Assembly (NCBI GenBank): GCA_947490615.1 | Contig: CANLHK010000009.1 | Coordinates: forward strand, 82,846-142,958 | From: Planctomycetaceae bacterium | Lineage (GTDB): Bacteria > Planctomycetota > Phycisphaerae > Phycisphaerales > SM1A02 | Length of the DNA stretch: 60,113 nt | Direction: 5' to 3' | In this document: piece by piece, positions 1-60,113 of the stretch | Numbering within the stretch: position 1 is the stretch's first letter | How the letters are laid out: every line of letters starts with the position of its first letter | The notes under the pieces: model-generated | The model's database searches: none | Told to the model about the DNA's origin: nothing | The model's input: the letters and a program-made list of their open reading frames with translations, nothing else | Made by a program: the position numbers and the translations under genes

Positions 1-48
1 ACGCTGAAACTCCTCTACCTCGATCGCGGGTCTGTCGAGACACGGTGA
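1..48 (+). CDS. C-terminal end of an off-window gene (partial)
   Basis: The first frame from base 1 reads TLKLLYLDRGSVETR and stops at TGA 46-48. Most third codon positions are G or C, as in the real genes of this window, and no other frame here looks coding. It is probably the tail of a gene whose body lies to the left. Fifteen residues are too few to name a family. A strong hairpin starts 84 bases after the stop and could be its terminator. Confidence 0.35.
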   Translation, partial: TLKLLYLDRGSVETR

Positions 49-131
49 CGAGTGTGGGAAGAGGGTGAGATGACGGTGGCTCGCGCCGCACGAATGCGCC
101 CAATGCAGCCAAAAACACGGTGTAAAACGAC

Positions 132-169
132 ATCGACCGTCGAGGGGATTGAGATCCTCGACGGTCGAT
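132..169. terminator. perfect 14-bp hairpin, terminator-like
   Basis: ATCGACCGTCGAGG (132-145) pairs perfectly with CCTCGACGGTCGAT (156-169) around a 10-nt loop. A short T run follows on the plus strand and A runs precede it (around 109-113 and 124-127), so it could end transcription in either direction. The likeliest client is the gene that ends at base 48. Confidence 0.55.
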
Positions 170-469
170 TTGGCTCGAAGCGCTATCGTTATTGTTCTGA
201 TGCAACGCGACGGTTCCGCCTCCGCGCACATCAGCCCAGGGGTTGCCTAGGGTCCCTTTTCCAAAGCCTCCGCCCGAGCATTCTTCGAGCCAGCCGGGCG
301 GCTGTTCTTCGCCACAGGAGAAGAGACTGTTCGCCCGTCGGTTCTGCGCAAGAAGCGGAAAGAATTTCGCTCCGATGCTCCGATGGGCTCGGACCTTGCA
401 AATCGGAGCCCGCCTTCGGAGGCTTCGAGTTCACACCCGCCGATAGGTCGGAACTGGTCCGGCCTTCGT

Positions 470-475
470 TACACT
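470..475 (+). promoter_or_regulatory. -10-like TACACT for the 483 gene
   Basis: TACACT lies 7 nt before the GTG start at 483, so a transcript would begin at or beside the start codon. No clear -35 or Shine-Dalgarno site is seen. It belongs to the repeated TAnnnT pattern of this window. Confidence 0.5.
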
Positions 476-482
476 TCGATTC

Positions 483-3400
483 GTGCATTCCACAAGAGCC
501 GCCTTCGTCCTTCTGTGTTTCTTGGTCGCTGCTGCGGCTCGCGGCTTGGTCGTTTCGGACGCTGCGCACTCCGCTGCCTCCGAGCCCGTGCGATTTGGGC
601 GCGACATTCGACCGATCCTCGCGGACCGCTGCTTCCTGTGTCACGGTCCTGATCGTGAGAAGCAGCAAGCCGAATTGCGACTCGATCTCCGCGATCACGC
701 GTTGGCGATGCGCGAAGACGGCGCTGCGATCGTGCCTGGCGATGCCGAGCGCAGCATGCTCTGGCATCGCATCAACTCGCACGATGCCTCGATGGTTATG
801 CCGACCCCGAAGAGCGGCAAGCGGCCACTCACTGAGAACGAGCGCTCGCTGGTTCGGCGTTGGATTGATCAAGGCGCTTCGTACGAAGATCACTGGGCGT
901 TCACGCCACCCAAGGCGAGTGTGACTCCCACCGTGCGCACCCGCGACTGGGCGCGCAACGATCTCGATGCGTTCGTTCTCGCGCGTCTCGAAGCTGCGCG
1001 CACGCTGCCAAGCAACGAGGCAGACGCGGAAGATCTGGTGCGCCGCGTGTTCCTCGATCTCACGGGACTTCCGCCGACTCCAGAAGAGACCGACGCCTAT
1101 CTCGCGGATGCGCGCAGCAATCGCTACGAGGCGCTCGTTGATCGTCTCCTGACCGAAGAACCGTATCGCAGTCGCACCGCCGAGCGTCTGGCCGTGCCGT
1201 GGCTCGACATCGCGCGCTACGCGGACACCTGCGGCATTCACATGGATGCGGGCCGACAGATGTGGTTGTGGCGCGACTGGGTCTTGGAAGCGTTTCGCGA
1301 CAACAAGCCCTACGACCAGTTCATCACTGAGCAACTCGCTGGTGACCTCATTCCCAACGCGACCACGCAGCAGGTTGTGGCCAGCGGATTCAATCGTGCG
1401 CATGTGACCAGCGACGAAGGCGGCGCGATCAATGAGGAGTACCTCCTCGAATACGCCGTCGATCGCGTGAACACCACGGGTGCTGCGTTCCTTGGACTCT
1501 CCGTCGGTTGCGCGCGCTGTCACGATCACAAATTTGACCCAGTGACGCAGGAGGATTTCTACAGCCTTCTCGCGTTCTTCAACTCCAACCAAGAGCCTGG
1601 CATCTACTCGCAGCTCCCTGACGCCAATCGCGCCATGGAGCCGTACATCGAGGTGCCGCGCAAGGAAGACGAGGCCAAGCTCGCTGCACTCGCGGAGTCA
1701 CAGCGCCTTGCGCGCGAGCAGCAGGAGCGCGCTGGCGAAAGTGAGCGCGGTGAACTTGACGCGTTTGTCGCAGGCGTGCGTGCTGGTTTCGCCGCGGTGC
1801 CTTCGACGGTTGTGTCGGCGACGAGTCGTGGCGGCGCGATGATGACGGTGCAGCCCGATGGTTCGGTGCTCGCCACGGGCGCGAATCCAAACAACGATGA
1901 GCACACGCTTGTGCTGCGCACCGACAGTGTGGATCTGCGCCTCCTCATGCTCGAAGCGCTCACCGATCCGTCGCTTCCCGAGAATCGCGTCGGTCGCGCG
2001 CCCAATGGCAACGCGGTGCTTGACGCGATCTCGGTCGTCGCAGTGTCGGTCGCTGATCCGACGCAGCGCGAGCCCGTCGACCTTACTTGGGCGTGGGCGG
2101 ATTACGAACAAGAGAACGGCGACTACCGCGTCGTGAACGCGCTGACCAAGGGCGAAGGCCGTCAGTGGGCGGTGCGTTCGCATGAGGTCCCCGGTCAACG
2201 CACGGCGTTGTTCGCCGCCGCGAAACCCTTCGGCTTTGCGGGCGGCACGGAACTGCACATCACGCTCGAGTACGAATCGCCCTACGCGAACCACATCTTT
2301 GGCCGCGTACGCGTGACGCCGATGACCGCGACCGATGCAGCGTTGGCACAGCTTCCTGACGCAACGAGCGGTTGGTACATCGCGGGGCCGTTCAGCGGCG
2401 CGGCGGGTGCCGCGTACAACTTGACCTACGGACCCGAACTCGAAACTCGCTTTGAGCGCGGCAAGAACTTCAAGTTTGAAGAACAGCAAGATGCGTGGCG
2501 ATACGCACCGAGCGTGGTCGACGCGACTCCAGCGCGACTCGCGCAGAGCGTCGGCTGCGAGTTCGTGGCACGGCAGATCTACTCGCCGTCGGCACGCACC
2601 ATCGAGCTTTCGTTTGGATCCGACGACGGCCTCGTGCTCTATCTCAACGGCAAGAAGGTGCACGAGAACAGGACCGATCGAGGCGTTGCGCCTGATCAGG
2701 ATCGCGTGAAGCTCGAGCTTGTTCCTGGCGAGAACTTCCTCGTCTGCAAGGTGGTCAACACCGGGGGCATCGCGGGATTCTTCCATCGAACCATCGTCGG
2801 CGAAGGGGTGTTCGATCAAGGGATGCTCGCACTCGTCGCTGGTGACGCCCATGTGCGCGCTGAGATGGCCGAACGCGGCCGTAACGCGTGGCGCGTGCGC
2901 TTCTCGCCGTCGTACATCGCCGCGCAGAAGGACATCGATCGGATCGACGCTGAGCGCAAGGTGTTGCTCGCGTCGACGCCGCGCACCATGGTGATGAAGG
3001 AAACCGCGATGCCGCGGGCGACCTTTGTGCAGTTGCGCGGCGCCTACGACAAGCCCGACAGCGCGCGTCCCGTCGAGCGCGGAGTTCCTAAGGTGCTTGG
3101 TGCGCTTCCTGTGGATGCGCCGCGCAATCGACTGGGTCTTGCGCAGTGGCTGGTCTCGGCGGAAAACCCGCTGACGGCGCGGGTCACCGTCAATCGCGTC
3201 TGGGAAATGTTCTTCGGCAACGGTCTGGTCCGCACCAGCGATGACTTTGGCTTGCAAGGTGAATGGCCAGCGAACATCGAGTTGCTCGACACGCTTGCGG
3301 TGCGATTCCGTGAGGGCGGTTGGGACCTGCGCGGGCTGGTGCGCGACATCGTGACCAGCGCGACCTATCGACAATCTTCGCGCGTGCGCACCGACCTCGT

Positions 3401-4073
3401 GACATCCGATCCAGGCAACCGATTGCTCGCGTACTTCCCGCGGCAGCGTTTGGCGGCCGAACAGATTCGCGATCAGGCGCTCTATGTCGGCGGACTCCTC
3501 AAAGAAGTCGTCGGCGGACCAAGCGTCAAGCCCTATCAACCCGAAGGTCTCTGGCAGGAAGTCGCGATGTTGCAATCGAACACCCGCGTCTACCAGCAGG
3601 GCATGGGTGAGGAACTCTGGCGTCGCAGTCTCTACACCTACTGGAAGCGCGCCGCGCCGCCGCCGACCATGCTCACGCTTGATGCGCCGACGCGCGAGTT
3701 CTGCACGACGCGCCGCATGGTCACCAACACTCCGCTGCAGGCACTCGTGCTGTGGAACGATCCGCAGTTCGTGGAGTCGGCGCGCGCCGCTGCCGAACGC
3801 ACGCTTGTCGCACCAGGCGATGACGCGGCGCGCATCGAGCTTCTCTTCCGTCGCGTGACTGGCACGCGGCCAAGTGAGGCCATGGCCGAGCGCATGCAGG
3901 ATGTGCTCGCGGCCAATCGGGCGCGATTTCAAAGCAATCCCTCGGACGCCGAGAAGTTGATCGAAGTTGGCGATGCTCCCTCAACCGCCACACTCGACGC
4001 AGCCGAACTTGCCTCGTGGACTCTGCTCGCCAACGCCATGCTGTCGAGCGATGCCTCGATCGTGAAGGACTGA
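483..4073 (+). CDS. PSCyt1/DUF1549/DUF1553 planctomycete surface protein
   Basis: A 1196-aa exported protein. A signal peptide (about residues 1-25) leads into a planctomycete cytochrome-C-type domain with a haem-binding C50-x-x-C53-H54 motif. The DUF1549 domain follows (about 140-350, with a second CARCHDH motif), then a middle region with a PA14/beta-sandwich-like stretch (about 620-760), and a C-terminal DUF1553 domain (about 880-1150, with [12 protein letters not shown] and [10 protein letters not shown]). Families of this build are abundant in planctomycetes and usually sit next to DUF1501 genes. Their biochemical role is not settled; polysaccharide or sulfated-glycan breakdown at the cell surface is often suggested. 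The GTG start is supported by the signal peptide and by TACACT 7 nt upstream. The next gene starts 3 nt after the stop. Confidence 0.9.
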
Positions 4074-4076
4074 ACT

Positions 4077-5609
4077 ATGCGCAAGAACTCCAACACTTCT
4101 GGCGCTTCAGCCGACGGCCTCGAGGAGTACCTCCTCAATCTCACCCGCAGGCGATTCTTCGGGTCGGTTGGGACGACGCTCGGCGCTGGTCTCGGCGGCA
4201 TGGCGCTCTCACAGCTCTTTGGTCGTGAGGCCGGCGCGTCGCCGTTGCGGGCTCCGATGCGTGGACCTGTGTTGGGCGCTGATGGCGCTCCTGCCTTCAC
4301 GCCCGCGCCGAATTTTTCCCCGAAGGCCAAGCGCGTCATCTACATGCACATGGAGGGCGCGCCGAGCCAACTCGATCTCTTTGACTACAAGCCGCAGTTG
4401 CAGGCGCGGTTCAACGAGGATCTTCCTGACTCGATTCGCAACGGCCAGCGCATCACGACGATGACCAGCGGACAGTCGCGCTTTCCTGTGGCGCCGACCA
4501 AGTTCCGCTTCGATAAGTACGAGAACAACGAAGACGGTCTGTGGGTCTCTGAGCTCATGCCCAACACGGGTGGCATCGCCAAAGAGATCTGCATGATCAA
4601 CTCGATGCACACGCAGGCGATCAACCACGAGCCTGGCATCACCTTCTTCCAGACAGGCACCGAGCAACCAGGGCGACCGAGCTTTGGCTCGTGGATGAGC
4701 TACGGCCTGGGCAGCATGAACTCGAATCTGCCTGCGTTTGTGGTGATGATCACGCAGGGCGTTGGCAACATGCAGGCACTCAGCGCGCGCTTCTGGGGCA
4801 GCGGCTTCTTGCCCAGCGAGCATCAAGGTTGTCGCTTGCGTTCAGGCCGCGATCCCGTGCTCTCGCTGCGCGATCCTGATGGCGTGACGCGCGAGGATCG
4901 GCGTCGCATGCTTGATCTCGTCGACGAACTCAACGAGGAAGAGTTCAAGGAGAGCCTCGATCCCGAGGTTCGCGCGCGCATCGCCCAGCACGAGATGGCC
5001 TACCGCATGCAGATGTCGGTGCCTGAGCTGACCGACTTTTCCGACGAGACCGCCGAGACGCTCGAGATGTACGGGCCCGATGTCCACAAGCCTGGGTCGT
5101 TTGCCGCGAACTGTCTACTGGCGCGGCGACTGGCCGAGAGAGATGTGCGTTTCATCCAGCTCTACATGCGCGGTTGGGATCAGCACGGCAATCTGCCGAG
5201 CGAGCTCGGCGCGCAGGCGATGGCGGTCGACCGCGCACAGGCCGCGTTGGTGAAAGACCTCAAGCGCCGTGGATTGCTTGATGAAACGCTGGTCCTTTGG
5301 GCGGGCGAGTTTGGACGGACGGTCTATTCGCAGGGCGCGCTTGCGCGCGACAACTACGGTCGCGATCACCATCCGCGTTGCTTCTCGATCTGGGCTGCGG
5401 GTGGCGGCATCAAGCCAGGCGTTTCGTGGGGCAAGACCGACGACTACTCCTACAACATCATCGAGAATCCCGTCGAAGTGCATGACTTGCACGCGACGCT
5501 GCTCCACCTGCTTGGTGTCGATCACAAGAAGCAGGTCTTCCGGGCGCAAGGCCGCGATTTCCGCCTGACCGATGTGAAGGGCGAGCTCGTCCGCGGGATC
5601 ATGGCCTGA
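4077..5609 (+). CDS. DUF1501 protein with twin-arginine signal
   Basis: A 510-aa protein of the DUF1501 family, which belongs to the alkaline-phosphatase/sulfatase-like superfamily and is the usual partner of DUF1549/DUF1553 proteins. The N-terminus carries TRRRFFGSVG followed by a hydrophobic stretch, a Tat export signal, so it is probably folded before export. Recognisable family blocks are MEGAPSQLDLFDYKP, the LVLWAGEFGRT motif, DNYGRDHHPRCFS and the terminal HDLHATLLHLLGVDH. The start lies 3 nt after the upstream stop, so the two are co-transcribed. Function is inferred only from family and pairing. Confidence 0.92.
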   Translation: MRKNSNTSGASADGLEEYLLNLTRRRFFGSVGTTLGAGLGGMALSQLFGREAGASPLRAPMRGPVLGADGAPAFTPAPNFSPKAKRVIYMHMEGAPSQLDLFDYKPQLQARFNEDLPDSIRNGQRITTMTSGQSRFPVAPTKFRFDKYENNEDGLWVSELMPNTGGIAKEICMINSMHTQAINHEPGITFFQTGTEQPGRPSFGSWMSYGLGSMNSNLPAFVVMITQGVGNMQALSARFWGSGFLPSEHQGCRLRSGRDPVLSLRDPDGVTREDRRRMLDLVDELNEEEFKESLDPEVRARIAQHEMAYRMQMSVPELTDFSDETAETLEMYGPDVHKPGSFAANCLLARRLAERDVRFIQLYMRGWDQHGNLPSELGAQAMAVDRAQAALVKDLKRRGLLDETLVLWAGEFGRTVYSQGALARDNYGRDHHPRCFSIWAAGGGIKPGVSWGKTDDYSYNIIENPVEVHDLHATLLHLLGVDHKKQVFRAQGRDFRLTDVKGELVRGIMA

Positions 5610-5644
5610 GGCGAAGTGCCGCGTCTTGTTCGGGGTCTCTTCGA

Positions 5645-5650
5645 TACGCT
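5645..5650 (+). promoter_or_regulatory. -10-like TACGCT for the 5659 gene
   Basis: TACGCT ends 8 nt before the ATG at 5659. It favours this ATG over an in-frame start at 5626, which would place the hexamer inside the gene. Confidence 0.45.
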
Positions 5651-5658
5651 GCGCGCCT

Positions 5659-7569
5659 ATGCAGGCGACCGCTGCCCTCGTGAGTCCCACGCTCATTCTC
5701 GACTTCGACTCAACGATCGTTGCGGCCGAAGGGCTCGACGAGATCGCCAAGCTTGCGCTCGCCGATGATCCAGACCACGAGGCGAAGATTCTCGCCATCG
5801 AAGGGATCACCCGCGATGGCATGGAAGGTCGCATCGGTATTGACGAGTCGCTCAAGCGACGACTCACGATGCTGCGCATCACCCGCGCGCATGTCGAGAC
5901 CGTGGTCAAGCAACTCAAGAAGCAGATCGCGCCGAGCTTTCGTCGACACAAGGCCGCGATTCGTCGCAACGCTGAGCGCATCTTTGTCGTGAGTTCAGGC
6001 TTTCGCGATTATGTGGTGCCCGTCTGTGCGGAACTCGGCATCGCGGCGGATCATGTCGTGGCCAACGACTTCGAGTGGTCGAAGGATGGCGCCACGGTCG
6101 TTGGCTACAACGCTGCATCGCATCTCGCCAAACCTAAGGGGAAGCCTGCTGCCGTGAAGGCGCTCGGACTCAAGGGCGCTGTGATTGCCGTGGGTGACGG
6201 CGCGACCGATTGCGAGATCCGCGACCTTGGCGCAGCGCAGGAGTTCGTCGCGTATTGCGAGAACATCACGCGCGAGAATGTCGTCGCCCGCGCCGATCGC
6301 GTGGTGCGCAGCGTCGAAGAGCTGTTGTGGATCTACGGCTTGCCTGGTGCGCCGAGCTTTCCCAAGTCGCGCATGGTGGCGTTGCTCCTTGAGAACATCC
6401 ACGCCGACGCAGCACAGCGACTGCGCGACGAGGGCTACACGATTGAAACGCTTTCGGACGCGCTCCCTGAAGAGGAACTGATGCGCTCGCTCAAGGGTGT
6501 GTCACTCTTGGGCATTCGCTCGAAGACGCGGGTTTCGGCGCGGGCCTTGGCGACAGCGGATCGGCTTCTCGCGATCGGTTGCTTCTGCATCGGCACCGAA
6601 CAGGTCGATCTCGCGAGTGCGGGCAGTCGTGGCGTCGCGGTCTTCAACGCGCCCTATTCAAACACCCGCAGTGTGGTCGAGCTGGCCATCGGTGAGATCG
6701 TCATGCTCCTGCGTCGCGCCGTCGAGAGCGATCGCATTCTTCACGCAGGTGGCTGGCGCAAGAGCGCGCAGGGCTGCAGTGAAGTGCGCGGCAAGACGCT
6801 CGGCATCGTTGGCTACGGGCACATCGGTTCGCAACTCTCGGTGCTGGCCGAAGCGATGGGCATGCAGGTGCTCTACCACGACCTCGCCGAGGTTCTGCCG
6901 CTGGGCAACGCGCGCAAGGCGAAGTCGCTGAGCGATCTCCTGGCGAAGTCGGATGTCGTGAGCCTTCATGTCGATGGTCGCAAGGAGAACACGAATCTCA
7001 TCGGCGAGCGCGAACTGCGGCGAATGAAGCAGGGCGCGCACTTGCTCAATCTCTCGCGTGGTCACATTGTGGATCTCGCTGCGTTGGCGGCAAGCGTGAA
7101 GGCGGGACATCTCGGTGGCGCCGCGGTCGATGTCTTTCCCGCAGAGCCCAACTCGAACAAGGAAGCGTTTGACACGCCGCTGCGTGGTGTGCCGAATGTC
7201 ATCTTGACCGCGCATATTGGTGGGTCGACCGCGGAGGCGCAGCAGGGGATCGGCTTGTTTGTCGCCAATCGACTCATCGATCATGTGAACTCGGGGTCGA
7301 CTGCAGGCAGCGTGAATCTGCCCGAGATTGCCCTGCCTCCCACGCCGCGCGCTCACCGATTCCTGCACCTTCACCGCAACCAGCCCGGCGTGCTTGCCGA
7401 GATCAACGGCATTCTCGCGCGGCGCCGCATCAACATCCTCGGCCAGTCCTTGCGCACGAGCGAGGCCGTTGGCTATGTCGTGACCGATGTGAACAAGACC
7501 TACGACGACGCCGTGGTCGACGAACTGCGCGCCGTCGCAGGCACGATTCGATTCCGCGTGCTGTACTGA
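5659..7569 (+). CDS. serA: SerB-like phosphatase fused to phosphoglycerate dehydrogenase with ACT domain
   Basis: A 636-aa cytosolic protein that seems to join two steps of serine synthesis. Residues about 10-215 are a HAD phosphatase of the phosphoserine phosphatase type, with nucleophile motif D15-F-D17-S-T and a late GDGATD metal motif. Residues about 235-550 are a D-3-phosphoglycerate dehydrogenase, with the Rossmann motif GYGHIG, an LNLSRGHIVD block and the catalytic-His block AHIGGSTAEAQ. The last 80 residues form an ACT domain (RNQPGVLAEINGILARRR), the usual serine-sensing part. The middle enzyme, SerC aminotransferase, is not in the window. I chose ATG 5659 over the in-frame start at 5626 because the latter adds a poorly conserved leader. 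The HAD part could have another phospho-substrate. Confidence 0.88.
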   Translation: MQATAALVSPTLILDFDSTIVAAEGLDEIAKLALADDPDHEAKILAIEGITRDGMEGRIGIDESLKRRLTMLRITRAHVETVVKQLKKQIAPSFRRHKAAIRRNAERIFVVSSGFRDYVVPVCAELGIAADHVVANDFEWSKDGATVVGYNAASHLAKPKGKPAAVKALGLKGAVIAVGDGATDCEIRDLGAAQEFVAYCENITRENVVARADRVVRSVEELLWIYGLPGAPSFPKSRMVALLLENIHADAAQRLRDEGYTIETLSDALPEEELMRSLKGVSLLGIRSKTRVSARALATADRLLAIGCFCIGTEQVDLASAGSRGVAVFNAPYSNTRSVVELAIGEIVMLLRRAVESDRILHAGGWRKSAQGCSEVRGKTLGIVGYGHIGSQLSVLAEAMGMQVLYHDLAEVLPLGNARKAKSLSDLLAKSDVVSLHVDGRKENTNLIGERELRRMKQGAHLLNLSRGHIVDLAALAASVKAGHLGGAAVDVFPAEPNSNKEAFDTPLRGVPNVILTAHIGGSTAEAQQGIGLFVANRLIDHVNSGSTAGSVNLPEIALPPTPRAHRFLHLHRNQPGVLAEINGILARRRINILGQSLRTSEAVGYVVTDVNKTYDDAVVDELRAVAGTIRFRVLY

Positions 7570-7877
7570 TCGTCTTCCTTTTTCCCGCCGCCGCCGTCGG
7601 CAGTGAGAAAGCCAAGATCGAGCGGAGGATCGACGAGACGGCCAAGGCGATCTATGACCGCGCCGTTGCCGAAACCAAGAGAATGACCTCAGTGCAGTTC
7701 GACACGCCGATGCGCTTGAAGGGTGGTGGCGAAGGTGGACCGACGGGACGCCACCCTGAGCTCACCGCCGAGGAGTCCATGGCGAACAAGAATCTGATCT
7801 CGGGCTGCCTGCTGGCTGGCGCGGGTCTCCGAACGGCGATCGACGCGGCACTCGACGCGGCACTCGACGCGAAGTGA
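7566..7877 (+). CDS. short hypothetical protein, start uncertain
   Basis: From ATG 7683 this encodes 64 aa. The same frame stays open to the left past the end of the dehydrogenase gene. That upstream part reads as a signal-like stretch (LIVFLFPAAAVGSEKAK) and then a charged helix, with good codon use. No ATG or GTG lies at its head, only a CTG at 7566 overlapping the previous stop. Either a non-standard start is used, the true protein begins at 7683, or this is a decayed gene. The C-terminus contains a DAAL repeat from a 12-bp tandem duplication. No family is recognised. Confidence 0.35.
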   Translation: MIVFLFPAAAVGSEKAKIERRIDETAKAIYDRAVAETKRMTSVQFDTPMRLKGGGEGGPTGRHPELTAEESMANKNLISGCLLAGAGLRTAIDAALDAALDAK

Positions 7878-8074
7878 GGCGAACCAAGGGCGTTGTTTGC
7901 GGACACTGACCGTCGCTCACCGTGGCTTCGGAGTCAAATTCGGGAGCACGCCCGAAGTTCACCCGTTCGGACACCGACGACGCGACGCGGAAGCGCGGTT
8001 GATTCCTTGCGGTTTTCGCGGCGGCAGGCTCGCCTTGCGTTGACATTGCCTCGGCTCGTGGTCATCCTTGCACC

Positions 8075-8860
8075 ATGCCGTTGCTTCAGACTCGCGCTCG
8101 ATCCATCCCTTCGCGCCCGCAAGGGTTCACGCTGGTGGAACTTCTGGTCGTCATCGGGATCGTTGCACTCATCATCGCGATGGTCCTGTCCATCGTTCCG
8201 CAGATCCGTCGGCAGTCGATGTCGGCAGTCTGCCTGTCGAATCAACGACAACTCAACATCGGATTTGTGCAGTACTACGGCGACAACTCGGGGCGCTTCA
8301 TGGGCGTCGACACGGGCCTTGTTGCGTGGGACTGGGTGCAGGGTCAAGCGAACTTGAACGGCAACGGCTTCGAAACCGAGAACGCGCTCAAGAAGGGGCG
8401 GATGTGGTCGTATGTCGGGAACTTTGGTGCATACCGAAGTCCGTTCGATCCCTTCACTCCATTCCAGCGCCTGCGCACCTACTCGTTCAACGCGTTTATC
8501 TCGACAGGCGAAGGACCGATGTGGGGTGGGCCCCCAAACTGGACCGTCAACACGATGGGCAAGATTCCGCTGCCGAGCGAGACCATCGTCACCAGTCTTG
8601 AGTACGACCACCGTGGCTACAACATCAACGGCTTCGGTATCAGCGTCACGGGCGATGGCATCTGGATCGACAAGATCGCAGCGTGGCATCCTGGACACTG
8701 GAACTTCACGCTCGCCGATGGCTCGGTGCGTTCGTATGCGCATGTCGCCAAGCAGGCGGATGTCGATTACTACATGACGCTCCCCACCAACGGGATCTAC
8801 TGGCCAGGCAACGATTACGAGTGGCTGCGCAAGCACCTCGCTCCGGGGATGTTCCAGTGA
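8075..8860 (+). CDS. prepilin-type N-methylation H-X9-DG protein (pseudopilin-like)
   Basis: A 261-aa protein with a type IV prepilin leader: basic residues, then GFTLVELLVVIGIVALIIA, cleaved after G17 with E22 as the fifth mature residue. The hydrophobic helix anchors it in the inner membrane until assembly by a type II secretion/type IV pilus-like machine. The rest is the globular domain common in planctomycetes, with the hallmark H-X9-DG motif (H205, D215-G216) near the C-terminus. Such paralogues are numerous in this phylum and their individual roles are unknown. Its TGA overlaps the ATG of the next gene (TGATG), which suggests translational coupling. Confidence 0.88.
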   Translation: MPLLQTRARSIPSRPQGFTLVELLVVIGIVALIIAMVLSIVPQIRRQSMSAVCLSNQRQLNIGFVQYYGDNSGRFMGVDTGLVAWDWVQGQANLNGNGFETENALKKGRMWSYVGNFGAYRSPFDPFTPFQRLRTYSFNAFISTGEGPMWGGPPNWTVNTMGKIPLPSETIVTSLEYDHRGYNINGFGISVTGDGIWIDKIAAWHPGHWNFTLADGSVRSYAHVAKQADVDYYMTLPTNGIYWPGNDYEWLRKHLAPGMFQ

Positions 8861-9510
8861 TGCCAACGACTCCAGTGCGCGTCGTGGCCATGTCCTTGCT
8901 CTCGTGCACTATGGTGCTCGCCGTCGGCTGCGGCGACGGTCACGACTATCCCGCTGGCTTCGAAGCCCAAGCCTCGCGCGACGAGAAGAGTTTTAGCGCC
9001 AATGCGCCGAACAGCGGTGCGGATCCTGCGATGCCTGCTCCTGAGGCTCCCAAGCTTTCCTCGGGTGCTGCTGCGGGACAAATGGGCGCGCCGCGCACCA
9101 ACGATTTCGTGCCGACTCCAGAAGGCCAAGCCGAAGGCGAGGCCACTGCGGAAGCGGTCGCGACGCAGGTCATCATCACCGAACTCGGATTGCCCGATCC
9201 ACCAGCGGTCGTCGTGGTGGACGGCGTCGAAGCGTTTCAGAAGCTCGCCAAGGATCGCAAGTTTGATGAGTTCCGCCGCATGTGCGCGCGCTACCTCCAA
9301 CTGCGGCGCGAGCTCCTTCCGTACGGCCAAAAGCTTGCCGACGGCGTTTCGACCGCAGAAGATCGCGCCACGCACGCCAAGATTGAGCGGGCCATCGAAG
9401 GCGAGTACCCGCGCATCAACCGTGCGTTGTGGAATGATCGTTGGACCGAAGCCGATCGCGCTGCGATGGGTTGGATCCTCAACGGCGAGTTCGCTTCGAA
9501 GCGTCCGTGA
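8860..9510 (+). CDS. hypothetical lipoprotein coupled to the pseudopilin
   Basis: A 216-aa exported protein. The N-terminus ends its hydrophobic stretch with a lipobox-like LAVGC24. A low-complexity Ala/Pro/Ser region (about 40-90) follows, then an alpha-helical domain rich in Arg and Glu (about 95-216). I do not recognise a family. The start codon overlaps the stop of the pseudopilin gene, so the two are probably made together and may act in the same envelope structure. A second possible start is ATG 8890, which would still keep the lipobox. Confidence 0.75.
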   Translation: MPTTPVRVVAMSLLSCTMVLAVGCGDGHDYPAGFEAQASRDEKSFSANAPNSGADPAMPAPEAPKLSSGAAAGQMGAPRTNDFVPTPEGQAEGEATAEAVATQVIITELGLPDPPAVVVVDGVEAFQKLAKDRKFDEFRRMCARYLQLRRELLPYGQKLADGVSTAEDRATHAKIERAIEGEYPRINRALWNDRWTEADRAAMGWILNGEFASKRP

Positions 9511-9549
9511 CCAACGCGTCGCGCGCTTCCACCTGAACCACTCTGACTC

Positions 9550-10467
9550 TTAGTCTGACCACGCCGCGCGCAGGGCGTCGCGTTGCGCCTTGGAATAGAA
9601 CGCGTGAACAGCGGGAAGATCGAGCATGCGATCGAGGTAGCTGTGCTCGTTGCGAATCGCTTGCTTGAGTCGAGCGTAGACGCCTGGCGCGGCCTGTCCG
9701 TCGTTGGGGTTCTCCCGTTCGATGGAGGAGACTTCTCTTCCCGTCCACTCGCAGAGCGCGGCGTGCTTCAATCGATCCTCGAGATCCGCGCGCAGCACCA
9801 GACAGTCGAAGCGCCCACGCTGGTATCGCTGCGCACCGCGCGTGGTGTCAAAGCCCTCGGTCACAGGATTGATCCCGGTCGATCGCGCAAACTCATGTTG
9901 CCACCAGAGACTCGACGACTCATGCGGAAAGGTCTCGAGGAAGTGCCGGAGAATCTGCTGCGTGTCGATCCACGGTGCGCTGCGCCAGAAGGTGCGCATC
10001 CAATAGGCGCGGCCGAAATAGGTGTAGTTGGATAGGTTGAAGGCGATCGGATCGCGCACCACCGACACGATGCGCAGCGGTCGATCGCTGTTGAGAAGCA
10101 GTCGCCGCGCAGGGCGTTGCTCGATGGCGCGATGACGCAGGAGTCCGTTTTTCGCGACCTTCGATTGAAGCGGCCCCGCCCAGAAGTGTTGGGGCTGCAG
10201 GAAGTGGACCTTGACGGTATCCAAGCCCGCGGTGCGATCAAGTGCAGCAGCTACGGCTGTGCTCGCGGTCTTCGGCGCGGAGTAGACGACGATCGGCGTG
10301 CCGACGGCAAGTTGGCCAAGGATCCGCCGCGTCATCCGCGCTTCACTGCGGGGAAATCGCAGGCCGTCCTGCACGAAGCGGAAGGGCGTGTTGACGACTT
10401 CGAACGCATCGCGCGCGCGAGCTGAGATCGGTGGGGCGGTGCGGTTCGGGTTCGTCAACGCGCGCAT
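9550..10467 (-). CDS. sulfotransferase-like protein
   Basis: A 305-aa protein resembling the bacterial sulfotransferase / putative capsular polysaccharide synthesis family. The N-terminal half has a P-loop-like phosphosulfate-binding motif (VVYSAPKTASTAVAAAL, about residues 58-75). About 70 residues later comes a second, 3'-phosphate-binding block, VSVVRDPIAFNLSNY. PAPS-dependent enzymes of this kind put sulfate on glycans or small molecules. Its presence in a window with three sulfatases fits an organism that handles sulfated polymers, but the substrate is unknown. The chosen ATG (10465-10467) lies only about 40 bp from the divergent peptidase start. A much longer frame extends upstream but is antisense to the peptidase and is ignored. 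Confidence 0.75.
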   Translation of the reverse strand: MRALTNPNRTAPPISARARDAFEVVNTPFRFVQDGLRFPRSEARMTRRILGQLAVGTPIVVYSAPKTASTAVAAALDRTAGLDTVKVHFLQPQHFWAGPLQSKVAKNGLLRHRAIEQRPARRLLLNSDRPLRIVSVVRDPIAFNLSNYTYFGRAYWMRTFWRSAPWIDTQQILRHFLETFPHESSSLWWQHEFARSTGINPVTEGFDTTRGAQRYQRGRFDCLVLRADLEDRLKHAALCEWTGREVSSIERENPNDGQAAPGVYARLKQAIRNEHSYLDRMLDLPAVHAFYSKAQRDALRAAWSD

Positions 10468-10493
10468 CGTACCGAGGTGCTCGCTGCGATCCG

Positions 10494-10499
10494 TACACT
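10494..10499 (+). promoter_or_regulatory. -10-like TACACT for the S9 peptidase
   Basis: TACACT ends 7 nt before ATG 10507. Using the earlier in-frame GTG at 10477 would put this element inside the gene and weaken the signal peptide. Confidence 0.5.
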
Positions 10500-10506
10500 G
10501 CCGAGC

Positions 10507-13053
10507 ATGGCTCGAGCTCGTTGGATCGTCTGGTTGTGTGTCGTCCCGCTCCTGAACGCCAGCGCGTTGGCCCAACTGTCTCTTGACTCGGTGCGCGCGC
10601 GGATCTCGCAAGCGCGCAGCCGCATCGAAGCGCAGACCAAGCTCTACCGCGACCCCGTGGGTCCGTGCACTTGGATCGACGGTTCGAAACTCTGGTATTG
10701 CGAAACCGCCGCCGACGGCGAGCGCCGTTGGTGGCTGGTCGACGCGCGCGCTGCGGGCAAGTCGCCACTCTTCAATCACGAGGAAGCGTCGTTCTTTGTG
10801 GCGCCGCCCGTGAACGGAGCGTTCGTCTCGCCTGCGCGATTGCCCGTGCAAGGCGTGGTCGTCGAGGGCGGCATGGTCATCGTGTCCTTCGAGAAGGTCG
10901 ACCATCCGATGGTGTTTGATCTCGCGACGGGCCGACTGTCCGCGCAGAGTGCGGACGCCAGCGCGCAGGCGCTGAAGACGCTCGAACTCCAGCTCAAGCC
11001 TGGAATCGCGCGCAGCAGGGGACAGGGTCCATCGAGCGGCATTCACTTTGCCAATCACCTTGATGAGCCCGTCGAACTCTTCTGGATCGATGGGAGCGGA
11101 CATGAAAGGAGCTACGGGCGCGTCGCGCCGCATGCGGAGCACACCCAGCACACTTTCAGCGGTCACGCGTGGGTCATCAAGACCGTGAACGGCGAGGTGC
11201 TTGGTCATGTCGTCGCCGTCGACATCGAAAAGACGGCAGTCATTGAGCGCGCTGCGGTCGCGCAACGCGAGCAGCCGAAGGAGAAGCACGGCGCATCGCC
11301 TGCGTCACCACTCGAAGTCGCGCACGACGGCGCGAATCTCGTGATCCGCCTCGAGGGGCGCGAGCTCTTGCGCACCACGGATGGCAGCGAGAGTGACGGC
11401 TACTTCGGCGGACACTGGATCTCGCCCGCGCACGATGCTGTCATCGCGATGAAGGTCAAGCGCGGGCAGCGGCATCCAGTCCATCTTGTTGAGGCGGCGC
11501 CCAAGGATCACCTCGAACCATCGCTCAAGACGATCGACTACACCAAGCCTGGCGACGAGATCGATCTTCGCGTGCCGCACCTCTTTCGCATCGAGCGTGC
11601 GACCGACGGACCCGCTGCCACGGTCGTGCGAGAAGTCTCCGTCGACACAGCGCTCCTTTCCAACCCTTGGTCGCTCGACGGCGCGCACTTCCTCGGTGGT
11701 GGAAAGGAACTCTGCTTCCTCTACAACCAGCGCGGTCATCAGGTCGTTCGGTTGATCGCCATCGACCTCGCGAGCGGTTCGGTGCGCACGGTCGCGGAGC
11801 AGTCCTACCCGACCTTTGTGGACTGGACGAACAAAGTATGGGTGCACTGGCTCGATGCAACAGGCGAGTTGCTGTGGATGACTGAGCGCACGGGAAGCAG
11901 CCAGATTGAGCTCATCGACGCTGCAACTGGTGTGATGAAGCGCGCGGTGACTGCAGGTCCTTGGCTGGTGCGATCGGTGCACGCGGTGAACGACAGCGCG
12001 CGCACCATCGATGTCGCGATCAGAGGCGTTGCGAATCAGGATCCCTACCACGAGCACCACGCGCGCGTCTCCCTTGACACCGATGCGGTCACGATGTTGA
12101 CCTCAGGGAACGGAACCTGCGAAGTGAAGTTTTCCGTTGACCGCACGGCGTACCTCTGCGTGCGTTCGCGTGCCGACATTCCGCCTGTCCACGAGTTGCG
12201 CCGAGCTTCCGATGGCGCTGTGGTGCAGGAACTTGGTGCAGGCGACGCCCGAGCGATGCGTGCAGCGGGCTGGATTGCACCCGAGCCGTTCGTTGCGAAA
12301 GGCCGCGATGGCCGCACGGACATCTGGGGACTCGTCTATCGCCCAACAGGCTACGACGCGACCAAGTCCTACCCCATCATCGAGAACATCTACGCGGGGC
12401 CGCACGACCAACATGTTCCCAAGGCGTTTGATCTCACGAGTCGAAGTCGCGAGTACGCGGAGCTCGGTGCGATCGTCGTGCAGATCGATGGCATGGGCAC
12501 GAACTGGCGCGGCAAAGCATTTCACGATGTCTGCTGGAAGAACCTGAAGGACGCAGGATTTCCTGATCGCATCGCGTGGATCCGCGAACTCGCCGCGCGC
12601 GACTCGGCTGTGGATCTCACGCGCGTGGGAATCTTCGGCGGCAGCGCGGGCGGACAAAGCGCCATGCGCGCGCTGCTCGATCACTGGGACTTCTACACCG
12701 TCGCGGTCGCGGACTGCGGATGCCACGACAATCGCATGGACAAGATCTGGTGGAACGAGCAATGGCTCGGCTGGCCCATCGACGAGAGTTACGCCGCGAA
12801 CTCCAACGCTGCGGACGCAGCCAAACTTGGCGGCGCACTCATGCTCATGGTCGGCGCGCTCGACGAGAATGTTGATCCCTCGAGCACCATGCAAGTCGCG
12901 CAGAAGTTGATCGAGGCGGGGAAGGACTTTGAGCTTCTGGTCTTCCCGCGATCGGGGCATGGTTCCGCTGAGAGCGAGTACGGCAATGCGCGACGCGCGC
13001 AGTTTCTGTTCGAGCACCTTGAAACACCACGAAAAACCACGAGCGATCGCTGA
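10507..13053 (+). CDS. secreted S9 family prolyl oligopeptidase (DPP4-like)
   Basis: An 848-aa serine peptidase. A signal peptide ends near ALA-Q in the first 25 residues. The N-terminal 550 residues form the beta-propeller-type region (DPPIV N-terminal), and the last 250 the alpha/beta-hydrolase domain. The catalytic triad is visible as S713 in FGGSAGGQS, D786 in GALDENVDP and H818 in PRSGHGSAES. Family members cut dipeptides from proline-containing peptide ends, here probably in the periplasm. An unusual feature is a von Hippel-Lindau-like stretch (NHLDEPVELFWIDGSGHE, about residues 175-235) inside the propeller region, also known in some bacterial S9 proteins. The sulfatase starts 9 nt after the stop, suggesting one transcript. 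Confidence 0.9.
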   Translation: MARARWIVWLCVVPLLNASALAQLSLDSVRARISQARSRIEAQTKLYRDPVGPCTWIDGSKLWYCETAADGERRWWLVDARAAGKSPLFNHEEASFFVAPPVNGAFVSPARLPVQGVVVEGGMVIVSFEKVDHPMVFDLATGRLSAQSADASAQALKTLELQLKPGIARSRGQGPSSGIHFANHLDEPVELFWIDGSGHERSYGRVAPHAEHTQHTFSGHAWVIKTVNGEVLGHVVAVDIEKTAVIERAAVAQREQPKEKHGASPASPLEVAHDGANLVIRLEGRELLRTTDGSESDGYFGGHWISPAHDAVIAMKVKRGQRHPVHLVEAAPKDHLEPSLKTIDYTKPGDEIDLRVPHLFRIERATDGPAATVVREVSVDTALLSNPWSLDGAHFLGGGKELCFLYNQRGHQVVRLIAIDLASGSVRTVAEQSYPTFVDWTNKVWVHWLDATGELLWMTERTGSSQIELIDAATGVMKRAVTAGPWLVRSVHAVNDSARTIDVAIRGVANQDPYHEHHARVSLDTDAVTMLTSGNGTCEVKFSVDRTAYLCVRSRADIPPVHELRRASDGAVVQELGAGDARAMRAAGWIAPEPFVAKGRDGRTDIWGLVYRPTGYDATKSYPIIENIYAGPHDQHVPKAFDLTSRSREYAELGAIVVQIDGMGTNWRGKAFHDVCWKNLKDAGFPDRIAWIRELAARDSAVDLTRVGIFGGSAGGQSAMRALLDHWDFYTVAVADCGCHDNRMDKIWWNEQWLGWPIDESYAANSNAADAAKLGGALMLMVGALDENVDPSSTMQVAQKLIEAGKDFELLVFPRSGHGSAESEYGNARRAQFLFEHLETPRKTTSDR

Positions 13054-13062
13054 GGCCCAATC

Positions 13063-14631
13063 ATGATGCTCGCACCTCTTCTCTTCCTCGCAGCGGCCGT
13101 TGTCGCGCCGCCCACGCCTGCGCCGAAGCGTCCCAACATCCTCTTCATCATGTCCGACGATCACGGCAAGCAAGCGATCTCCTGCTACGGATCGAAGCTG
13201 ACCCAGACACCAGGCATTGATCGCATCGCTCGTGAAGGTGTGCGCTTTGATCGTGCGAGCGTGACCAACGCGATCTGCGGGCCGTCGCGCGCGGTGATGC
13301 TCACGGGCAAGCACAGTCATCGCAACGGATTCGTGACCAACGAGACCGTCTTCGATGGCGCGCAGAGGACATTCCCCAAGTTGCTCAAGGAAGCGGGCTA
13401 TCGCACTGAGGTCGTCGGCAAGTGGCATCTCGGCAGCGACCCAACGGGGTTTGATCACTTCGATGTGCTCGTGGGGCAAGGGGACTATTGGAATCCAACT
13501 TTCCTCGTCGACGGTGTGAAGACCAAACGCGAAGGGCATGTCACCGATCTCATCCATCAGGAAGCGATCGCGCGGCTCGGCGCGCTGGCTGCGTCAGCGA
13601 AAGAAAGGGATGCGCCGTTTGCGTTGCTGGTGCATCACAAGGCGCCGCATCGAAACTGGATGGCGCAGCCGCGCTTCTATGGGTTGTTCAAGGGCGCGGT
13701 GATTCCTGAGCCTGCAACGCTCTTCGATGACTACGCAGGTCGTTCTGTCGCGAGCTCGATGCAGACGATGTCGGTGGCGAAGGACCTCTCCTGGGAGTAC
13801 GACCTCAAGGTCAACGCCCGCAAGCTCTACCCTGACGGGAAGCTCGACCCGCTTGACCAGTGGATGAACAATGAGCTCGCGCGGCTTCCTGTTGGAGTGC
13901 GCGAGGCGGCGCATGCGATCTGGGCGAAGGAGAACGATGCGTTCTACGCCTCGGTCAGCGCGATGTCAGCGAACGCCCAAACATCGTGGCGTTTCCAACG
14001 CTACGCCAAGGAGTACCTCCGATGCGCGCAAGGCGTCGATGAGTCGGTGGGGAAGATCCTCGACGAGCTTGACCGTCTTGGTCTCGCGGAGTCGACGCTT
14101 GTGGTCTACACCAGCGACCAAGGGTGGTTTCTCGGCGAGCACGGGTGGTTTGATAAGCGTTGGATGTACGAGGAGAGCTTTCGCATGCCGCTCCTCGTGC
14201 GTTGGAACGGCGTCATTCCAGCGCAACGGACCTCGACGGCGCTCGTGCAGAACCTCGACTTCGCGCCCACCTTTCTCGAGGCCGCGGGCGCGGCGATTCC
14301 TGCGGACATGCAAGGCAAGAGCATGCTTCCGCTCCTCAAGGCTGGCGGTGTTGACCCCACGCCGTTTCGTGAGGCCGTCTACTACCGCTTCGAGGAGTCC
14401 AAGGGCCCGCACACGGTTCCGCGCCATGAAGGGGTCGCGACCGATCGGTTCAAACTCATGCGGTTCCTGGATCTCAAGGACTCGGCGGGTCGGCCGCTCT
14501 TGGAGCTCTACGACCTGAGCAGCGATCCCGACGAACGAACGAACCTTGCGGGAAAGCCTGAACACGCAGCGCTCGAAGCCGAGCTCTTAGGCAAACTCGA
14601 AACGGTTCGCCGTGCTCTTGACGCGCCTTGA
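13063..14631 (+). CDS. S1-family sulfatase
   Basis: A 522-aa secreted sulfatase with a signal peptide (about 1-20). The metal-binding DD pair is in FIMSDDHG (about 29-35). The formylglycine site is C72-G-P-S-R76, a type I CxPxR motif that needs an anaerobic-type or FGE maturase encoded elsewhere. The conserved GKWHLG block lies near residue 120, and a second metal/substrate region (YTSDQGWFLGEHGWFDKRW) follows at about 350-366. The build resembles mammalian N-sulfoglucosamine/iduronate sulfatase-like S1 enzymes, but the substrate cannot be read from sequence. It follows the S9 peptidase by 9 nt. Confidence 0.9.
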   Translation: MMLAPLLFLAAAVVAPPTPAPKRPNILFIMSDDHGKQAISCYGSKLTQTPGIDRIAREGVRFDRASVTNAICGPSRAVMLTGKHSHRNGFVTNETVFDGAQRTFPKLLKEAGYRTEVVGKWHLGSDPTGFDHFDVLVGQGDYWNPTFLVDGVKTKREGHVTDLIHQEAIARLGALAASAKERDAPFALLVHHKAPHRNWMAQPRFYGLFKGAVIPEPATLFDDYAGRSVASSMQTMSVAKDLSWEYDLKVNARKLYPDGKLDPLDQWMNNELARLPVGVREAAHAIWAKENDAFYASVSAMSANAQTSWRFQRYAKEYLRCAQGVDESVGKILDELDRLGLAESTLVVYTSDQGWFLGEHGWFDKRWMYEESFRMPLLVRWNGVIPAQRTSTALVQNLDFAPTFLEAAGAAIPADMQGKSMLPLLKAGGVDPTPFREAVYYRFEESKGPHTVPRHEGVATDRFKLMRFLDLKDSAGRPLLELYDLSSDPDERTNLAGKPEHAALEAELLGKLETVRRALDAP

Positions 14632-14640
14632 GAGGCGCGT
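14621..14640 (+). terminator. 8-bp hairpin spanning the sulfatase stop codon
   Basis: ACGCGCCT (14621-14628) pairs with AGGCGCGT (14633-14640) around a TGAG loop that contains the stop codon of the sulfatase gene. There is no U run after it, so it is at best a weak or factor-assisted terminator. Confidence 0.35.
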
Positions 14641-14772
14641 ATCCTCGCGGCGCTTTGTGACAGAACGCGATCGGTGGGAAAGCACGCGCATGGTCGCGCG
14701 TGCTCCGTGTCGCGTGTCGCTGAGTTCGTGCCGTGGCACGACGATTGGCGCGACGCTTCGCGCAGAGTGCAT

Positions 14773-14777
14773 GGAGG
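14773..14777 (+). promoter_or_regulatory. Shine-Dalgarno GGAGG deciding the SIMPL start
   Basis: GGAGG lies 4 nt before ATG 14782. It argues for this start rather than the in-frame GTG at 14674, whose extra 36 residues look non-natural. Confidence 0.6.
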
Positions 14778-14781
14778 CAAC

Positions 14782-15594
14782 ATGTCGGAATCTGGCAATG
14801 GCGCGCATGGCGCGAACGGAACCGCCAAGGTCGGACCGCTCTCACGCGTTGGTCGGTGGATCGCCACACCAGGTGCGGGGATCTTCTTACTTGGCGCGAC
14901 GCTGGCGTTTGGCGTGCTGGGCGCGAGCGACACGCTTGGACGCGCGCTCAAGACCATGAAGCAGGACAATGTGATTCGCGTGAAGGGCGTGGCGGAACTT
15001 GATGTCACGAGCGACCGCGGTTCTTGGCACGGCGGCGTGAGTGGCAAGGCCGTGACGCTGGCTGAAGCCGATGCGTTGCGGGAGAGCGCGTTGGCGGCCT
15101 TGCGCGCCTTCATGCTTTCCAAGGGATTCAAAGAGTCCGACCTCTCCACGGGCGGCGTCTCGATCTCGAAGCTCTATCGCCGCGACGAGAAGGGCAACCA
15201 GACCAACGACTTCGAGGCGTATGTGCTCTCGCAGAGTCTCGGAGTTCGAACCGACAAGCTTGAGCTTCTGCGCAACACAGCGATTGAGGTGACGGGCGCG
15301 CTCATCAAACAGGGCTTCGAAGTCAACAGCGGATCACCGAGTTTCACCGTGAGCACCATCGAGCAGACCAAGTTGGATCTGCTTGAGAAGGCGACCGCGA
15401 ATGCGTATGAGCGCGCGCAAACGCTTGCTCGCGGCTCGGGATCGGGTGTGGGCAGTCTCGTCAGTGCAGCGCAGGGCGTCTATCAGATCGTCGGTCGCGG
15501 CGAGATGGGCTCAAGCGACTACGGCGAGTTCGACACCAACACCATCGACAAGACTGCGCGCGTCGTCGTGACACTTGAGTACGGCGTGCGCTGA
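14782..15594 (+). CDS. SIMPL (DUF541) domain envelope protein
   Basis: A 270-aa protein with a short cytoplasmic N-terminus, one transmembrane helix (about 34-53, GAGIFLLGATLAFGVLG) and an extracytoplasmic SIMPL domain (about 65-270). It shows the family pattern: IRVKGVAELDVTSDRGSW at the head, LYRRDEKGNQTNDFEAYVLS in the middle, and YERAQTLARGSG leading to a C-terminal VVVTLEYGVR strand. SIMPL proteins form periplasmic oligomers of unclear function. The start is backed by a strong GGAGG. It is convergent with the subtilase gene, 38 bp apart, with no clear terminator between them. Confidence 0.85.
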   Translation: MSESGNGAHGANGTAKVGPLSRVGRWIATPGAGIFLLGATLAFGVLGASDTLGRALKTMKQDNVIRVKGVAELDVTSDRGSWHGGVSGKAVTLAEADALRESALAALRAFMLSKGFKESDLSTGGVSISKLYRRDEKGNQTNDFEAYVLSQSLGVRTDKLELLRNTAIEVTGALIKQGFEVNSGSPSFTVSTIEQTKLDLLEKATANAYERAQTLARGSGSGVGSLVSAAQGVYQIVGRGEMGSSDYGEFDTNTIDKTARVVVTLEYGVR

Positions 15595-15632
15595 CGAGGA
15601 GCAGCGCTTCGTGCTCGCGCCTTTGCGCCTGA

Positions 15633-17195
15633 TCACCAAGCCGAGAGCAATCGAGCGAGATCGGTTGCACCGACCGTGCCGTCGCCATCGAGATCAGCCA
15701 CGCAGAGTCCACTCGCGGGATCGGGATCCGTGCACGGACCCCACGACGAGAGCATCAGCGCGAGATCTTGCGCAGTTACCGCGCCGTCGAGGTTCAGATC
15801 CTCGGCGGCGCGATTTCGTTTGGCAGCATCAAGCGCCGACATCACGCCGTAGCCGCGCACGAAGGTTGGATCAGTGACGCCGTTGGACACGAAATCGCTC
15901 GCGGTTGCGAAGAGTGCGCTGCGAAGTTGCGCCACGCCGTAGTCGGCGCGCGCCTGCAGAACGAGTGCTGTCGCGCCAGCCACGAGCGGCGTGGAGAGGC
16001 TGGTACCGCTCACACCTGAGTAGCCCGTGGTGTTCGTGGAGTTCACCGAGGCGACCGCGACGCCGCAGGCGAGGATTTCGGGCTTCACGCGTCCATCAGC
16101 AGTGGGACCATCGGAACTGAATCCCGCGATGACGCCCGCGAGATCCGCAGCGCCGCAGGTAATCACATCAAACGCGTCAGCGGGCGCGATGATCGAATGG
16201 GTGAGTGGATCGGCGTCATGCCCAGCGTTTCCTGCTGCGGTGAGGCAGGGAAGTCCGTTGGCGGTGGCGATGTTCACGGCGCGCGTGGTGATCGCGGTCA
16301 GACCGTCGAGTTGCTCAGGCGTGTACCAATCGATGTAGCCAAGCGAACTCGTCGCGAGATCGGCGCCCTGCGCTTCGATGAACTCAAGGCCAGCGACGTA
16401 GTAGTCCTCTTCGATCACGGTTTCGGTGGCGACGACTTCCGTCTTAGCGAGCACGAACTGTGCGCCGTACGCGCTTCCGACTGCAGTGCCCGCTGCGTAG
16501 GCCGCCATGGTGCCGAGGATCCAAGTGCCATGCTTGTGTTGTTCGGTGCCGTCACCCTCTTGAATGCCCGTGTTGCCATCGTTGTTGATGAAGTCCCACT
16601 CAGCGAGCACCTGCACAGGATGATCGACCGAGTGAAACGCCTCGTGCACGCGGTTGAATCCCGTGTCGAGAATTCCGATGACCATGCCTTCACCATGGAA
16701 GCCGCGCGCGTGCATCGATGGCACATCGATCTGCATGAGCTGCGCGTCCATGAAGCCGTAGCCGCCACCTGAGATGCCGCCTTCGAATGGAGTTTCTTGC
16801 GGAGCTTCGGTCACCTGCGACGCGTGCAATCCCCAGACCGCGCGAACAAACGGCAGTCGGGCGATGCGGCGCAGTTGTGCGTCGGAGGCTTCGACCGAAA
16901 TCGCGTTGAGCCATCGGCTCTCAGTTCGAAAGGTTGCGCCCGTGGCGAGGACTGCAGCAAGGCGATCGGTTGCGATGGGAAGATCGCGCGCATCGACGAG
17001 TCCAGCATCGGTGCGGTGACGCGCTCGTCGTGCCAACGCCCGCGGCGTGAGCGGTGTGTGCTCGGGGCGCACGCCACCCTTGGGGATCGCCTTCTCGGTG
17101 AGGCTGATCCACAGCGTGTTTCGCGGGGTGGATGCGTGTGATGGGGGCAGCGCAGCCAGCGCGAGAGAGAGGGCGCACAAAGAGAACAGGGGCAT
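15633..17195 (-). CDS. secreted subtilisin-like (S8) protease with dockerin-like C-terminus
   Basis: A 520-aa secreted peptidase. A signal peptide (1-22) and a propeptide (about 23-130) precede the S8 domain. The triad is D177 (GILDTGF), H222 (KHGTW) and S399 (GVSGTSLSTP), with N323 as the oxyanion residue. The last 55 residues form a pair of calcium-loop repeats: EDLNLDGAVTAQDLALMLSS with WGPC, then ADLDGDGTVGATDLARLLSAW at the very end. The same tag ends two other secreted proteins in the window. The ATG is preceded by TACCTT with 6 nt spacing. Confidence 0.93.
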   Translation of the reverse strand: MPLFSLCALSLALAALPPSHASTPRNTLWISLTEKAIPKGGVRPEHTPLTPRALARRARHRTDAGLVDARDLPIATDRLAAVLATGATFRTESRWLNAISVEASDAQLRRIARLPFVRAVWGLHASQVTEAPQETPFEGGISGGGYGFMDAQLMQIDVPSMHARGFHGEGMVIGILDTGFNRVHEAFHSVDHPVQVLAEWDFINNDGNTGIQEGDGTEQHKHGTWILGTMAAYAAGTAVGSAYGAQFVLAKTEVVATETVIEEDYYVAGLEFIEAQGADLATSSLGYIDWYTPEQLDGLTAITTRAVNIATANGLPCLTAAGNAGHDADPLTHSIIAPADAFDVITCGAADLAGVIAGFSSDGPTADGRVKPEILACGVAVASVNSTNTTGYSGVSGTSLSTPLVAGATALVLQARADYGVAQLRSALFATASDFVSNGVTDPTFVRGYGVMSALDAAKRNRAAEDLNLDGAVTAQDLALMLSSWGPCTDPDPASGLCVADLDGDGTVGATDLARLLSAW

Positions 17196-17201
17196 TGTTG
17201 A

Positions 17202-17207
17202 AAGGTA
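17202..17207 (-). promoter_or_regulatory. -10-like TACCTT for the subtilase
   Basis: On the minus strand TACCTT ends 6 nt before ATG 17195, in the 164-bp gap between the Lgt-like gene and the subtilase. No Shine-Dalgarno site is present. Confidence 0.5.
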
Positions 17208-17359
17208 ACGCGACGATGGCGTGCGTCCAACGGCTTGAGGTCAATTGGTCGGGCTCGCTGACGCGCTTCGCGTCTCCGAAGCCTGTCGCGCGGTCTGTCA
17301 CGGTGAAGTCAAAGGACTTGCAGGCGTGGTGACGGGGTTCTCGGGTGTCGGGGAGGAGA

Positions 17360-18064
17360 TCAGACTGCGCGCAGCGCGTTCATTCGTCGACGGCGCACAA
17401 ACATCCAGACACCGAGCACGAACACCGCCAACGCCGTCGCGTGGTAGCCGCCGAAGCCATCGAACCAGTGGTGATCGTCGCGCCAGAACTCATGGAAGAA
17501 GCGGAACACGCCGTAACTCATGAGGTAGAGATTGAAGCGCTGCGTGGTCATCCACGCGTTGCGCGCTGCAACGAGCGACCAACCAAGAAACGCGAGATTG
17601 AAGGCGAGTTCGAGTTGCGCACTCGGGATGCGCGCGTGGCCGTGCTCGTCCAACACCGTGAACCACGCTGGCTCGCACTCGATCCCTTGGCAGCATCCCG
17701 CTGCGATGCAACCGAATCGGCCAATCGACACCGCCAGCGGCACGGTGATCGCAAACGCGTCGCCTGTCGCGGTCGTGACGCGAAACCAACTCTTGGTGGC
17801 TTCGGCAGCGAGCGTTCCACCAAGGAGTGCACCTGTCACGGAGCGTCCGGACAGCAAGGCGATCCAGTCGGTGCGATGGTGCCAACCTTCGGCAACAAGA
17901 AACGCCAGCTTGGCGCCGAGGAACGCGCCCAACAGCGCAGCGAGAAACACGAGGACCATGTGTCCATCACGCCTCGTCGAGCGATCGATCGAGCGCTGCC
18001 AGACGATCGCCGACACCGCGATGGCTGCGACAGAGAGGATGGCGTAGGTGGTGCTGCCGAACAT
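17360..18064 (-). CDS. prolipoprotein diacylglyceryl transferase-like membrane protein
   Basis: A 234-aa polytopic membrane protein of the Lgt family. About six to seven hydrophobic helices are visible. The core signature is VSIGRFGCIAAGCCQGIE (about residues 113-130), matching the GR-x-G region that in Lgt binds phosphatidylglycerol. The cysteine-rich GCC variant is typical of Lgt-like paralogues rather than of housekeeping Lgt. A later YGVFRFFHEFWRDD block fits the family C-terminal motif. I use ATG 18064, not the in-frame start at 18094, because TATCGT sits 8 nt before 18064. Real lipoprotein modification or another phospholipid-head-group transfer are both possible. Confidence 0.72.
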   Translation of the reverse strand: MFGSTTYAILSVAAIAVSAIVWQRSIDRSTRRDGHMVLVFLAALLGAFLGAKLAFLVAEGWHHRTDWIALLSGRSVTGALLGGTLAAEATKSWFRVTTATGDAFAITVPLAVSIGRFGCIAAGCCQGIECEPAWFTVLDEHGHARIPSAQLELAFNLAFLGWSLVAARNAWMTTQRFNLYLMSYGVFRFFHEFWRDDHHWFDGFGGYHATALAVFVLGVWMFVRRRRMNALRAV

Positions 18065-18389
18065 CGCGTGCAACGATACAGCGTCGTAGGACACCGCTTG
18101 CGCGCGCCAAGGGATTGCGGCGGTCGTACCAGTAGAACGCGATCGTCAGAAAGAGCGCGATGATCCAGATCGCGCCGCGCCCTCCTGGGATGCCGATGCT
18201 GATCATGCGACTCGCGATCCACAGGAACCCCCACGCCAGGACAAAGCAGACTGCGTAGGTCAAGAGCAGCGCGCCGATCGCACCGTAGAGGTTCTCGCCG
18301 AAGTTCAGGAGCGCCGAGCGCTTCTTCTTCACCTTCTGCTTTGCCATGACCGCGGGGTCCGTCACATCGTCGTCGTAGATTCCAGGCAT
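17967..18389 (-). CDS. small two-helix membrane protein overlapping the Lgt-like gene
   Basis: A 140-aa protein from ATG 18387-18389. It is acidic at the N-terminus, then very basic (KQKVKKKRSALLNFGENLYG), then has two transmembrane helices (about 36-60 and 68-88, ending FYWYDRRNPLAR). The last 45 residues are Arg/His-rich and lie over the first part of the Lgt-like gene in another frame, so this tail may be read-through of a lost stop or a shadow. A strong GGAGG lies 7 nt before the ATG. The start codon shares bases with an ATG on the plus strand. No family is recognised. Confidence 0.6.
   Translation of the reverse strand: MPGIYDDDVTDPAVMAKQKVKKKRSALLNFGENLYGAIGALLLTYAVCFVLAWGFLWIASRMISIGIPGGRGAIWIIALFLTIAFYWYDRRNPLARASGVLRRCIVARDVRQHHLRHPLCRSHRGVGDRLAALDRSLDEA
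18073..18078 (-). promoter_or_regulatory. -10-like TATCGT for the Lgt-like gene
   Basis: On the minus strand TATCGT ends 8 nt before ATG 18064. It lies inside the tail of the small membrane protein gene, so the Lgt-like gene probably has its own leaderless transcript. Confidence 0.45.
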
Positions 18390-18471
18390 GTGGTTCCTCC
18401 GAGAGAGTTGTTGGGGCACGAGTGCGGGCACGCTACTTGTGCGCGAGCTCGATGGCAACGACAATCGTGGG

Positions 18472-20166
18472 ATGATGCGCCAAGTTCACGCGATACAGCG
18501 ACGCTTCACACGCGCGTCGAGACATGGGCGAGCCACCGCGTGCGCGCTGGTGCTCTTCCTGAGCGTGGCGGTCGCGTCTCTTGGCAGCGTGACGCACGCG
18601 CGCACGGACTCTGCGGCCGACCTGCGACCCAACATCATCCTCTTTCTCGTTGACGATCTCGGGCAACAGGATGTTTCGGTGCCGATGCTGCAGGGCGAGC
18701 CGACCGCGCTCAATCGCCGCTACCGCACACCAAACCTCGAGAAGCTCGCTGCGCGTGGAGTGCGATTCTCCAACGCCTACGCAGCCGCTCCAGTCTGCAC
18801 TCCGTCGCGCACGGCGATTCTCACGGGTCAGTCGCCTGCGCGCACCCACATCACCTACTGGACGCTTGAGAAGGACACCGACCAATCGTCCAAGCATCCG
18901 CGGCTTGATGCTCCGAAGTGGTCGGTCAACGGTGCGCAACCTTCGCCTGCAAACTTGCCCTCGTTGTTGCAGGCGCACGGCTACCGCACGATTCATGCGG
19001 GCAAGGCGCACCTTGGAAGTCGCGGCACCCTCGGGGCGGATCCGCTGCGCATGGGATACGACCTCAACATCGCTGGACACGCCGCGGGCGCGCCTGGCTC
19101 CTACTACGGGCTGGATCATTTCAAGGACGCTGGACGCAAGCAGCGAGGCAAGGTCTTGCCGGGTGATGCTCCCGCGAGCGTGTGGGATGTGCCAGGTCTT
19201 GAGGCGTGGCACGGCAAGGACATCTGGCTTGATGACGCGTTGGCGCGTGAAGCTTCCGCAGCGATGGCGCGCGCTGTGTCGGAGGCGCGGCCGTTCTTTC
19301 TCTCCTTCTGTCCATATGGCGTCCATGCGCCGATCATGGAAGATGCGCGGTTTTCCGCGCAGTACGCCGCGCTCGATCCAACCGAGCGCGCCTACGCCAC
19401 GATGATCGCTGCGATGGATGACGCGCTCGGGCAACTGATCGCGCAGTGTGCTGCCTTGGGTGTGCTGGACTCGACGGTGATCCTCTTCACGAGTGACAAC
19501 GGCGGACTCTCGGCGCACGCGCGTGGAAAGGCGCCTGATGGCGCCTTAGCGCACACCCACAACGCGCCGTTGCGCTCAGGCAAGGGCTCGGCCTACGACG
19601 GCGGACTGCGTGTGCCGTTCGTAGCCGCTGGGCCAGGAATCATCCATCGCGGCGCGCCGATCGCAGCACCGATCGTCGGGACCGATCTCTATCCGACCAT
19701 CCTCGGTTTCGCGGGGGTCGTGCCGCCAATCGATCGCGCGTGTGACGGCCTCGACCTGCGGCAACTTCTCAGTGGGGAACCGACCGCGCACAACGCGTCG
19801 ATCGACTCACCGTTCGAGACGCGCACCATCCTCTTCAACCAACCACATGTGTGGGGACCAACGGGTCCGGGGATCGAGCCCTTCACAGCCATTCGTCGTG
19901 GCGACTGGAAGCTCGTGTTCTTTCATGACGGCCACGCAACGCGGGCGAGCGGCGTCGCCGAGGGTCCACGGCTTGAGCTCTACGATGTCGCGCACGATTG
20001 TGGTGAAGCGCACGATCGTGCGCGCGAAGATTCGCTGCGGCTCGGCGCGATGCTGGAGGCGATGCAGCGAGCTGTCGAGGCCAGTGGCGCGCAACTCTCG
20101 ATCGAGCGTGCGACAGGGACGAGCGTGCTCATCCCAACGAAGGCGGCTCAGCCCTCATCGCCTTAG
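18472..20166 (+). CDS. sulfatase, secreted
   Basis: A 564-aa sulfatase. The N-terminus has an Arg-rich region followed by a hydrophobic signal (ACALVLFLSVAVASLGSVTHA, split here as residues 23-43). Metal residues are in FLVDDLGQQD (about 59-67) and the formylglycine site is C109-T-P-S-R113. GKAHLGSRG replaces the usual GKWHLG (about 177), and FTSDNGGLSAHARG (about 342) is the second metal region. The start is ambiguous: ATG 18472 or 18475 give the best signal peptide, while an in-frame ATG at 18388 overlaps the divergent gene's start. The gene ends at a strong hairpin terminator. Substrate unknown. Confidence 0.88.
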   Translation: MMRQVHAIQRRFTRASRHGRATACALVLFLSVAVASLGSVTHARTDSAADLRPNIILFLVDDLGQQDVSVPMLQGEPTALNRRYRTPNLEKLAARGVRFSNAYAAAPVCTPSRTAILTGQSPARTHITYWTLEKDTDQSSKHPRLDAPKWSVNGAQPSPANLPSLLQAHGYRTIHAGKAHLGSRGTLGADPLRMGYDLNIAGHAAGAPGSYYGLDHFKDAGRKQRGKVLPGDAPASVWDVPGLEAWHGKDIWLDDALAREASAAMARAVSEARPFFLSFCPYGVHAPIMEDARFSAQYAALDPTERAYATMIAAMDDALGQLIAQCAALGVLDSTVILFTSDNGGLSAHARGKAPDGALAHTHNAPLRSGKGSAYDGGLRVPFVAAGPGIIHRGAPIAAPIVGTDLYPTILGFAGVVPPIDRACDGLDLRQLLSGEPTAHNASIDSPFETRTILFNQPHVWGPTGPGIEPFTAIRRGDWKLVFFHDGHATRASGVAEGPRLELYDVAHDCGEAHDRAREDSLRLGAMLEAMQRAVEASGAQLSIERATGTSVLIPTKAAQPSSP

Positions 20167-20182
20167 GGCAATGTCCCTCAAA

Positions 20183-20232
20183 AAAGGCCACGGGCGCCAG
20201 TTCAGTGGCGCCCGTGTTCAGCCTTTGTTTTC
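20183..20232 (+). terminator. strong two-part hairpin terminator after the sulfatase
   Basis: CACGGGCGCCA (20189-20199) pairs perfectly with TGGCGCCCGTG (20206-20216) around a 6-nt loop. An outer stem AAAGGC (20183-20188) with GCCTTT (20221-20226) closes it after a 4-nt bulge, followed by TGTTTT. The A-rich left side would also let it act on the opposite strand. It lies about 20 nt after the sulfatase stop. Confidence 0.85.
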
Positions 20233-20366
20233 CGCGTCCAAAGGCTCATGGCGTTTGGTCAAGCGGTCGGCCCAACCGTTCGATCCAAACGCCCACCGAA
20301 CAATCCGCCACCTGGAAGTCTGGCGGAAGTAGGGCGGGCCTCTAGGCCATCAAACTCCATACTTGA

Positions 20367-20380
20367 TGTTCTGTCGAACA
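20367..20380. promoter_or_regulatory. dyad TGTTC-N4-GAACA, possible operator
   Basis: The 14-bp perfect dyad lies about 180 bp before the sigma factor start. Its form, GTTC-N4-GAAC, is the reverse arrangement of the Gram-positive LexA box, so I do not assign it to LexA. It may bind an unknown regulator or be chance. Confidence 0.25.
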
Positions 20381-20544
20381 GATGCAGCAGCGCGGTTTCG
20401 CCGTGAAATCCGCCGCCACTCGACAGGCCGATCAGTCCGTCCAAGGACTGCACTTGCACCCACACCTCTTCATGCGCCTTCCCGTTGTGACTCCGCACGG
20501 TTTTCTGGGGTTCTTTCTCTTTTCTTTCGCGGTCGGCCCTTCGA

Positions 20545-20550
20545 TATCTT
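20545..20550 (+). promoter_or_regulatory. -10-like TATCTT for the sigma factor
   Basis: TATCTT ends 6 nt before GTG 20557. It supports this GTG rather than the in-frame ATG at 20590. Confidence 0.45.
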
Positions 20551-20556
20551 GCCTCG

Positions 20557-21270
20557 GTGCAACGCCCGCTGAGCGATGACTTCACCCTCATGCTCAATCG
20601 CGCCTCAGAGGGCGACGGTCGGGCTGCCAATTCGGTCTGGACGCGGTCGTACGAGGAGCTCCACGCGATGGCGGCGAGCATCCGCAGGGGCGCATCGGCG
20701 GGGGGGCGGGCAACCCGCGCCGACGAGCCAAGCCCAACCACCATCATCCATGAGTCCTTCGTCAAGACTTTCGGTCGAGGCACGGGCATCGAGCCAAGTT
20801 GGGACAATCGCGCCCACTTTTTTGGGTCGGTCGCGCGGGCGATGAGCCAGTTCCTCGTGGATTGGCGCCGCGCCATGGGACGAAAGAAGCGGGGCGGCGG
20901 TCAACGACCAGTGGCTCTCATTGGGGATGAAGAAGCCGAAAGTGCTGCCAAGCCCGAGCCTTCCGAGGCCGAGGAAGTGCGCCAACTCACCCCCGCGCTC
21001 GTGCTCGCGTTAGAACGGCTGCAAAAGCGTACGCCCGAAATCGCGGAAGTCGTATGGCTCCGTGCGGTGTCAGGGCTCACACTTGAGGACACCGCACTCG
21101 TGCTCGGCATCGCGCCGCGCACGGTGTCCAAGCGCTGGAACATCGGACGCGCACTGCTTCGCCGTGAGCTGAGCGGCGACGGGAGTGGCAGCGTCGGTGA
21201 TGGCCAGAGTGCCGATCTCGCGGGTTTCACAAACCCCGCAGGCGAGACCGCGTCCGCTGTTGCGGTGTGA
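20557..21270 (+). CDS. ECF-type RNA polymerase sigma factor
   Basis: A 237-aa sigma-70 family protein of the planctomycete ECF type that travels with kinases. Region sigma2 spans about 8-115 (TTIIHESFVKTF, then FFGSVARAMSQFLVDWRRA). Sigma4 spans about 145-205, with a helix-turn-helix VSGLTLEDTALVLGIAPRTV followed by SKRWNIGRALLRREL. The C-terminal 30 residues are low-complexity. GTG 20557 gives the full sigma2 N-terminus. The kinase gene starts 3 nt after the stop, so they form one unit. By analogy with ECF/kinase pairs, phosphorylation by the kinase may control the sigma factor; that is inference. Confidence 0.88.
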   Translation: MQRPLSDDFTLMLNRASEGDGRAANSVWTRSYEELHAMAASIRRGASAGGRATRADEPSPTTIIHESFVKTFGRGTGIEPSWDNRAHFFGSVARAMSQFLVDWRRAMGRKKRGGGQRPVALIGDEEAESAAKPEPSEAEEVRQLTPALVLALERLQKRTPEIAEVVWLRAVSGLTLEDTALVLGIAPRTVSKRWNIGRALLRRELSGDGSGSVGDGQSADLAGFTNPAGETASAVAV

Positions 21271-21273
21271 TCG

Positions 21274-24200
21274 ATGGGCCGCGCGCGCGGCAAGAGTTTG
21301 CGTGCGATGGCCAACGAACGAACCAACTTCAGTGAGCGCGATCCGATGGGCAACGGCGCCATACAGGACGACGGTTCGACGACGCCGATCACCCTGCTCG
21401 CGGACCTTCTCGACGAAGCCATCGCCCTCGACACGCAAGCGCGTGAAGTGTTCCTTCAACAGCTCTACGCGCGCGATCCCGCGCGGGCCAACGAACTGCG
21501 CGAACTGATCGCGATTCTGCCCGATGCGGAGCCGCGCGAGTTCGCTGATCGTGTGGAGCGCGGAGAGTCCGATCCCTTTGCGGGCGAACCTGCCATCGGT
21601 GAGAAGATCGGCGGATGCACGCTCGAAGCAGTGCTCGGTCGCGGCGGCATCGGAACCGTCTTCGCCGCCACGCAAGATTCGCCCACGCGCCCTGTCGCGG
21701 TGAAGATCCTGCGCATGGCGCACGCGCGCGCGAGCCACCTGCGGCGGTTTCGCACCGAAGCGCTTGCGCTTGGACGACTGGTGCATCCCGCGTTGGCGCG
21801 CATCTACGCCTCAGGGACCACGATGCGCGACGGCGCCGAAGTTCCTTACATCGTGATGGAGCGCATCGAAGGCGCGACGAGCATCGTCGAGTGGGCGCGT
21901 GCGCCGCGTCGGACGCGCCGTGAGATCGCCTCATGCATGGCCGAGATCTGCGATGGCATGCAGCACGGGCACAACCGCGGCGTCATCCATCGCGATCTCA
22001 AGCCGTCGAATGTGCTCGTGAGTCCCGATGGTCGGCCGCATGTCATCGACTTCGGTATCGCGCGACTCGTCGGAGCCGTTGGCAGCGATGCGAGTGAGAC
22101 GCTTGCAGGGGCACTCATCGGCACGCCCGCCTACATGGCACCCGAGCAGTTTGAACTCGCGCCCGCGGAGATCGACAGTCGTCTCGATATCCATGCTGTC
22201 GGTGTGTTGCTCTACGAGGCACTCGTTGGTCGTCGCCCCTACGAGATCCCGCGTCACCTCTATTTCGACGCAGCGTCGATCATGCGCGCGACCCATCCTG
22301 CGGCGCCGCATCTCGCGGACTCCACGATTCCGCGCGACCTCTCAGCGATCGTGATGAAGGCGATGTCGAAGGATCGCGAGCAGCGCTACGCGAGCATGTC
22401 GGAACTCGCGGATGATCTGCGAGCGTTCGTCGATGGACGCGGCGTGCGCGCGCGCGCCGAGTCGCGTTCGGAGCGGTTGCTGCGCGCGATGCGAAGAAAT
22501 CCAGCGTGGACCACGGCGGTGGTGGTGAGCTTTGTCGCGCTGACTGCGGCGGTGGTCATCTCGGTGACCGCACTGAACGCTGCGCGCGCCGATCGCGATC
22601 AGGCCCGCACCGATCTCGCCACGATCGACGAGGAGCGCGGGCTGATTCCGCTTGATGGCCTCACCTACGCGGATCTCACGCTCATCAAGCCCGCCTTGGT
22701 GGGCGGCATGATTCGAAGGCTTGTTGATGACAGCGCCTCGGCGGCGTTGTATGAGGGCGATGGCAACATGATGGCGGGAGCGATCTCGCCCGACGGGCGC
22801 AAGTGGGTCGTGGGCGGTGACGCCACCTCGGTCGGGATCTTTGATCTTGTGACGAATGCCTGCGTGAATCTCTCGCCGCGCGACTACCGCTCCATGGTGG
22901 CCGCAGGCTTCAGTTACGACGCTTCGCGGGCCTTTGTCTCGACGACAAGCGGCGACCTCATCGAAGTCTTCGCCTCAGGCGAGAGTCGATTGACCGTGCA
23001 CGCGGGCTTTGGCATACGCGGCATCTTGCCTTCGAAGGACAACGATCGGCTGCTGCTCATGGGCGATACGCAGGTCGCAACTTTGCGGCTCTCGACGGGT
23101 GCGCTGCACGCGCTCAATGTGTCCGCGGGCTACTCGCTCGGCGGCGGCGCCTGGCATGGCGACGATGCGGCTCCCGCCTATGGAGTGATCGGAGATCGCA
23201 CGGTCGCGAAGTTCAGCGTGCCCGTCGATGCAGCGCCTGTGCGCGATCAGCACTTTGCTGTAGACGCCGACTCCTGCCGAAGCGTCGCGGTCACGCGCGA
23301 TGGAAGTGTGCTGGCCGTCGGAACCGACAACGGTGCTGTTCTCCTCTGCGATCCAGTGACGGGTGCGACGCGTCGCGAACTTTCGGTGCGCCACGCGGTC
23401 TGGAGTCTTGCTTTCTCACGCGATGGCGCGCGGGTTTTTGTCGGTGATCGCGCAGGAACCATTCACACCTTCGTGGTCGCCGATGGTCGTGAGGAGCAGA
23501 GTCATTCAACCTACAGCTCAGAGCCAGCGTGGGCAGTCGGCCAGTGCGCTGATGGCCGACTGATTGCCAACCTCGGCCGCTACATCGCCACCTTTGAGAC
23601 GGGACCGCGCTGGAGCGACACGCCCGAGCAGCTCCCGTCTCCTCCGCTCGAACTTCGAGCGATCAACGCACGCACGGTTCGCGCTGCCTGTCAGGACGGG
23701 CATGTGCGTGACCTTGATCTTGGCGTGGGTCAGTGGAGGCTGCATCCACACAGCAGCACTGGTGTGACGACCACCGCTGCGTTGAGTCAGGACGGCGGCG
23801 TCGTGGCGATGTTGCGCGGCGAGTCCATCGTGCTCACCGAACTGAGCAATGGATCCACCACCGAGATTCCGCTTGGTGCAGCAGGACCTGATCCGAGTCC
23901 TCGGCTCGCGTGGAACGAGGACGGGACTCTGCTTGCCATGGCAGGCTGGGGTTCGCTGCGGGTCTACGGTCGAGCAGGTGAGCTGCGCGCGCAATTGCCG
24001 CTCGGTCGAATCCTGTCGGCGCGCGTGAGTTGGTACGCCCCCGAACGATTCGTGCTGCTCGTCAACTTCCAGGAGGTTCACGACATCACACTGAAGGGTC
24101 AAGAGCTGCACGCGGCGGAGTATTCCGTAGGTGGAAGTTCTGCGACCGAGCTCATTCGATCGCGCGGGCGTTGGATCGCCATTGGGCTCAACGGGATCGT

Positions 24201-24642
24201 TCGCGTGACCTATCCAGGTCCCGCGACTCGGCTCGCGATCGATCAAGATGGCTACGAGCATCTCTTGGTCCGTCACCGCGATCATGCAAGCTGCGGAGAG
24301 ATTTCACCCGACGGTTCGATCGTCGCTACTGGCGGCGCCGACGGAACGGTGCGGCTTTGGTCGATGAAGGATGGCGCTCGACTGACGACCTTCACCATGC
24401 ACGACGACCAACGGGTGAGACGGCTCTGCTGGCTCCCCGATGGCACGGGCATCGTGAGCGTCGGAATCCACGGCGAGGTGCGCTTGATGGATTCAATTCC
24501 CATCGCGGATCGCCTGCTTGCGGATTGGAAGCCTTCTGCGGTGCTTGGGTCAACGGGCGGAGCGTCCGACGATCCTGCCGCGGGCGCTGCCGCATCTGCG
24601 GAGGAATCACCCGCAGCGCCTGATCAACCGATCGCGCCCTAG
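21274..24642 (+). CDS. membrane Ser/Thr protein kinase with WD40-like sensor domain
   Basis: A 1122-aa Hanks-type kinase. A helical leader (about 30-85) precedes the kinase domain (about 112-390), with glycine loop GRGGIGTV, K144 in VAVKIL, H239-R-D241 in IHRDLKPSN, D259 of DFGIAR and GTPAYMAPEQ. One transmembrane helix follows (about 410-432). The remaining 690 residues look like a WD40/quinoprotein-type propeller of two parts, ending in a clear WD motif (GEISPDGSIVATGGADGTVR, VRLWS). The C-terminal tail is Ala/Pro/Glu-rich. The propeller should lie outside the membrane and may sense a ligand or partner. It follows the sigma factor by 3 nt. An alternative start is ATG 21307. Confidence 0.9.
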   Translation: MGRARGKSLRAMANERTNFSERDPMGNGAIQDDGSTTPITLLADLLDEAIALDTQAREVFLQQLYARDPARANELRELIAILPDAEPREFADRVERGESDPFAGEPAIGEKIGGCTLEAVLGRGGIGTVFAATQDSPTRPVAVKILRMAHARASHLRRFRTEALALGRLVHPALARIYASGTTMRDGAEVPYIVMERIEGATSIVEWARAPRRTRREIASCMAEICDGMQHGHNRGVIHRDLKPSNVLVSPDGRPHVIDFGIARLVGAVGSDASETLAGALIGTPAYMAPEQFELAPAEIDSRLDIHAVGVLLYEALVGRRPYEIPRHLYFDAASIMRATHPAAPHLADSTIPRDLSAIVMKAMSKDREQRYASMSELADDLRAFVDGRGVRARAESRSERLLRAMRRNPAWTTAVVVSFVALTAAVVISVTALNAARADRDQARTDLATIDEERGLIPLDGLTYADLTLIKPALVGGMIRRLVDDSASAALYEGDGNMMAGAISPDGRKWVVGGDATSVGIFDLVTNACVNLSPRDYRSMVAAGFSYDASRAFVSTTSGDLIEVFASGESRLTVHAGFGIRGILPSKDNDRLLLMGDTQVATLRLSTGALHALNVSAGYSLGGGAWHGDDAAPAYGVIGDRTVAKFSVPVDAAPVRDQHFAVDADSCRSVAVTRDGSVLAVGTDNGAVLLCDPVTGATRRELSVRHAVWSLAFSRDGARVFVGDRAGTIHTFVVADGREEQSHSTYSSEPAWAVGQCADGRLIANLGRYIATFETGPRWSDTPEQLPSPPLELRAINARTVRAACQDGHVRDLDLGVGQWRLHPHSSTGVTTTAALSQDGGVVAMLRGESIVLTELSNGSTTEIPLGAAGPDPSPRLAWNEDGTLLAMAGWGSLRVYGRAGELRAQLPLGRILSARVSWYAPERFVLLVNFQEVHDITLKGQELHAAEYSVGGSSATELIRSRGRWIAIGLNGIVRVTYPGPATRLAIDQDGYEHLLVRHRDHASCGEISPDGSIVATGGADGTVRLWSMKDGARLTTFTMHDDQRVRRLCWLPDGTGIVSVGIHGEVRLMDSIPIADRLLADWKPSAVLGSTGGASDDPAAGAAASAEESPAAPDQPIAP

Positions 24643-24644
24643 TT

Positions 24645-26069
24645 CTACGCCTCCACGCGAAACCCGCGTCCCGCGTAGGGCCAGTAGCCGCCGCGCATGT
24701 TGAACGCCGTGAAGCCTGATCGCGCAAGAAACGCAGCCGCGCGGGCGCTGCGACTTCCACCGCGGCAGTAACAGATCACGGGCTTCGTGCGATCGAGTTC
24801 ACCGACGCGCACCCGCAGATGGGTGTAGGGAATGTGCTTGGCGTCAGGCAGATGTCCTGCGCGATACTCGGTGCAGGTGCGAACATCGACGCAGGAAGCA
24901 GCGCCCATTTCGACGAGCTCGTGGGCGTGCACCGCGGAGATGTCGTCGATGCCGCAGGTCGGAAACGAACCAGTCGCAAGCGTGCTGACGGTGCGCGGTT
25001 CGATCCAACCGTCGATCGACTCAGGCAGCACTCCCACGCGCAACAACACGCGCACGATCTCAGGAACCGTCGCGCGCGGCGCGATGAGGACCAGACGGTC
25101 ATCGGGCTCGAGGTAGTTGGCGACGGTCGCGCCAAACGGCCCCTCAAAGGGCGCGCTGATGGCGTAGGGCAAGCGTGAGTCGAGGTAGTCGTTCCACGGC
25201 CTCGTGTCGATGATGGTGAACTCGGGACGCTCACAACGCAGCGCAAACTCTTCGCTCGTCAGAAGGCGAGGTTGAGGGAGCTCGGTGAACGCGCGCGCAC
25301 CGATCTCGTTGAGCTTCTTCACACGGGCGAAGTAGGGCGGCGGCTCGGTTGCGCCTGCGAGGACTGCGGTGGTGAACTCGCCTTCGTCACCGTGATGCTT
25401 CATCGCGCGGTTGATGACGCGCTCAATCCCGAGTGTGGTCGCGGGGATGTTGCAGATCGACTTGCCGCACTCGCTGCCCGCACCGTGACCAGGCAGCACC
25501 TGCGTGTCCGCGGGAAGATCATCCAGTGCAGCCAGCGAACCACGCAAGCGGTCGACGGCTTCTTGCAGCGTCATCCCGTCGGTCGCGAACGCGCCAAGAT
25601 CAGGGCGGCCGACATCGCCCGCAAAGAGGAAGTCGCCCGAGAAGAGCAGTTTCGTTCCTGTCGCGGGACTCGTGAGTTCGAAGGTCAGGCTCTCACGCGT
25701 GTGCCCTGGAGTGTGGCGCACGGTGAAGGTCAGCTTCCCGACCGTGAACGACTCTCCCGCATGAAGGCGCACGATTTCGGCGCCCTTGACGAGAGTCGCG
25801 GTCGACATCCACGGCGACTCGGGACCTTCGACACTCAGATAGGCCCGCACTGGTTGCACCGCGAGAAACCCGCACACTCCGCTGATGAAGTCCGCATGGA
25901 CATGCGTCTCGGCAACCGCGGTGATGCGCACGCCCTCGCTCGCTGCGGCTTCGAGGTAGCGGTCGATGTCGCAGCTTGGATCGATGACGATCGCGGTGTT
26001 GGTCGCGCGACATCCCACGAGGTAGGAAGCCTGCGCGAGATGCGGGTCATAGATCCGTCGAAGCAACAT
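24645..26069 (-). CDS. MBL-fold hydrolase with two rhodanese domains (persulfide dioxygenase-like)
   Basis: A 474-aa cytosolic protein. The N-terminal metallo-beta-lactamase domain (1-240) has T-H56-V-H58-A-D60, then a TPGHTRESL His block and SGDFLFAGDVGRPD, the pattern of ETHE1/Blh-type glutathione persulfide dioxygenases. A first rhodanese domain (about 270-365) has no cysteine at its active loop (LIAPRATVPEIV) and is likely inactive. A second one (about 375-474) has the catalytic loop CRGGSRSARA. The likely role is handling of sulfane sulfur. TAGACT sits 6 nt before the ATG. The gene is divergent from the exporter gene and tail-to-tail with the kinase, 2 nt apart. Confidence 0.88.
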   Translation of the reverse strand: MLLRRIYDPHLAQASYLVGCRATNTAIVIDPSCDIDRYLEAAASEGVRITAVAETHVHADFISGVCGFLAVQPVRAYLSVEGPESPWMSTATLVKGAEIVRLHAGESFTVGKLTFTVRHTPGHTRESLTFELTSPATGTKLLFSGDFLFAGDVGRPDLGAFATDGMTLQEAVDRLRGSLAALDDLPADTQVLPGHGAGSECGKSICNIPATTLGIERVINRAMKHHGDEGEFTTAVLAGATEPPPYFARVKKLNEIGARAFTELPQPRLLTSEEFALRCERPEFTIIDTRPWNDYLDSRLPYAISAPFEGPFGATVANYLEPDDRLVLIAPRATVPEIVRVLLRVGVLPESIDGWIEPRTVSTLATGSFPTCGIDDISAVHAHELVEMGAASCVDVRTCTEYRAGHLPDAKHIPYTHLRVRVGELDRTKPVICYCRGGSRSARAAAFLARSGFTAFNMRGGYWPYAGRGFRVEA

Positions 26070-26075
26070 GGCGTG

Positions 26076-26081
26076 AGTCTA
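26076..26081 (-). promoter_or_regulatory. -10-like TAGACT for the MBL-rhodanese gene
   Basis: On the minus strand TAGACT ends 6 nt before ATG 26069, within the 66-bp divergent gap. Confidence 0.5.
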
Positions 26082-26121
26082 ACGGAGCGCCACGCCCACG
26101 GAAACCACCGATTCGACTCGG

Positions 26122-26127
26122 TACCCT
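26122..26127 (+). promoter_or_regulatory. -10-like TACCCT for the ThrE-type exporter
   Basis: TACCCT ends 8 nt before ATG 26136. The two divergent -10-like elements of this gap are about 46 bp apart. Confidence 0.45.
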
Positions 26128-26135
26128 TGCGACCA

Positions 26136-27395
26136 ATGATTGGCTCTTCGACCAGCGCGTCCACCTCACCACCAGCGGCCGATCGTTTTCTGGCGTCGCT
26201 TGCGCGCATGTTGCAGGAGGCGGGTACCCCAGCGCATCGGCTCGAGGGATTGGTGCTTGCCTGCGCCGATCGCCTCGGCGTGCGCGTCACGCTCTTCAGC
26301 CTTCCGACATGGATCAATCTTTCGATTGGCGAAGAGGGTCAGCAACGCTCCATCAACTTTCGTGTCGATCCTGGCTCACCGAAGTTAGCGATGCTCGAAG
26401 AGACCTACATCGTCGCCGATCGCGTGGCGCGTGGTGAACTCGATGCCGAGCAAGGCGTGACCGCGCTGGCTCGTGTGCGCAGCAGACTTGCGCGTCTCGG
26501 ACTGCCTGCAAGCAGTCTCGGCTATGCGCTCTTCTCGACGGGCGCAGCGTTCTTTCTCGGTGGATCGTGGATCGACATGGCCTGCGCGTTTCCTGTCGGC
26601 ATCGTGGTTGGTGCCGCGATGGCGTTGGCGGTGGGACGGCGGGAGCGCGAACTTCTCTCCGAATTCGCGGCCGCTGCGATTGGAACTCTCGCGGCCGCAC
26701 TCATCGTTCGCATGGTGCGCGCGAGCGATCTCGAAGCGTCTGCTGCGATCGTCTCACTCGCGGGACTGGTGACGCTCTTGCCGGGACTCTCACTCGCGAC
26801 GGCGATGAGCGAACTCTCGACTCGCAACCTTGCGTCAGGAAGCGCACGCCTCATCGGTGCGATGACGACCCTCGTCGTCGTCGGAATGGGCGCGGGCATC
26901 GGCGATCGCCTCGCACTGCTCCTTGGCTTGCCTCGACACTCCTCGTTCGTGGTGCCGATCACGCACACGGCGTCCATCTCCGTGCAACTTGTGGTCGCCT
27001 TACTCGCGATCGCAGCGGGACTGGCCATCGTCTTTCAGGCGCGCCGTCGTCGCGCGTTGTTCGTCCTCGCCTCGTGTGCGCTTGGTTGGGTGGCGATTCG
27101 CACCGCGCGCGAGTTTGGTGGAAGCGAACTCGCGCCCGTCATGGCGGCCGCGGCCATCGGGATGGTCGGCAATCTCTACGCGCGACTGCGCCACCGCCCA
27201 ACACTCGCCATCGTCCTGCCAGGCCTCGCGCTGCTTCTGCCAGGAAGCATCGGATTCCGCGGGATGCAAGGCCTTATTGCCAGTGACACGCTCGCGGGAT
27301 TGAGCACCGCGATCAGTGCGCTACTCGTGGCGGCATCGATTGCGGCGGGTCTTCTCATCGCCAACGCGTTGGTGCCGTCGCCGCGACAGGTGTAG
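26136..27395 (+). CDS. threonine/serine exporter family (ThrE-like) membrane protein
   Basis: A 419-aa protein of the ThrE/YjjP-YjjB type in its fused form. The N-terminal soluble segment (about 10-125: ASLARMLQEAGTPAHRLEG, then VTLFSLPTWINLSIG) matches the ThrE domain head. About ten transmembrane helices follow. The first block includes LPGLSLATAMSELSTRNLAS, a family hallmark with a likely functional Pro-Gly-Leu. The second block (about 270-419) is the ThrE_2 half with LPGLALLLPGSIGFRG. Relatives export threonine, serine or small dicarboxylates. ATG 26136 fits TACCCT 8 nt upstream; a much longer frame to the left is antisense to the MBL gene and is not used. Confidence 0.88.
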   Translation: MIGSSTSASTSPPAADRFLASLARMLQEAGTPAHRLEGLVLACADRLGVRVTLFSLPTWINLSIGEEGQQRSINFRVDPGSPKLAMLEETYIVADRVARGELDAEQGVTALARVRSRLARLGLPASSLGYALFSTGAAFFLGGSWIDMACAFPVGIVVGAAMALAVGRRERELLSEFAAAAIGTLAAALIVRMVRASDLEASAAIVSLAGLVTLLPGLSLATAMSELSTRNLASGSARLIGAMTTLVVVGMGAGIGDRLALLLGLPRHSSFVVPITHTASISVQLVVALLAIAAGLAIVFQARRRRALFVLASCALGWVAIRTAREFGGSELAPVMAAAAIGMVGNLYARLRHRPTLAIVLPGLALLLPGSIGFRGMQGLIASDTLAGLSTAISALLVAASIAAGLLIANALVPSPRQV

Positions 27396-27399
27396 GCGT

Positions 27400-28797
27400 T
27401 TAGGCAAACAGCTCGCGCACGATGTTTCCGTGGACATCGGTCAGGCGCTGGTCGCGTCCGCCGTGGCGGTAGGTCAGGCGCTCGTGATCGATGCCGAGCA
27501 GCGCGAGGATCGTGGCGTGCAGATCGTGGACATGGACCTTGTCCTCTGCGGCGTAGTAGCCGTAGTCGTCGGTAGCGCCGTAGCTGAAGCCAGGCTTCAC
27601 GCCGCCGCCAGCCATGAACATGGTGAAGCCGTGCGGATTGTGGTCGCGTCCGTCGCCGCCTTGTGCGGTTGGAGTGCGGCCGAACTCGCCGCCCCAAAGG
27701 ACCAGCGTGTCTTCGAGCATGCCGTGACTCTTCAGATCCTTGAGCAGTCCAGCGATCGGCTTGTCGACCTCAGCAGCGTTGGTGTTGTGGCCGTTGCGCA
27801 GATCGCCGTGCTGATCCCACTTGTAACTGTGGGTGCATTGGATGAAGCGCACGCCAGCCTGAGCAAAGCGCCGCGCCAAGAGACACTGTCGTCCGAAGTT
27901 TTCCGTCTTGGCTTCATCGATGCCGTAGAGCTGCTTGGTGGCGTCGCTCTCGCCCGCGAGGTCCATCACAGCAGGCGCGGTTGCTTGCATGCGATACGCG
28001 AGTTCGAAACTGGCGATGCGTCCTTCAAGCGCTGCGTCGCTGCCGTGACGCTGCGCGTGTTGCGTGTTCATCGCATTGAGAAACGCCAGCTCCTGTTCCT
28101 GCAACTTCGCAGGAAGACCAGCGGTCATGTGCTCGATCTGCGCCTTCGAGGCGGGAACGCCTGCGTGACCGATCGGCGTGCCGTGCGTCCACGCAGGAAG
28201 AAACGAACTCGAGAAGTTGTTCACGCCACCGTGGCCGAGCGTCGGGCAGATGGTGATGAACGCGGGAAGGTCGTCGTTCTCAGTGCCAAGACCGTACGAG
28301 ACCCACGCGCCCATCGATGGACGGATGAAGGTGTCACTTCCTGTGTGGATCTTCAGAAGCGCGCCGCCGTGGGCGGGATTCGATCCGTGCAAACTCTTCA
28401 CGAAGCAGAGGTCATCGACCGTCGTGGCGACATGCGGAAACAGATCGCTGACCCACGCACCCGACTGACCGTACTGCCTGAATTTCCACGGGCTCGCGAG
28501 CAAGTTGCCCGTCTCGGCAAACTGCACGCGCGGCTTGGCAAACGGCAGGGGCTTGCCGTGATCGCGCGCGAGGAGCGGCTTGTAGTCAAAGGTGTCGATC
28601 TGCGAAGGACCGCCGTGCATGAAGAGAAAGATGACGCGCTTGGCTCGCGGGCGAAAGTGCGGCATCGCCAACACACCACCGCCCGCGGTTGCTTCCTGCG
28701 CGAAGAGACCTGCGAGCGCGATCGAGCCGAAGCCTGCGCAAAGTCCAGTGAGGGCGTCGCGTCGCGAGAGTGGGTGATGTCGGTTGGAACAGAACAT
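27400..28797 (-). CDS. DUF1501 protein with twin-arginine signal (second copy)
   Basis: A 465-aa DUF1501 protein. The N-terminus has the Tat-type motif PLSRRDALTGLCAGFGSIAL. Family blocks are FMHGGPSQIDTFDYKP, LVLWGGEFGRTP, GRDHNPHGFTMFMAGGG and DLHATILALLGIDHERL. It is clearly related to the protein at 4077-5609 but shorter and diverged, and ends in VRELFA. It lies 34 nt downstream of the second DUF1549/DUF1553 gene on the same strand, so the pair order is the same as in the first cluster. It is tail-to-tail with the ThrE-type gene, 4 nt apart. Confidence 0.92.
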   Translation of the reverse strand: MFCSNRHHPLSRRDALTGLCAGFGSIALAGLFAQEATAGGGVLAMPHFRPRAKRVIFLFMHGGPSQIDTFDYKPLLARDHGKPLPFAKPRVQFAETGNLLASPWKFRQYGQSGAWVSDLFPHVATTVDDLCFVKSLHGSNPAHGGALLKIHTGSDTFIRPSMGAWVSYGLGTENDDLPAFITICPTLGHGGVNNFSSSFLPAWTHGTPIGHAGVPASKAQIEHMTAGLPAKLQEQELAFLNAMNTQHAQRHGSDAALEGRIASFELAYRMQATAPAVMDLAGESDATKQLYGIDEAKTENFGRQCLLARRFAQAGVRFIQCTHSYKWDQHGDLRNGHNTNAAEVDKPIAGLLKDLKSHGMLEDTLVLWGGEFGRTPTAQGGDGRDHNPHGFTMFMAGGGVKPGFSYGATDDYGYYAAEDKVHVHDLHATILALLGIDHERLTYRHGGRDQRLTDVHGNIVRELFA

Positions 28798-28831
28798 GTC
28801 GGGCTGAAGTGATCGCGTGGCGCGCTGGGTT

Positions 28832-31150
28832 CTACTCGAGTGTGACGAATTCGTTCGTCGAGAGCAACGCGTGGCAGAGACGAGTGAGTGATTGGGCGGG
28901 TGTCAGGCCCGAGTGTTCGAGTTGCGCGAGGAAGTCGCGCGAGTCGTCGCGCTCGCGGCGTCCTGGCTCACGCGCGAGGGTGCGGCGAAACGCTTCGCGC
29001 ACGCGAGTATCCGCATCACTGGGAATCGGCGCCTCGCCAATGGCGGTGGCGATCGTGTCGGCAGCGCTCTCGACAAGCGGCGCGTTGAGGAAGAAGAGCG
29101 CCTGCGGAGCAACGACGGTGCGGGGGCGGCAATCGATCGGCGCGCTGGAGTCGGGGTAATCAAACGCGGTAAAGAGCCCGAACATCGCGTTGCGGATGAC
29201 GGGCAGATAGACGCTGCGTCGATTGGAGTCGTAGCGCGCGCCGTTGCCCGACTGGTCGTTGGTCACATAGTCGTGGTCGCCAGTACCAAGGAGCGTGCCG
29301 CCCATCGAGCGATCAAGCGCACCTGACGCGGCAAGGACCGAATCGCGAATCGTCTCAGCCTCGACACGCCGACGCGGAAAGCGTGAGAGCAGGCGATTGT
29401 CAGGATCGCGCTCGAGTGTGGCACGCGCCTGCGACGAATTCGTCGCGCTCGATTGGCGATAGGTCGCGCTGGTCATGATCAGACGATGGAAAGACTTCAT
29501 GCTCCAATCCTGCGCGACCAACTCCAAGGCGAGATAGTCGAGCAGCTCGGGATGAGAAGGGAGTCCGCCGAGCACGCCGAAGTTGCTTGGGGTGTCGACG
29601 AGTCCAGTTCCAAAGTGCCAAGTCCACAGACGATTGGCCGCCACGCGCGCCGTGAGCGGATTGCGCGCGTCAGCGATCCACCGCGCGAGCTCAAGGCGTC
29701 CGCTCGCATCGCGAGGAAACACTGGGCTCTCAAGCGCGCGCTCAAGCACAGCAGGAACAGCGCGGGCAATCGCGGCGCCGACGGGTTGCGTGTGATCGCC
29801 GCGGTCATGGAGCGGCGTCTCGTCGAGCTTCGACTCCTTCACCGCGAGTGCGCGTGGAGGATCCGCTGGTTTGGACTTGTCATGTGACTCGCGCTCAGCG
29901 CGCGCGCTCAGGAAGGCATCGCGCTCAGGAAGTGCAATGGCGGAGTCGCGCTTCGCGGCCAAGACGGCGTCACGCAGCATCGTTGGCGAGGGTTGCTCAA
30001 AGAGTCGCGCCCAACGCGCGTGGTTGTCGGCGCGTTCATGGATGTCGAGTTGCTTGCGCGCAGCATCGCGCGCTTCATCGAGACGCTTGGCTTTGGCACG
30101 CCAAATGTCGAGCGTGGCGCGCTCGGCGGCCGTGGCCATGGGTCGTTGCGCCACTCGTCCGACGGTCGCGATGTTGTCGAAGGTCGAGACGCTGCGAAAC
30201 ACGCCCGACAAGGCGAAGTAGTCGGCCTGGGAAATGGGATCAAACTTGTGATCGTGGCAGCGCGCGCAGGCGACCGTTGAGCCGAGGAACGCCTTGGTCA
30301 CCACATCGATCTGCTCGTCGACGACATCGACGCGTTCTTTTTCCTTGTCGGGCTCCGCAAGCATCTTCGGTCCGAGCGCGAGAAATCCCAGGGCGGCGAT
30401 GCGGCGGCGCGTGCGCGCATCGTCGTCGGCTGTCGGATTCGTCGCTTCAGGCAGAAGGTCGCCTGCGAGTTGCTCGATGAGGAACTCATCGAAGGGAAGG
30501 TCGCGGTTGAACGCGTCAATCACATAGTCGCGGTAGCGATACGCATTGGCGTAGGCGACATTCTCATCGACTCCGTTGCTGTCGGCGTAGCGTGCGACAT
30601 CGAGCCAGTGTCGTCCCCAACGCTCGCCGTACATCGGTGACGCGAGGAGCGCATCGATGCGCACTTCATAGGCGTTCGCGCTGGAGTCACCAAGAAACGC
30701 TTCCACTTCCTCCGCGGAAGGCGGCACACCAACGAGATCAAGCCAGGCGCGCTTCAAGAGCGTGCGTCGGTCGGCCTCGGGTGAAGGCGCGAATCCTTCG
30801 CGCTCGAGTCGCGCGAGAATGAACCGATCGATCGCGTTGCGCGACCATGACGCATCGTTGACGACGGGCAGCGTCGGCGCAGTGGCGACTGGTTGGTAGG
30901 ACCAATGCGTCGCGTGGCGTGCGGTCTTCTCGGGAAGGGCGCGGAAAGTTGGGTTCGTCGAACCGCTTGTCGCCGTGCTCGCGCCGTCGCCGGCCGCAGT
31001 CGTGTCGTCTTGAACCAGCGTTGGCGCGGCAGGCGCGATGACCTCTCTCGCAGCGCCAGCGGTGATGACGCACGCGATGGCCAAGGCGCCCACAGCGTTG
31101 AGCGTGGCGCCGCGGTGGCAGGAAATGAATTCGCCGCGCGGCGCAGTCAT
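28832..31150 (-). CDS. DUF1549/DUF1553 surface protein lacking the cytochrome domain
   Basis: A 772-aa exported protein. A signal-like hydrophobic stretch (about 16-38) leads straight into DUF1549 (HWSYQPV at about 82, then FILARLEREGFAPSPEADR, and the [11 protein letters not shown] motif near 300). A charged helical linker (about 340-470) is followed by DUF1553 ([24 protein letters not shown], then VRNAMFGLFTAFDYPDSS-like block). The N-terminal CxxCH haem domain of its counterpart at 483 is missing. I use ATG 31150; an in-frame GTG lies 24 nt upstream. A long antisense extension past the start, over the divergent sulfatase, is not real. A GATACT hexamer lies 6 nt before the ATG. Confidence 0.88.
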   Translation of the reverse strand: MTAPRGEFISCHRGATLNAVGALAIACVITAGAAREVIAPAAPTLVQDDTTAAGDGASTATSGSTNPTFRALPEKTARHATHWSYQPVATAPTLPVVNDASWSRNAIDRFILARLEREGFAPSPEADRRTLLKRAWLDLVGVPPSAEEVEAFLGDSSANAYEVRIDALLASPMYGERWGRHWLDVARYADSNGVDENVAYANAYRYRDYVIDAFNRDLPFDEFLIEQLAGDLLPEATNPTADDDARTRRRIAALGFLALGPKMLAEPDKEKERVDVVDEQIDVVTKAFLGSTVACARCHDHKFDPISQADYFALSGVFRSVSTFDNIATVGRVAQRPMATAAERATLDIWRAKAKRLDEARDAARKQLDIHERADNHARWARLFEQPSPTMLRDAVLAAKRDSAIALPERDAFLSARAERESHDKSKPADPPRALAVKESKLDETPLHDRGDHTQPVGAAIARAVPAVLERALESPVFPRDASGRLELARWIADARNPLTARVAANRLWTWHFGTGLVDTPSNFGVLGGLPSHPELLDYLALELVAQDWSMKSFHRLIMTSATYRQSSATNSSQARATLERDPDNRLLSRFPRRRVEAETIRDSVLAASGALDRSMGGTLLGTGDHDYVTNDQSGNGARYDSNRRSVYLPVIRNAMFGLFTAFDYPDSSAPIDCRPRTVVAPQALFFLNAPLVESAADTIATAIGEAPIPSDADTRVREAFRRTLAREPGRRERDDSRDFLAQLEHSGLTPAQSLTRLCHALLSTNEFVTLE

Positions 31151-31210
31151 CACGGCAGTATCGGGGATGGGCACCCTTGGACAAGGCGATGCGCCGGTAT
31201 CGTGGCTGAA
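31151..31210. promoter_or_regulatory. 60-bp divergent promoter region
   Basis: It separates the starts of the DUF1549/DUF1553 gene (minus) and a sulfatase (plus). On the plus strand TATCGT (31198-31203) ends 7 nt before ATG 31211. On the minus strand GATACT (31162-31157) ends 6 nt before ATG 31150. A TTGGAC at 31177-31182 is a possible -35 for the plus gene, but its 15-bp spacing is short. Confidence 0.45.
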
Positions 31211-32692
31211 ATGTCGAGAGTTCTTCTTGTTCTCCTCCAGTCGGCGTGGTGCATGGTTGGATGCGTCGCGGTCGAGAAGGCGCCCGCGCCCGCAGAGACA
31301 CCAAACCTCGTGGTCATCTACTGCGACGACATGGGTTGGGGCGATGCACCCGGCTTCGTACTGCCTGGTTTCACGGCGCCTTCGTACACGGCGGAGATGC
31401 CCAACCTCGCAAGGCTTGGTCGTGAAGGTGCGCGATTTCGCCACTACTACAGCGCTCAACCCGTGTGCAGTGCTTCGCGCGCAGCGATCTTGACGGGGTG
31501 CTACCCCAATCGCATCGGCATCAACGGCGCGCTCTTCCCTGACGCGACAGTCGGCATCGCAGCGGCCGAGCGCACCATTGCCGAGATGCTGCAGGAGAAG
31601 GGCTACGCGACCCTGATCGCGGGCAAGTGGCATCTCGGACACTTGCCTGAGTTCAATCCGACAAGACACGGGTTTGACGAGTTCGTGGGCATTCCCTACT
31701 CGAACGACATGTGGCCGCTTCGCTTTGGCCGCAAGGACTTTCCCGAGCTTCCGCTCTACAACGGCGAGCGCGTCGTCAAAAAGATCCGCACGCTCGAAGA
31801 TCAAGCCGCGCTCACAGCCACACTCACGCGCACGACGACTGCGTTCATTGCAGCGCAGGCCAACGCGAAGAAGCAGTTCTTCGCCTACCTCGCGCATCCG
31901 CAGCCGCACGCGCCGATCGCTTCGAGCTTCACGCCCGCCACGCGTCGCGCGCTCTATGGAAGCGTGATGCGCGAGATCGACTGGTCGGTCGGTGAAGTGC
32001 TGAAGGCGATCGATGCAGCGGGCGTTGCCGACAACACCATCGTCGTCTTTACCAGTGACAACGGCCCGTGGCTCGCGTTTGGCAGCGATGCAGGAAGCAC
32101 GGGTGGTTTGCGCGAGGGCAAAGGCACGACCTTCGAAGGCGGCGTGCGCGAGCCCTGTTTCGTGCGCTGGCCAGGTCATGTGCCTGCGGGAGCAACGAGC
32201 GATGTGCCGTGGATGTCGATTGACCTCTTCGCCACAATGGCCGCGATTGTCCATGCTGCGCCACCTGCGGCAGATCGACCAATTGATGGACGCGACGCGC
32301 GCGCAGTCTGGTCCTGCGCGAGCAGCGCGAAGCCAACCCACGAGGCGTTCTACTTCTATTACCACACCAATCACCTCGAGGGCGTGCGCATGGGAAAGTG
32401 GAAGCTGAGCCTTCCGCGCAACTCCCGCACGCTTGATGGAAAGCCAGGCGGTGATGAAGGCAAGGAGACGGCGTATGTCGAGAAGCCCGTGCCGCGTGCG
32501 CTCTATGACCTCGCGAACGATCCCGCAGAGACCACTGATGTGAGCGCCGCGAATCCCGAGGTCCTCGCAGAGATGCTCGCCCATGTCGAAGCCGCGCGCG
32601 AAGAGCTCGGCGACGCGCTGACGAAGCGCGAGGGGAGCGGTCGGCGCGCGGTGGGCAGAGTCCTCGCCGCGCCGATCGAGAAATCGAAGTAG
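31211..32692 (+). CDS. sulfatase, probable lipoprotein
   Basis: A 493-aa sulfatase. The N-terminal hydrophobic stretch ends with MVGC18, a possible lipobox, so it may be membrane-anchored. Metal residues are in IYCDDMGWGDA (about 36-46). The formylglycine site is C86-S-A-S-R90, with Ala in place of the common Pro, still within the C-x-A/P-x-R rule. GKWHLGHLPEFNPTRHGFDE (about 138-157) is typical of arylsulfatase/N-acetylgalactosamine-sulfatase-like S1 groups, and FTSDNGPWLAFG (about 281) carries the second metal site. It is divergent from the DUF1549/DUF1553-DUF1501 pair, which suggests shared use on a sulfated polymer. Substrate unknown. Confidence 0.88.
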   Translation: MSRVLLVLLQSAWCMVGCVAVEKAPAPAETPNLVVIYCDDMGWGDAPGFVLPGFTAPSYTAEMPNLARLGREGARFRHYYSAQPVCSASRAAILTGCYPNRIGINGALFPDATVGIAAAERTIAEMLQEKGYATLIAGKWHLGHLPEFNPTRHGFDEFVGIPYSNDMWPLRFGRKDFPELPLYNGERVVKKIRTLEDQAALTATLTRTTTAFIAAQANAKKQFFAYLAHPQPHAPIASSFTPATRRALYGSVMREIDWSVGEVLKAIDAAGVADNTIVVFTSDNGPWLAFGSDAGSTGGLREGKGTTFEGGVREPCFVRWPGHVPAGATSDVPWMSIDLFATMAAIVHAAPPAADRPIDGRDARAVWSCASSAKPTHEAFYFYYHTNHLEGVRMGKWKLSLPRNSRTLDGKPGGDEGKETAYVEKPVPRALYDLANDPAETTDVSAANPEVLAEMLAHVEAAREELGDALTKREGSGRRAVGRVLAAPIEKSK

Positions 32693-32721
32693 CGATCGCG
32701 CGCGTGCAAGCTCAAAGATGG

Positions 32722-32763
32722 CACAAGACCACGGAAGGCGTTGCAGCCTCCCGTGGCCTTGTG
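32722..32763 (-). terminator. 16-pair hairpin terminator between convergent genes
   Basis: Stems CACAAG/CTTGTG, CCACGG/CCGTGG and AGGC/GCCT stack around a GTTGCA loop. The two interruptions are A-C mismatches on the plus strand but G-U pairs on the minus-strand RNA, so the fold is continuous only for minus transcription. That fits its role in ending the ARPP-1-like gene at 32874. Confidence 0.6.
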
Positions 32764-32873
32764 GAACTCCTGCCTGCTCTGAGGGCCGATCTCCCGCGAA
32801 ACAGGCGATGTGAGTTTCTTCGTGTGGTGTGGCGCGGCTCCTCGTTGGTGACGATTCAGACACGCCGCACCCA

Positions 32874-34151
32874 TCAGAAGATCGTGGGAACGCGCTTCGA
32901 GCTCAGGAGCAGATGAAGCGGAACATCGCTTCGATCGAAAAGCACAGCGCTCTCGTAGTCCTGGTGAACGAGCAAATGTGCGCGACCCTGCGCCACCGAC
33001 GGGCGATCGACCCACTCGCCCTCGGCGGCAGCTCCAAGAATCTCGCGCGCGGAGCTCTCGAGCATTTCGTGAGTCACTGGCCGCGGTTGATTGAGTTCTT
33101 GTGGCGCCCGAGTTGATGTGAGCTTCCACGAGATCAGCGCGGAGTTGCGCAGATCGCCATAGAGCATCTCGAACCACTGCGCGTTGGCGAAGATGTCGCC
33201 CGTGAGAAACTGGCCTCCGAAGTAGACGAGCAGTCCTGACGCTCCAACGGCCGCTTGATTGGCCGCCGCAATGCGCTCAGCAGTGACAGTCTCCGTGGGC
33301 TCTCTTGTCCCCTCCTGCTCCATCCTCTGGCGGCGCCGCAGATAGCGCTGTTGCAGCACTCCAAGTTGGCGCAAGGTGAGATCGAGTGAGCGGCGGCCAA
33401 TCGTCGCTTGCTCGGTCAGACCGCCATCGAGCGCGCGCTGGATCGACTCGAGCATCTGCTGAGCATCGCGGTTGAGCGCAAGGATTCTGCGCTCAAGGAA
33501 GGCGAGCTCTTGGAGCAGTGCGGGGTCGGTGCACCCGACGATTGGTTGCCCTTCGGCGCGGCGCGCGTCCATCGTCTCGTAGCAGTTCAGGAGGTCGGCG
33601 CTCGTCGAGTGCGATTGGCACGCTCGAGAGAGCTGATCGATGTCTCGCCAAACCGTGCTCTGGTTCGCGCGGCATTCGCCGCTCGACCTCCGTGATTCGT
33701 GGACCGAGTGCATCTTGGATTGCCGGAGCGACGCGGGTTCGAAGCCACCGTGCTGAAATCGCGTCCCAGATTGGCCACTCCAACGCCCTCGCTCGACGCA
33801 AGTGACGGGAACGGCCGCGCTCTGACCCGCGTAGACGAGAATGTCGGCGTTGAGACCGCGGTTCTGTTTGCCGCCCTTCACGAGCTGTCCCGCGATGAGC
33901 AGGATGTCGAACGGCGAGAGGTTGGTGGCTCGCAATTGCGGCACGGACCCGCTGCCGGAGACTTCTTCGATCGCAAATCCCTCCACGGTGGGGTCACCGA
34001 ACAGGCGGACCGTTGGCGAGAGCTGCGATTCATTGCCGCTGCGAACAAAGACGAAGTCGAGGCCCGGCAGTAACGACACAACGCGGTAGGAGCCTCCATT
34101 TGTATCTGGTCGGAGAATATCGATGCGCTGCTTGCAGGTCTCGGTGTTCAT
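32874..34151 (-). CDS. ARPP-1 (DUF6569)-like protein
   Basis: A 425-aa protein without signal peptide or membrane helix. Residues about 20-290 match the ARPP-1 domain, best seen in NLSPFDILLIAGQLVKGGKQ and NRGLNADILVYAG (about 77-109). The name stands for a protein associated with ADP-ribosylglycohydrolase and rhodanese-phosphatase genes; its activity is not known. The C-terminal 130 residues (YFGGQFLTGDIFANAQWFEM) form a further part, possibly the remainder of the domain. The start at 34151 has a good GGAAGGA Shine-Dalgarno 6 nt upstream, and a near-consensus promoter lies about 180 bp further up, overlapped by an operator. It is divergent from an NrtR-like regulator. A role in NAD or ADP-ribose metabolism is inference. 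Confidence 0.68.
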   Translation of the reverse strand: MNTETCKQRIDILRPDTNGGSYRVVSLLPGLDFVFVRSGNESQLSPTVRLFGDPTVEGFAIEEVSGSGSVPQLRATNLSPFDILLIAGQLVKGGKQNRGLNADILVYAGQSAAVPVTCVERGRWSGQSGTRFQHGGFEPASLRQSKMHSVHESRRSSGECRANQSTVWRDIDQLSRACQSHSTSADLLNCYETMDARRAEGQPIVGCTDPALLQELAFLERRILALNRDAQQMLESIQRALDGGLTEQATIGRRSLDLTLRQLGVLQQRYLRRRQRMEQEGTREPTETVTAERIAAANQAAVGASGLLVYFGGQFLTGDIFANAQWFEMLYGDLRNSALISWKLTSTRAPQELNQPRPVTHEMLESSAREILGAAAEGEWVDRPSVAQGRAHLLVHQDYESAVLFDRSDVPLHLLLSSKRVPTIF

Positions 34152-34331
34152 GCAAAGTCCTTCCCCGCCTCGGGCGGAGTCATTGGGGGCGTCATGAGGG
34201 CGAGTGGCAGCCTCAGCGAAATCCCAGTAAAAACAGGGGTTTCCGCTGCTACTCGCCCACACAACACCCGAAGGTGGAGGATGATCGGCCAATCGAACCC
34301 ATCGCCAACGGCTCTGGATCGACGCTTGGAC

Positions 34332-34360
34332 AGATTACTTCTTCTCGGAGACGAAGTCAA
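34332..34360 (-). promoter_or_regulatory. sigma70-like promoter for the ARPP-1-like gene
   Basis: On the minus strand TTGACT (34360-34355) and TAATCT (34337-34332) are 17 bp apart, close to the bacterial consensus. The left operator arm (34339-34351) fills the spacer. The leader would be about 175 nt, unusually long for this window. Confidence 0.65.
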
Positions 34361-34386
34361 GTGATTTGTTTGCTCTCCGAGAAGAA
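34339..34386. promoter_or_regulatory. twin operator: 13-bp perfect inverted repeat
   Basis: TTCTTCTCGGAGA (34339-34351) recurs exactly inverted as TCTCCGAGAAGAA (34374-34386), with a 22-bp gap. Each arm holds a small dyad, TCTC-N-GAGA, whose centres are 31 bp apart, about three helical turns, so two dimers could sit on one face. The arms overlap both divergent promoters. The natural ligand is the NrtR-like protein encoded at 34420. Confidence 0.7.
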
Positions 34387-34398
34387 ATGTCGTAGAGT
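34370..34398 (+). promoter_or_regulatory. sigma70-like promoter for the NrtR-like regulator
   Basis: TTGCTC (34370-34375) and TAGAGT (34393-34398) are 17 bp apart. The right operator arm (34374-34386) overlaps the -35 edge and the spacer. The leader is about 15 nt. Confidence 0.55.
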
Positions 34399-34419
34399 CG
34401 ACCGAGACCAACCGAACTC

Positions 34420-35466
34420 ATGACCATGGAACGCTCGCGACCCCAACCGCAATCCTCGCTCTCTGTGGCGTTGGTGCTGTTCATCCTGACGCCAGAAGGA
34501 AAGGTTGAGACGGTGGGTGGGGAGGAGTTGACCGCTGGCCGCATGGCACCGGTTTCAGCAAGAACCACCGACCTCAGCAGCATCATTCAGAGGGAAATGA
34601 AGAGCGTCCTCCCGCTCGGAACGATCACCTCGCGGATGCGGCCACTGATGCCGCGCCTGCGCGCCGACGGTGTGGTCGTCTTACCAGTGTGGGCGACGGG
34701 CCGATTTGCGGAATCTGAGTTTGGCAACGATGCCGCGAGGACGAACCGTGGGTTTGCGTTTGGCGCGCTCGAGCGGCTCGCCGCGTCCCTGAACGATCCT
34801 TCCCTCGTCGTTGAAGCGCAAGGTGAATTCCGTCGCGCGCTCGCCGCCGATCCTGTTTCACACCAGCTGCTCGGCGAAGCCACGAGGATGCGAGCCCTCG
34901 CCATGGATGAACTCGCGCGACAGCCGAGCGCGGAAGAGATGCCGCCACTCCTTGGGATGTTGCCTCCAGCGTTCACGCTCGATCAATTGCATCTGGCCTT
35001 GAATGAGGCCGCACACTTGCAAGCGAGCGATGCACAGAAGTCAACGAACTTCCGTCGTCGAGTGGTTGATCTGATGCAGGCGGGAGTCCTCATCGATGAC
35101 GGCGATCGCGCGATGTCCGATCAGCGAGGTCGGCCTGCGAAGCTCTATCGATTCTCTCTGCGCGGCTGGCGGAATTGGTTGGAAGGGCGCGGCGCAGAGG
35201 CACGCGAGTTCTCGAGATACGAGCAGCGGTGGGCTCTCGAGGCGCGTGAAGCACCGTTCGACCCACGACAGGAGTTCGAGAAGAATTCTTTCGAATCACG
35301 GCTGCCACCGAGCCGGCTCGCTCTAAGTAATGCAGCGCCTGAAGGAGAGCCCGGTGCGGAACGCGTCGCACGATTGGAATCGTTGGTGCGCACGATGCGC
35401 GACGACCTTGCCAAACTGATGAAACCAGGGTCTGCGGGAAAGCTCGGCGATTCGCCCAAAGAGTGA
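34420..35466 (+). CDS. NrtR-like transcription regulator
   Basis: A 348-aa cytosolic protein. The N-terminal part (about 14-175) begins with a Nudix-like strand (SSLSVALVLFILTPEGKVE), but the catalytic Nudix box is absent, as in the Nudix-derived regulators of NAD metabolism. Residues about 184-247 resemble the NrtR winged helix: PAFTLDQLHLAL, then STNFRRRVVDLMQAGVLI, then QRGRPAKLYRFS. The last 100 residues add a charged region and a coiled coil (ERVARLESLVRTMRDDLAKL). Known NrtR proteins bind ADP-ribose. It is divergent from the ARPP-1-like gene, and its promoter is overlapped by an operator arm, pointing to autoregulation. The regulator family call rests mainly on the wing motif. Confidence 0.65.
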   Translation: MTMERSRPQPQSSLSVALVLFILTPEGKVETVGGEELTAGRMAPVSARTTDLSSIIQREMKSVLPLGTITSRMRPLMPRLRADGVVVLPVWATGRFAESEFGNDAARTNRGFAFGALERLAASLNDPSLVVEAQGEFRRALAADPVSHQLLGEATRMRALAMDELARQPSAEEMPPLLGMLPPAFTLDQLHLALNEAAHLQASDAQKSTNFRRRVVDLMQAGVLIDDGDRAMSDQRGRPAKLYRFSLRGWRNWLEGRGAEAREFSRYEQRWALEAREAPFDPRQEFEKNSFESRLPPSRLALSNAAPEGEPGAERVARLESLVRTMRDDLAKLMKPGSAGKLGDSPKE

Positions 35467-35532
35467 GCGGCGCAGAGTGCGTGACCTCGTCGAACCGTGG
35501 TTTTCTGATTTGGAGCGCCGAGGCGGTCTCGT

Positions 35533-35538
35533 TACGCT
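35533..35538 (+). promoter_or_regulatory. -10-like TACGCT for the metalloprotease
   Basis: TACGCT ends 6 nt before ATG 35545. TTGGAG at 35510-35515 gives a 17-bp spacing, so this is one of the few starts here with a fair -35. Confidence 0.55.
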
Positions 35539-35544
35539 CTATCC

Positions 35545-38244
35545 ATGCTGATTTCCGCCCTCACGCTTGCCGCGTTTCTTGTCGTCGATCGTCCAGCAGT
35601 TTCGCCAGAGCGTGACGCAGCGCCGCAAGTAGCGCGCGCCACGCTTCCGCGCGTTTGGGCGCTCCCCGCGCAATCTCCTGGCACCTTTACTTTCGCCGAC
35701 CGCCTGCACGCCGCGTTGCGCGAGATCCGACCTGCGATCGCGGAGCTCACCATTCCGGTGCAGGGCGTCGGACCAATCCATCTTGAGCTCAAGGCATTCC
35801 GCGCTGTCACGCTCGACGCGCGCGTGGAGGTCGGCAGCAACAAGCGCGAGCTCTCGCAGCCTTCGACGGACGCGCTGCACGGGCTCGTGCACTTTGAGGG
35901 CGCTGTCGATGGATACGCCCATTCGTCGTGCTACCTCGCCGTCGGCACCACGGGGGTAGCGGGGTGGATCGATCTCGGCGACAGCAATGGTCACTACACC
36001 ATGCGCCGCGTTGGTGACGAGACGCCTGGTCTCTGTGCGGGCACTTGCGAGTTCGTTCGATCGATCGGCAGCGGCGCTCCCGATGTCCCCCTGTGTGGCG
36101 GCGCGCTGACGCACGGCGACGCGAGCGAAGGTGGCGTCGCGGGCTACGGGCTGATTCCACACGGTGGGCGCCGTTGTAACAACCTCGCGCTCGATACGGA
36201 CTTTGATTTCTATCGCATCTTCGCGAACTCGCCGTCAGACTCCAACTCGGGCTCCGTTGCTGCGACGGAGTACCTCGGCACGCTCGTCGGGGCGATCAGC
36301 GTGATCTACCGTCGCGATTGCGATACCTCGATCACGCTTGGCTATGTGCGGCTTCAGCAGGCGGAGGCCGACCTCTTCAACGAGCCCGATCCGCTTGGCG
36401 CGTTTCGTGACTACTGGAATCTCAACGGTGATGGAGTCTCACGCGACCTCTTCGCGTTGGTCACTGGTCGGCGCAATCTCCCGTACGGTGGAGTCGCGTG
36501 GTTGAACGCTGCCTGCAGCGACTTCGGCTACTCCGTCGACGGCTATATGAACGGTCGCTTTGCGGACTCAGTCTCGACTCATCCTGGCAATTGGGACATC
36601 GTCGTGCTCGCCCACGAGCTCGGCCACAACCTCGGCACCTACCACACGCACGACTACGGGATCGACGGCTGTGCGAGCGGCACCGTGCAGCGCGGCACGA
36701 TCATGAGCTACTGCCATACGGTGTCGGGCGCGAGCGCGAACATCGACCTTCGCTTTCACCGCGGGACCGCTGGGCCGATTGAGGCGTTCGTCGTTTCGGC
36801 GCCGTGCCTTTCCATCGACTGCGATGATGACGGACTCGACGACACCGCGGAAATCGCTGCGAATCCCGCGCTCGACACCAACCACGATGGACTGCTCGAC
36901 GCCTGCCAGGATTGCAACGGCAACGGTGTGGTCGATCCCGTTGAGATCGCGTTGGGGCAAGCGGTGGATGTCGACGGCGATGGCCGCCTCGATTCCTGCG
37001 AAGAGAACTGCGATGGGATCGGCCCGCCTGACTCCGCGCTCATCCTCGCGGATCCATCGCTTGATCTCGATGGCGACTTCGTGCTCGACTCCTGCGAGAC
37101 CGATTGCAACGGCAACGGCATCGCCGACGACAACGACATCAACACCGACATGACGCTCGATCGATCGCGCGATGGGCGCATCGACTCCTGCGAAGATTGC
37201 GACGGCGACGGGATCTCCGATTTCGCAGAGCTCCAAGGCTCGATGTCACGCTGGGTCGGAAGCGCGAACGACGCGCTCCTGCGCGAGCTCGATCCGCGTT
37301 CGGGCGTGGTGCGGCGCACGGTGTCCTGCGGAACGGGTCCGATCAACGATCTCGCCATCGGCAGCGATGGACGGCTTTACGCTGCGGCCGACAACTTCAT
37401 CTATGCGCTCGATCGCGTGTCGGGCGTCGCTGCCACGGCGTGGTCGGTGGCACTTCCTTCGCAGCCGCGTTCGATTGCGGTCGCGCCCAACGGACAACTT
37501 GGTGTCCTGCTCGCCGACGGAAGCGTGCGTCTGCTTGCTGCCAATGGCACGATTGCCAGCATCTTGGCGCCTGCAGGCCCTCCCAGCGGGACGCCGAATG
37601 ACCTGGTGTTCCGCGCGTTTCCAGCTGGAACCAGTGACGCTTTGATCTCTTTCGGCGGCGGCGTGATTCGCAAGGTCTCTTGGCCGGGCGGCGCGGGCAG
37701 CGTGTTCGTCGATCAGAGTGCCGCGGGGCAGAGCTTCACGGGTCTCTTCGCGATGGCCGATGGGTCAGTGCTCGCGGCCAACGCAACCGCGCAGGGAATC
37801 GATCGGTTCGCCGCCGATGGCACCGCACTCGGCGCGTGGGATGTCGAGAACGGCGCGATGTTGCTCACTCCACACTCGCTCTGTTCGGCGGGAGATGGTC
37901 ACGCGGTCCTCGCCACCAGCGCGACGAGTTCGTCCACGATCAATGGGTACAACTTGAGCTCGGGTTACACCGAGCGTGCGTATCGCGTCTATCCCGACGA
38001 CGCGCCCAGCGCGACGGCGATCGTCATCGCTCCTGCGAGCGCCACCGACCTCAACGGCGATCTCATCCCAGATTCCTGTCAGGCTGTTCCTGGCGATCTC
38101 AATGGAGATGGCGTGGTGAGCGCGCCCGATCTCGCGATCCTGCTGAACACTTGGGGTCCGTGCGCTGGTTGCGCGGGCGATCTCAACGGTGATGGCGCGG
38201 TCGGCGCGGTGGATCTTGCGCTCTTGCTTGGTGCGTGGAGCTAA
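35545..38244 (+). CDS. secreted reprolysin-type metalloprotease with dockerin-like C-terminus
   Basis: An 899-aa secreted protein. After a signal peptide (about 1-20) and a propeptide comes a metzincin domain (about 210-420) with the zinc motif H357-E-L-G-H361-N-L-G-T-Y-H367 and a Met-turn (GTIMSYCH, about 385-392). Next are calcium-type repeats rich in D, N and G (DCNGNGVVDPVEIALGQAVD, about 430-570), then a propeller-like region (about 575-830). The C-terminus has two dockerin-like loops (GDLNGDGVVSAPDLAILLNT, then GDLNGDGAVGAVDLALLLGA with WS at the end). It probably degrades extracellular protein. The tag is shared with the subtilase and the giant protein. Confidence 0.9.
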   Translation: MLISALTLAAFLVVDRPAVSPERDAAPQVARATLPRVWALPAQSPGTFTFADRLHAALREIRPAIAELTIPVQGVGPIHLELKAFRAVTLDARVEVGSNKRELSQPSTDALHGLVHFEGAVDGYAHSSCYLAVGTTGVAGWIDLGDSNGHYTMRRVGDETPGLCAGTCEFVRSIGSGAPDVPLCGGALTHGDASEGGVAGYGLIPHGGRRCNNLALDTDFDFYRIFANSPSDSNSGSVAATEYLGTLVGAISVIYRRDCDTSITLGYVRLQQAEADLFNEPDPLGAFRDYWNLNGDGVSRDLFALVTGRRNLPYGGVAWLNAACSDFGYSVDGYMNGRFADSVSTHPGNWDIVVLAHELGHNLGTYHTHDYGIDGCASGTVQRGTIMSYCHTVSGASANIDLRFHRGTAGPIEAFVVSAPCLSIDCDDDGLDDTAEIAANPALDTNHDGLLDACQDCNGNGVVDPVEIALGQAVDVDGDGRLDSCEENCDGIGPPDSALILADPSLDLDGDFVLDSCETDCNGNGIADDNDINTDMTLDRSRDGRIDSCEDCDGDGISDFAELQGSMSRWVGSANDALLRELDPRSGVVRRTVSCGTGPINDLAIGSDGRLYAAADNFIYALDRVSGVAATAWSVALPSQPRSIAVAPNGQLGVLLADGSVRLLAANGTIASILAPAGPPSGTPNDLVFRAFPAGTSDALISFGGGVIRKVSWPGGAGSVFVDQSAAGQSFTGLFAMADGSVLAANATAQGIDRFAADGTALGAWDVENGAMLLTPHSLCSAGDGHAVLATSATSSSTINGYNLSSGYTERAYRVYPDDAPSATAIVIAPASATDLNGDLIPDSCQAVPGDLNGDGVVSAPDLAILLNTWGPCAGCAGDLNGDGAVGAVDLALLLGAWS

Positions 38245-38277
38245 CTACGAGCTGAGCGCACGCTCAACGGGATTCGA

Positions 38278-38283
38278 TAGACT
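38278..38283 (+). promoter_or_regulatory. -10-like TAGACT for the flippase gene
   Basis: TAGACT ends 9 nt before ATG 38293. An AAGGAG lies only 2 nt from the ATG, too close to be a normal Shine-Dalgarno. Confidence 0.4.
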
Positions 38284-38292
38284 CAAGGAGCG

Positions 38293-39711
38293 ATGACGCT
38301 CCGTAAGCGATTGACCAGCGCCGCGTTCTGGCAGATCGCAGCACGCGGCGTGGACCGTGGGCTGCGCTTCCTTGCGAGCCTGCTGCTTACGCGTCTCCTC
38401 ACGCCTGACGACTTCGGTCTGCTTGCGGCGACCATGGTGGTCGCGGGCATCGTCGAGACGATTTCGTATCTCGGCACCGATCAAGCGGTGGTGCAGTCGC
38501 ACCGCAGCGAGGATCCGCGGTTTCTAGGAACGGTGTGGCGCGTGCAACTGCTGCGCGGTTTGGTGATCGCGCTCTGCACACTGGCGCTGGCGCCTGTGGC
38601 AGCGTGGTACTTCGCCGACGGCGCGGCGATGACCATGGTCGCGCTCATCGCCATCAGTCCGCTCTGCACGGGCTTGGAGAATCCGTGGATGTTCGTCTTG
38701 CGCAAGCAATTGCGCTTTCGCGCCATCGCGCTCGCCTCGATTGCGGGCGCCGTGGCCCAGGTCGGCGTGTCGGTTGGCGGCGCGTACCTTGGGTTTGGCG
38801 CGGTCTCGCTCGCGCTGGGATTTGTGGCTGCTGCCGCGGTGAACACGGCCGCGGGCTGGCTGCTGGTTCCAAAGCGACTGCAACTCGGTGGCGACGCGGA
38901 GGCACTCATCGAACTCCGCGGCTTTGCCGTACGCGCGGCGGGCGTGCCGTTTCTCATCATGCTCGCGAACAGCGCGCCCTCACTCATCCTCGGGCGCATC
39001 GCAGGACTTCCAGTTCTTGGCATCTACACGCTCGCGCAGCGACTCTGCTCATTGCCCAGCGAGATTGCCTTACCCATCTTTGGTTCGGTGCTCACGCCCG
39101 CTTACGCCGAACTGCGCGACGATCTGCCACGGGTACGACGCATTTGGATCAAGACGACCACGGGTGTGTCGCTCTTGGTCATGCCCATCGTGGCAGCATT
39201 GGTGGTGCTTGATGAGATGCTTCCTCGTGTGCTCTATGGCGACAAGTACGCAGGAGCGCCTGGCCTGATCTCGATCATCGCCTTGGCAGGATTGGTGTCG
39301 AGTGTGACCTCGTGTTGCGGACCGATGCTGTGGGGACTCGGGCGACCCGAGTTTGATCGCAAGACGCTCATCATCCGCGTCGTCGTGATTGCAGTGATGT
39401 CGCCCATCGCTGCATGGCAAGGCGGCGCCACGATGTTTGCGACGAGCATTCTCTGCTCGCTGAGTGTCGGACTCGTCTACTGCCTGCATGTGTCGCGGCG
39501 ACTGGTCGGAGCGCGACGGCGCGAAGTCGCGCGCGCGATGGTGCCAGGAGCGATCGCCGGCGGCGTGACGCTCGCGCTCTGCGCACTGCTCAAAGAGATC
39601 TGCACGCGGCAGGAGCTGAATCCCGCGTGGACGGTGTGTGGAGTGCTTTCGATTGCAGGTTTCGCGATGATCTTCAGCGGACTCGCCTTGAAGCGGGGCA
39701 TCGTTCGATGA
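38293..39711 (+). CDS. oligosaccharide flippase family protein (Wzx-like)
   Basis: A 472-aa integral membrane protein with about 12-14 helices. The N-terminus reads LTSAAFWQIAARGVDRGLRF followed by LLTRLLTPDDFGLLA, the standard opening of polysaccharide biosynthesis/MATE-like flippases of the MOP superfamily. Later blocks such as LGIYTLAQRLCSLPSEIALP and ILYGDKY-like VLYGDKYAGAPGL fit the same family. It would move lipid-linked sugar units across the inner membrane. Its stop overlaps the start of a PAP2 phosphatase (ATGA), so the two are co-translated; a role in lipid-linked glycan or carrier-lipid turnover is plausible. No glycosyltransferases are next to it. Confidence 0.88.
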   Translation: MTLRKRLTSAAFWQIAARGVDRGLRFLASLLLTRLLTPDDFGLLAATMVVAGIVETISYLGTDQAVVQSHRSEDPRFLGTVWRVQLLRGLVIALCTLALAPVAAWYFADGAAMTMVALIAISPLCTGLENPWMFVLRKQLRFRAIALASIAGAVAQVGVSVGGAYLGFGAVSLALGFVAAAAVNTAAGWLLVPKRLQLGGDAEALIELRGFAVRAAGVPFLIMLANSAPSLILGRIAGLPVLGIYTLAQRLCSLPSEIALPIFGSVLTPAYAELRDDLPRVRRIWIKTTTGVSLLVMPIVAALVVLDEMLPRVLYGDKYAGAPGLISIIALAGLVSSVTSCCGPMLWGLGRPEFDRKTLIIRVVVIAVMSPIAAWQGGATMFATSILCSLSVGLVYCLHVSRRLVGARRREVARAMVPGAIAGGVTLALCALLKEICTRQELNPAWTVCGVLSIAGFAMIFSGLALKRGIVR

Positions 39712-40340
39712 TCGATCCCTTTGAGAGGCGCGCTTGGTACCTCGTCTACGCGCTGTTGTGTGCAGCGCTCCTCGCACATCTTTGGGCGGATGTTCCCGTC
39801 GCGCAGGCGGTGCACGCAGAAGGTCTGGTGCGTAACGCCATCTTGCAATGGACCACGGAACTCGGCGAAGCGGTCTGGTGGCTTGTGCCTGCTGCCATCG
39901 TCTTTGTCGTGGCTGCGCTGCGTAAGCAACACAATCTGGCACGCTGGGCGTTCGCGATGATCGCAGCAGTCGGCGTGAGCGGGCTCATCGTGAACGGGCT
40001 GAAGTTCATGATCGGAAAGAGCCGTCCGAAACTGCTCTTCGAAGAGAACCGGCTCGACTACTCGCCCTTCACCCACGGTCACGCCGTGAACGGCTTCCCC
40101 AGCGGACACGCCACAACCTGCGCGGCAGCCGCGATGATTCTCGCGCTGGCCCTTCCAAGGTGGCGTGCATTCTTCCTCCCCATCGGTTTCGCCTTGGCAC
40201 TCACCCGCGTGGCGATCCACGCGCACTACCTCAGTGATGCCTGTGCAGGGTTTGCACTGGGAATCGCAACGGCGCTGGTGACGATGGAGGTGTGGAGGAA
40301 GCGGTGGGGGAGCAGTGTGCCCACCCCTCGCGCCTCATGA
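39708..40340 (+). CDS. PAP2 superfamily lipid phosphatase
   Basis: A 210-aa membrane protein with about six helices. All three PAP2 motifs are present: KFMIGKSRP (K-x6-RP), FPSGH, and R-x5-H-x3-D in TRVAIHAHYLSD. Such enzymes remove phosphate from phosphatidic acid, undecaprenyl diphosphate or lipid A at the outer face of the membrane. The ATG overlaps the flippase stop by four bases, so carrier-lipid recycling after flipping is a fair guess. Its TGA lies inside the palindrome TCATGA, which also holds the stop of the convergent ABC ATPase gene. Confidence 0.9.
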   Translation: MIDPFERRAWYLVYALLCAALLAHLWADVPVAQAVHAEGLVRNAILQWTTELGEAVWWLVPAAIVFVVAALRKQHNLARWAFAMIAAVGVSGLIVNGLKFMIGKSRPKLLFEENRLDYSPFTHGHAVNGFPSGHATTCAAAAMILALALPRWRAFFLPIGFALALTRVAIHAHYLSDACAGFALGIATALVTMEVWRKRWGSSVPTPRAS

Positions 40341-41474
40341 CCCGTCGATGCGCACTCCGCACGCGCCGCGCTCGAAGTAGTGGGTGTCCTTCGCGTCCAC
40401 GGTGACTCCGACGCGGGTGCCTTCGCGGAAGTGGTGTGCCAGCGCGGCATCGACGCGCGCAGTCAGTCGTCCCCACGCGGTGTCGAGTGCGAGATCGGTG
40501 CGGTCACCGAGTCGCTCGATGGTGGCGATGGTCGCGCTCAGCGCGCCTGGTTGCTCACTTGAAACGATGCGCAGCCGATCGGGTCGAACTCCCAGCGTGC
40601 AGTCGCGGCGGAATGGTCCCGCTGCGATGGGCATGCTGACACTGTTGGCGGTGAACACGCCCGACTCCATCTGTCCATCGACGAGGTTCATGGGCGGCGT
40701 TCCGATGAAGCCTGCCACGAAGCGATTCGCGGGGCGTTCGTAGCACTCCTGTGCAGTGGCGTTCTGCTGGATCTTGCCTTCGTGCATGACCACGAGTCGA
40801 TCGGCGAGCGTCATCGCCTCTTCCTGATCGTGCGTGACATAGACGATCGTGGCCTGCAGTCGTCGGTGCAGCGTGCGCAGTTCGGTGCGCGTCTCGATGC
40901 GCAGGCGCGCGTCGAGATTCGAAAGCGGTTCGTCGAAGAGAAAGACCTTGGGATCGCGGGCGATGGCGCGTCCGACAGCGACGCGTTGTCGTTGACCACC
41001 ACTGAGCTCGCGTGGATAGCGCTCAAGCAGCGCGTCAAGCGCGAGAGTCTTGGAAACTTCGGCGACGCGCGCGTTGATCTTCGTGGACTCCGCCGTGCGT
41101 TCTGCTGATGCACCCGTGCACATCGCGACAAGCGCGCTGCGGTGGGCGCGCCGCGTTTCCAATCCGAAGGCGATGTTCTCTTGCACGGTGAGGTGCGGGT
41201 AGAGCGCGTAGTTCTGAAAGACAAAGGCGATGTCGCGGTCTTTCGCGGGGAGATCGTCGACGCGCTTGCCGCCAATCTCGAGCGTGCCTTCGCTGAGATC
41301 TTCGAGTCCCGCGATCATGCGCAGCGTCGTGCTCTTTCCACAACCCGATGGTCCGACGAGGACGCAGAACTCGCCATGCGCGATGGCGAGATCCACGGCC
41401 TCGACCGCACGCACCGTGCGACCGCCCTCACCTTGGTAGACCTTGCCGACTTTGCGAAGCGTGACTGTTGCCAT
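40335..41474 (-). CDS. CUT1-type sugar ABC transporter ATP-binding protein (MalK/UgpC-like)
   Basis: A 379-aa ATPase. Walker A GPSGCGKST (41-49), Q-loop Q87, signature LSGGQ (157-161), Walker B VFLFDEP (177-183) and a H-switch in YVTHDQEEAM are all intact. The C-terminal 130 residues form the TOBE/OB regulatory domain with the LGVRPDRLRI motif. Compared with usual MalK proteins, about 20 extra residues sit between the Q-loop and signature (about 109-131, RRAHRSALVAMCTGASAERT), in the helical subdomain that touches the permeases. It is the last gene of the transporter operon, 11 nt after the permease. It should energise uptake of maltodextrin-like sugars. Confidence 0.92.
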   Translation of the reverse strand: MATVTLRKVGKVYQGEGGRTVRAVEAVDLAIAHGEFCVLVGPSGCGKSTTLRMIAGLEDLSEGTLEIGGKRVDDLPAKDRDIAFVFQNYALYPHLTVQENIAFGLETRRAHRSALVAMCTGASAERTAESTKINARVAEVSKTLALDALLERYPRELSGGQRQRVAVGRAIARDPKVFLFDEPLSNLDARLRIETRTELRTLHRRLQATIVYVTHDQEEAMTLADRLVVMHEGKIQQNATAQECYERPANRFVAGFIGTPPMNLVDGQMESGVFTANSVSMPIAAGPFRRDCTLGVRPDRLRIVSSEQPGALSATIATIERLGDRTDLALDTAWGRLTARVDAALAHHFREGTRVGVTVDAKDTHYFERGACGVRIDGS

Positions 41475-41485
41475 GAATGGAGACC

Positions 41486-42352
41486 TCAGCCCTTCACGGC
41501 GCCGCGCGCAAGACCTTCGACAAAGGTCTTCTGCGCGGCGATGAAGAGCACAATGCAGGGAATCATGGTGAGCACTGAGAGCGCCATCAGGAGATGGACA
41601 TCCTCAAGCCCGCCGTACTGGTTCTTGAATCCGTTCAGCGCGACGGCGAGCGTCGCTGACTCATCGGAGTGCAAGTAGATGAGCGGACCAAGGAAGTCGT
41701 TCCAAGTGCCGATGAAGGTGAAGATCGCACAGATCGCCGTGACGGGCCGACAGAGCGGCAGGATGATGCGCCACCAGATCGCAGCGTGACCGAGACCATC
41801 GACGCGCGCGGCTTCGACAAGCGACTCAGGGATCTGCGCGATGAACTGGCGATACATGAAGATGAAGAACGCGTTGCCAAAGAACGCGGGGATCACCAGT
41901 GGCAGGATGGTGTCGATCCAGCCGAACTGCCGAAAAAGCAGGAAGAGCGGGATCATCGTGACCTGCCCTGGCAACATCATGGTGCCGAGCATGATGAGGA
42001 ACAGTCCCCGCCGCCCGCGAAAGCGCAGCCGCGCCAAGGCGTACCCCACCGCGCTTGAGCTGATCACCGTGCCAAGCACGACGAGCACCGTGACGACGAT
42101 GGAGTTTGCCAGCGCATCGACGAAGCCCATCCACGGCACGCTGCCGGTTTCCTTGATCGCCGTGGCGTAGTTCTCAAACTGTGGCGAGGGCGGAAAGAGC
42201 GCGATGCCCGCGCTGCCCGTGATCGCTGCTTCCGCGCGTTGCGGAGTCTCAAGGCTCACGACTGCCATCCACCAGAGTGGAAAGATGAACGCCGCTGTGC
42301 CCAGAATGAGCACAAACCAGAGCAGCGCGTTGGTGAGCGGTGAGCGATTCAT
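41486..42352 (-). CDS. CUT1 sugar ABC transporter permease (MalG-like)
   Basis: A 288-aa permease with six helices. The EAA loop that docks to the ATPase reads ESLVEAARVDGLGHAAIWWR (about 190-209), followed by IILPLCRPV. The C-terminus LFIAAQKTFVEGLARGAVKG is the standard MalG/LacG ending. The ATG overlaps the stop of the fused binding-protein/permease gene (ATGA), and the ATPase follows 11 nt downstream. I use ATG 42352; the frame stays open further upstream only as an antisense-like shadow inside the preceding gene. Confidence 0.92.
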   Translation of the reverse strand: MNRSPLTNALLWFVLILGTAAFIFPLWWMAVVSLETPQRAEAAITGSAGIALFPPSPQFENYATAIKETGSVPWMGFVDALANSIVVTVLVVLGTVISSSAVGYALARLRFRGRRGLFLIMLGTMMLPGQVTMIPLFLLFRQFGWIDTILPLVIPAFFGNAFFIFMYRQFIAQIPESLVEAARVDGLGHAAIWWRIILPLCRPVTAICAIFTFIGTWNDFLGPLIYLHSDESATLAVALNGFKNQYGGLEDVHLLMALSVLTMIPCIVLFIAAQKTFVEGLARGAVKG

Positions 42353-44754
42353 TTGCGCAGACTCTCGTAGTAGACGACGCGCGCGCTGCTGCGCAGGATC
42401 ACCGCAGTGCAACCAAGCACGATGATCAAGAGGATCCACGCCATCGCGCTGGCGTAGCCCATGTCGTAGAGCTCGAAAGCCTTGTTGAAGAGGTAGAGCA
42501 CATAGAAGCGGGTGAGGTCGCCTGGCTCGCCGCCCGTCATCACAAACGCCTGCGTGAAGACTTGGAACGAGCCGATCACCGCCATGATCAAGTTGAAGAG
42601 GATCACAGGCGAGAGCATGGGAAGCGTCACGCGCACGAAACGACGCACTGCTCCTGCGCCGTCGATGGCGGCGGCTTCGTAGAGTTCCCGCGGAACCTGC
42701 TGCAATCCTGCGAGGTAGACCATCATCGATCCACCGACAAGCCAGAAGCTCATGATGGCAAACGCAGGCGCACCAAAGCGCGCAGCATCTTTGCCAAACC
42801 ACTCGGGCCCCGCGATACCAACGAGTTCGAGCGTGCGATTGAGGAGTCCGCCTTCGCTGTCAAAGATCCAGCGCCAGAGAATCGACACGCCGACGCCCGC
42901 AAGCACACTCGGCAGGTACCACGCCGCGCGAAAGAACGCGATGCCGCGCACCTTGGGTTGCATCATCACGACTGCCGCCAGCAGCGCGAGAAGTTGCCCA
43001 CCAGGGACCGCGATCAGCGCGTAGTAGAGCGTGACTTGAAAGGCCGTGTGAAAGCGTCCATCACGCGCGAGGAGCTGCGCGTAGTTGTCGAGACCGACCC
43101 AGTTGGCGCCCTCGAGTGGTCCGATGCCTTTCCAGTTTGTGAGCGAGAGGACCAGCGAAAGCAAGATCGGAAACGCGAGGAAGAGCAGGAAGCCCACGAC
43201 CCATGGCGAGGCGAAGGCGAAGCCCGCGCGTTCTTCGCTGCGCGCAGTGGCTCGCGCGTTCGAGCGGAGGATCAGCCACGCAAACGCTGCGAGCACCAAT
43301 CCCACGAGCGCCATTCCGATCCCGCCAAACAGATCCCATCGCACGCGTGGCGGATTCGCGCCGCCAGGAACAAACTGCACATGCGCGTCCCACTTGGCGT
43401 TGAACTCCGCGATCGCCTGCGTGATGGTGAGGTCGCCCGTCTTGAGTCCTTGATCCATCGTGGAGCCGAGGATCTGCTCAAAGGTTGGGTCCGCAGGCCA
43501 CGCGACGACGGACGATGCGGGGATCGCATCGAGGTAGCCTTGGTTGTTCGCAGGCGCGTGCGTCGCGTCAAGAAACGCCGCACTCGCAGCGACGCTCTTC
43601 AAGGTTGGGATCGCCAGACCAAGTCGCGCGTTGTCGGCTTGGCTTTTGGCGTTGGTGAGCCACTTGATGAGCTTCCACGATTCTTCAGGATGCTTGGTGT
43701 CGCGCGCCATCGACCAACTCACGGTCAGCACACAGTTCGCCTCGGCTGCCCCGCGAGGAAGCGGCGCAAAGTCCCACTCAAACCCGCCGTGTTCCTTGGA
43801 GGGGATGTTGCGATAGCTCGGAACCACCCAGCGTCCAAACGGTCCCGCCATGCCGACTTTGCCGCCAAGAAAGACGCTCGCGCCTGTGGCGATCTTGCTC
43901 TTGCCGCTCGTGAGCGTGTTCGGTTCGTCGTGACGCCAGGCGCGCAATCGTTCGAGAGCGCGCACCGCGTTGGGTTCGGCGACGCGAATGTTCTCGAGTT
44001 GATCATCGATCGCGTCACAGCCTTCGGTGCGAAGGTAGGTGCGCACCATGACGGGCCAAGTCACAAACTCGCTGCCCGTGACTCCCTCAAGCTTTCCAAG
44101 CGCGCGCGCTGCGGCGATGTACTCATCCCAAGTCCAGGTGTTGGTCGGGAAGGGCAGTTGCGCTTGGCGGAAGAGATCCTTGTTGTAGTAGAAGCCGACG
44201 GTCGTGAAGTCCTTCGGAATGCCGTAGAGCGTTCCACGGCCAACGCGCGCGCCGTCGAAGCGAAAGGCATCGACGGTTTGCGGATAGAACGCAGCGAGGT
44301 CAAGCGCGTCACGATCGCCCGAAACGCGCAGCGCTTCTTCCTGTGCGACAAAGTCCTCGATGGGCCGAAGCAGCTCAAGGCTCGCAAAGTTCGCGACGCG
44401 TTCGTAGCCGACATAGAAGACATCAGGTGGCTCACCCGCGGCCATCATCGTTTGCAGCTTGGTGTAGAAACTGCCCGCGTCGCCGGGATTCAGCCGCTTG
44501 ACGCGCACGCCAGGATTCGCCCGCTCAAAGGCGCGCAGTGCGTCCTGAACGATCGCATCTTCCTCCTGACCACCTTCACCTGACCAGTGCATGACGGTGA
44601 GCTCGATCGCACGGTCGCTCTCGTCGCGTGCAGCAGCAGTTCGATACACCACGCGCGCAAACGCGCCGAGGACCAGCAGCACCGCGATCACCGTGAGCGC
44701 GCCGCGCACGGTTCGTCCAATCCAGCGCGAGGCATTCGTGGCGTTGGCGGACAT
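42349..44754 (-). CDS. sugar-binding protein fused to ABC permease (MalE-MalF-like fusion)
   Basis: An 801-aa protein that joins two transporter parts. After an N-terminal anchor helix (about 18-36, without a clear cleavage site) comes an extracytoplasmic solute-binding domain of family 1 (about 48-465: ELTVMHWSGEGGQEEDAIVQ, MMAAGEPPDVFYVG, YGIPKDFTTVGFYYNKDLF). A helix (about 477-497) leads into a MalF-type permease (about 510-801) with the EAA loop ELYEAAAIDGAGAVRRFVRV near 690. In standard CUT1 systems these are separate proteins. Here the receptor is tethered to the channel, so capture and transport are linked in one chain. TATACT lies 8 nt before ATG 44754. No separate binding-protein gene is in the window. 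Confidence 0.9.
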   Translation of the reverse strand: MSANATNASRWIGRTVRGALTVIAVLLVLGAFARVVYRTAAARDESDRAIELTVMHWSGEGGQEEDAIVQDALRAFERANPGVRVKRLNPGDAGSFYTKLQTMMAAGEPPDVFYVGYERVANFASLELLRPIEDFVAQEEALRVSGDRDALDLAAFYPQTVDAFRFDGARVGRGTLYGIPKDFTTVGFYYNKDLFRQAQLPFPTNTWTWDEYIAAARALGKLEGVTGSEFVTWPVMVRTYLRTEGCDAIDDQLENIRVAEPNAVRALERLRAWRHDEPNTLTSGKSKIATGASVFLGGKVGMAGPFGRWVVPSYRNIPSKEHGGFEWDFAPLPRGAAEANCVLTVSWSMARDTKHPEESWKLIKWLTNAKSQADNARLGLAIPTLKSVAASAAFLDATHAPANNQGYLDAIPASSVVAWPADPTFEQILGSTMDQGLKTGDLTITQAIAEFNAKWDAHVQFVPGGANPPRVRWDLFGGIGMALVGLVLAAFAWLILRSNARATARSEERAGFAFASPWVVGFLLFLAFPILLSLVLSLTNWKGIGPLEGANWVGLDNYAQLLARDGRFHTAFQVTLYYALIAVPGGQLLALLAAVVMMQPKVRGIAFFRAAWYLPSVLAGVGVSILWRWIFDSEGGLLNRTLELVGIAGPEWFGKDAARFGAPAFAIMSFWLVGGSMMVYLAGLQQVPRELYEAAAIDGAGAVRRFVRVTLPMLSPVILFNLIMAVIGSFQVFTQAFVMTGGEPGDLTRFYVLYLFNKAFELYDMGYASAMAWILLIIVLGCTAVILRSSARVVYYESLRK

Positions 44755-44762
44755 GGCGCGCG

Positions 44763-44768
44763 AGTATA
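44763..44768 (-). promoter_or_regulatory. -10-like TATACT for the ABC transporter operon
   Basis: On the minus strand TATACT ends 8 nt before ATG 44754. It is the best match to TATAAT in the pattern and would drive the three-gene transporter operon. Confidence 0.55.
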
Positions 44769-44817
44769 AGTGAAAGTCTGCGGGGCTCGTCTTCGTCGCG
44801 TGTGTCATTGCCGATGT

Positions 44818-46257
44818 ATGGTTCGCGCTGTGCAGCCGCATCGGACTCATCCGCTTCTTTCGACGCGTCGCGCAGGAGTGCTCTTGCACATCACGAGCCT
44901 GCCGTCGCCGTTTGGTGCTGGCGACATCGGCCCTTTAGCGCATGCCTTCGCCGATTGGTTGTCTGCAGCGGGTTTCAGCGTCTGGCAAATGCTGCCCGTG
45001 GGACCTGTGGGATTTGCGGAGAGCCCATACTCGTCGCCGTCGAGCTTTGCGATCGAGCCGACCTTTCTGGCGCTTGAGCCACTGGTTTTGCAGGGGCTAC
45101 TTTCGAAGGCGGATTTGAAGCCGTCAGTCGCCGCGTCGCGCCGCAAGTCGATCAACTGCGACTTCAAGGCGAACCGCGCGTTTCGCATGTCGCGCGCCGC
45201 GAAGGCAGCGATCGCGTTTCACGCAGCGAGACTTGATCGAAGCAGTGAGTACCGCGCGTTTGTGCGGAAGTCGTCGTGGCTGAGTGGTTGGCTGGACTTT
45301 GTTGCGGGAGAAGGGATCGCGCAGCGTCGCCTGCACGCGTTCATCCAGTTTGAACTCGCGCGTCAATGGAAAGCGCTACGCAGTCACTGTGCAGCCGTGG
45401 GAGTTCGACTCGTCGGTGATGTCCCGATCTTTGTCACAGCCGAGAGCGCGGATGTGCGTGCGAATCGCCATCTCTTTCGGCTGCGCCAAGATGGTTCACC
45501 CGCGGTGCTCACGGGCGTTCCGCCTGACGATTTCAGCGCTGACGGGCAACTGTGGGGTCATCCCCACTACGCGTGGCCCGAGCATCGCAAGGAGAAGTTT
45601 GCGTGGTGGATCTCTCGCATCGCCTGCGCGATCGAGCGATTCGACCTTGTGCGGATCGATCACTTCATCGGACTGCACAATGCCTACGAGGTTCCCTTCG
45701 GTGCGCGCACGGCTCGCAACGGAGTCTGGCGCAAGGCTCCTGGCCGCGAACTTCTTGCTGCGATGGCCAAGGTGTTCGGGCCGCTTCCACTGATCGCCGA
45801 AGATCTCGGTGCGCTCACGCCCGCTGTCGAAGCGTTGCGCGACGACTTTGGACTTGCGGGCATGCGCATCGTGCAGAACGCTTTCTGGAGCGGACGCGCT
45901 GGGGATATGCCGCACAACCATCCGCGGCGCTCCGTCGCCTATTCCTGCACGCACGACAATGAAACCACGATGCAATGGTGGAAGAGCCGCAACGCCATGC
46001 AACGCGCGCGTTTCATTTCCTACAGCGGCGCCGCTGACACGACTGTGCACGAGGCCATGGCGCGGATCGTGATGGCGTCACCAGCTGCGCTCGCGGTGTT
46101 GCCGATGCAAGATCTCCTTGGACTCGGGAAATCTGCGCGCCTGAATCTGCCTGGCACTGCGACGGGGAATTGGAAGTGGTGCATGGAACGAGGCGCTGCA
46201 TCGAAGGCACTCGCGCAAACGATGCGCTCGTTGATCGAAGCGACGGGGCGTCTCTGA
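44818..46257 (+). CDS. malQ: 4-alpha-glucanotransferase (amylomaltase)
   Basis: A 479-aa GH77 enzyme. The N-terminal block RRAGVLLHITSLPSPFGAGD and WQMLPVGPVG with YSSPSSFAIEP is the family hallmark. The catalytic residues are visible: nucleophile D281 (VRIDHFIGLHNAYEVP), acid/base E328 (IAEDLGALT) and D380 (CTHDNETTMQWW). It moves alpha-1,4-glucan segments between malto-oligosaccharides in the cytosol. ATG 44818 is preferred; an in-frame GTG at 44770 would reach into the divergent promoter region. It faces the sugar transporter operon across 63 bp and precedes glgP by 18 bp, so imported or stored glucans are the likely substrate. Confidence 0.93.
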   Translation: MVRAVQPHRTHPLLSTRRAGVLLHITSLPSPFGAGDIGPLAHAFADWLSAAGFSVWQMLPVGPVGFAESPYSSPSSFAIEPTFLALEPLVLQGLLSKADLKPSVAASRRKSINCDFKANRAFRMSRAAKAAIAFHAARLDRSSEYRAFVRKSSWLSGWLDFVAGEGIAQRRLHAFIQFELARQWKALRSHCAAVGVRLVGDVPIFVTAESADVRANRHLFRLRQDGSPAVLTGVPPDDFSADGQLWGHPHYAWPEHRKEKFAWWISRIACAIERFDLVRIDHFIGLHNAYEVPFGARTARNGVWRKAPGRELLAAMAKVFGPLPLIAEDLGALTPAVEALRDDFGLAGMRIVQNAFWSGRAGDMPHNHPRRSVAYSCTHDNETTMQWWKSRNAMQRARFISYSGAADTTVHEAMARIVMASPAALAVLPMQDLLGLGKSARLNLPGTATGNWKWCMERGAASKALAQTMRSLIEATGRL

Positions 46258-46262
46258 TCCAC

Positions 46263-46268
46263 TATCGT
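46263..46268 (+). promoter_or_regulatory. -10-like TATCGT for glgP
   Basis: TATCGT ends 7 nt before ATG 46276, in the 18-bp gap after malQ. It could give glgP its own leaderless transcript besides read-through from malQ. Confidence 0.45.
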
Positions 46269-46275
46269 TTCCGTC

Positions 46276-48498
46276 ATGGCAGCAAAGAAACGGCCCAGCG
46301 CGAAGAAGTCATCAGCCTCTGACGCAACTCTGGCGGCGACCCCACGCGCGCGCCGCACCGTCGTGCCAGCACCACTTTCTCCGACAGACGCGCACGCACA
46401 ACTGCGCGCCTTGGCGATGAATCTCTGGTGGAGTTGGAACGAGATCGGTCGCCGTCCCTTCGCGGCGCTTGATCCAGTGGTTTGGCACGCGACCAAGCAC
46501 TCGCCGCTGTCGGTGCTCGCGTTCACGGGTCCCGCGACACTTGCCGCGGCGTGCGAAGAGCCAGGATTTCGTCGCGCACTCTCGGACGCGCGCGTCGCAC
46601 TCACGCAAGAACTCGCGCGCACCACTTGGTGGGACGATTCCTGCGCGAAGACCAACGCCTCAGCGTGCATTGCTTATTTCTGCTCCGAATACGCGCTCCA
46701 CGAGAGTATCCAGCAGTACTCGGGTGGACTCGGCGTCCTCGCGGGCGATCATCTCAAGAGCGCGAGTGATCTCGGCATTCCGCTTGTGGCCATCGGGCTC
46801 TACTACCGTCACGGCTACTACCTTCAGCAGTTTGCCGATGACGGCACGACGAAGGTGCTCTATCCAACCTACGACCGACACACGGTTCCGATTATCGATA
46901 CGGGCGTCGTGATTGAGTGTCCCATTGGCGGACAACCCGCCGTGCGCGCGCGCGTGCTGCGCATGGATGTTGGACGCGTTCGACTCTTCCTGCTCGACGC
47001 AGATCTGCCTGAGAATCGGCCCGAAGATCGCCAGTTGACCGAGGGCCTCTACAAGGGCGAGCCTGCGCTGCGCATGCGGCAACAAGTGTTGCTTGGAGTG
47101 GGTGGCATGCTTGCGTTGCATGCGTTGGGCATCGAGCCGTCGCGCATCCATCTCAATGAAGGGCACGCAGCGTTTGCGGCTGTTGCGCGGTTGTCCGAGT
47201 TGCGCGCCAAGGGAATGTCGGCGGCCGCAGCAACTGCGAAGGTGCGCGCGAGCACGGTCTTCACCACGCACACTCCTGTCGCGGCGGGACATGATCGTTA
47301 CTCCGTCGACATGGTTTGTGCCGCGCTCGCGCCGACGCTCTCCAAGGGCGGCATCACGCGTGCGCAACTCGAAGAGCTTGGCCGCGAGAATCCGCACGAC
47401 GCGCAGGAAGCGCTCTGCATGACGATCCTCTGCTTGCGCTTGTCCGAGCGCGTCAACGGCGTGGCCAAACTGCACGGCGAGGTCTCACGCGAGATGTGGA
47501 AGGGCGTCTACGGCGCGAAGAAGGCGAAGGATGTTCCGATCACGCATGTGACCAACGGCGTGCATCTTGGGACTTGGCTCGATCCTCGCGCCTCGCGATT
47601 TTGGAAGGACTCCTGCGGCTTTGATCCGTGCGCACCGACGCCGCGCAGCCGCGGCTGGAAGCGCGCGGTGAACGCGGAGCCCGCAGGTTTCTGGGCGTTG
47701 CGCACAAGCTTGCGTGCGTCGGTCGTGCGCTTTGCACGGGAGCGCCTCGTGCGTGCCGCGCAGCGTCGCGGCGAAGATCCGACCGTCCTCGATGAGTGCG
47801 GTCGCGCGCTCGATCCCGAAGCGCTCACCATCGGTTTCGCGCGGAGATTCGCCACCTACAAGCGCGCGCCGTTGTTGTTCACCGACCTTGATCGACTTGC
47901 TGCCATCGTGGGCGATGCGGCGCGTCCTGTGCAGTTCATCTTTGCGGGCAAGGCTCATCCGCGCGACACGGGCGGTCAGGCGTATGCGCGGACCGTCTTT
48001 GAGATGACGCGCCATCCGCTTCTTCGCGGCAAAGTCGTGTTGCTTGAGGAGTACGACATGGAAGTCGGTCGCGCGCTCGTCTGTGGGTGCGATGTCTGGC
48101 TCAACACGCCGATTCGTCCGCATGAAGCCAGCGGAACCAGCGGCATGAAGGTTCCGCCGCATGGCGGCCTCAACTGTTCGATCCTTGATGGCTGGTGGCC
48201 CGAGGGATTCGATGGCACGAACGGCTGGGTGATTGGTGCAGCCGCTTCCACGCGCGCCAACGACGATCGCTTCAGCGAGGGAGACTCCGCTGCCGTCGCC
48301 GCCGCACGCGATCAGAAGGACGCAGAGAGTCTCTACGCGATCCTTGAGCGCACCATGGTTCCTGAGTTCTACAACCGCGGGAAAGACGGACTTCCGCGCA
48401 AGTGGATCAAGCGCGCGCTCGCGAGTGCCGCGACGCTTCCTGATCAGTTCTCATCGCATCGCATGGTGAGCGAGTACGCGTTGAAGGCGTACTCGTAA
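46276..48498 (+). CDS. glgP: alpha-glucan phosphorylase, short (GT35) type
   Basis: A 740-aa glycogen/maltodextrin phosphorylase of the short bacterial-archaeal type. A basic leader (1-35) precedes the DUF3417 head (about 40-125, ALAMNLWWSWNEIGRR), then the catalytic GT35 region (about 130-720) with YFCSEYALHES and GGLGVLAGDHLKSASD. The pyridoxal-phosphate lysine is K625 in EASGTSGMKVPPHGG. It releases glucose-1-phosphate from alpha-glucans in the cytosol. It follows malQ by 18 bp, and together they can degrade the products of the neighbouring importer or stored glycogen. The lysine-rich leader is longer than in most relatives. Confidence 0.93.
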   Translation: MAAKKRPSAKKSSASDATLAATPRARRTVVPAPLSPTDAHAQLRALAMNLWWSWNEIGRRPFAALDPVVWHATKHSPLSVLAFTGPATLAAACEEPGFRRALSDARVALTQELARTTWWDDSCAKTNASACIAYFCSEYALHESIQQYSGGLGVLAGDHLKSASDLGIPLVAIGLYYRHGYYLQQFADDGTTKVLYPTYDRHTVPIIDTGVVIECPIGGQPAVRARVLRMDVGRVRLFLLDADLPENRPEDRQLTEGLYKGEPALRMRQQVLLGVGGMLALHALGIEPSRIHLNEGHAAFAAVARLSELRAKGMSAAAATAKVRASTVFTTHTPVAAGHDRYSVDMVCAALAPTLSKGGITRAQLEELGRENPHDAQEALCMTILCLRLSERVNGVAKLHGEVSREMWKGVYGAKKAKDVPITHVTNGVHLGTWLDPRASRFWKDSCGFDPCAPTPRSRGWKRAVNAEPAGFWALRTSLRASVVRFARERLVRAAQRRGEDPTVLDECGRALDPEALTIGFARRFATYKRAPLLFTDLDRLAAIVGDAARPVQFIFAGKAHPRDTGGQAYARTVFEMTRHPLLRGKVVLLEEYDMEVGRALVCGCDVWLNTPIRPHEASGTSGMKVPPHGGLNCSILDGWWPEGFDGTNGWVIGAAASTRANDDRFSEGDSAAVAAARDQKDAESLYAILERTMVPEFYNRGKDGLPRKWIKRALASAATLPDQFSSHRMVSEYALKAYS

Positions 48499-48517
48499 CG
48501 CACTCGCGCGGCGTCGG

Positions 48518-49153
48518 TCACTCAAGCGCTTGCGTGAGGATCGTCGCGCCTTGCGGCTTGGGAAGCTTGTCGGAGAGAATCGCGCCGACCGACGCGTCTT
48601 GGCCGTAGGTTTCGCGGTTCGCCTTGTTGTCGACGGTGAAGTAGACGCCACCAACGAGCAGTCCGCCAAAGAGTCCCTTGGCGCGAATGTAGTAGTAGCT
48701 CGCGGGCACAGGTCCACCAGCGTTGTGCGGATCGGTCTTGGCAGGACCAGCAACCGCGGCCGCTTCCGCCACGGCGTAGACGCCGTCATCGAGGAAGTTC
48801 GAGACCTCGGCGTCGGTGTTCAGGAAGATCATGATGTCGCGCTGTTGTCCGCCCGCCTGCAGTCCGAAGCTTGCGCCTGCGGTGTTGATCGCAATCGGTG
48901 CGCTCCACTCGAGGCCGACCTTCTTGAGGAAGATGCCTTCGCCGCCTGAGCCGCCGACGATGAGCGCAGCGTTGGTCTCACGCAAGATCGCCACACCCTT
49001 CGCGCTCGCGAAGACCTCTGGCGGAATCGCGTGGTCGCTCGACTGAAAGCCGCGCACCACGGCGAGCGACTCGCCCATGCGTTCACCGATGGTGGCATTG
49101 CAGGCACAGAGGGCGAGGACGGGAAGAAGGAGGGCGATGCGAAGGAGGTTCAT
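48518..49153 (-). CDS. SYLF/Ysc84-type lipid-binding lipoprotein
   Basis: A 211-aa protein with a lipoprotein signal (LCAC18 lipobox). The SYLF domain covers about 30-211: HAIPPEVFASAKGVAILRE, FGLQAGGQQRDIMIFLNTD and YYYIRAKGLFGGLLVGGVYF are typical. The family binds lipid in eukaryotes, and bacterial members are periplasmic with unclear role. It lies 42 bp downstream of mscL on the same strand, so a shared transcript is likely, and is convergent with glgP. Confidence 0.88.
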   Translation of the reverse strand: MNLLRIALLLPVLALCACNATIGERMGESLAVVRGFQSSDHAIPPEVFASAKGVAILRETNAALIVGGSGGEGIFLKKVGLEWSAPIAINTAGASFGLQAGGQQRDIMIFLNTDAEVSNFLDDGVYAVAEAAAVAGPAKTDPHNAGGPVPASYYYIRAKGLFGGLLVGGVYFTVDNKANRETYGQDASVGAILSDKLPKPQGATILTQALE

Positions 49154-49195
49154 GGTTGGCTCGAGTTCGTTCTGGTGTGCGAGTGTGGGTGTTGT

Positions 49196-49609
49196 TTAGT
49201 TCGGAGGGCGCTGCGACGAACCGTCGTCGGCGCGAGTGTTGGATGCGCGGGGATCGAGCGCGCCGCGCAGATCTTCGAAGCGCAGGGCGATGATGCGGTT
49301 CATGAGTTTGACGACGACAAACGCGCAGACGATCACGATGAGAAACTCGACGACTGCCGCGATGAAGGAGCCGTAGCGCACCGCGGCGGTGACCGTCTCG
49401 ACGCCGTTCGCATCGACCTTGGTGCTCAGCACGATCTGCAGCGACTTGAAGTCGACGCCGCCGATGAGCACTCCAATCGGAGGCATGAGCAGATCCGCGA
49501 CGATGCTGTTCACAACCTTGGTGAACGCTGCGCCGACGAGGATTCCCACCGCCATATCAACGGCGTTGCCTTTCGCGGCAAAGGTCTTGAGTTCGTCGAG
49601 AAATCCCAT
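49196..49609 (-). CDS. mscL: large-conductance mechanosensitive channel
   Basis: A 137-aa protein of normal MscL length. The N-terminal amphipathic helix MGFLDELKTFAAKGNAVDMA leads to TM1 (VGILVGAAFTKVVNSIVADL), the periplasmic loop, TM2 (FIAAVVEFLIVIVCAFVVVK) and a short cytoplasmic tail. It opens under membrane tension to release solutes on osmotic downshock. TACGCT lies 10 nt before the ATG. Confidence 0.96.
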   Translation of the reverse strand: MGFLDELKTFAAKGNAVDMAVGILVGAAFTKVVNSIVADLLMPPIGVLIGGVDFKSLQIVLSTKVDANGVETVTAAVRYGSFIAAVVEFLIVIVCAFVVVKLMNRIIALRFEDLRGALDPRASNTRADDGSSQRPPN

Positions 49610-49653
49610 GTGCTGGCGGAGCGTACCGCTTCCGCTGGCAGTGTGAGGAACGA

Positions 49654-51057
49654 CTACCCGTGCAACACCGCGTCGAGGTCACTGTCGGAGAGCGACCAGC
49701 CCGCGCGCGCCGCAGGATGCCAGTGCGCGATCGGAGTTCCACCTGCGAACACGCGCTTCTGGAAGTCATAGGTCACGGCCCGCTGCGCGCGACCTGCGAC
49801 GGTTCCGCTGAGGACGATCTCATTGAGGACCGACGAACGACCGAACGCGCAGAGCGGGCGGTCGGCGGCAGTCGAATCACCCGCGCGCCATGCTTGGATC
49901 GCCTCGAGCCACTCGCGGTGATGTCCTGGTGAGGGTGCAATCGTCTCGTGCGCTGGCTTGGGCTCTGCCGCGAGTGCAGAGGGAGTGATGAGAAACTCGC
50001 CGTAGTTGGCCCAAAGCCAACCCTTGGTTCCTTGGAAGACCATGTTGAAGCGACCGTGGTAGTCGACCTTGTCCTTCGCGCCCAATTCCTCAGCGGTGGG
50101 AGACTTGCGGCCATTGTCGAACCAACGCAAGATCATCGGGTCGCGGCCCTTCTGCGGAATCGCCCACGACGCTTCCGTCCACTCAGGGCAACCGACGCTG
50201 TCGACACGATCGACCGTCGCGCGGACTTCAACGGCGCCAAGGCGGGCGCGGTCGAGGCCGAGCGCCCAGACGGGAAGGTCGAGCATGTGGCAGCCCATGT
50301 CGCCGAGCGTGCCCGTGCCGTAATCCCAGTACTTGCGCCAGTTCGCTGGGTGGATGTTGGCGATGTAGGGATCCTCTTGCGCCGGCCCGAGCCAGAGGTC
50401 GTAGTCGAGATTTTTCGGTGGCTCAGTGACAGGACCTGTCGCGCCGCAGCACCAACCCTTGTTGACCCAACAGTCGCAACTGGTGACGGGTCCGATCGCG
50501 CCGCCTTGGATGAGTTCCACGACGCGACGATAGTTTTCGGTGGCGTGAATCTGCGTTCCCATTTGCGTCGGCGTGCCCGCGGCCCGCGCGAGATCGAGGA
50601 TGCGACGCGATTCTTCGAGCGTGTGGGTCAGCGGCTTCTCGCAGTAGGCCGCGAGCCCTGCGCGCAGAGCAAGCGCGGTTGGAAACGCGTGGGTGTGATC
50701 GGGAGTCGAGACCAGCACGCCGTCGAGCTTGAGCTTCTTGCGATCACGCAGAAGTTGGCGGAGATCGGTGTAGACCGCTGCGCTGGCCACGCGCTTGGAT
50801 CCCGACTCGCGCGCGTTGGCATCGACATCACAGAGCGCGACAACCGCCGCGCCCGCACCGAGAAGATCGCCAAGATTGTCGGCGCCGCGACCTGCGCAAC
50901 CAATGATCGCGACACGAGCCAGCGGCGCGTCGGGCTTGAGCACCGCGGCGGCCTGGGGTTTTCGCTCTGCCGTGCTCGCGCAACCGAGAAGGGTCGGCGC
51001 AGCGAGGAGCGCGGGAACAAGGCTTAGGAAGTCGCGGCGGGTGGGGTCGAGGCGCAT
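49654..51057 (-). CDS. Gfo/Idh/MocA oxidoreductase, Tat lipoprotein
   Basis: A 467-aa NAD(P)-dependent sugar dehydrogenase-like protein. The N-terminus is both a Tat signal (TRRDFLSLV) and a lipoprotein signal (LLGC26), so it is probably exported folded and lipid-anchored, as many planctomycete relatives are. The Rossmann core begins with VAIIGCAGRGADNLG, and the catalytic EKP motif is in AAYCEKPLTHTLEESR (about 136-151). The C-terminal domain has LWLGPAQEDPY and the family WRKYWDYGTGTLGDMGCHM block. Relatives act on glycosidic or inositol-type sugars. GACACT lies 6 nt before the ATG. Confidence 0.9.
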   Translation of the reverse strand: MRLDPTRRDFLSLVPALLAAPTLLGCASTAERKPQAAAVLKPDAPLARVAIIGCAGRGADNLGDLLGAGAAVVALCDVDANARESGSKRVASAAVYTDLRQLLRDRKKLKLDGVLVSTPDHTHAFPTALALRAGLAAYCEKPLTHTLEESRRILDLARAAGTPTQMGTQIHATENYRRVVELIQGGAIGPVTSCDCWVNKGWCCGATGPVTEPPKNLDYDLWLGPAQEDPYIANIHPANWRKYWDYGTGTLGDMGCHMLDLPVWALGLDRARLGAVEVRATVDRVDSVGCPEWTEASWAIPQKGRDPMILRWFDNGRKSPTAEELGAKDKVDYHGRFNMVFQGTKGWLWANYGEFLITPSALAAEPKPAHETIAPSPGHHREWLEAIQAWRAGDSTAADRPLCAFGRSSVLNEIVLSGTVAGRAQRAVTYDFQKRVFAGGTPIAHWHPAARAGWSLSDSDLDAVLHG

Positions 51058-51214
51058 GGCGCGAGTGTCGCGCGAAAGTGTCTCGCGCGCAACGGATCAG
51101 CGTTGCTCTGTCGGAAGGTCTTGTCTCGGCAGTTCAGTTGGCAAGTCTGCCGGTAGATCAGCTTGGTTCTCTCGGGGGATTCGTCAGAACACGCAACGCC
51201 ATCGGCGCTTGCGA

Positions 51215-51220
51215 TATAAC
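51215..51220 (+). promoter_or_regulatory. -10-like TATAAC for the winged-helix gene
   Basis: TATAAC ends 9 nt before ATG 51230. It matches four of six bases of TATAAT exactly in the first positions, but lacks the final T of the local pattern. Confidence 0.35.
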
Positions 51221-51229
51221 ACCGCTCCT

Positions 51230-51835
51230 ATGGCAAAGAAGCATGCACGATCGGCGAAGGCGTCCCGCAAGTCAGTTAGGAAGCGGCCAGGCAAGGGCTC
51301 GGCAACGACGAGTTCTGCCACGGGAACTCGCGCGAAGTCACTCTCGTCGATGACCACCGCGGCGCTCACCGCAGAACTGCGCCGTCGGCAGTCGCAATTG
51401 CCCAAGCTCGAGAAGCGAGCCGCGGCGGTGCGCGCCACACTGGCGGCTCTCGAAGCCAAGATCGCTGCACTTGGTGGACCCGACGCGCCGTTGCGCGCGT
51501 CGACGCCGCCGCAGGCAGCGCGCGCAGGGCTTCGTTCGCAGAGTGGCGGGCGCAAGGTCCCCAACTCCACAGTGATCCGTCGTCGTCATGGACAACCAAC
51601 CATCGGCGAGCGCGCTGTCGAGGTTCTGAATGCTGCAGCGGGCGCGTTGGGACCGCATGAGATCGCCACCGCCGTCGGCAAGGTGCTCTCCCGCGAAGTC
51701 ACTCCCAACTTCCTCGTGCAGATCAGTCTTACTTTGGCGAGGCTCGTCAAGCGTGGAAGCATCGTGAAACTCGGCCGCGGCCAGTACGCAGCGCAAGTTG
51801 GAGCAACGGGAGGCGCTGGTGCGGGCACGGTCTAG
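51230..51835 (+). CDS. basic coiled-coil winged-helix protein, possibly nucleoid-associated
   Basis: A 201-aa protein. Residues 1-40 are Lys/Arg/Ser/Ala-rich (MAKKHARSAKASRKSVRKRP), like histone H1 tails. Residues about 42-85 are a coiled coil (AELRRRQSQLPKLEKRAAAV). The C-terminal 65 residues form a likely winged helix (PTIGERAVEVLNAAAGALGP, then LVQISLTLARLVKRGSIVKL, GRGQYAA), similar to HARE-HTH-type modules. It may bind DNA non-specifically or act as a regulator. No exact family is recognised. Its last bases overlap the next gene's start by 17 nt. Confidence 0.7.
   Translation: MAKKHARSAKASRKSVRKRPGKGSATTSSATGTRAKSLSSMTTAALTAELRRRQSQLPKLEKRAAAVRATLAALEAKIAALGGPDAPLRASTPPQAARAGLRSQSGGRKVPNSTVIRRRHGQPTIGERAVEVLNAAAGALGPHEIATAVGKVLSREVTPNFLVQISLTLARLVKRGSIVKLGRGQYAAQVGATGGAGAGTV
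51808..51813 (+). promoter_or_regulatory. Shine-Dalgarno GGGAGG deciding the MltA-like start
   Basis: GGGAGG is followed after 5 nt by GTG 51819, inside the end of the upstream gene. It favours GTG 51819 over the TTG at 51798. Confidence 0.55.
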
Positions 51836-52979
51836 TCCAGTTGCTTTGCTTTGTGCGCGCGTGGCGCTCTTGGCACTCGTCACGCTGCCCGCCTGTGCAC
51901 CGCGCGCGGCTGACCCGACGCTGCAGCCACCAGGGGCACCGCGCACGATCATCGGTGAGACGGTGATCCGCGATCTCTCTTCCTACGACTTTGCGACGGG
52001 TTACCCCAAGCGCTTTCTTGAACAACGCGTCGCCTTCAACGCTGCGTGTGAGTCGTCGTCGCGTTCTTCCGACGAAGACGCTGCAGCCGACGCCGCGCTC
52101 CTCTTCAAACTGAGTAGTGAGTCGGGCAGTCCCGAGCAGTTTGCCGCGAGCTTGCAAGGAAAGTTTGAGCTCGTGCAGTACACCGTCGCGCCCTCGGAGG
52201 ATCCCGCGGTCCTTCCTGCAGACGCGGGGATGATGACGGGCTACGCGACGCCCGAGATTGCCGTGCGCACGAAGCCCGACGAGCGATTCCGCTTTCCACT
52301 CTTTGGCGACCTTCGCAAGACCAATCCCGAACTCGCGACGCTCACGCGCAGAGAACTGATGCAGTCCGAGGAAGCGCGCGCTGCGGCCATCGCGTGGATC
52401 GACGATCCGCTGGCATGGGCGATTGTCGAGACTAATGGCTCTGCCGCGTGCGTGGTGAACGAGTCCAAAGGGAAAGAGGGCATGTACGACCGTCGCTTTG
52501 CGATCACGCGCGTCGGGACCAACGATCGCCCGTGGACGAGCGTCGGACGCTGGCTTGCTTATCGCGGCTTACTCGACGGCGCGACCTACACCTTCTTGGA
52601 TGTCGCCAAAGCCGCCACCGACAATCCCGCGAAGATCGAGGAGGCTGCGCTCGACAACGAACGCGTCGTCTTCTTCGGCTTCGCCAAAGAGACAGCGTTT
52701 CCTCCCGTCTACGGCCTGCCTAAGGGTCGTTTGATGTCGGGATATTCCTGCGCCGCCGATCAGTCGATCTATCCGCCAGGATCCGTGCTCGTGGTGTTTG
52801 AGCGTGGTGCCGAAGCGAAGTCGCAACGGACGCCACGGATTCTCTTCGTGCAGGATGCGGGTGGTGCAATCGTCGGACCTGGCCGCGTCGACGCCTACTT
52901 TGGCGCGGGCACCGAAGCGTTGGTCAAGGCGGGTCAACTGCGCGCTCCGATCAGCGTCTATCGCCTGCGCGCGCGCTAG
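51819..52979 (+). CDS. MltA-like lytic transglycosylase lipoprotein
   Basis: A 386-aa lipoprotein (lipobox LPAC26). The sequence matches the MltA/3D double-psi barrel layout: MMTGYATPEIAVRTKPDERF in the first part, then IDDPLAWAIVETNGSAACVV and RPWTSVGRWLAYRGLL, and finally FVQDAGGAIVGPGRVDAYFG with the catalytic Asp of the DxGGAI motif. MltA cleaves peptidoglycan strands to 1,6-anhydro-muropeptides at the outer membrane. The homology is distant and some family blocks are altered. A strong GGGAGG supports the GTG start. Overlap with the winged-helix gene implies coupled expression. Confidence 0.72.
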   Translation: MRARSSPVALLCARVALLALVTLPACAPRAADPTLQPPGAPRTIIGETVIRDLSSYDFATGYPKRFLEQRVAFNAACESSSRSSDEDAAADAALLFKLSSESGSPEQFAASLQGKFELVQYTVAPSEDPAVLPADAGMMTGYATPEIAVRTKPDERFRFPLFGDLRKTNPELATLTRRELMQSEEARAAAIAWIDDPLAWAIVETNGSAACVVNESKGKEGMYDRRFAITRVGTNDRPWTSVGRWLAYRGLLDGATYTFLDVAKAATDNPAKIEEAALDNERVVFFGFAKETAFPPVYGLPKGRLMSGYSCAADQSIYPPGSVLVVFERGAEAKSQRTPRILFVQDAGGAIVGPGRVDAYFGAGTEALVKAGQLRAPISVYRLRAR

Positions 52980-53007
52980 TCAGAACGGCGCGACGAGACG
53001 ATCTTCG

Positions 53008-53577
53008 ATGATGAAACTCTTCCATCACCTCCGCGCGCGTCCGTTGCTCTCGTGTTGCGTTGTGTTGGTCGCACTCGCAGAGGTCAGCCTCTGGTGGCGC
53101 GCCTGCGCGTGGTACCCCGAACTTCCCGCGCGCATTCCCATGCACTTCAACGCCTCAGGAACGCCCGACGGTTGGGCGAACAAGGGCCTCGCGTGGTTCC
53201 TGCTGCCGCTGCTCTCTTTGGGAATGCTGGCACTCCTTGGCGGGATCGCAGTGTGGATGGGATCGCTGGTGCGCAACGCGCCAGCCTTGGTCAATGTCCC
53301 GCGCAAGCAGACCTTTCTGCGGCTGTCGGCAGCGGGGCGGATGGAAGTTGTTGCACCCACGCGCGTGTTTCTCGCGTGGATCTTGGTGCTGGTCCTCTCG
53401 CTGTTCCTCTACATCCTCGAAGGCTCAGGCCGAGTCGCGGTGAAACAGGAAGAGGCGCTGCCGAGTTGGCCTGTGTTCGTCTTCCTCGGCTTGGTGTTCT
53501 CGACGCTGCCGTTCTACATGATGGCCACAGTGCGGACCGTCGATCGCGTCGCGCGGGATGAGGGCGTGCAGGGCTGA
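53008..53577 (+). CDS. DUF1648 membrane protein
   Basis: A 189-aa protein with four hydrophobic helices (about 15-33, 50-75, 115-135, 150-172). The DUF1648 hallmark is IPMHFNASGTPDGWANK (about 44-60), after the first helix. Members include SdpI-like immunity/signal proteins and many of unknown role. It starts 28 nt after the MltA-like gene; ATG 53008 and 53011 are both possible. It is convergent with an oxidoreductase gene. Confidence 0.82.
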   Translation: MMKLFHHLRARPLLSCCVVLVALAEVSLWWRACAWYPELPARIPMHFNASGTPDGWANKGLAWFLLPLLSLGMLALLGGIAVWMGSLVRNAPALVNVPRKQTFLRLSAAGRMEVVAPTRVFLAWILVLVLSLFLYILEGSGRVAVKQEEALPSWPVFVFLGLVFSTLPFYMMATVRTVDRVARDEGVQG

Positions 53578-53591
53578 ATGCACGCGGACGA

Positions 53592-54974
53592 TCAAGCGTG
53601 CCGACGAACGGCGCGCGTCGTGCGCGCGTTGGCGTCAGCGGCGTTCACGCCCGTGAAGCGCTCGGCAAGTGGATCCCAACTCAGCGGCGTGCCGAGCTCG
53701 TAGCCGATGTTGCAGAGTTGGCAGATGGTCGCGGTGCGGTGGCCGATTTCCGCTGTGGCGATGGGGTCGCGCCCCGTGCGGATCGCGTCGAGGAAGTCTG
53801 CGATGTGCGATCGATTGCGAGGGAGCGCGAGTTCACCTTCGCGTGGCGGCGCGAGCAGCGCGGGCGCGTCAGGCGCTGCGCGATCGTTGCCGTGGTAGGC
53901 GCGGACATGACCGCGCGAGCACTCGATGGTTCCTTCGCTTCCAACGAAAGTGCAGTCGGTCGGACCACCGTGGATCATCTCGACGCCGTTGGCATAGACG
54001 AAGCGAAGCCCCGACTTGGCGCCGTCTGCTGGAGGGATCACTTCGACGGGACCTGACGCATCCATGCCCAACGCCCATTGCGCGATGTCAAAGTGGTGCG
54101 CGCCCATGTCGCCGAGTCCGCCGTTGGCATACTCGCGATAGGAGCGCCACTTTGGATAGCGATCGTGCATGCCGATCGGGCAGAGCTCGTGGTTGAAGCC
54201 GCGCATCGGCGCTTGCCCGAGCCAGCCCGACCAATCGATGTCAGTTGGACAAGTCTCTTCAGGAAGATCGCAGGGAATCGGCGACTCACCGATGCCGATG
54301 GTCACGCGTTGGATCGCACCGATGCGGCCGTTGCGCACGGCTTCTGCGGCGCGCACGAAGTAGTGACCAAACTCGGAGCGCTGCTGGCAACCCGTCTGAA
54401 ATCGGATCTGCGCCTTGCGCGCTGCGTCGGCGATGGCGCGTCCTTCGGCGATGGTCAACGAAAGCGGCTTCTCGCAGAAGACATGCTTTCCAGCAAGCGC
54501 TGCACAGATCGCGGGCTCCGCGTGCCAGTGGTCAGGCGTCGCGATGATGACCGCATCAATCGAAGGGTTGGCGATGATCTCGCGCCACGAAGGCGCGGCC
54601 GTGCAGATCGGCGCGGTGCGGCGCTCATTGACGAGTCGCGCACCAGTCGTCGCGCGCGCCGAGGCGACATCGGCGACCGAGATGATCTCGACTCCATCGT
54701 CGTCGAGGAAGCCGCCATAGATCTCACGCGCGCGAACTCCAAAGCCGATGATCGCGAGTTGCATGCGATTGTTGGCACTCGTCTGCGCAGGGCGGGCGAG
54801 CGCGACGCGCGGAGTGGCAGTGCCAAGAGCCGCGAGTGCGGCGGTCGAGATGGTCGCGTTGCGAAGGAACTCGCGGCGCGAAGGCGAGGCGGCGGTGATG
54901 GTGATGGCAGTGGCTGGCGTCGGCACGCGCCAAGGCTCGCAGGAGGAGAGGGCGGATGCAAGTCGCGCCTGCAT
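53592..54974 (-). CDS. Gfo/Idh/MocA oxidoreductase with Tat signal
   Basis: A 460-aa protein. A long leader carries SRREFLRNATISTAALAAL (about 32-50), a Tat signal. The Rossmann domain starts at LAIIGFGVRAREIYG (about 73) and the EKP motif is in HVFCEKPLSLTIAEGR (about 158-173). The C-terminal domain has DIDWSGWLGQAPMRGFN and YREYANGGLGDMGAHHFDIA (about 252-290). It is similar in build to the 49654 protein but not adjacent. The start is uncertain because no -10 or Shine-Dalgarno site supports ATG 54974; a GTG about 45 nt further in would still keep the Tat motif. Confidence 0.9.
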   Translation of the reverse strand: MQARLASALSSCEPWRVPTPATAITITAASPSRREFLRNATISTAALAALGTATPRVALARPAQTSANNRMQLAIIGFGVRAREIYGGFLDDDGVEIISVADVASARATTGARLVNERRTAPICTAAPSWREIIANPSIDAVIIATPDHWHAEPAICAALAGKHVFCEKPLSLTIAEGRAIADAARKAQIRFQTGCQQRSEFGHYFVRAAEAVRNGRIGAIQRVTIGIGESPIPCDLPEETCPTDIDWSGWLGQAPMRGFNHELCPIGMHDRYPKWRSYREYANGGLGDMGAHHFDIAQWALGMDASGPVEVIPPADGAKSGLRFVYANGVEMIHGGPTDCTFVGSEGTIECSRGHVRAYHGNDRAAPDAPALLAPPREGELALPRNRSHIADFLDAIRTGRDPIATAEIGHRTATICQLCNIGYELGTPLSWDPLAERFTGVNAADANARTTRAVRRHA

Positions 54975-55013
54975 CCGCCCTCACGCGATGGCCAAAGGGT
55001 CGGAGCACCGATG

Positions 55014-55046
55014 TTCGCGCGGGCGAGCGTTGCAAGCCCGCGCGAA
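55014..55046 (-). terminator. 11-bp perfect hairpin after the giant gene
   Basis: TTCGCGCGGGC (55014-55024) pairs with GCCCGCGCGAA (55036-55046) across an 11-nt loop, in the gap between the giant gene and the oxidoreductase. There is no T run on either side, so termination would depend on stem strength or Rho. Confidence 0.4.
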
Positions 55047-55157
55047 TCCGATGTTGACGCTGCGGATGCCCGCGCGAGTCGTCTCCGAAGCGGTCACCTC
55101 ATCGCGCCGCACTCACCACGCGACGCATCTGAGGCCCCTCACTCCCGCCGAGTTTCC

Positions 55158-58100
55158 TCAGTTCGGTCCCCAGTTGTTCAGCAGGATCGTCATGTCAAAG
55201 GCATTGATCACGCCGTCGCCGTTGAGGTCGCCAGCAGGCGGGTTGATCGCACCCCAGAAGTTGAGGAGCGTCGTGAGATCGGCGGCATCAACGAAGCCGT
55301 CGAGGTTGAGGTCGCCCTCTGCAAGCTCGCAGGTGTCGAGTCTGCCGTTGGCGTTCTTGTCCTCTGCACCCGCTGCAATCTCGTCGAGGTCGCAGACGCC
55401 GTTGGCGTTGCAGTCGTCGCCAAGCGTGTTGGTGGTGAGGGTGACGAAGGGACCGAAGAGGTTGTCGGGAGAGTTGCCGCAGAAGTGTGAGTCGCCGACA
55501 AGCGTGCTGGCGCTCGCCGCCGTGAAGACTCCGCCGCCATCAGTACCCGCACTGTTGAAGTCGACGGTAGACCCAGTGATCGCCACCGCAGCTGCGTTGT
55601 AGAGCGCACCACCAGCGCCCGACGCGCTGTTGGTAAAGAACGAGCAGCCGTCAAACTGGGCGAAGGTCCCCTCGGGTTCGGGTCCAGAGGCAAACGCACC
55701 GCCGCCTTGCGCAGCAGAGTTGTTCTCAAACGCACAAGCGTGGAAGAGAGGCTGACTGGTGAAGCACGCCACGCCGCCACCGTTGCCTGCTGCGTGGTTG
55801 TTTCGAATCACGCACTGGTCAAACATCGGTGAGGCGAGAAGCAGTCGCACGCCTGCGCCGTCCGACGCAGCACCATGCTCGATGGTGAAGCCACGAACCA
55901 CGACTGCGCGCGCTGTGATGTTCGACATGACGATGCACGACGCGCTGCTGCCGCCATCGATCGAAGTCGACCCAGCTCCACCGAACGACTCGATGGTGAG
56001 GATGCGGCCGTCGATCTCAAACGGAGGCCACGCTCCCGGAGCCACGAAGATCGTCGCGCTGTTGGGCGCGGCGTTCACAGCAGCCTGAATCGTGGAGAAG
56101 CCCGTTCCGCCGACGATGTACTCACCGAGGCACTCGTCGGGAACGGCGTTGCCGTTGAGATCACTTGACGCGCTGCTGGCGATGTCGCACGAGTCCGGTG
56201 CGCCGTTGCTGTTGCAATCAACGGAAGTCCCTGAGGCGATGTCGCAGCTGTCGGGAATGCCGTTGGTGTTGCAGTCGGCGGCCGCGCCCGAGGCAAGGTC
56301 GCAACTGTCGGGCGTTCCGCTGCCATCGCAATCCAACGAGAAGCCAGAGGCGATGTCGCAGGAATCGGGAATCCCGTTGCCGTTACAGTCGAGTCCGTAG
56401 CCTGAGCCGATGTCGCAGCTGTCGGGGATGCCGTTGCTGTTGCAGTCGCTCGCGGTACCCGAGGCGACTTCGCAGCCATCGATCGCGCCGTTGCCGTTGC
56501 AGTCGAGCGCGATGGTGGTGAAGAGCGCCGAGTGCGCACCGCCAGCAGCGATGAGCGCGATTGGCGGCAAGCCTGGAGGCACCGTCGATTGACCGAAGGC
56601 GCTCCAGCCCCACGCGACGACGGAGCCGTCGGACTTCAGCGCGAGGGTGTGTTGGCTCGTTCCTGCAGAAATCGCCACGACCTCGTTGAGCCCGGCGGGC
56701 ACCGCGAGTTGATTGAAGAGGTTGGCTCCCCACACGCGAACCGTGCCGTCACTGCGCAGACCAACCGAGTGGTAGCAGCCTGCTGCGATACTCGTGAGAG
56801 TGCCGATGTTGGCTGGCACATTGCATTGGCCAAAGTTGTTGAGTCCCCAGCAGAGAACCGAGCCGTCGCTGCGACCCGCCATGCTGTGCGCGCCACCAAG
56901 AGCGATCTGTGCAGCGGCGCCGAGTGACGGTGGCACGCTGAGCTGACCTTCAGAGCTTCGACCCCAAAGCAGGACGGAGCCATCGCCGCGCCGCGCGCCA
57001 GAATGTGACGCACCCGCAGCGATCTCCACAACGCCCGTGAGTCCCGCAGGCACCGTGCACTGCCCGTAGGTGTTCTCTCCCCACGCCGCAACGGTGCCAA
57101 TGGCATGGCGCGCGAGGTTGTGGTTGCAACCCGCCACCACATCAACGATCGCCAGCGCGTCGGCGGGCACCGAAGACTGGCCCCAGAAGTTGGCACCCCA
57201 CGCCACGACACTGCCATTCTCGAGAAGCGCGATGGTGTGGTCGCAGCCCGCGCTGAGATCCACAGCGCGCGCGAGACTTTCGGGCGGATTGGCCTGGCCC
57301 GAGCCATTGTCGCCCCAGGCGTAGCCGTGACCCTGCACTTGGCAGGAATCAGGCACGCCGTCGGAGTTGCAGTCGATCACGGCACCCGAGGCGATTTCGT
57401 CGGCGTCGCAAAGGCCGTTGCCGTTGCAGTCCTGGCTGAAGAGGTTGCCGCCGAGGTCGTTGATGCCGCCGACGATGTTGGTGAAGCTGTTGAGGCAGAA
57501 GCGCGAGCCAGTGATGTCAAACTGCAGCGCACCCGCGTGGACGCACGCAGCGTCGGGCGCGGAGTTGGACTCGAAGGTGCACGAGGCAAGGATCAGCGCC
57601 TCGCTGCCCTCGGCGTGCCAGAGCAGCGCGCCGCCGCTCGAGGACGCACTGTTCCCAGTGAGAACGCATTGCTCCAACGATCCCGTGAAGCCGCGGGCGT
57701 AGATGGCACCGCCATCCGCAGCCGAGTTGTTGAGGAACGCGCAGTTTCGAATCGTCGCCGCGCACTCCTCAAGGAAGAGGGCGCCACCCACGAAGCTGTC
57801 ATACGCGCTCGTGCCATCGGTGCCGTTCTCGAAGGTGAAGCCGTCGAGAACGCTTCCACTGGCGCCTATTCCGCGCAGCGCTAGGAGCGACGCGCCCGCG
57901 CCGAAGCCAGAACCAGTACCCGAGATGACGGTCGCACCCGCGCCGCCGAGCGAAACAAGCGTGACTGGCGCCGCAGTGATGACGATCGGCCCGTAGTAAG
58001 TTCCTGGCGCTACGCGAATGGTCGCGCCGCTCGGTGCAACGGCCACTGCCGCCTGGATGGTCGCGAATCCGCTGCCGCCGACGATGTACTGGCCCGAGCA

Positions 58101-60113
58101 CTCATCGGGCACGCCGTCGCTGTTGAGGTCGGTCGACGCGCCGCCGCTGATGTCGCAGGAGTCGGGCAGACCGTTGCTGTTGCAATCGACCGCGTAACCC
58201 GAGGTGATGTCGCAGGAGTCAGGAATGCTGTTGGCGTTGCAGTCGAGGGCCGTGCCCGTGGCGAGGTCGCAACTGTCGAGCTCGTGGTTGCCGTTACAGT
58301 CGCTGCTCTCGGGCAGGCCGACATAGCGGAGGCTGAGGCGAATGCCGCCGCCGATACATTGCGTCGCACTCACCGTGCCCGAGGCGACGATCCGCACGCG
58401 CAGCGAACCGTTGGCTGTGAGCGCGTTGAACTCCTCCATCGTGAAGTTGCGCACCGCGCGGTCTGGTGTGACGGGGCAGTCGCTTCCGCCATTGACGAAG
58501 AAGAACTCCATCGGCGCGCCGTTGAAGGTGACGCCGATGAACTCGCTGTTGAGGTTGAGGTCCGCGATCGCGTCGATGGCAATGGTCACGCCGCCGTTGT
58601 AGACGCGGGGGAGATCGCTGTAGGTGTAACTCACAATGAAGCCGTTGCCGAACGGTGCGAGCAAGGGGCTTGAACTGTCGACGACGACCGCGCCCTCGCA
58701 GGTATCAGGGATCGCGTCCGCGTCGCAGTCGGTAAGCGCGCCTGAGGCGATTTCGCAGACATCACCCACGCCGCTGTTGTTGCAGTCGGCCTGATTGGGA
58801 TTGGCGATCGACGGACAGTTGTCGCCGTCGGCGCGGGCGTAGCCAGCAGGGGCCTCGCATTGAGCAACCGAACCCTCGGCCGAGACGCCAAAGCCGTCGC
58901 CGTCGCTGTCGGCGTACCACGGAGTCGTGGGGTTGAGCGTCGCGTCGCTGTCGTTGCAGTCGAGGAGGTTCACAACAAACCCGGGTGGTGGTGCTCCAGT
59001 GCAACTTGGTGCAGAGACGAGCGGGTTACCAAACTCGTCGCCATCGGCGTCTTCGTAGTAGGTCGTGTAGGTCCCTTCGTCGAGCGTGCCGTCGCAGTCG
59101 TTGTCGATCAGGTCGCACTGTTCAGGGGCACCAGGGAAGATGCTGGGGTTCGAGTCGTCGCAGTCGGTGTTGCTCGTCGCAGAGCCAGCAACGAGGTCGC
59201 AGAAGCGCGCTGCCGTCCCCGCGCCAAACGTGTCGGAATCTAAGTCAACGTAAAAGTCGCTTTTCCCAGCGTCCGCAGCACTCGGGTCGCTGTTGTCGTT
59301 CAGGCCATCGCAGTCCTCGTCGGCGTCGAGTGGATCGCAGATTTCCGTTGCACCTGGGTTCACGGAGGCGTTGGCGTCATTGCAATCGGCGTTGCTCAAC
59401 GAGTAGCCGCTCGGGGGATCACAGAAACGAGAAGAGACTCCGGCGCCATAGGCGTCGAGGTCGCCGTCGACATAAAAATGGAACATCGTAGCTAGGTCAA
59501 CGCTCGGGTCGTTGCTGTCGGCGACCCCATCGCAGTCCTCGTCGGCATTGCTTGCGTCGCAGATTTCGGTGCCGTTGGGATTGATGGCTGCGTTGCCGTC
59601 GTCGCAGTCGGCGTTGTTGTCGACATAGCCCTCAACAGATGTGCAACTCACCGTCGTGCCGCTCGCGCTTGACCCGAAGCCGTCGCCGTCGATGTCGCGG
59701 TAGAGGGTGGGGCATGGCGGGGAAACACCGATCGTGAAGGTGCCGTCCGCAAACTGCACTGGCGTGCCTGGAATTCCCGAGTTGTAACCAACGCTGATCG
59801 TGTAGGTACTCAGCGGAGAGTCACGCGCCACCGAGAACTGCCCGAGGATCACGGAGTCCGCTGTGTTTCCAGCCTGACCGACGCGACCCATGATCGAGCC
59901 ACCTGGCGCGAACCAACCGACATTCTGGCCGGCTGGGATGTCAGGGCGGAACCAGGAGAGCGGGTTACCCCACGACGGATCGGCGGAGACGCCGTTGGTC
60001 GCGTTGGGGATACCACCGCAGGTGAGGTACGAGTCGTACGGACGGTTCAGCGTCGCGCTACCGGTCAGGGGCGGAGCCCACGAACCAGCGGTGGTCGACA
60101 GCAGATTGGCGTA
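55158..60113 (-). CDS. giant secreted repeat protein: MopE-like, beta-helix, RCC1 and dockerin-like parts (N-terminus off-window)
   Basis: At least 1651 residues; the frame is open to the right edge, so the ATG at 59891 is internal and 74 earlier residues belong to it. In order: a beta-rich segment (60113-59740); metal-binding-type repeats with DCDDGNAAINPNGTEICD blocks (about 59710-58790); a beta-sandwich (58680-58330); three 19-residue DCNxNG repeats; a right-handed beta-helix (58095-57480); seven RCC1-type repeats (57330-56515), each with a WG...GQ core, enough for one seven-bladed propeller; six more DCNxNG repeats; a second beta-helix (56110-55440); and two dockerin-like loops ending LLNNWGPN. 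It is likely a large surface or extracellular protein; function unknown. Confidence 0.85.
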   Translation of the reverse strand, partial: YANLLSTTAGSWAPPLTGSATLNRPYDSYLTCGGIPNATNGVSADPSWGNPLSWFRPDIPAGQNVGWFAPGGSIMGRVGQAGNTADSVILGQFSVARDSPLSTYTISVGYNSGIPGTPVQFADGTFTIGVSPPCPTLYRDIDGDGFGSSASGTTVSCTSVEGYVDNNADCDDGNAAINPNGTEICDASNADEDCDGVADSNDPSVDLATMFHFYVDGDLDAYGAGVSSRFCDPPSGYSLSNADCNDANASVNPGATEICDPLDADEDCDGLNDNSDPSAADAGKSDFYVDLDSDTFGAGTAARFCDLVAGSATSNTDCDDSNPSIFPGAPEQCDLIDNDCDGTLDEGTYTTYYEDADGDEFGNPLVSAPSCTGAPPPGFVVNLLDCNDSDATLNPTTPWYADSDGDGFGVSAEGSVAQCEAPAGYARADGDNCPSIANPNQADCNNSGVGDVCEIASGALTDCDADAIPDTCEGAVVVDSSSPLLAPFGNGFIVSYTYSDLPRVYNGGVTIAIDAIADLNLNSEFIGVTFNGAPMEFFFVNGGSDCPVTPDRAVRNFTMEEFNALTANGSLRVRIVASGTVSATQCIGGGIRLSLRYVGLPESSDCNGNHELDSCDLATGTALDCNANSIPDSCDITSGYAVDCNSNGLPDSCDISGGASTDLNSDGVPDECSGQYIVGGSGFATIQAAVAVAPSGATIRVAPGTYYGPIVITAAPVTLVSLGGAGATVISGTGSGFGAGASLLALRGIGASGSVLDGFTFENGTDGTSAYDSFVGGALFLEECAATIRNCAFLNNSAADGGAIYARGFTGSLEQCVLTGNSASSSGGALLWHAEGSEALILASCTFESNSAPDAACVHAGALQFDITGSRFCLNSFTNIVGGINDLGGNLFSQDCNGNGLCDADEIASGAVIDCNSDGVPDSCQVQGHGYAWGDNGSGQANPPESLARAVDLSAGCDHTIALLENGSVVAWGANFWGQSSVPADALAIVDVVAGCNHNLARHAIGTVAAWGENTYGQCTVPAGLTGVVEIAAGASHSGARRGDGSVLLWGRSSEGQLSVPPSLGAAAQIALGGAHSMAGRSDGSVLCWGLNNFGQCNVPANIGTLTSIAAGCYHSVGLRSDGTVRVWGANLFNQLAVPAGLNEVVAISAGTSQHTLALKSDGSVVAWGWSAFGQSTVPPGLPPIALIAAGGAHSALFTTIALDCNGNGAIDGCEVASGTASDCNSNGIPDSCDIGSGYGLDCNGNGIPDSCDIASGFSLDCDGSGTPDSCDLASGAAADCNTNGIPDSCDIASGTSVDCNSNGAPDSCDIASSASSDLNGNAVPDECLGEYIVGGTGFSTIQAAVNAAPNSATIFVAPGAWPPFEIDGRILTIESFGGAGSTSIDGGSSASCIVMSNITARAVVVRGFTIEHGAASDGAGVRLLLASPMFDQCVIRNNHAAGNGGGVACFTSQPLFHACAFENNSAAQGGGAFASGPEPEGTFAQFDGCSFFTNSASGAGGALYNAAAVAITGSTVDFNSAGTDGGGVFTAASASTLVGDSHFCGNSPDNLFGPFVTLTTNTLGDDCNANGVCDLDEIAAGAEDKNANGRLDTCELAEGDLNLDGFVDAADLTTLLNFWGAINPPAGDLNGDGVINAFDMTILLNNWGPN
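56163..56504 (-). repeat. six tandem 57-bp coding repeats
   Basis: Six units, each 57 bp, encode variants of DCNGNGIPDSCDIASGFSL. Units start at 56504, 56447, 56390, 56333, 56276 and 56219, with a seventh degenerate copy at 56162. The units differ at several bases, so the array is old rather than freshly expanded. Confidence 0.85.
58131..58301 (-). repeat. three tandem 57-bp coding repeats
   Basis: Three units starting at 58301, 58244 and 58187, with a degenerate fourth at 58130, encode the same 19-residue pattern as the larger array at 56163-56504. Both arrays run directly into a YIVGG-x-GF-x-TIQAAV segment. Confidence 0.85.

What the first reader, a model, noticed from the sequence alone, without database searches (positions are those of the whole stretch)
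32874..35466. ARPP-1-like gene and NrtR-like regulator form a compact divergent module with a built-in twin operator
A perfect 13-bp inverted repeat (34339-34351 and 34374-34386) overlaps two divergent sigma70-like promoters, each with 17-bp spacing. The inner TCTC-N-GAGA dyads are 31 bp apart, about three turns. The regulator resembles NrtR, whose known relatives sense ADP-ribose and control NAD genes; the partner carries an ARPP-1 domain of unknown activity known from ADP-ribose-linked gene neighbourhoods. I infer a two-gene circuit in which the regulator shuts off both genes until a nucleotide-derived signal appears. No NAD-salvage gene is adjacent, which makes the ARPP-1-like protein itself the main target.
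Basis: partly seen in the sequence, partly recalled or inferred. Interest (0 to 1): 0.75.

Follow-up and report, generated by a model that had tools for sequence, protein, structure and literature searches.

The report
Self-contained ARPP-1 gene and repressor switch
In a small group of planctomycete bacteria, a putative enzyme of unknown activity linked to ADP-ribose biology is paired back-to-back with its own dedicated, probably nucleotide-sensing repressor, whose likely DNA target lies between the two genes.

Summary
The observation largely holds: the 13-bp inverted repeat is exact and did not arise in 5000 shuffles of the 268-bp gap. The genes are a full ARPP-1 (PF20208) and a regulator with the NrtR-family fold. 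Ten of 11 clear ARPP-1 genes in 181 genomes of the family have the same regulator divergently beside them. The perfect repeat is special to the window. What relatives keep is a ~65-bp block: back-to-back promoter-like elements; a 21-bp palindrome in the ARPP-1 promoter (7 or more of 10 in 5 of 7 genomes, window included; lost in one); and a second GAgAAnAA arm 31 bp on. I read it as a local repressor switch; ligand, binding and repression are inferred. New details: no ADP-ribosylglycohydrolase found in this genome; a helical-hairpin insertion only in this ARPP-1 lineage (10 of 10 against 0 of 69 measurable others); a conserved C-terminal helix on the regulator; in a sister genus the orthologous regulator faces a vWA-like gene. 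ARPP and its Nudix/WYL regulators are published (PMC9503650), so this is a new variant of a known kind.

The parts
32874..34151 (-). ARPP-1 gene (425 aa); conserved C118, Q96, R98, Q164, W168, H413; helical-hairpin insertion at about residues 207-283
   Evidence: PF20208 E 1.3e-46, 159.7 bits against cut-off 27; conserved residues; model pLDDT 91.4; insertion
34420..35466 (+). NrtR-family regulator (348 aa): Nudix-like domain without Nudix box, winged helix, low-confidence linker, C-terminal helix at about residues 312-334 (possible coiled coil)
   Evidence: PF21906 28.6 bits against cut-off 27; AraR Z 13.2, NrtR-DNA Z 11.2, NadQ Z 9.4; no Nudix box; helix, tail motif
34337..34357 (.). O1: 21-bp palindrome (9 of 10 half-positions), in the spacer of the ARPP-1 promoter
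   Evidence: Palindrome scores 9,8,7,8,7,5,2 of 10 in seven genomes against a background mean of 2.66
34368..34388 (.). O2: weaker 21-bp dyad (7 of 10 here); its right arm GAGAAGAA is conserved; in the spacer of the regulator promoter
   Evidence: Scores 7,6,4,2,3,3,5 of 10; arm consensus GAgAA.AA
34339..34351 (.). left arm of the perfect 13-bp inverted repeat
   Evidence: perfect only in the window among the loci aligned
34374..34386 (.). right arm of the perfect 13-bp inverted repeat
34332..34360 (-). ARPP-1 promoter-like: TTGACT (34360-34355), 17 bp, TAATCT (34337-34332)
   Evidence: read from the sequence; TAnnnT at 17 bp in 5 of 8 genomes; below the threshold of the consensus scan
34370..34398 (+). 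regulator promoter-like: TTGCTC (34370-34375), 17 bp, TAGAGT (34393-34398)
   Evidence: read from the sequence; TAnnnT in 8 of 8 genomes; below the threshold of the consensus scan

Best explanation
A two-gene local switch. An NrtR-family repressor dimer binds O1 between the -35 and -10 of the ARPP-1 promoter and, more weakly or with help from a second dimer, the GAgAAnAA arm three helical turns away in its own promoter. It thereby silences ARPP-1 and itself. Its degenerate Nudix domain senses a small nucleotide-type ligand (ADP-ribose, NAD or ATP class; not shown), which releases it and induces ARPP-1. ARPP-1 then acts, probably through its invariant Cys/Gln/Arg/Trp/His set, on a ribose-bearing product such as ADP-ribose or an adduct (inferred from the published contexts of the family). 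Shown by computation: gene pairing, fold class, the conserved block, and that the exact motif occurs only here in the genus. Inferred: binding, repression, ligand, enzymatic activity.
For: Fold: all 17 Foldseek matches at E <= 0.001 are AraR, NadQ or NrtR chains. Pairing: 10 of 11 clear ARPP-1 genes in 181 family genomes have the regulator divergently adjacent. Block: mean pairwise identity 0.49-0.80 per 10-bp block from -20 to +39, against 0.17-0.27 outside -30 to +49; the promoter spacers, usually free to drift, are among the conserved blocks. O1 is the best palindrome centre in the region: mean 6.57 of 10 against 2.66 +/- 0.83 over all odd centres. Local action: exact motif hits in 16 genus genomes are 3, all at this locus. 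Family precedent: NrtR palindrome between regulator and target with autorepression (PMC6800001, passages); 21-bp AraR sites in tandem pairs (PMC4666351, passages). ARPP-1: its conserved set is fully present. Published inference that Nudix/WYL regulators keep ADP-ribosylglycohydrolase-linked ARPP systems off until ADP-ribose-type ligands appear (PMC9503650, section 3.8).
Against: No binding, expression or ligand data. The Pfam match of the regulator is marginal (28.6 against 27 bits) and the NCBIfam NrtR equivalog cut-off is far from met (14.2 against 400). The regulator model is mediocre (pLDDT 72.7, 9 sequences), and a plain MutT/Nudix entry ties with NadQ at Z 9.4. O1 is not palindromic in G003 (2 of 10) and half so in G002 (5 of 10) although both carry the regulator; O2 is weak outside the window. 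The 19-bp motif, modelled on the window and its nearest relatives, is missed at this locus even with 2 mismatches in 4 of 9 regulator-bearing genus genomes (G002, G003, G005, G012), and its total count (141) is hardly above that of the reversed control (133). G031, G434 and G005 have blocks too diverged for the same ungapped comparison. The genus tally ignores relatedness and contig breaks.
Confidence: 0.6

Rival explanations
1. The regulator is an NrtR-family repressor of this pair but senses a sugar or other non-nucleotide ligand, as AraR does; ARPP-1 acts in carbohydrate handling rather than on ADP-ribose.
For: AraR, an L-arabinose sensor, is the best structural match (Z 13.2 against 11.2 for NrtR). 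The window neighbourhood holds a sulfatase, a metallopeptidase with dockerin and a polysaccharide-export gene. Published ARPP contexts include an exported deacetylase/glycosidase partner (PMC9503650).
Against: By sequence the regulator is nearer NadQ than AraR (8.7e-6 against 0.027), though both matches cover only the DNA-binding part. The neighbours are not constant: in G002 and G006 the polysaccharide-export gene (by resemblance of its sequence, not scanned) is next, without the peptidase. In a sister genus the partner is vWA-like, and vWA is a listed part of the published ADP-ribosylglycohydrolase networks.
Confidence: 0.2
2. The block is conserved mainly because it holds two overlapping divergent promoters; the inverted repeat is incidental and the regulator acts elsewhere or as an activator.
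For: The most conserved stretch is GAAGTCAAG, which contains the ARPP-1 -35 (also the anchor of that alignment). The perfect repeat is confined to the window. G006 keeps ARPP-1 and part of the block without any regulator.
Against: Promoter spacers are as conserved as the promoter boxes. O1 palindromicity exceeds every other centre in the region. In G006 (no regulator) O1 scores 2 of 10, although G003 shows the same with a regulator. No other exact site exists in the 16 genus genomes.
Confidence: 0.15
3. The pair is a piece of an ADP-ribosylglycohydrolase-centred anti-phage system whose other genes lie elsewhere in the genome.
For: ARPP, Nudix TF and vWA are all listed parts of such systems (PMC9503650).
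Against: No ADP_ribosyl_GH match in the window genome (97% complete), and in only 2 of 18 genomes with the pair, half of it or the vWA-paired regulator, and then on other contigs. No PADLOC match beyond a weak ZorA coiled-coil hit, E 0.019. No phage match for ARPP-1 and no plasmid match for the regulator.
Confidence: 0.1

Closest known systems
ARPP two-gene neighbourhoods and ADP-ribosylglycohydrolase systems with Nudix or WYL regulators (Iyer et al. 2022, PMC9503650)
   Same: ARPP domain with the invariant Cys and Gln; a one-component negative regulator beside it; regulator of the Nudix-HTH type.
   Different: The paper puts Nudix regulators in ADP-ribosylglycohydrolase systems and lists WYL, HIRAN or a deacetylase as partner in two-gene ARPP neighbourhoods. 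Here a Nudix-type regulator is the divergent partner, without a linked glycohydrolase, and ARPP-1 has an added helical hairpin.
NrtR family (SoNrtR, MsNrtR)
   Same: Nudix-like plus winged-helix fold (Z 11.2); no intact Nudix box; palindromic site between regulator and target.
   Different: Target is ARPP-1, not NAD genes; long linker and C-terminal helix; no NrtR in the profile search of the PDB up to E 1.
NadQ of Agrobacterium
   Same: Nearest solved relative by sequence in the DNA-binding part (E 8.7e-6); fold match Z 9.4.
   Different: No detectable sequence match in the sensor domain; partner gene ARPP-1; extra tail.
AraR of Bacteroides (PMC4666351)
   Same: Best structural match (Z 13.2); 21-bp semipalindromic sites that can occur as pairs.
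   Different: Controls arabinose genes; AraR_C Pfam model below cut-off here (21.6 against 23.8).

Membership tests
ARPP-1 (PF20208) | Pfam gathering score | tested here: met
   159.7 bits against 27
ARPP-1 (PF20208) | absolutely conserved Cys and Gln (paper) and the wider invariant set | tested here: met
   C118, Q96, R98, R123, W124, Q164, W168, H413 in 40 of 40 sequences aligned, window included; these are the best-scoring ones
ARPP-1 (PF20208) | enzymatic activity on ribose/ADP-ribose | not testable with these tools
   predicted, not shown, in the one paper found that describes the domain
[quoted passage not shown]
   17 of 17 Foldseek matches at E <= 0.001 are AraR/NadQ/NrtR chains; Z 13.2, 11.2, 9.4
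[quoted passage not shown]
   28.6 bits against 27, marginal
[quoted passage not shown]
   0 of 10 sequences have the box; at best 4 of 7 invariant positions
NrtR in the strict sense (ADP-ribose-responsive NAD repressor) | NCBIfam NrtR equivalog cut-off | tested here: not met
   14.2 bits against 400
NrtR in the strict sense (ADP-ribose-responsive NAD repressor) | beside NAD biosynthesis or salvage genes | tested here: not met
   the neighbours scanned are ARPP-1, sulfatase, metallopeptidase and polysaccharide export
NrtR in the strict sense (ADP-ribose-responsive NAD repressor) | binds ADP-ribose and is released from DNA | not testable with these tools
   no assay; the sensor domain gives no sequence-level match
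ADP-ribosylglycohydrolase-centred ARPP system | linked ADP-ribosylglycohydrolase gene | tested here: not met
   0 in the window genome; 2 of 18 related genomes, on other contigs

The most novel reading that the evidence does not exclude
A lineage-specific ARPP switch in which the repressor's C-terminal helix, as a coiled coil, bridges two dimers over two sites three turns apart, while the ARPP-1 of the same lineage carries a helical hairpin through which it contacts the regulator, so that ARPP-1 reports on its own substrate as a co-inducer or co-repressor. The same regulator has been rewired from ARPP-1 to a vWA-like protein in a sister genus.
Probability: 0.1. Interest if true: 0.75.

Novelty: new variant of a known kind. 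Interest (0 to 1): 0.5.

Why it matters
ARPP-1 is a widespread protein of unknown activity (484 relatives in one scan; 93 of 392 phylum genomes). Here it stands alone with a dedicated sensor-repressor, so finding the inducer of that regulator would point straight at the substrate of ARPP-1. The apparent swap of the target gene (ARPP-1 in two genera, vWA-like in a third) under one regulator ties two proposed parts of ADP-ribose networks together.

Tried and rejected
NAD regulon: rejected for this locus, no NAD gene among the five proteins scanned. The second NrtR_WHD protein of the genome (G000:C7:161290) is not beside recognisable NAD genes either, but only it and three neighbouring ORFs were scanned.

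Wider regulon: the 13-bp arm is exact at three places of the genome, two of them the repeat and one inside a coding-looking stretch. With up to one mismatch there are 15 against 2 for the reversed control; not followed up. The 19-bp motif with up to 2 mismatches gives 141 hits against 133 for the reversed control over 16 genus genomes.

22 matches in 21 genomes; none lies near a listed ARPP-1, the only one on the same contig being about 215 kb away (the ARPP-1 list is cut short). Among 71 ARPP-1 loci of other lineages (of the best 80 of 484), 102 neighbouring ORFs were scanned (46 divergent, 17 of 38 upstream same-strand, 39 of 43 downstream): WYL in 11, ADP_ribosyl_GH in 3; WYL in 6 of 46 divergent ones. 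NrtR_WHD is not among the families shown, but those lists are cut (25 of 69 and 25 of 31), so its absence there is not proved. These ORFs were picked mechanically.

Coiled coil of the regulator tail: a simple heptad score is reached by only 0-2 of 60 shuffles in 4 of 10 sequences, the window included, but by more (4 to 54 of 60) in the other six, so the coiled coil is an inference from a predicted helix and a recurring LE-x-M/x-V motif. A first count of the ARPP-1 insertion used 52 of 71 other loci, leaving out 19 of odd or cut length; re-counting them gave the same answer in 17, two being truncated.

ARPP-1 fold: no PDB match at E <= 0.001. The structural second look was swamped by the helical hairpin, so the beta domain is barely tested and I claim no new fold. 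No phage match for ARPP-1 and no plasmid match for the regulator. The single-sequence genome scan found nothing; the alignment scan did (its patterns include the CVEQG stretch, so conservation there is partly selected, unlike). The vWA label rests on recalled motifs (DRTGSM, TDGQEN); Pfam and NCBIfam list no vWA model and the PDB search gives nothing useful. Paper searches: ARPP-1 as a name, NrtR with Nudix and ADP-ribose, ADP-ribosylglycohydrolase with rhodanese and Nudix, NadQ, DUF6569, ADP-ribosylglycohydrolase with WYL and NrtR, NrtR with vWA and Planctomycetes. Of PMC9503650 I read section 31 whole and passages; of PMC4666351 and PMC6800001 passages only; PMC2330246 is not held.
Full report
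OBSERVATION. The two 13-bp arms are exactly where reported and fully complementary. In 5000 dinucleotide shuffles of the 268-bp gap no repeat of 13 bp or more with a gap up to 40 appeared; three such places exist in the whole window. A simple consensus scan finds no sigma-70 promoter there, so the promoter claim rests on conservation, below. The ARPP-1 gene runs 34151-32874 (-) and the regulator 34420-35466 (+).

THE PROTEINS. The minus-strand protein is a clear ARPP-1 (PF20208, 159.7 bits). In 40 aligned sequences (the window, nine relatives of its lineage and 30 others, the best-scoring ones) twelve positions are identical throughout, the start Met aside, among them Q96, R98, C118, R123, W124, Q164, W168 and H413. 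Its predicted structure is confident (pLDDT 91.4). Between W168 and G306 the ten members of this lineage have 129-157 residues. Of the 71 other loci, 69 could be measured and have 44-47 (two are truncated); the 30 others of the phylum set have 44-58 (the two sets may share genomes, and the weak, split ARPP-1 matches were not measured). The model shows two long helices there. The plus-strand protein scores marginally for NrtR_WHD (28.6 against 27 bits) and not as an NrtR equivalog. Its model (pLDDT 72.7, nine sequences) matches AraR, NadQ and NrtR over both domains. The Nudix box is missing in 10 of 10. A profile of ten relatives finds NadQ at 8.7e-6 and AraR at 0.027 in the PDB, in the DNA-binding part only. 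Beyond the winged helix comes a poorly ordered linker and a predicted helix. A motif of the type R-[VIL]-x-x-LE-x-M/x-V recurs in the tails of most relatives, including the six of the sister genus; G014, which runs off its contig, and G005 lack it. Whether it is a coiled coil is not established: the heptad score is clearly above shuffles in only 4 of 10.

PAIRING. Of 16 genus genomes, 9 have ARPP-1, 9 the regulator and 8 both (Fisher p 0.009, not corrected for relatedness). G012 has the regulator near a contig end. G006 has ARPP-1 without it, and a polysaccharide-export-like gene now abuts. In 181 family genomes, ARPP-1 is clear in 11 (a twelfth, G480, is a 31-bit fragment), and 10 of the 11 have the regulator divergently adjacent. 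Strong regulator matches exist in 17 genomes of three genera; seven further genomes have weak ones. In the third genus the divergent gene is vWA-like in 4 of 4 testable genomes, three of which are near-identical in sequence; two more regulators lie at contig ends. The vWA label is from recalled motifs and has no Pfam or NCBIfam support. In ARPP-1 genomes elsewhere in the phylum no NrtR_WHD match is near a listed ARPP-1 (80 of 92 genomes searched); WYL regulators are the commonest recognisable neighbour in the scans made, and G041 shows such a pair (L128 is the same contig by length).

THE OPERATOR. Eleven regulator gaps were looked at in genomes of this lineage: ten (G012 cut by its contig, so its ARPP-1 is not seen) and G434. 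Eight, all of the genus, align without gaps around AAGTCAAG, on which they were chosen. After leaving out G012, a near copy of G002, seven remain. Mean identity of 10-bp blocks is 0.66, 0.71, 0.80, 0.49, 0.75 and 0.67 from -20 to +39; 0.38 and 0.40 in the blocks on either side; and 0.17-0.27 farther out. Consensus: tTC.T....GAg.aGAAGTCAAG...Tt....Tg...tc.GAgAA.AA..g...TAg..T. The best palindrome centre is O1: 9 (window), 8, 7, 8, 7, 5 and 2 of 10, background mean 2.66. O2 scores 7, 6, 4, 2, 3, 3, 5. So the perfect inverted repeat is a property of the window, where both sites happen to be good; the pattern kept in the genus is one palindrome plus a second GAgAAnAA arm in direct orientation 31 bp from the first. 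TAnnnT stands 17 bp from the ARPP-1 -35 in 5 of 8 and at the regulator -10 in 8 of 8. O1 lies almost wholly between the ARPP-1 -35 and -10. G005 and the second genus (G031, G434) have related but diverged blocks and were left out of these counts. The exact 19-bp motif occurs at three places in 16 genomes, all at this locus; with 2 mismatches it is at background (141 against 133 for the control) and misses this locus in G002, G003, G005 and G012. G006, without regulator, scores 2 of 10 at O1, but so does G003 with one. The vWA-paired regulators have different palindromes in their gaps, as expected if operator and partner changed together; this was not tested further.

MECHANISM. Position of O1 inside a promoter spacer, NrtR-family precedent (autorepressor with a palindrome between regulator and target, PMC6800001; paired 21-bp sites, PMC4666351) and the published reading of Nudix regulators as negative switches (PMC9503650) make repression of both genes the best reading. 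The ligand is open: NrtR senses ADP-ribose, NadQ was crystallised with NAD and ATP (titles), AraR senses arabinose. ADP-ribosylglycohydrolase was not found in the window genome and is found in only 2 of 18 related genomes that carry the pair, half of it or the vWA-paired regulator, on other contigs, so ARPP-1 here does not seem to depend on it.

NOVELTY. ARPP and its Nudix or WYL regulators are published (PMC9503650, section 3.8 read). That text lists WYL, HIRAN and a deacetylase as partners in two-gene ARPP neighbourhoods, and Nudix regulators in the glycohydrolase systems. A glycohydrolase-free ARPP-1/Nudix-regulator pair with this operator, the hairpin insertion, the tail helix and the swap to a vWA-like gene are not described in what I saw of the papers found; figures and supplements were not seen. 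It is a new variant of a known kind. The order (Phycisphaerales) is inferred from a same-order relative whose contig matches a named Phycisphaeraceae record by length.

CHANGES AFTER CHECKING.

Noticed in passing
L182 1509-3486; L221, L222, L223: Orthologous regulators of a sister genus are divergent to a vWA-like gene (recalled motifs DRTGSM, TDGQEN; no Pfam or NCBIfam match), not to ARPP-1.
   Followed up: partly
L042 7252-8286 (-), G000:C7:161290: A second NrtR_WHD protein in the window genome, with an N-terminal domain that shows no Nudix box by eye, not beside recognisable NAD genes in the ORFs scanned.
   Followed up: partly
L105 upstream of 2958 (G006): ARPP-1 kept but regulator lost; a polysaccharide-export-like gene has moved next to it and O1 scores only 2 of 10, a natural test case for the operator.
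   Followed up: partly
window 32877-34151 (-), residues 207-283: Helical-hairpin insertion in ARPP-1 found in 10 of 10 members of this lineage and 0 of 69 measurable others.
   Followed up: partly
whole genome G000: The 13-bp arm with up to one mismatch occurs 15 times against 2 for the reversed control; only one place has paired arms.
   Followed up: no
window 132-170 and 54948-54982: Two other perfect inverted repeats of 13 bp or more with short spacing.
   Followed up: no
L032 3243-5403: In a Phycisphaeraceae relative ARPP-1 is divergent to a WYL/WCX regulator, a published partner type.
   Followed up: partly
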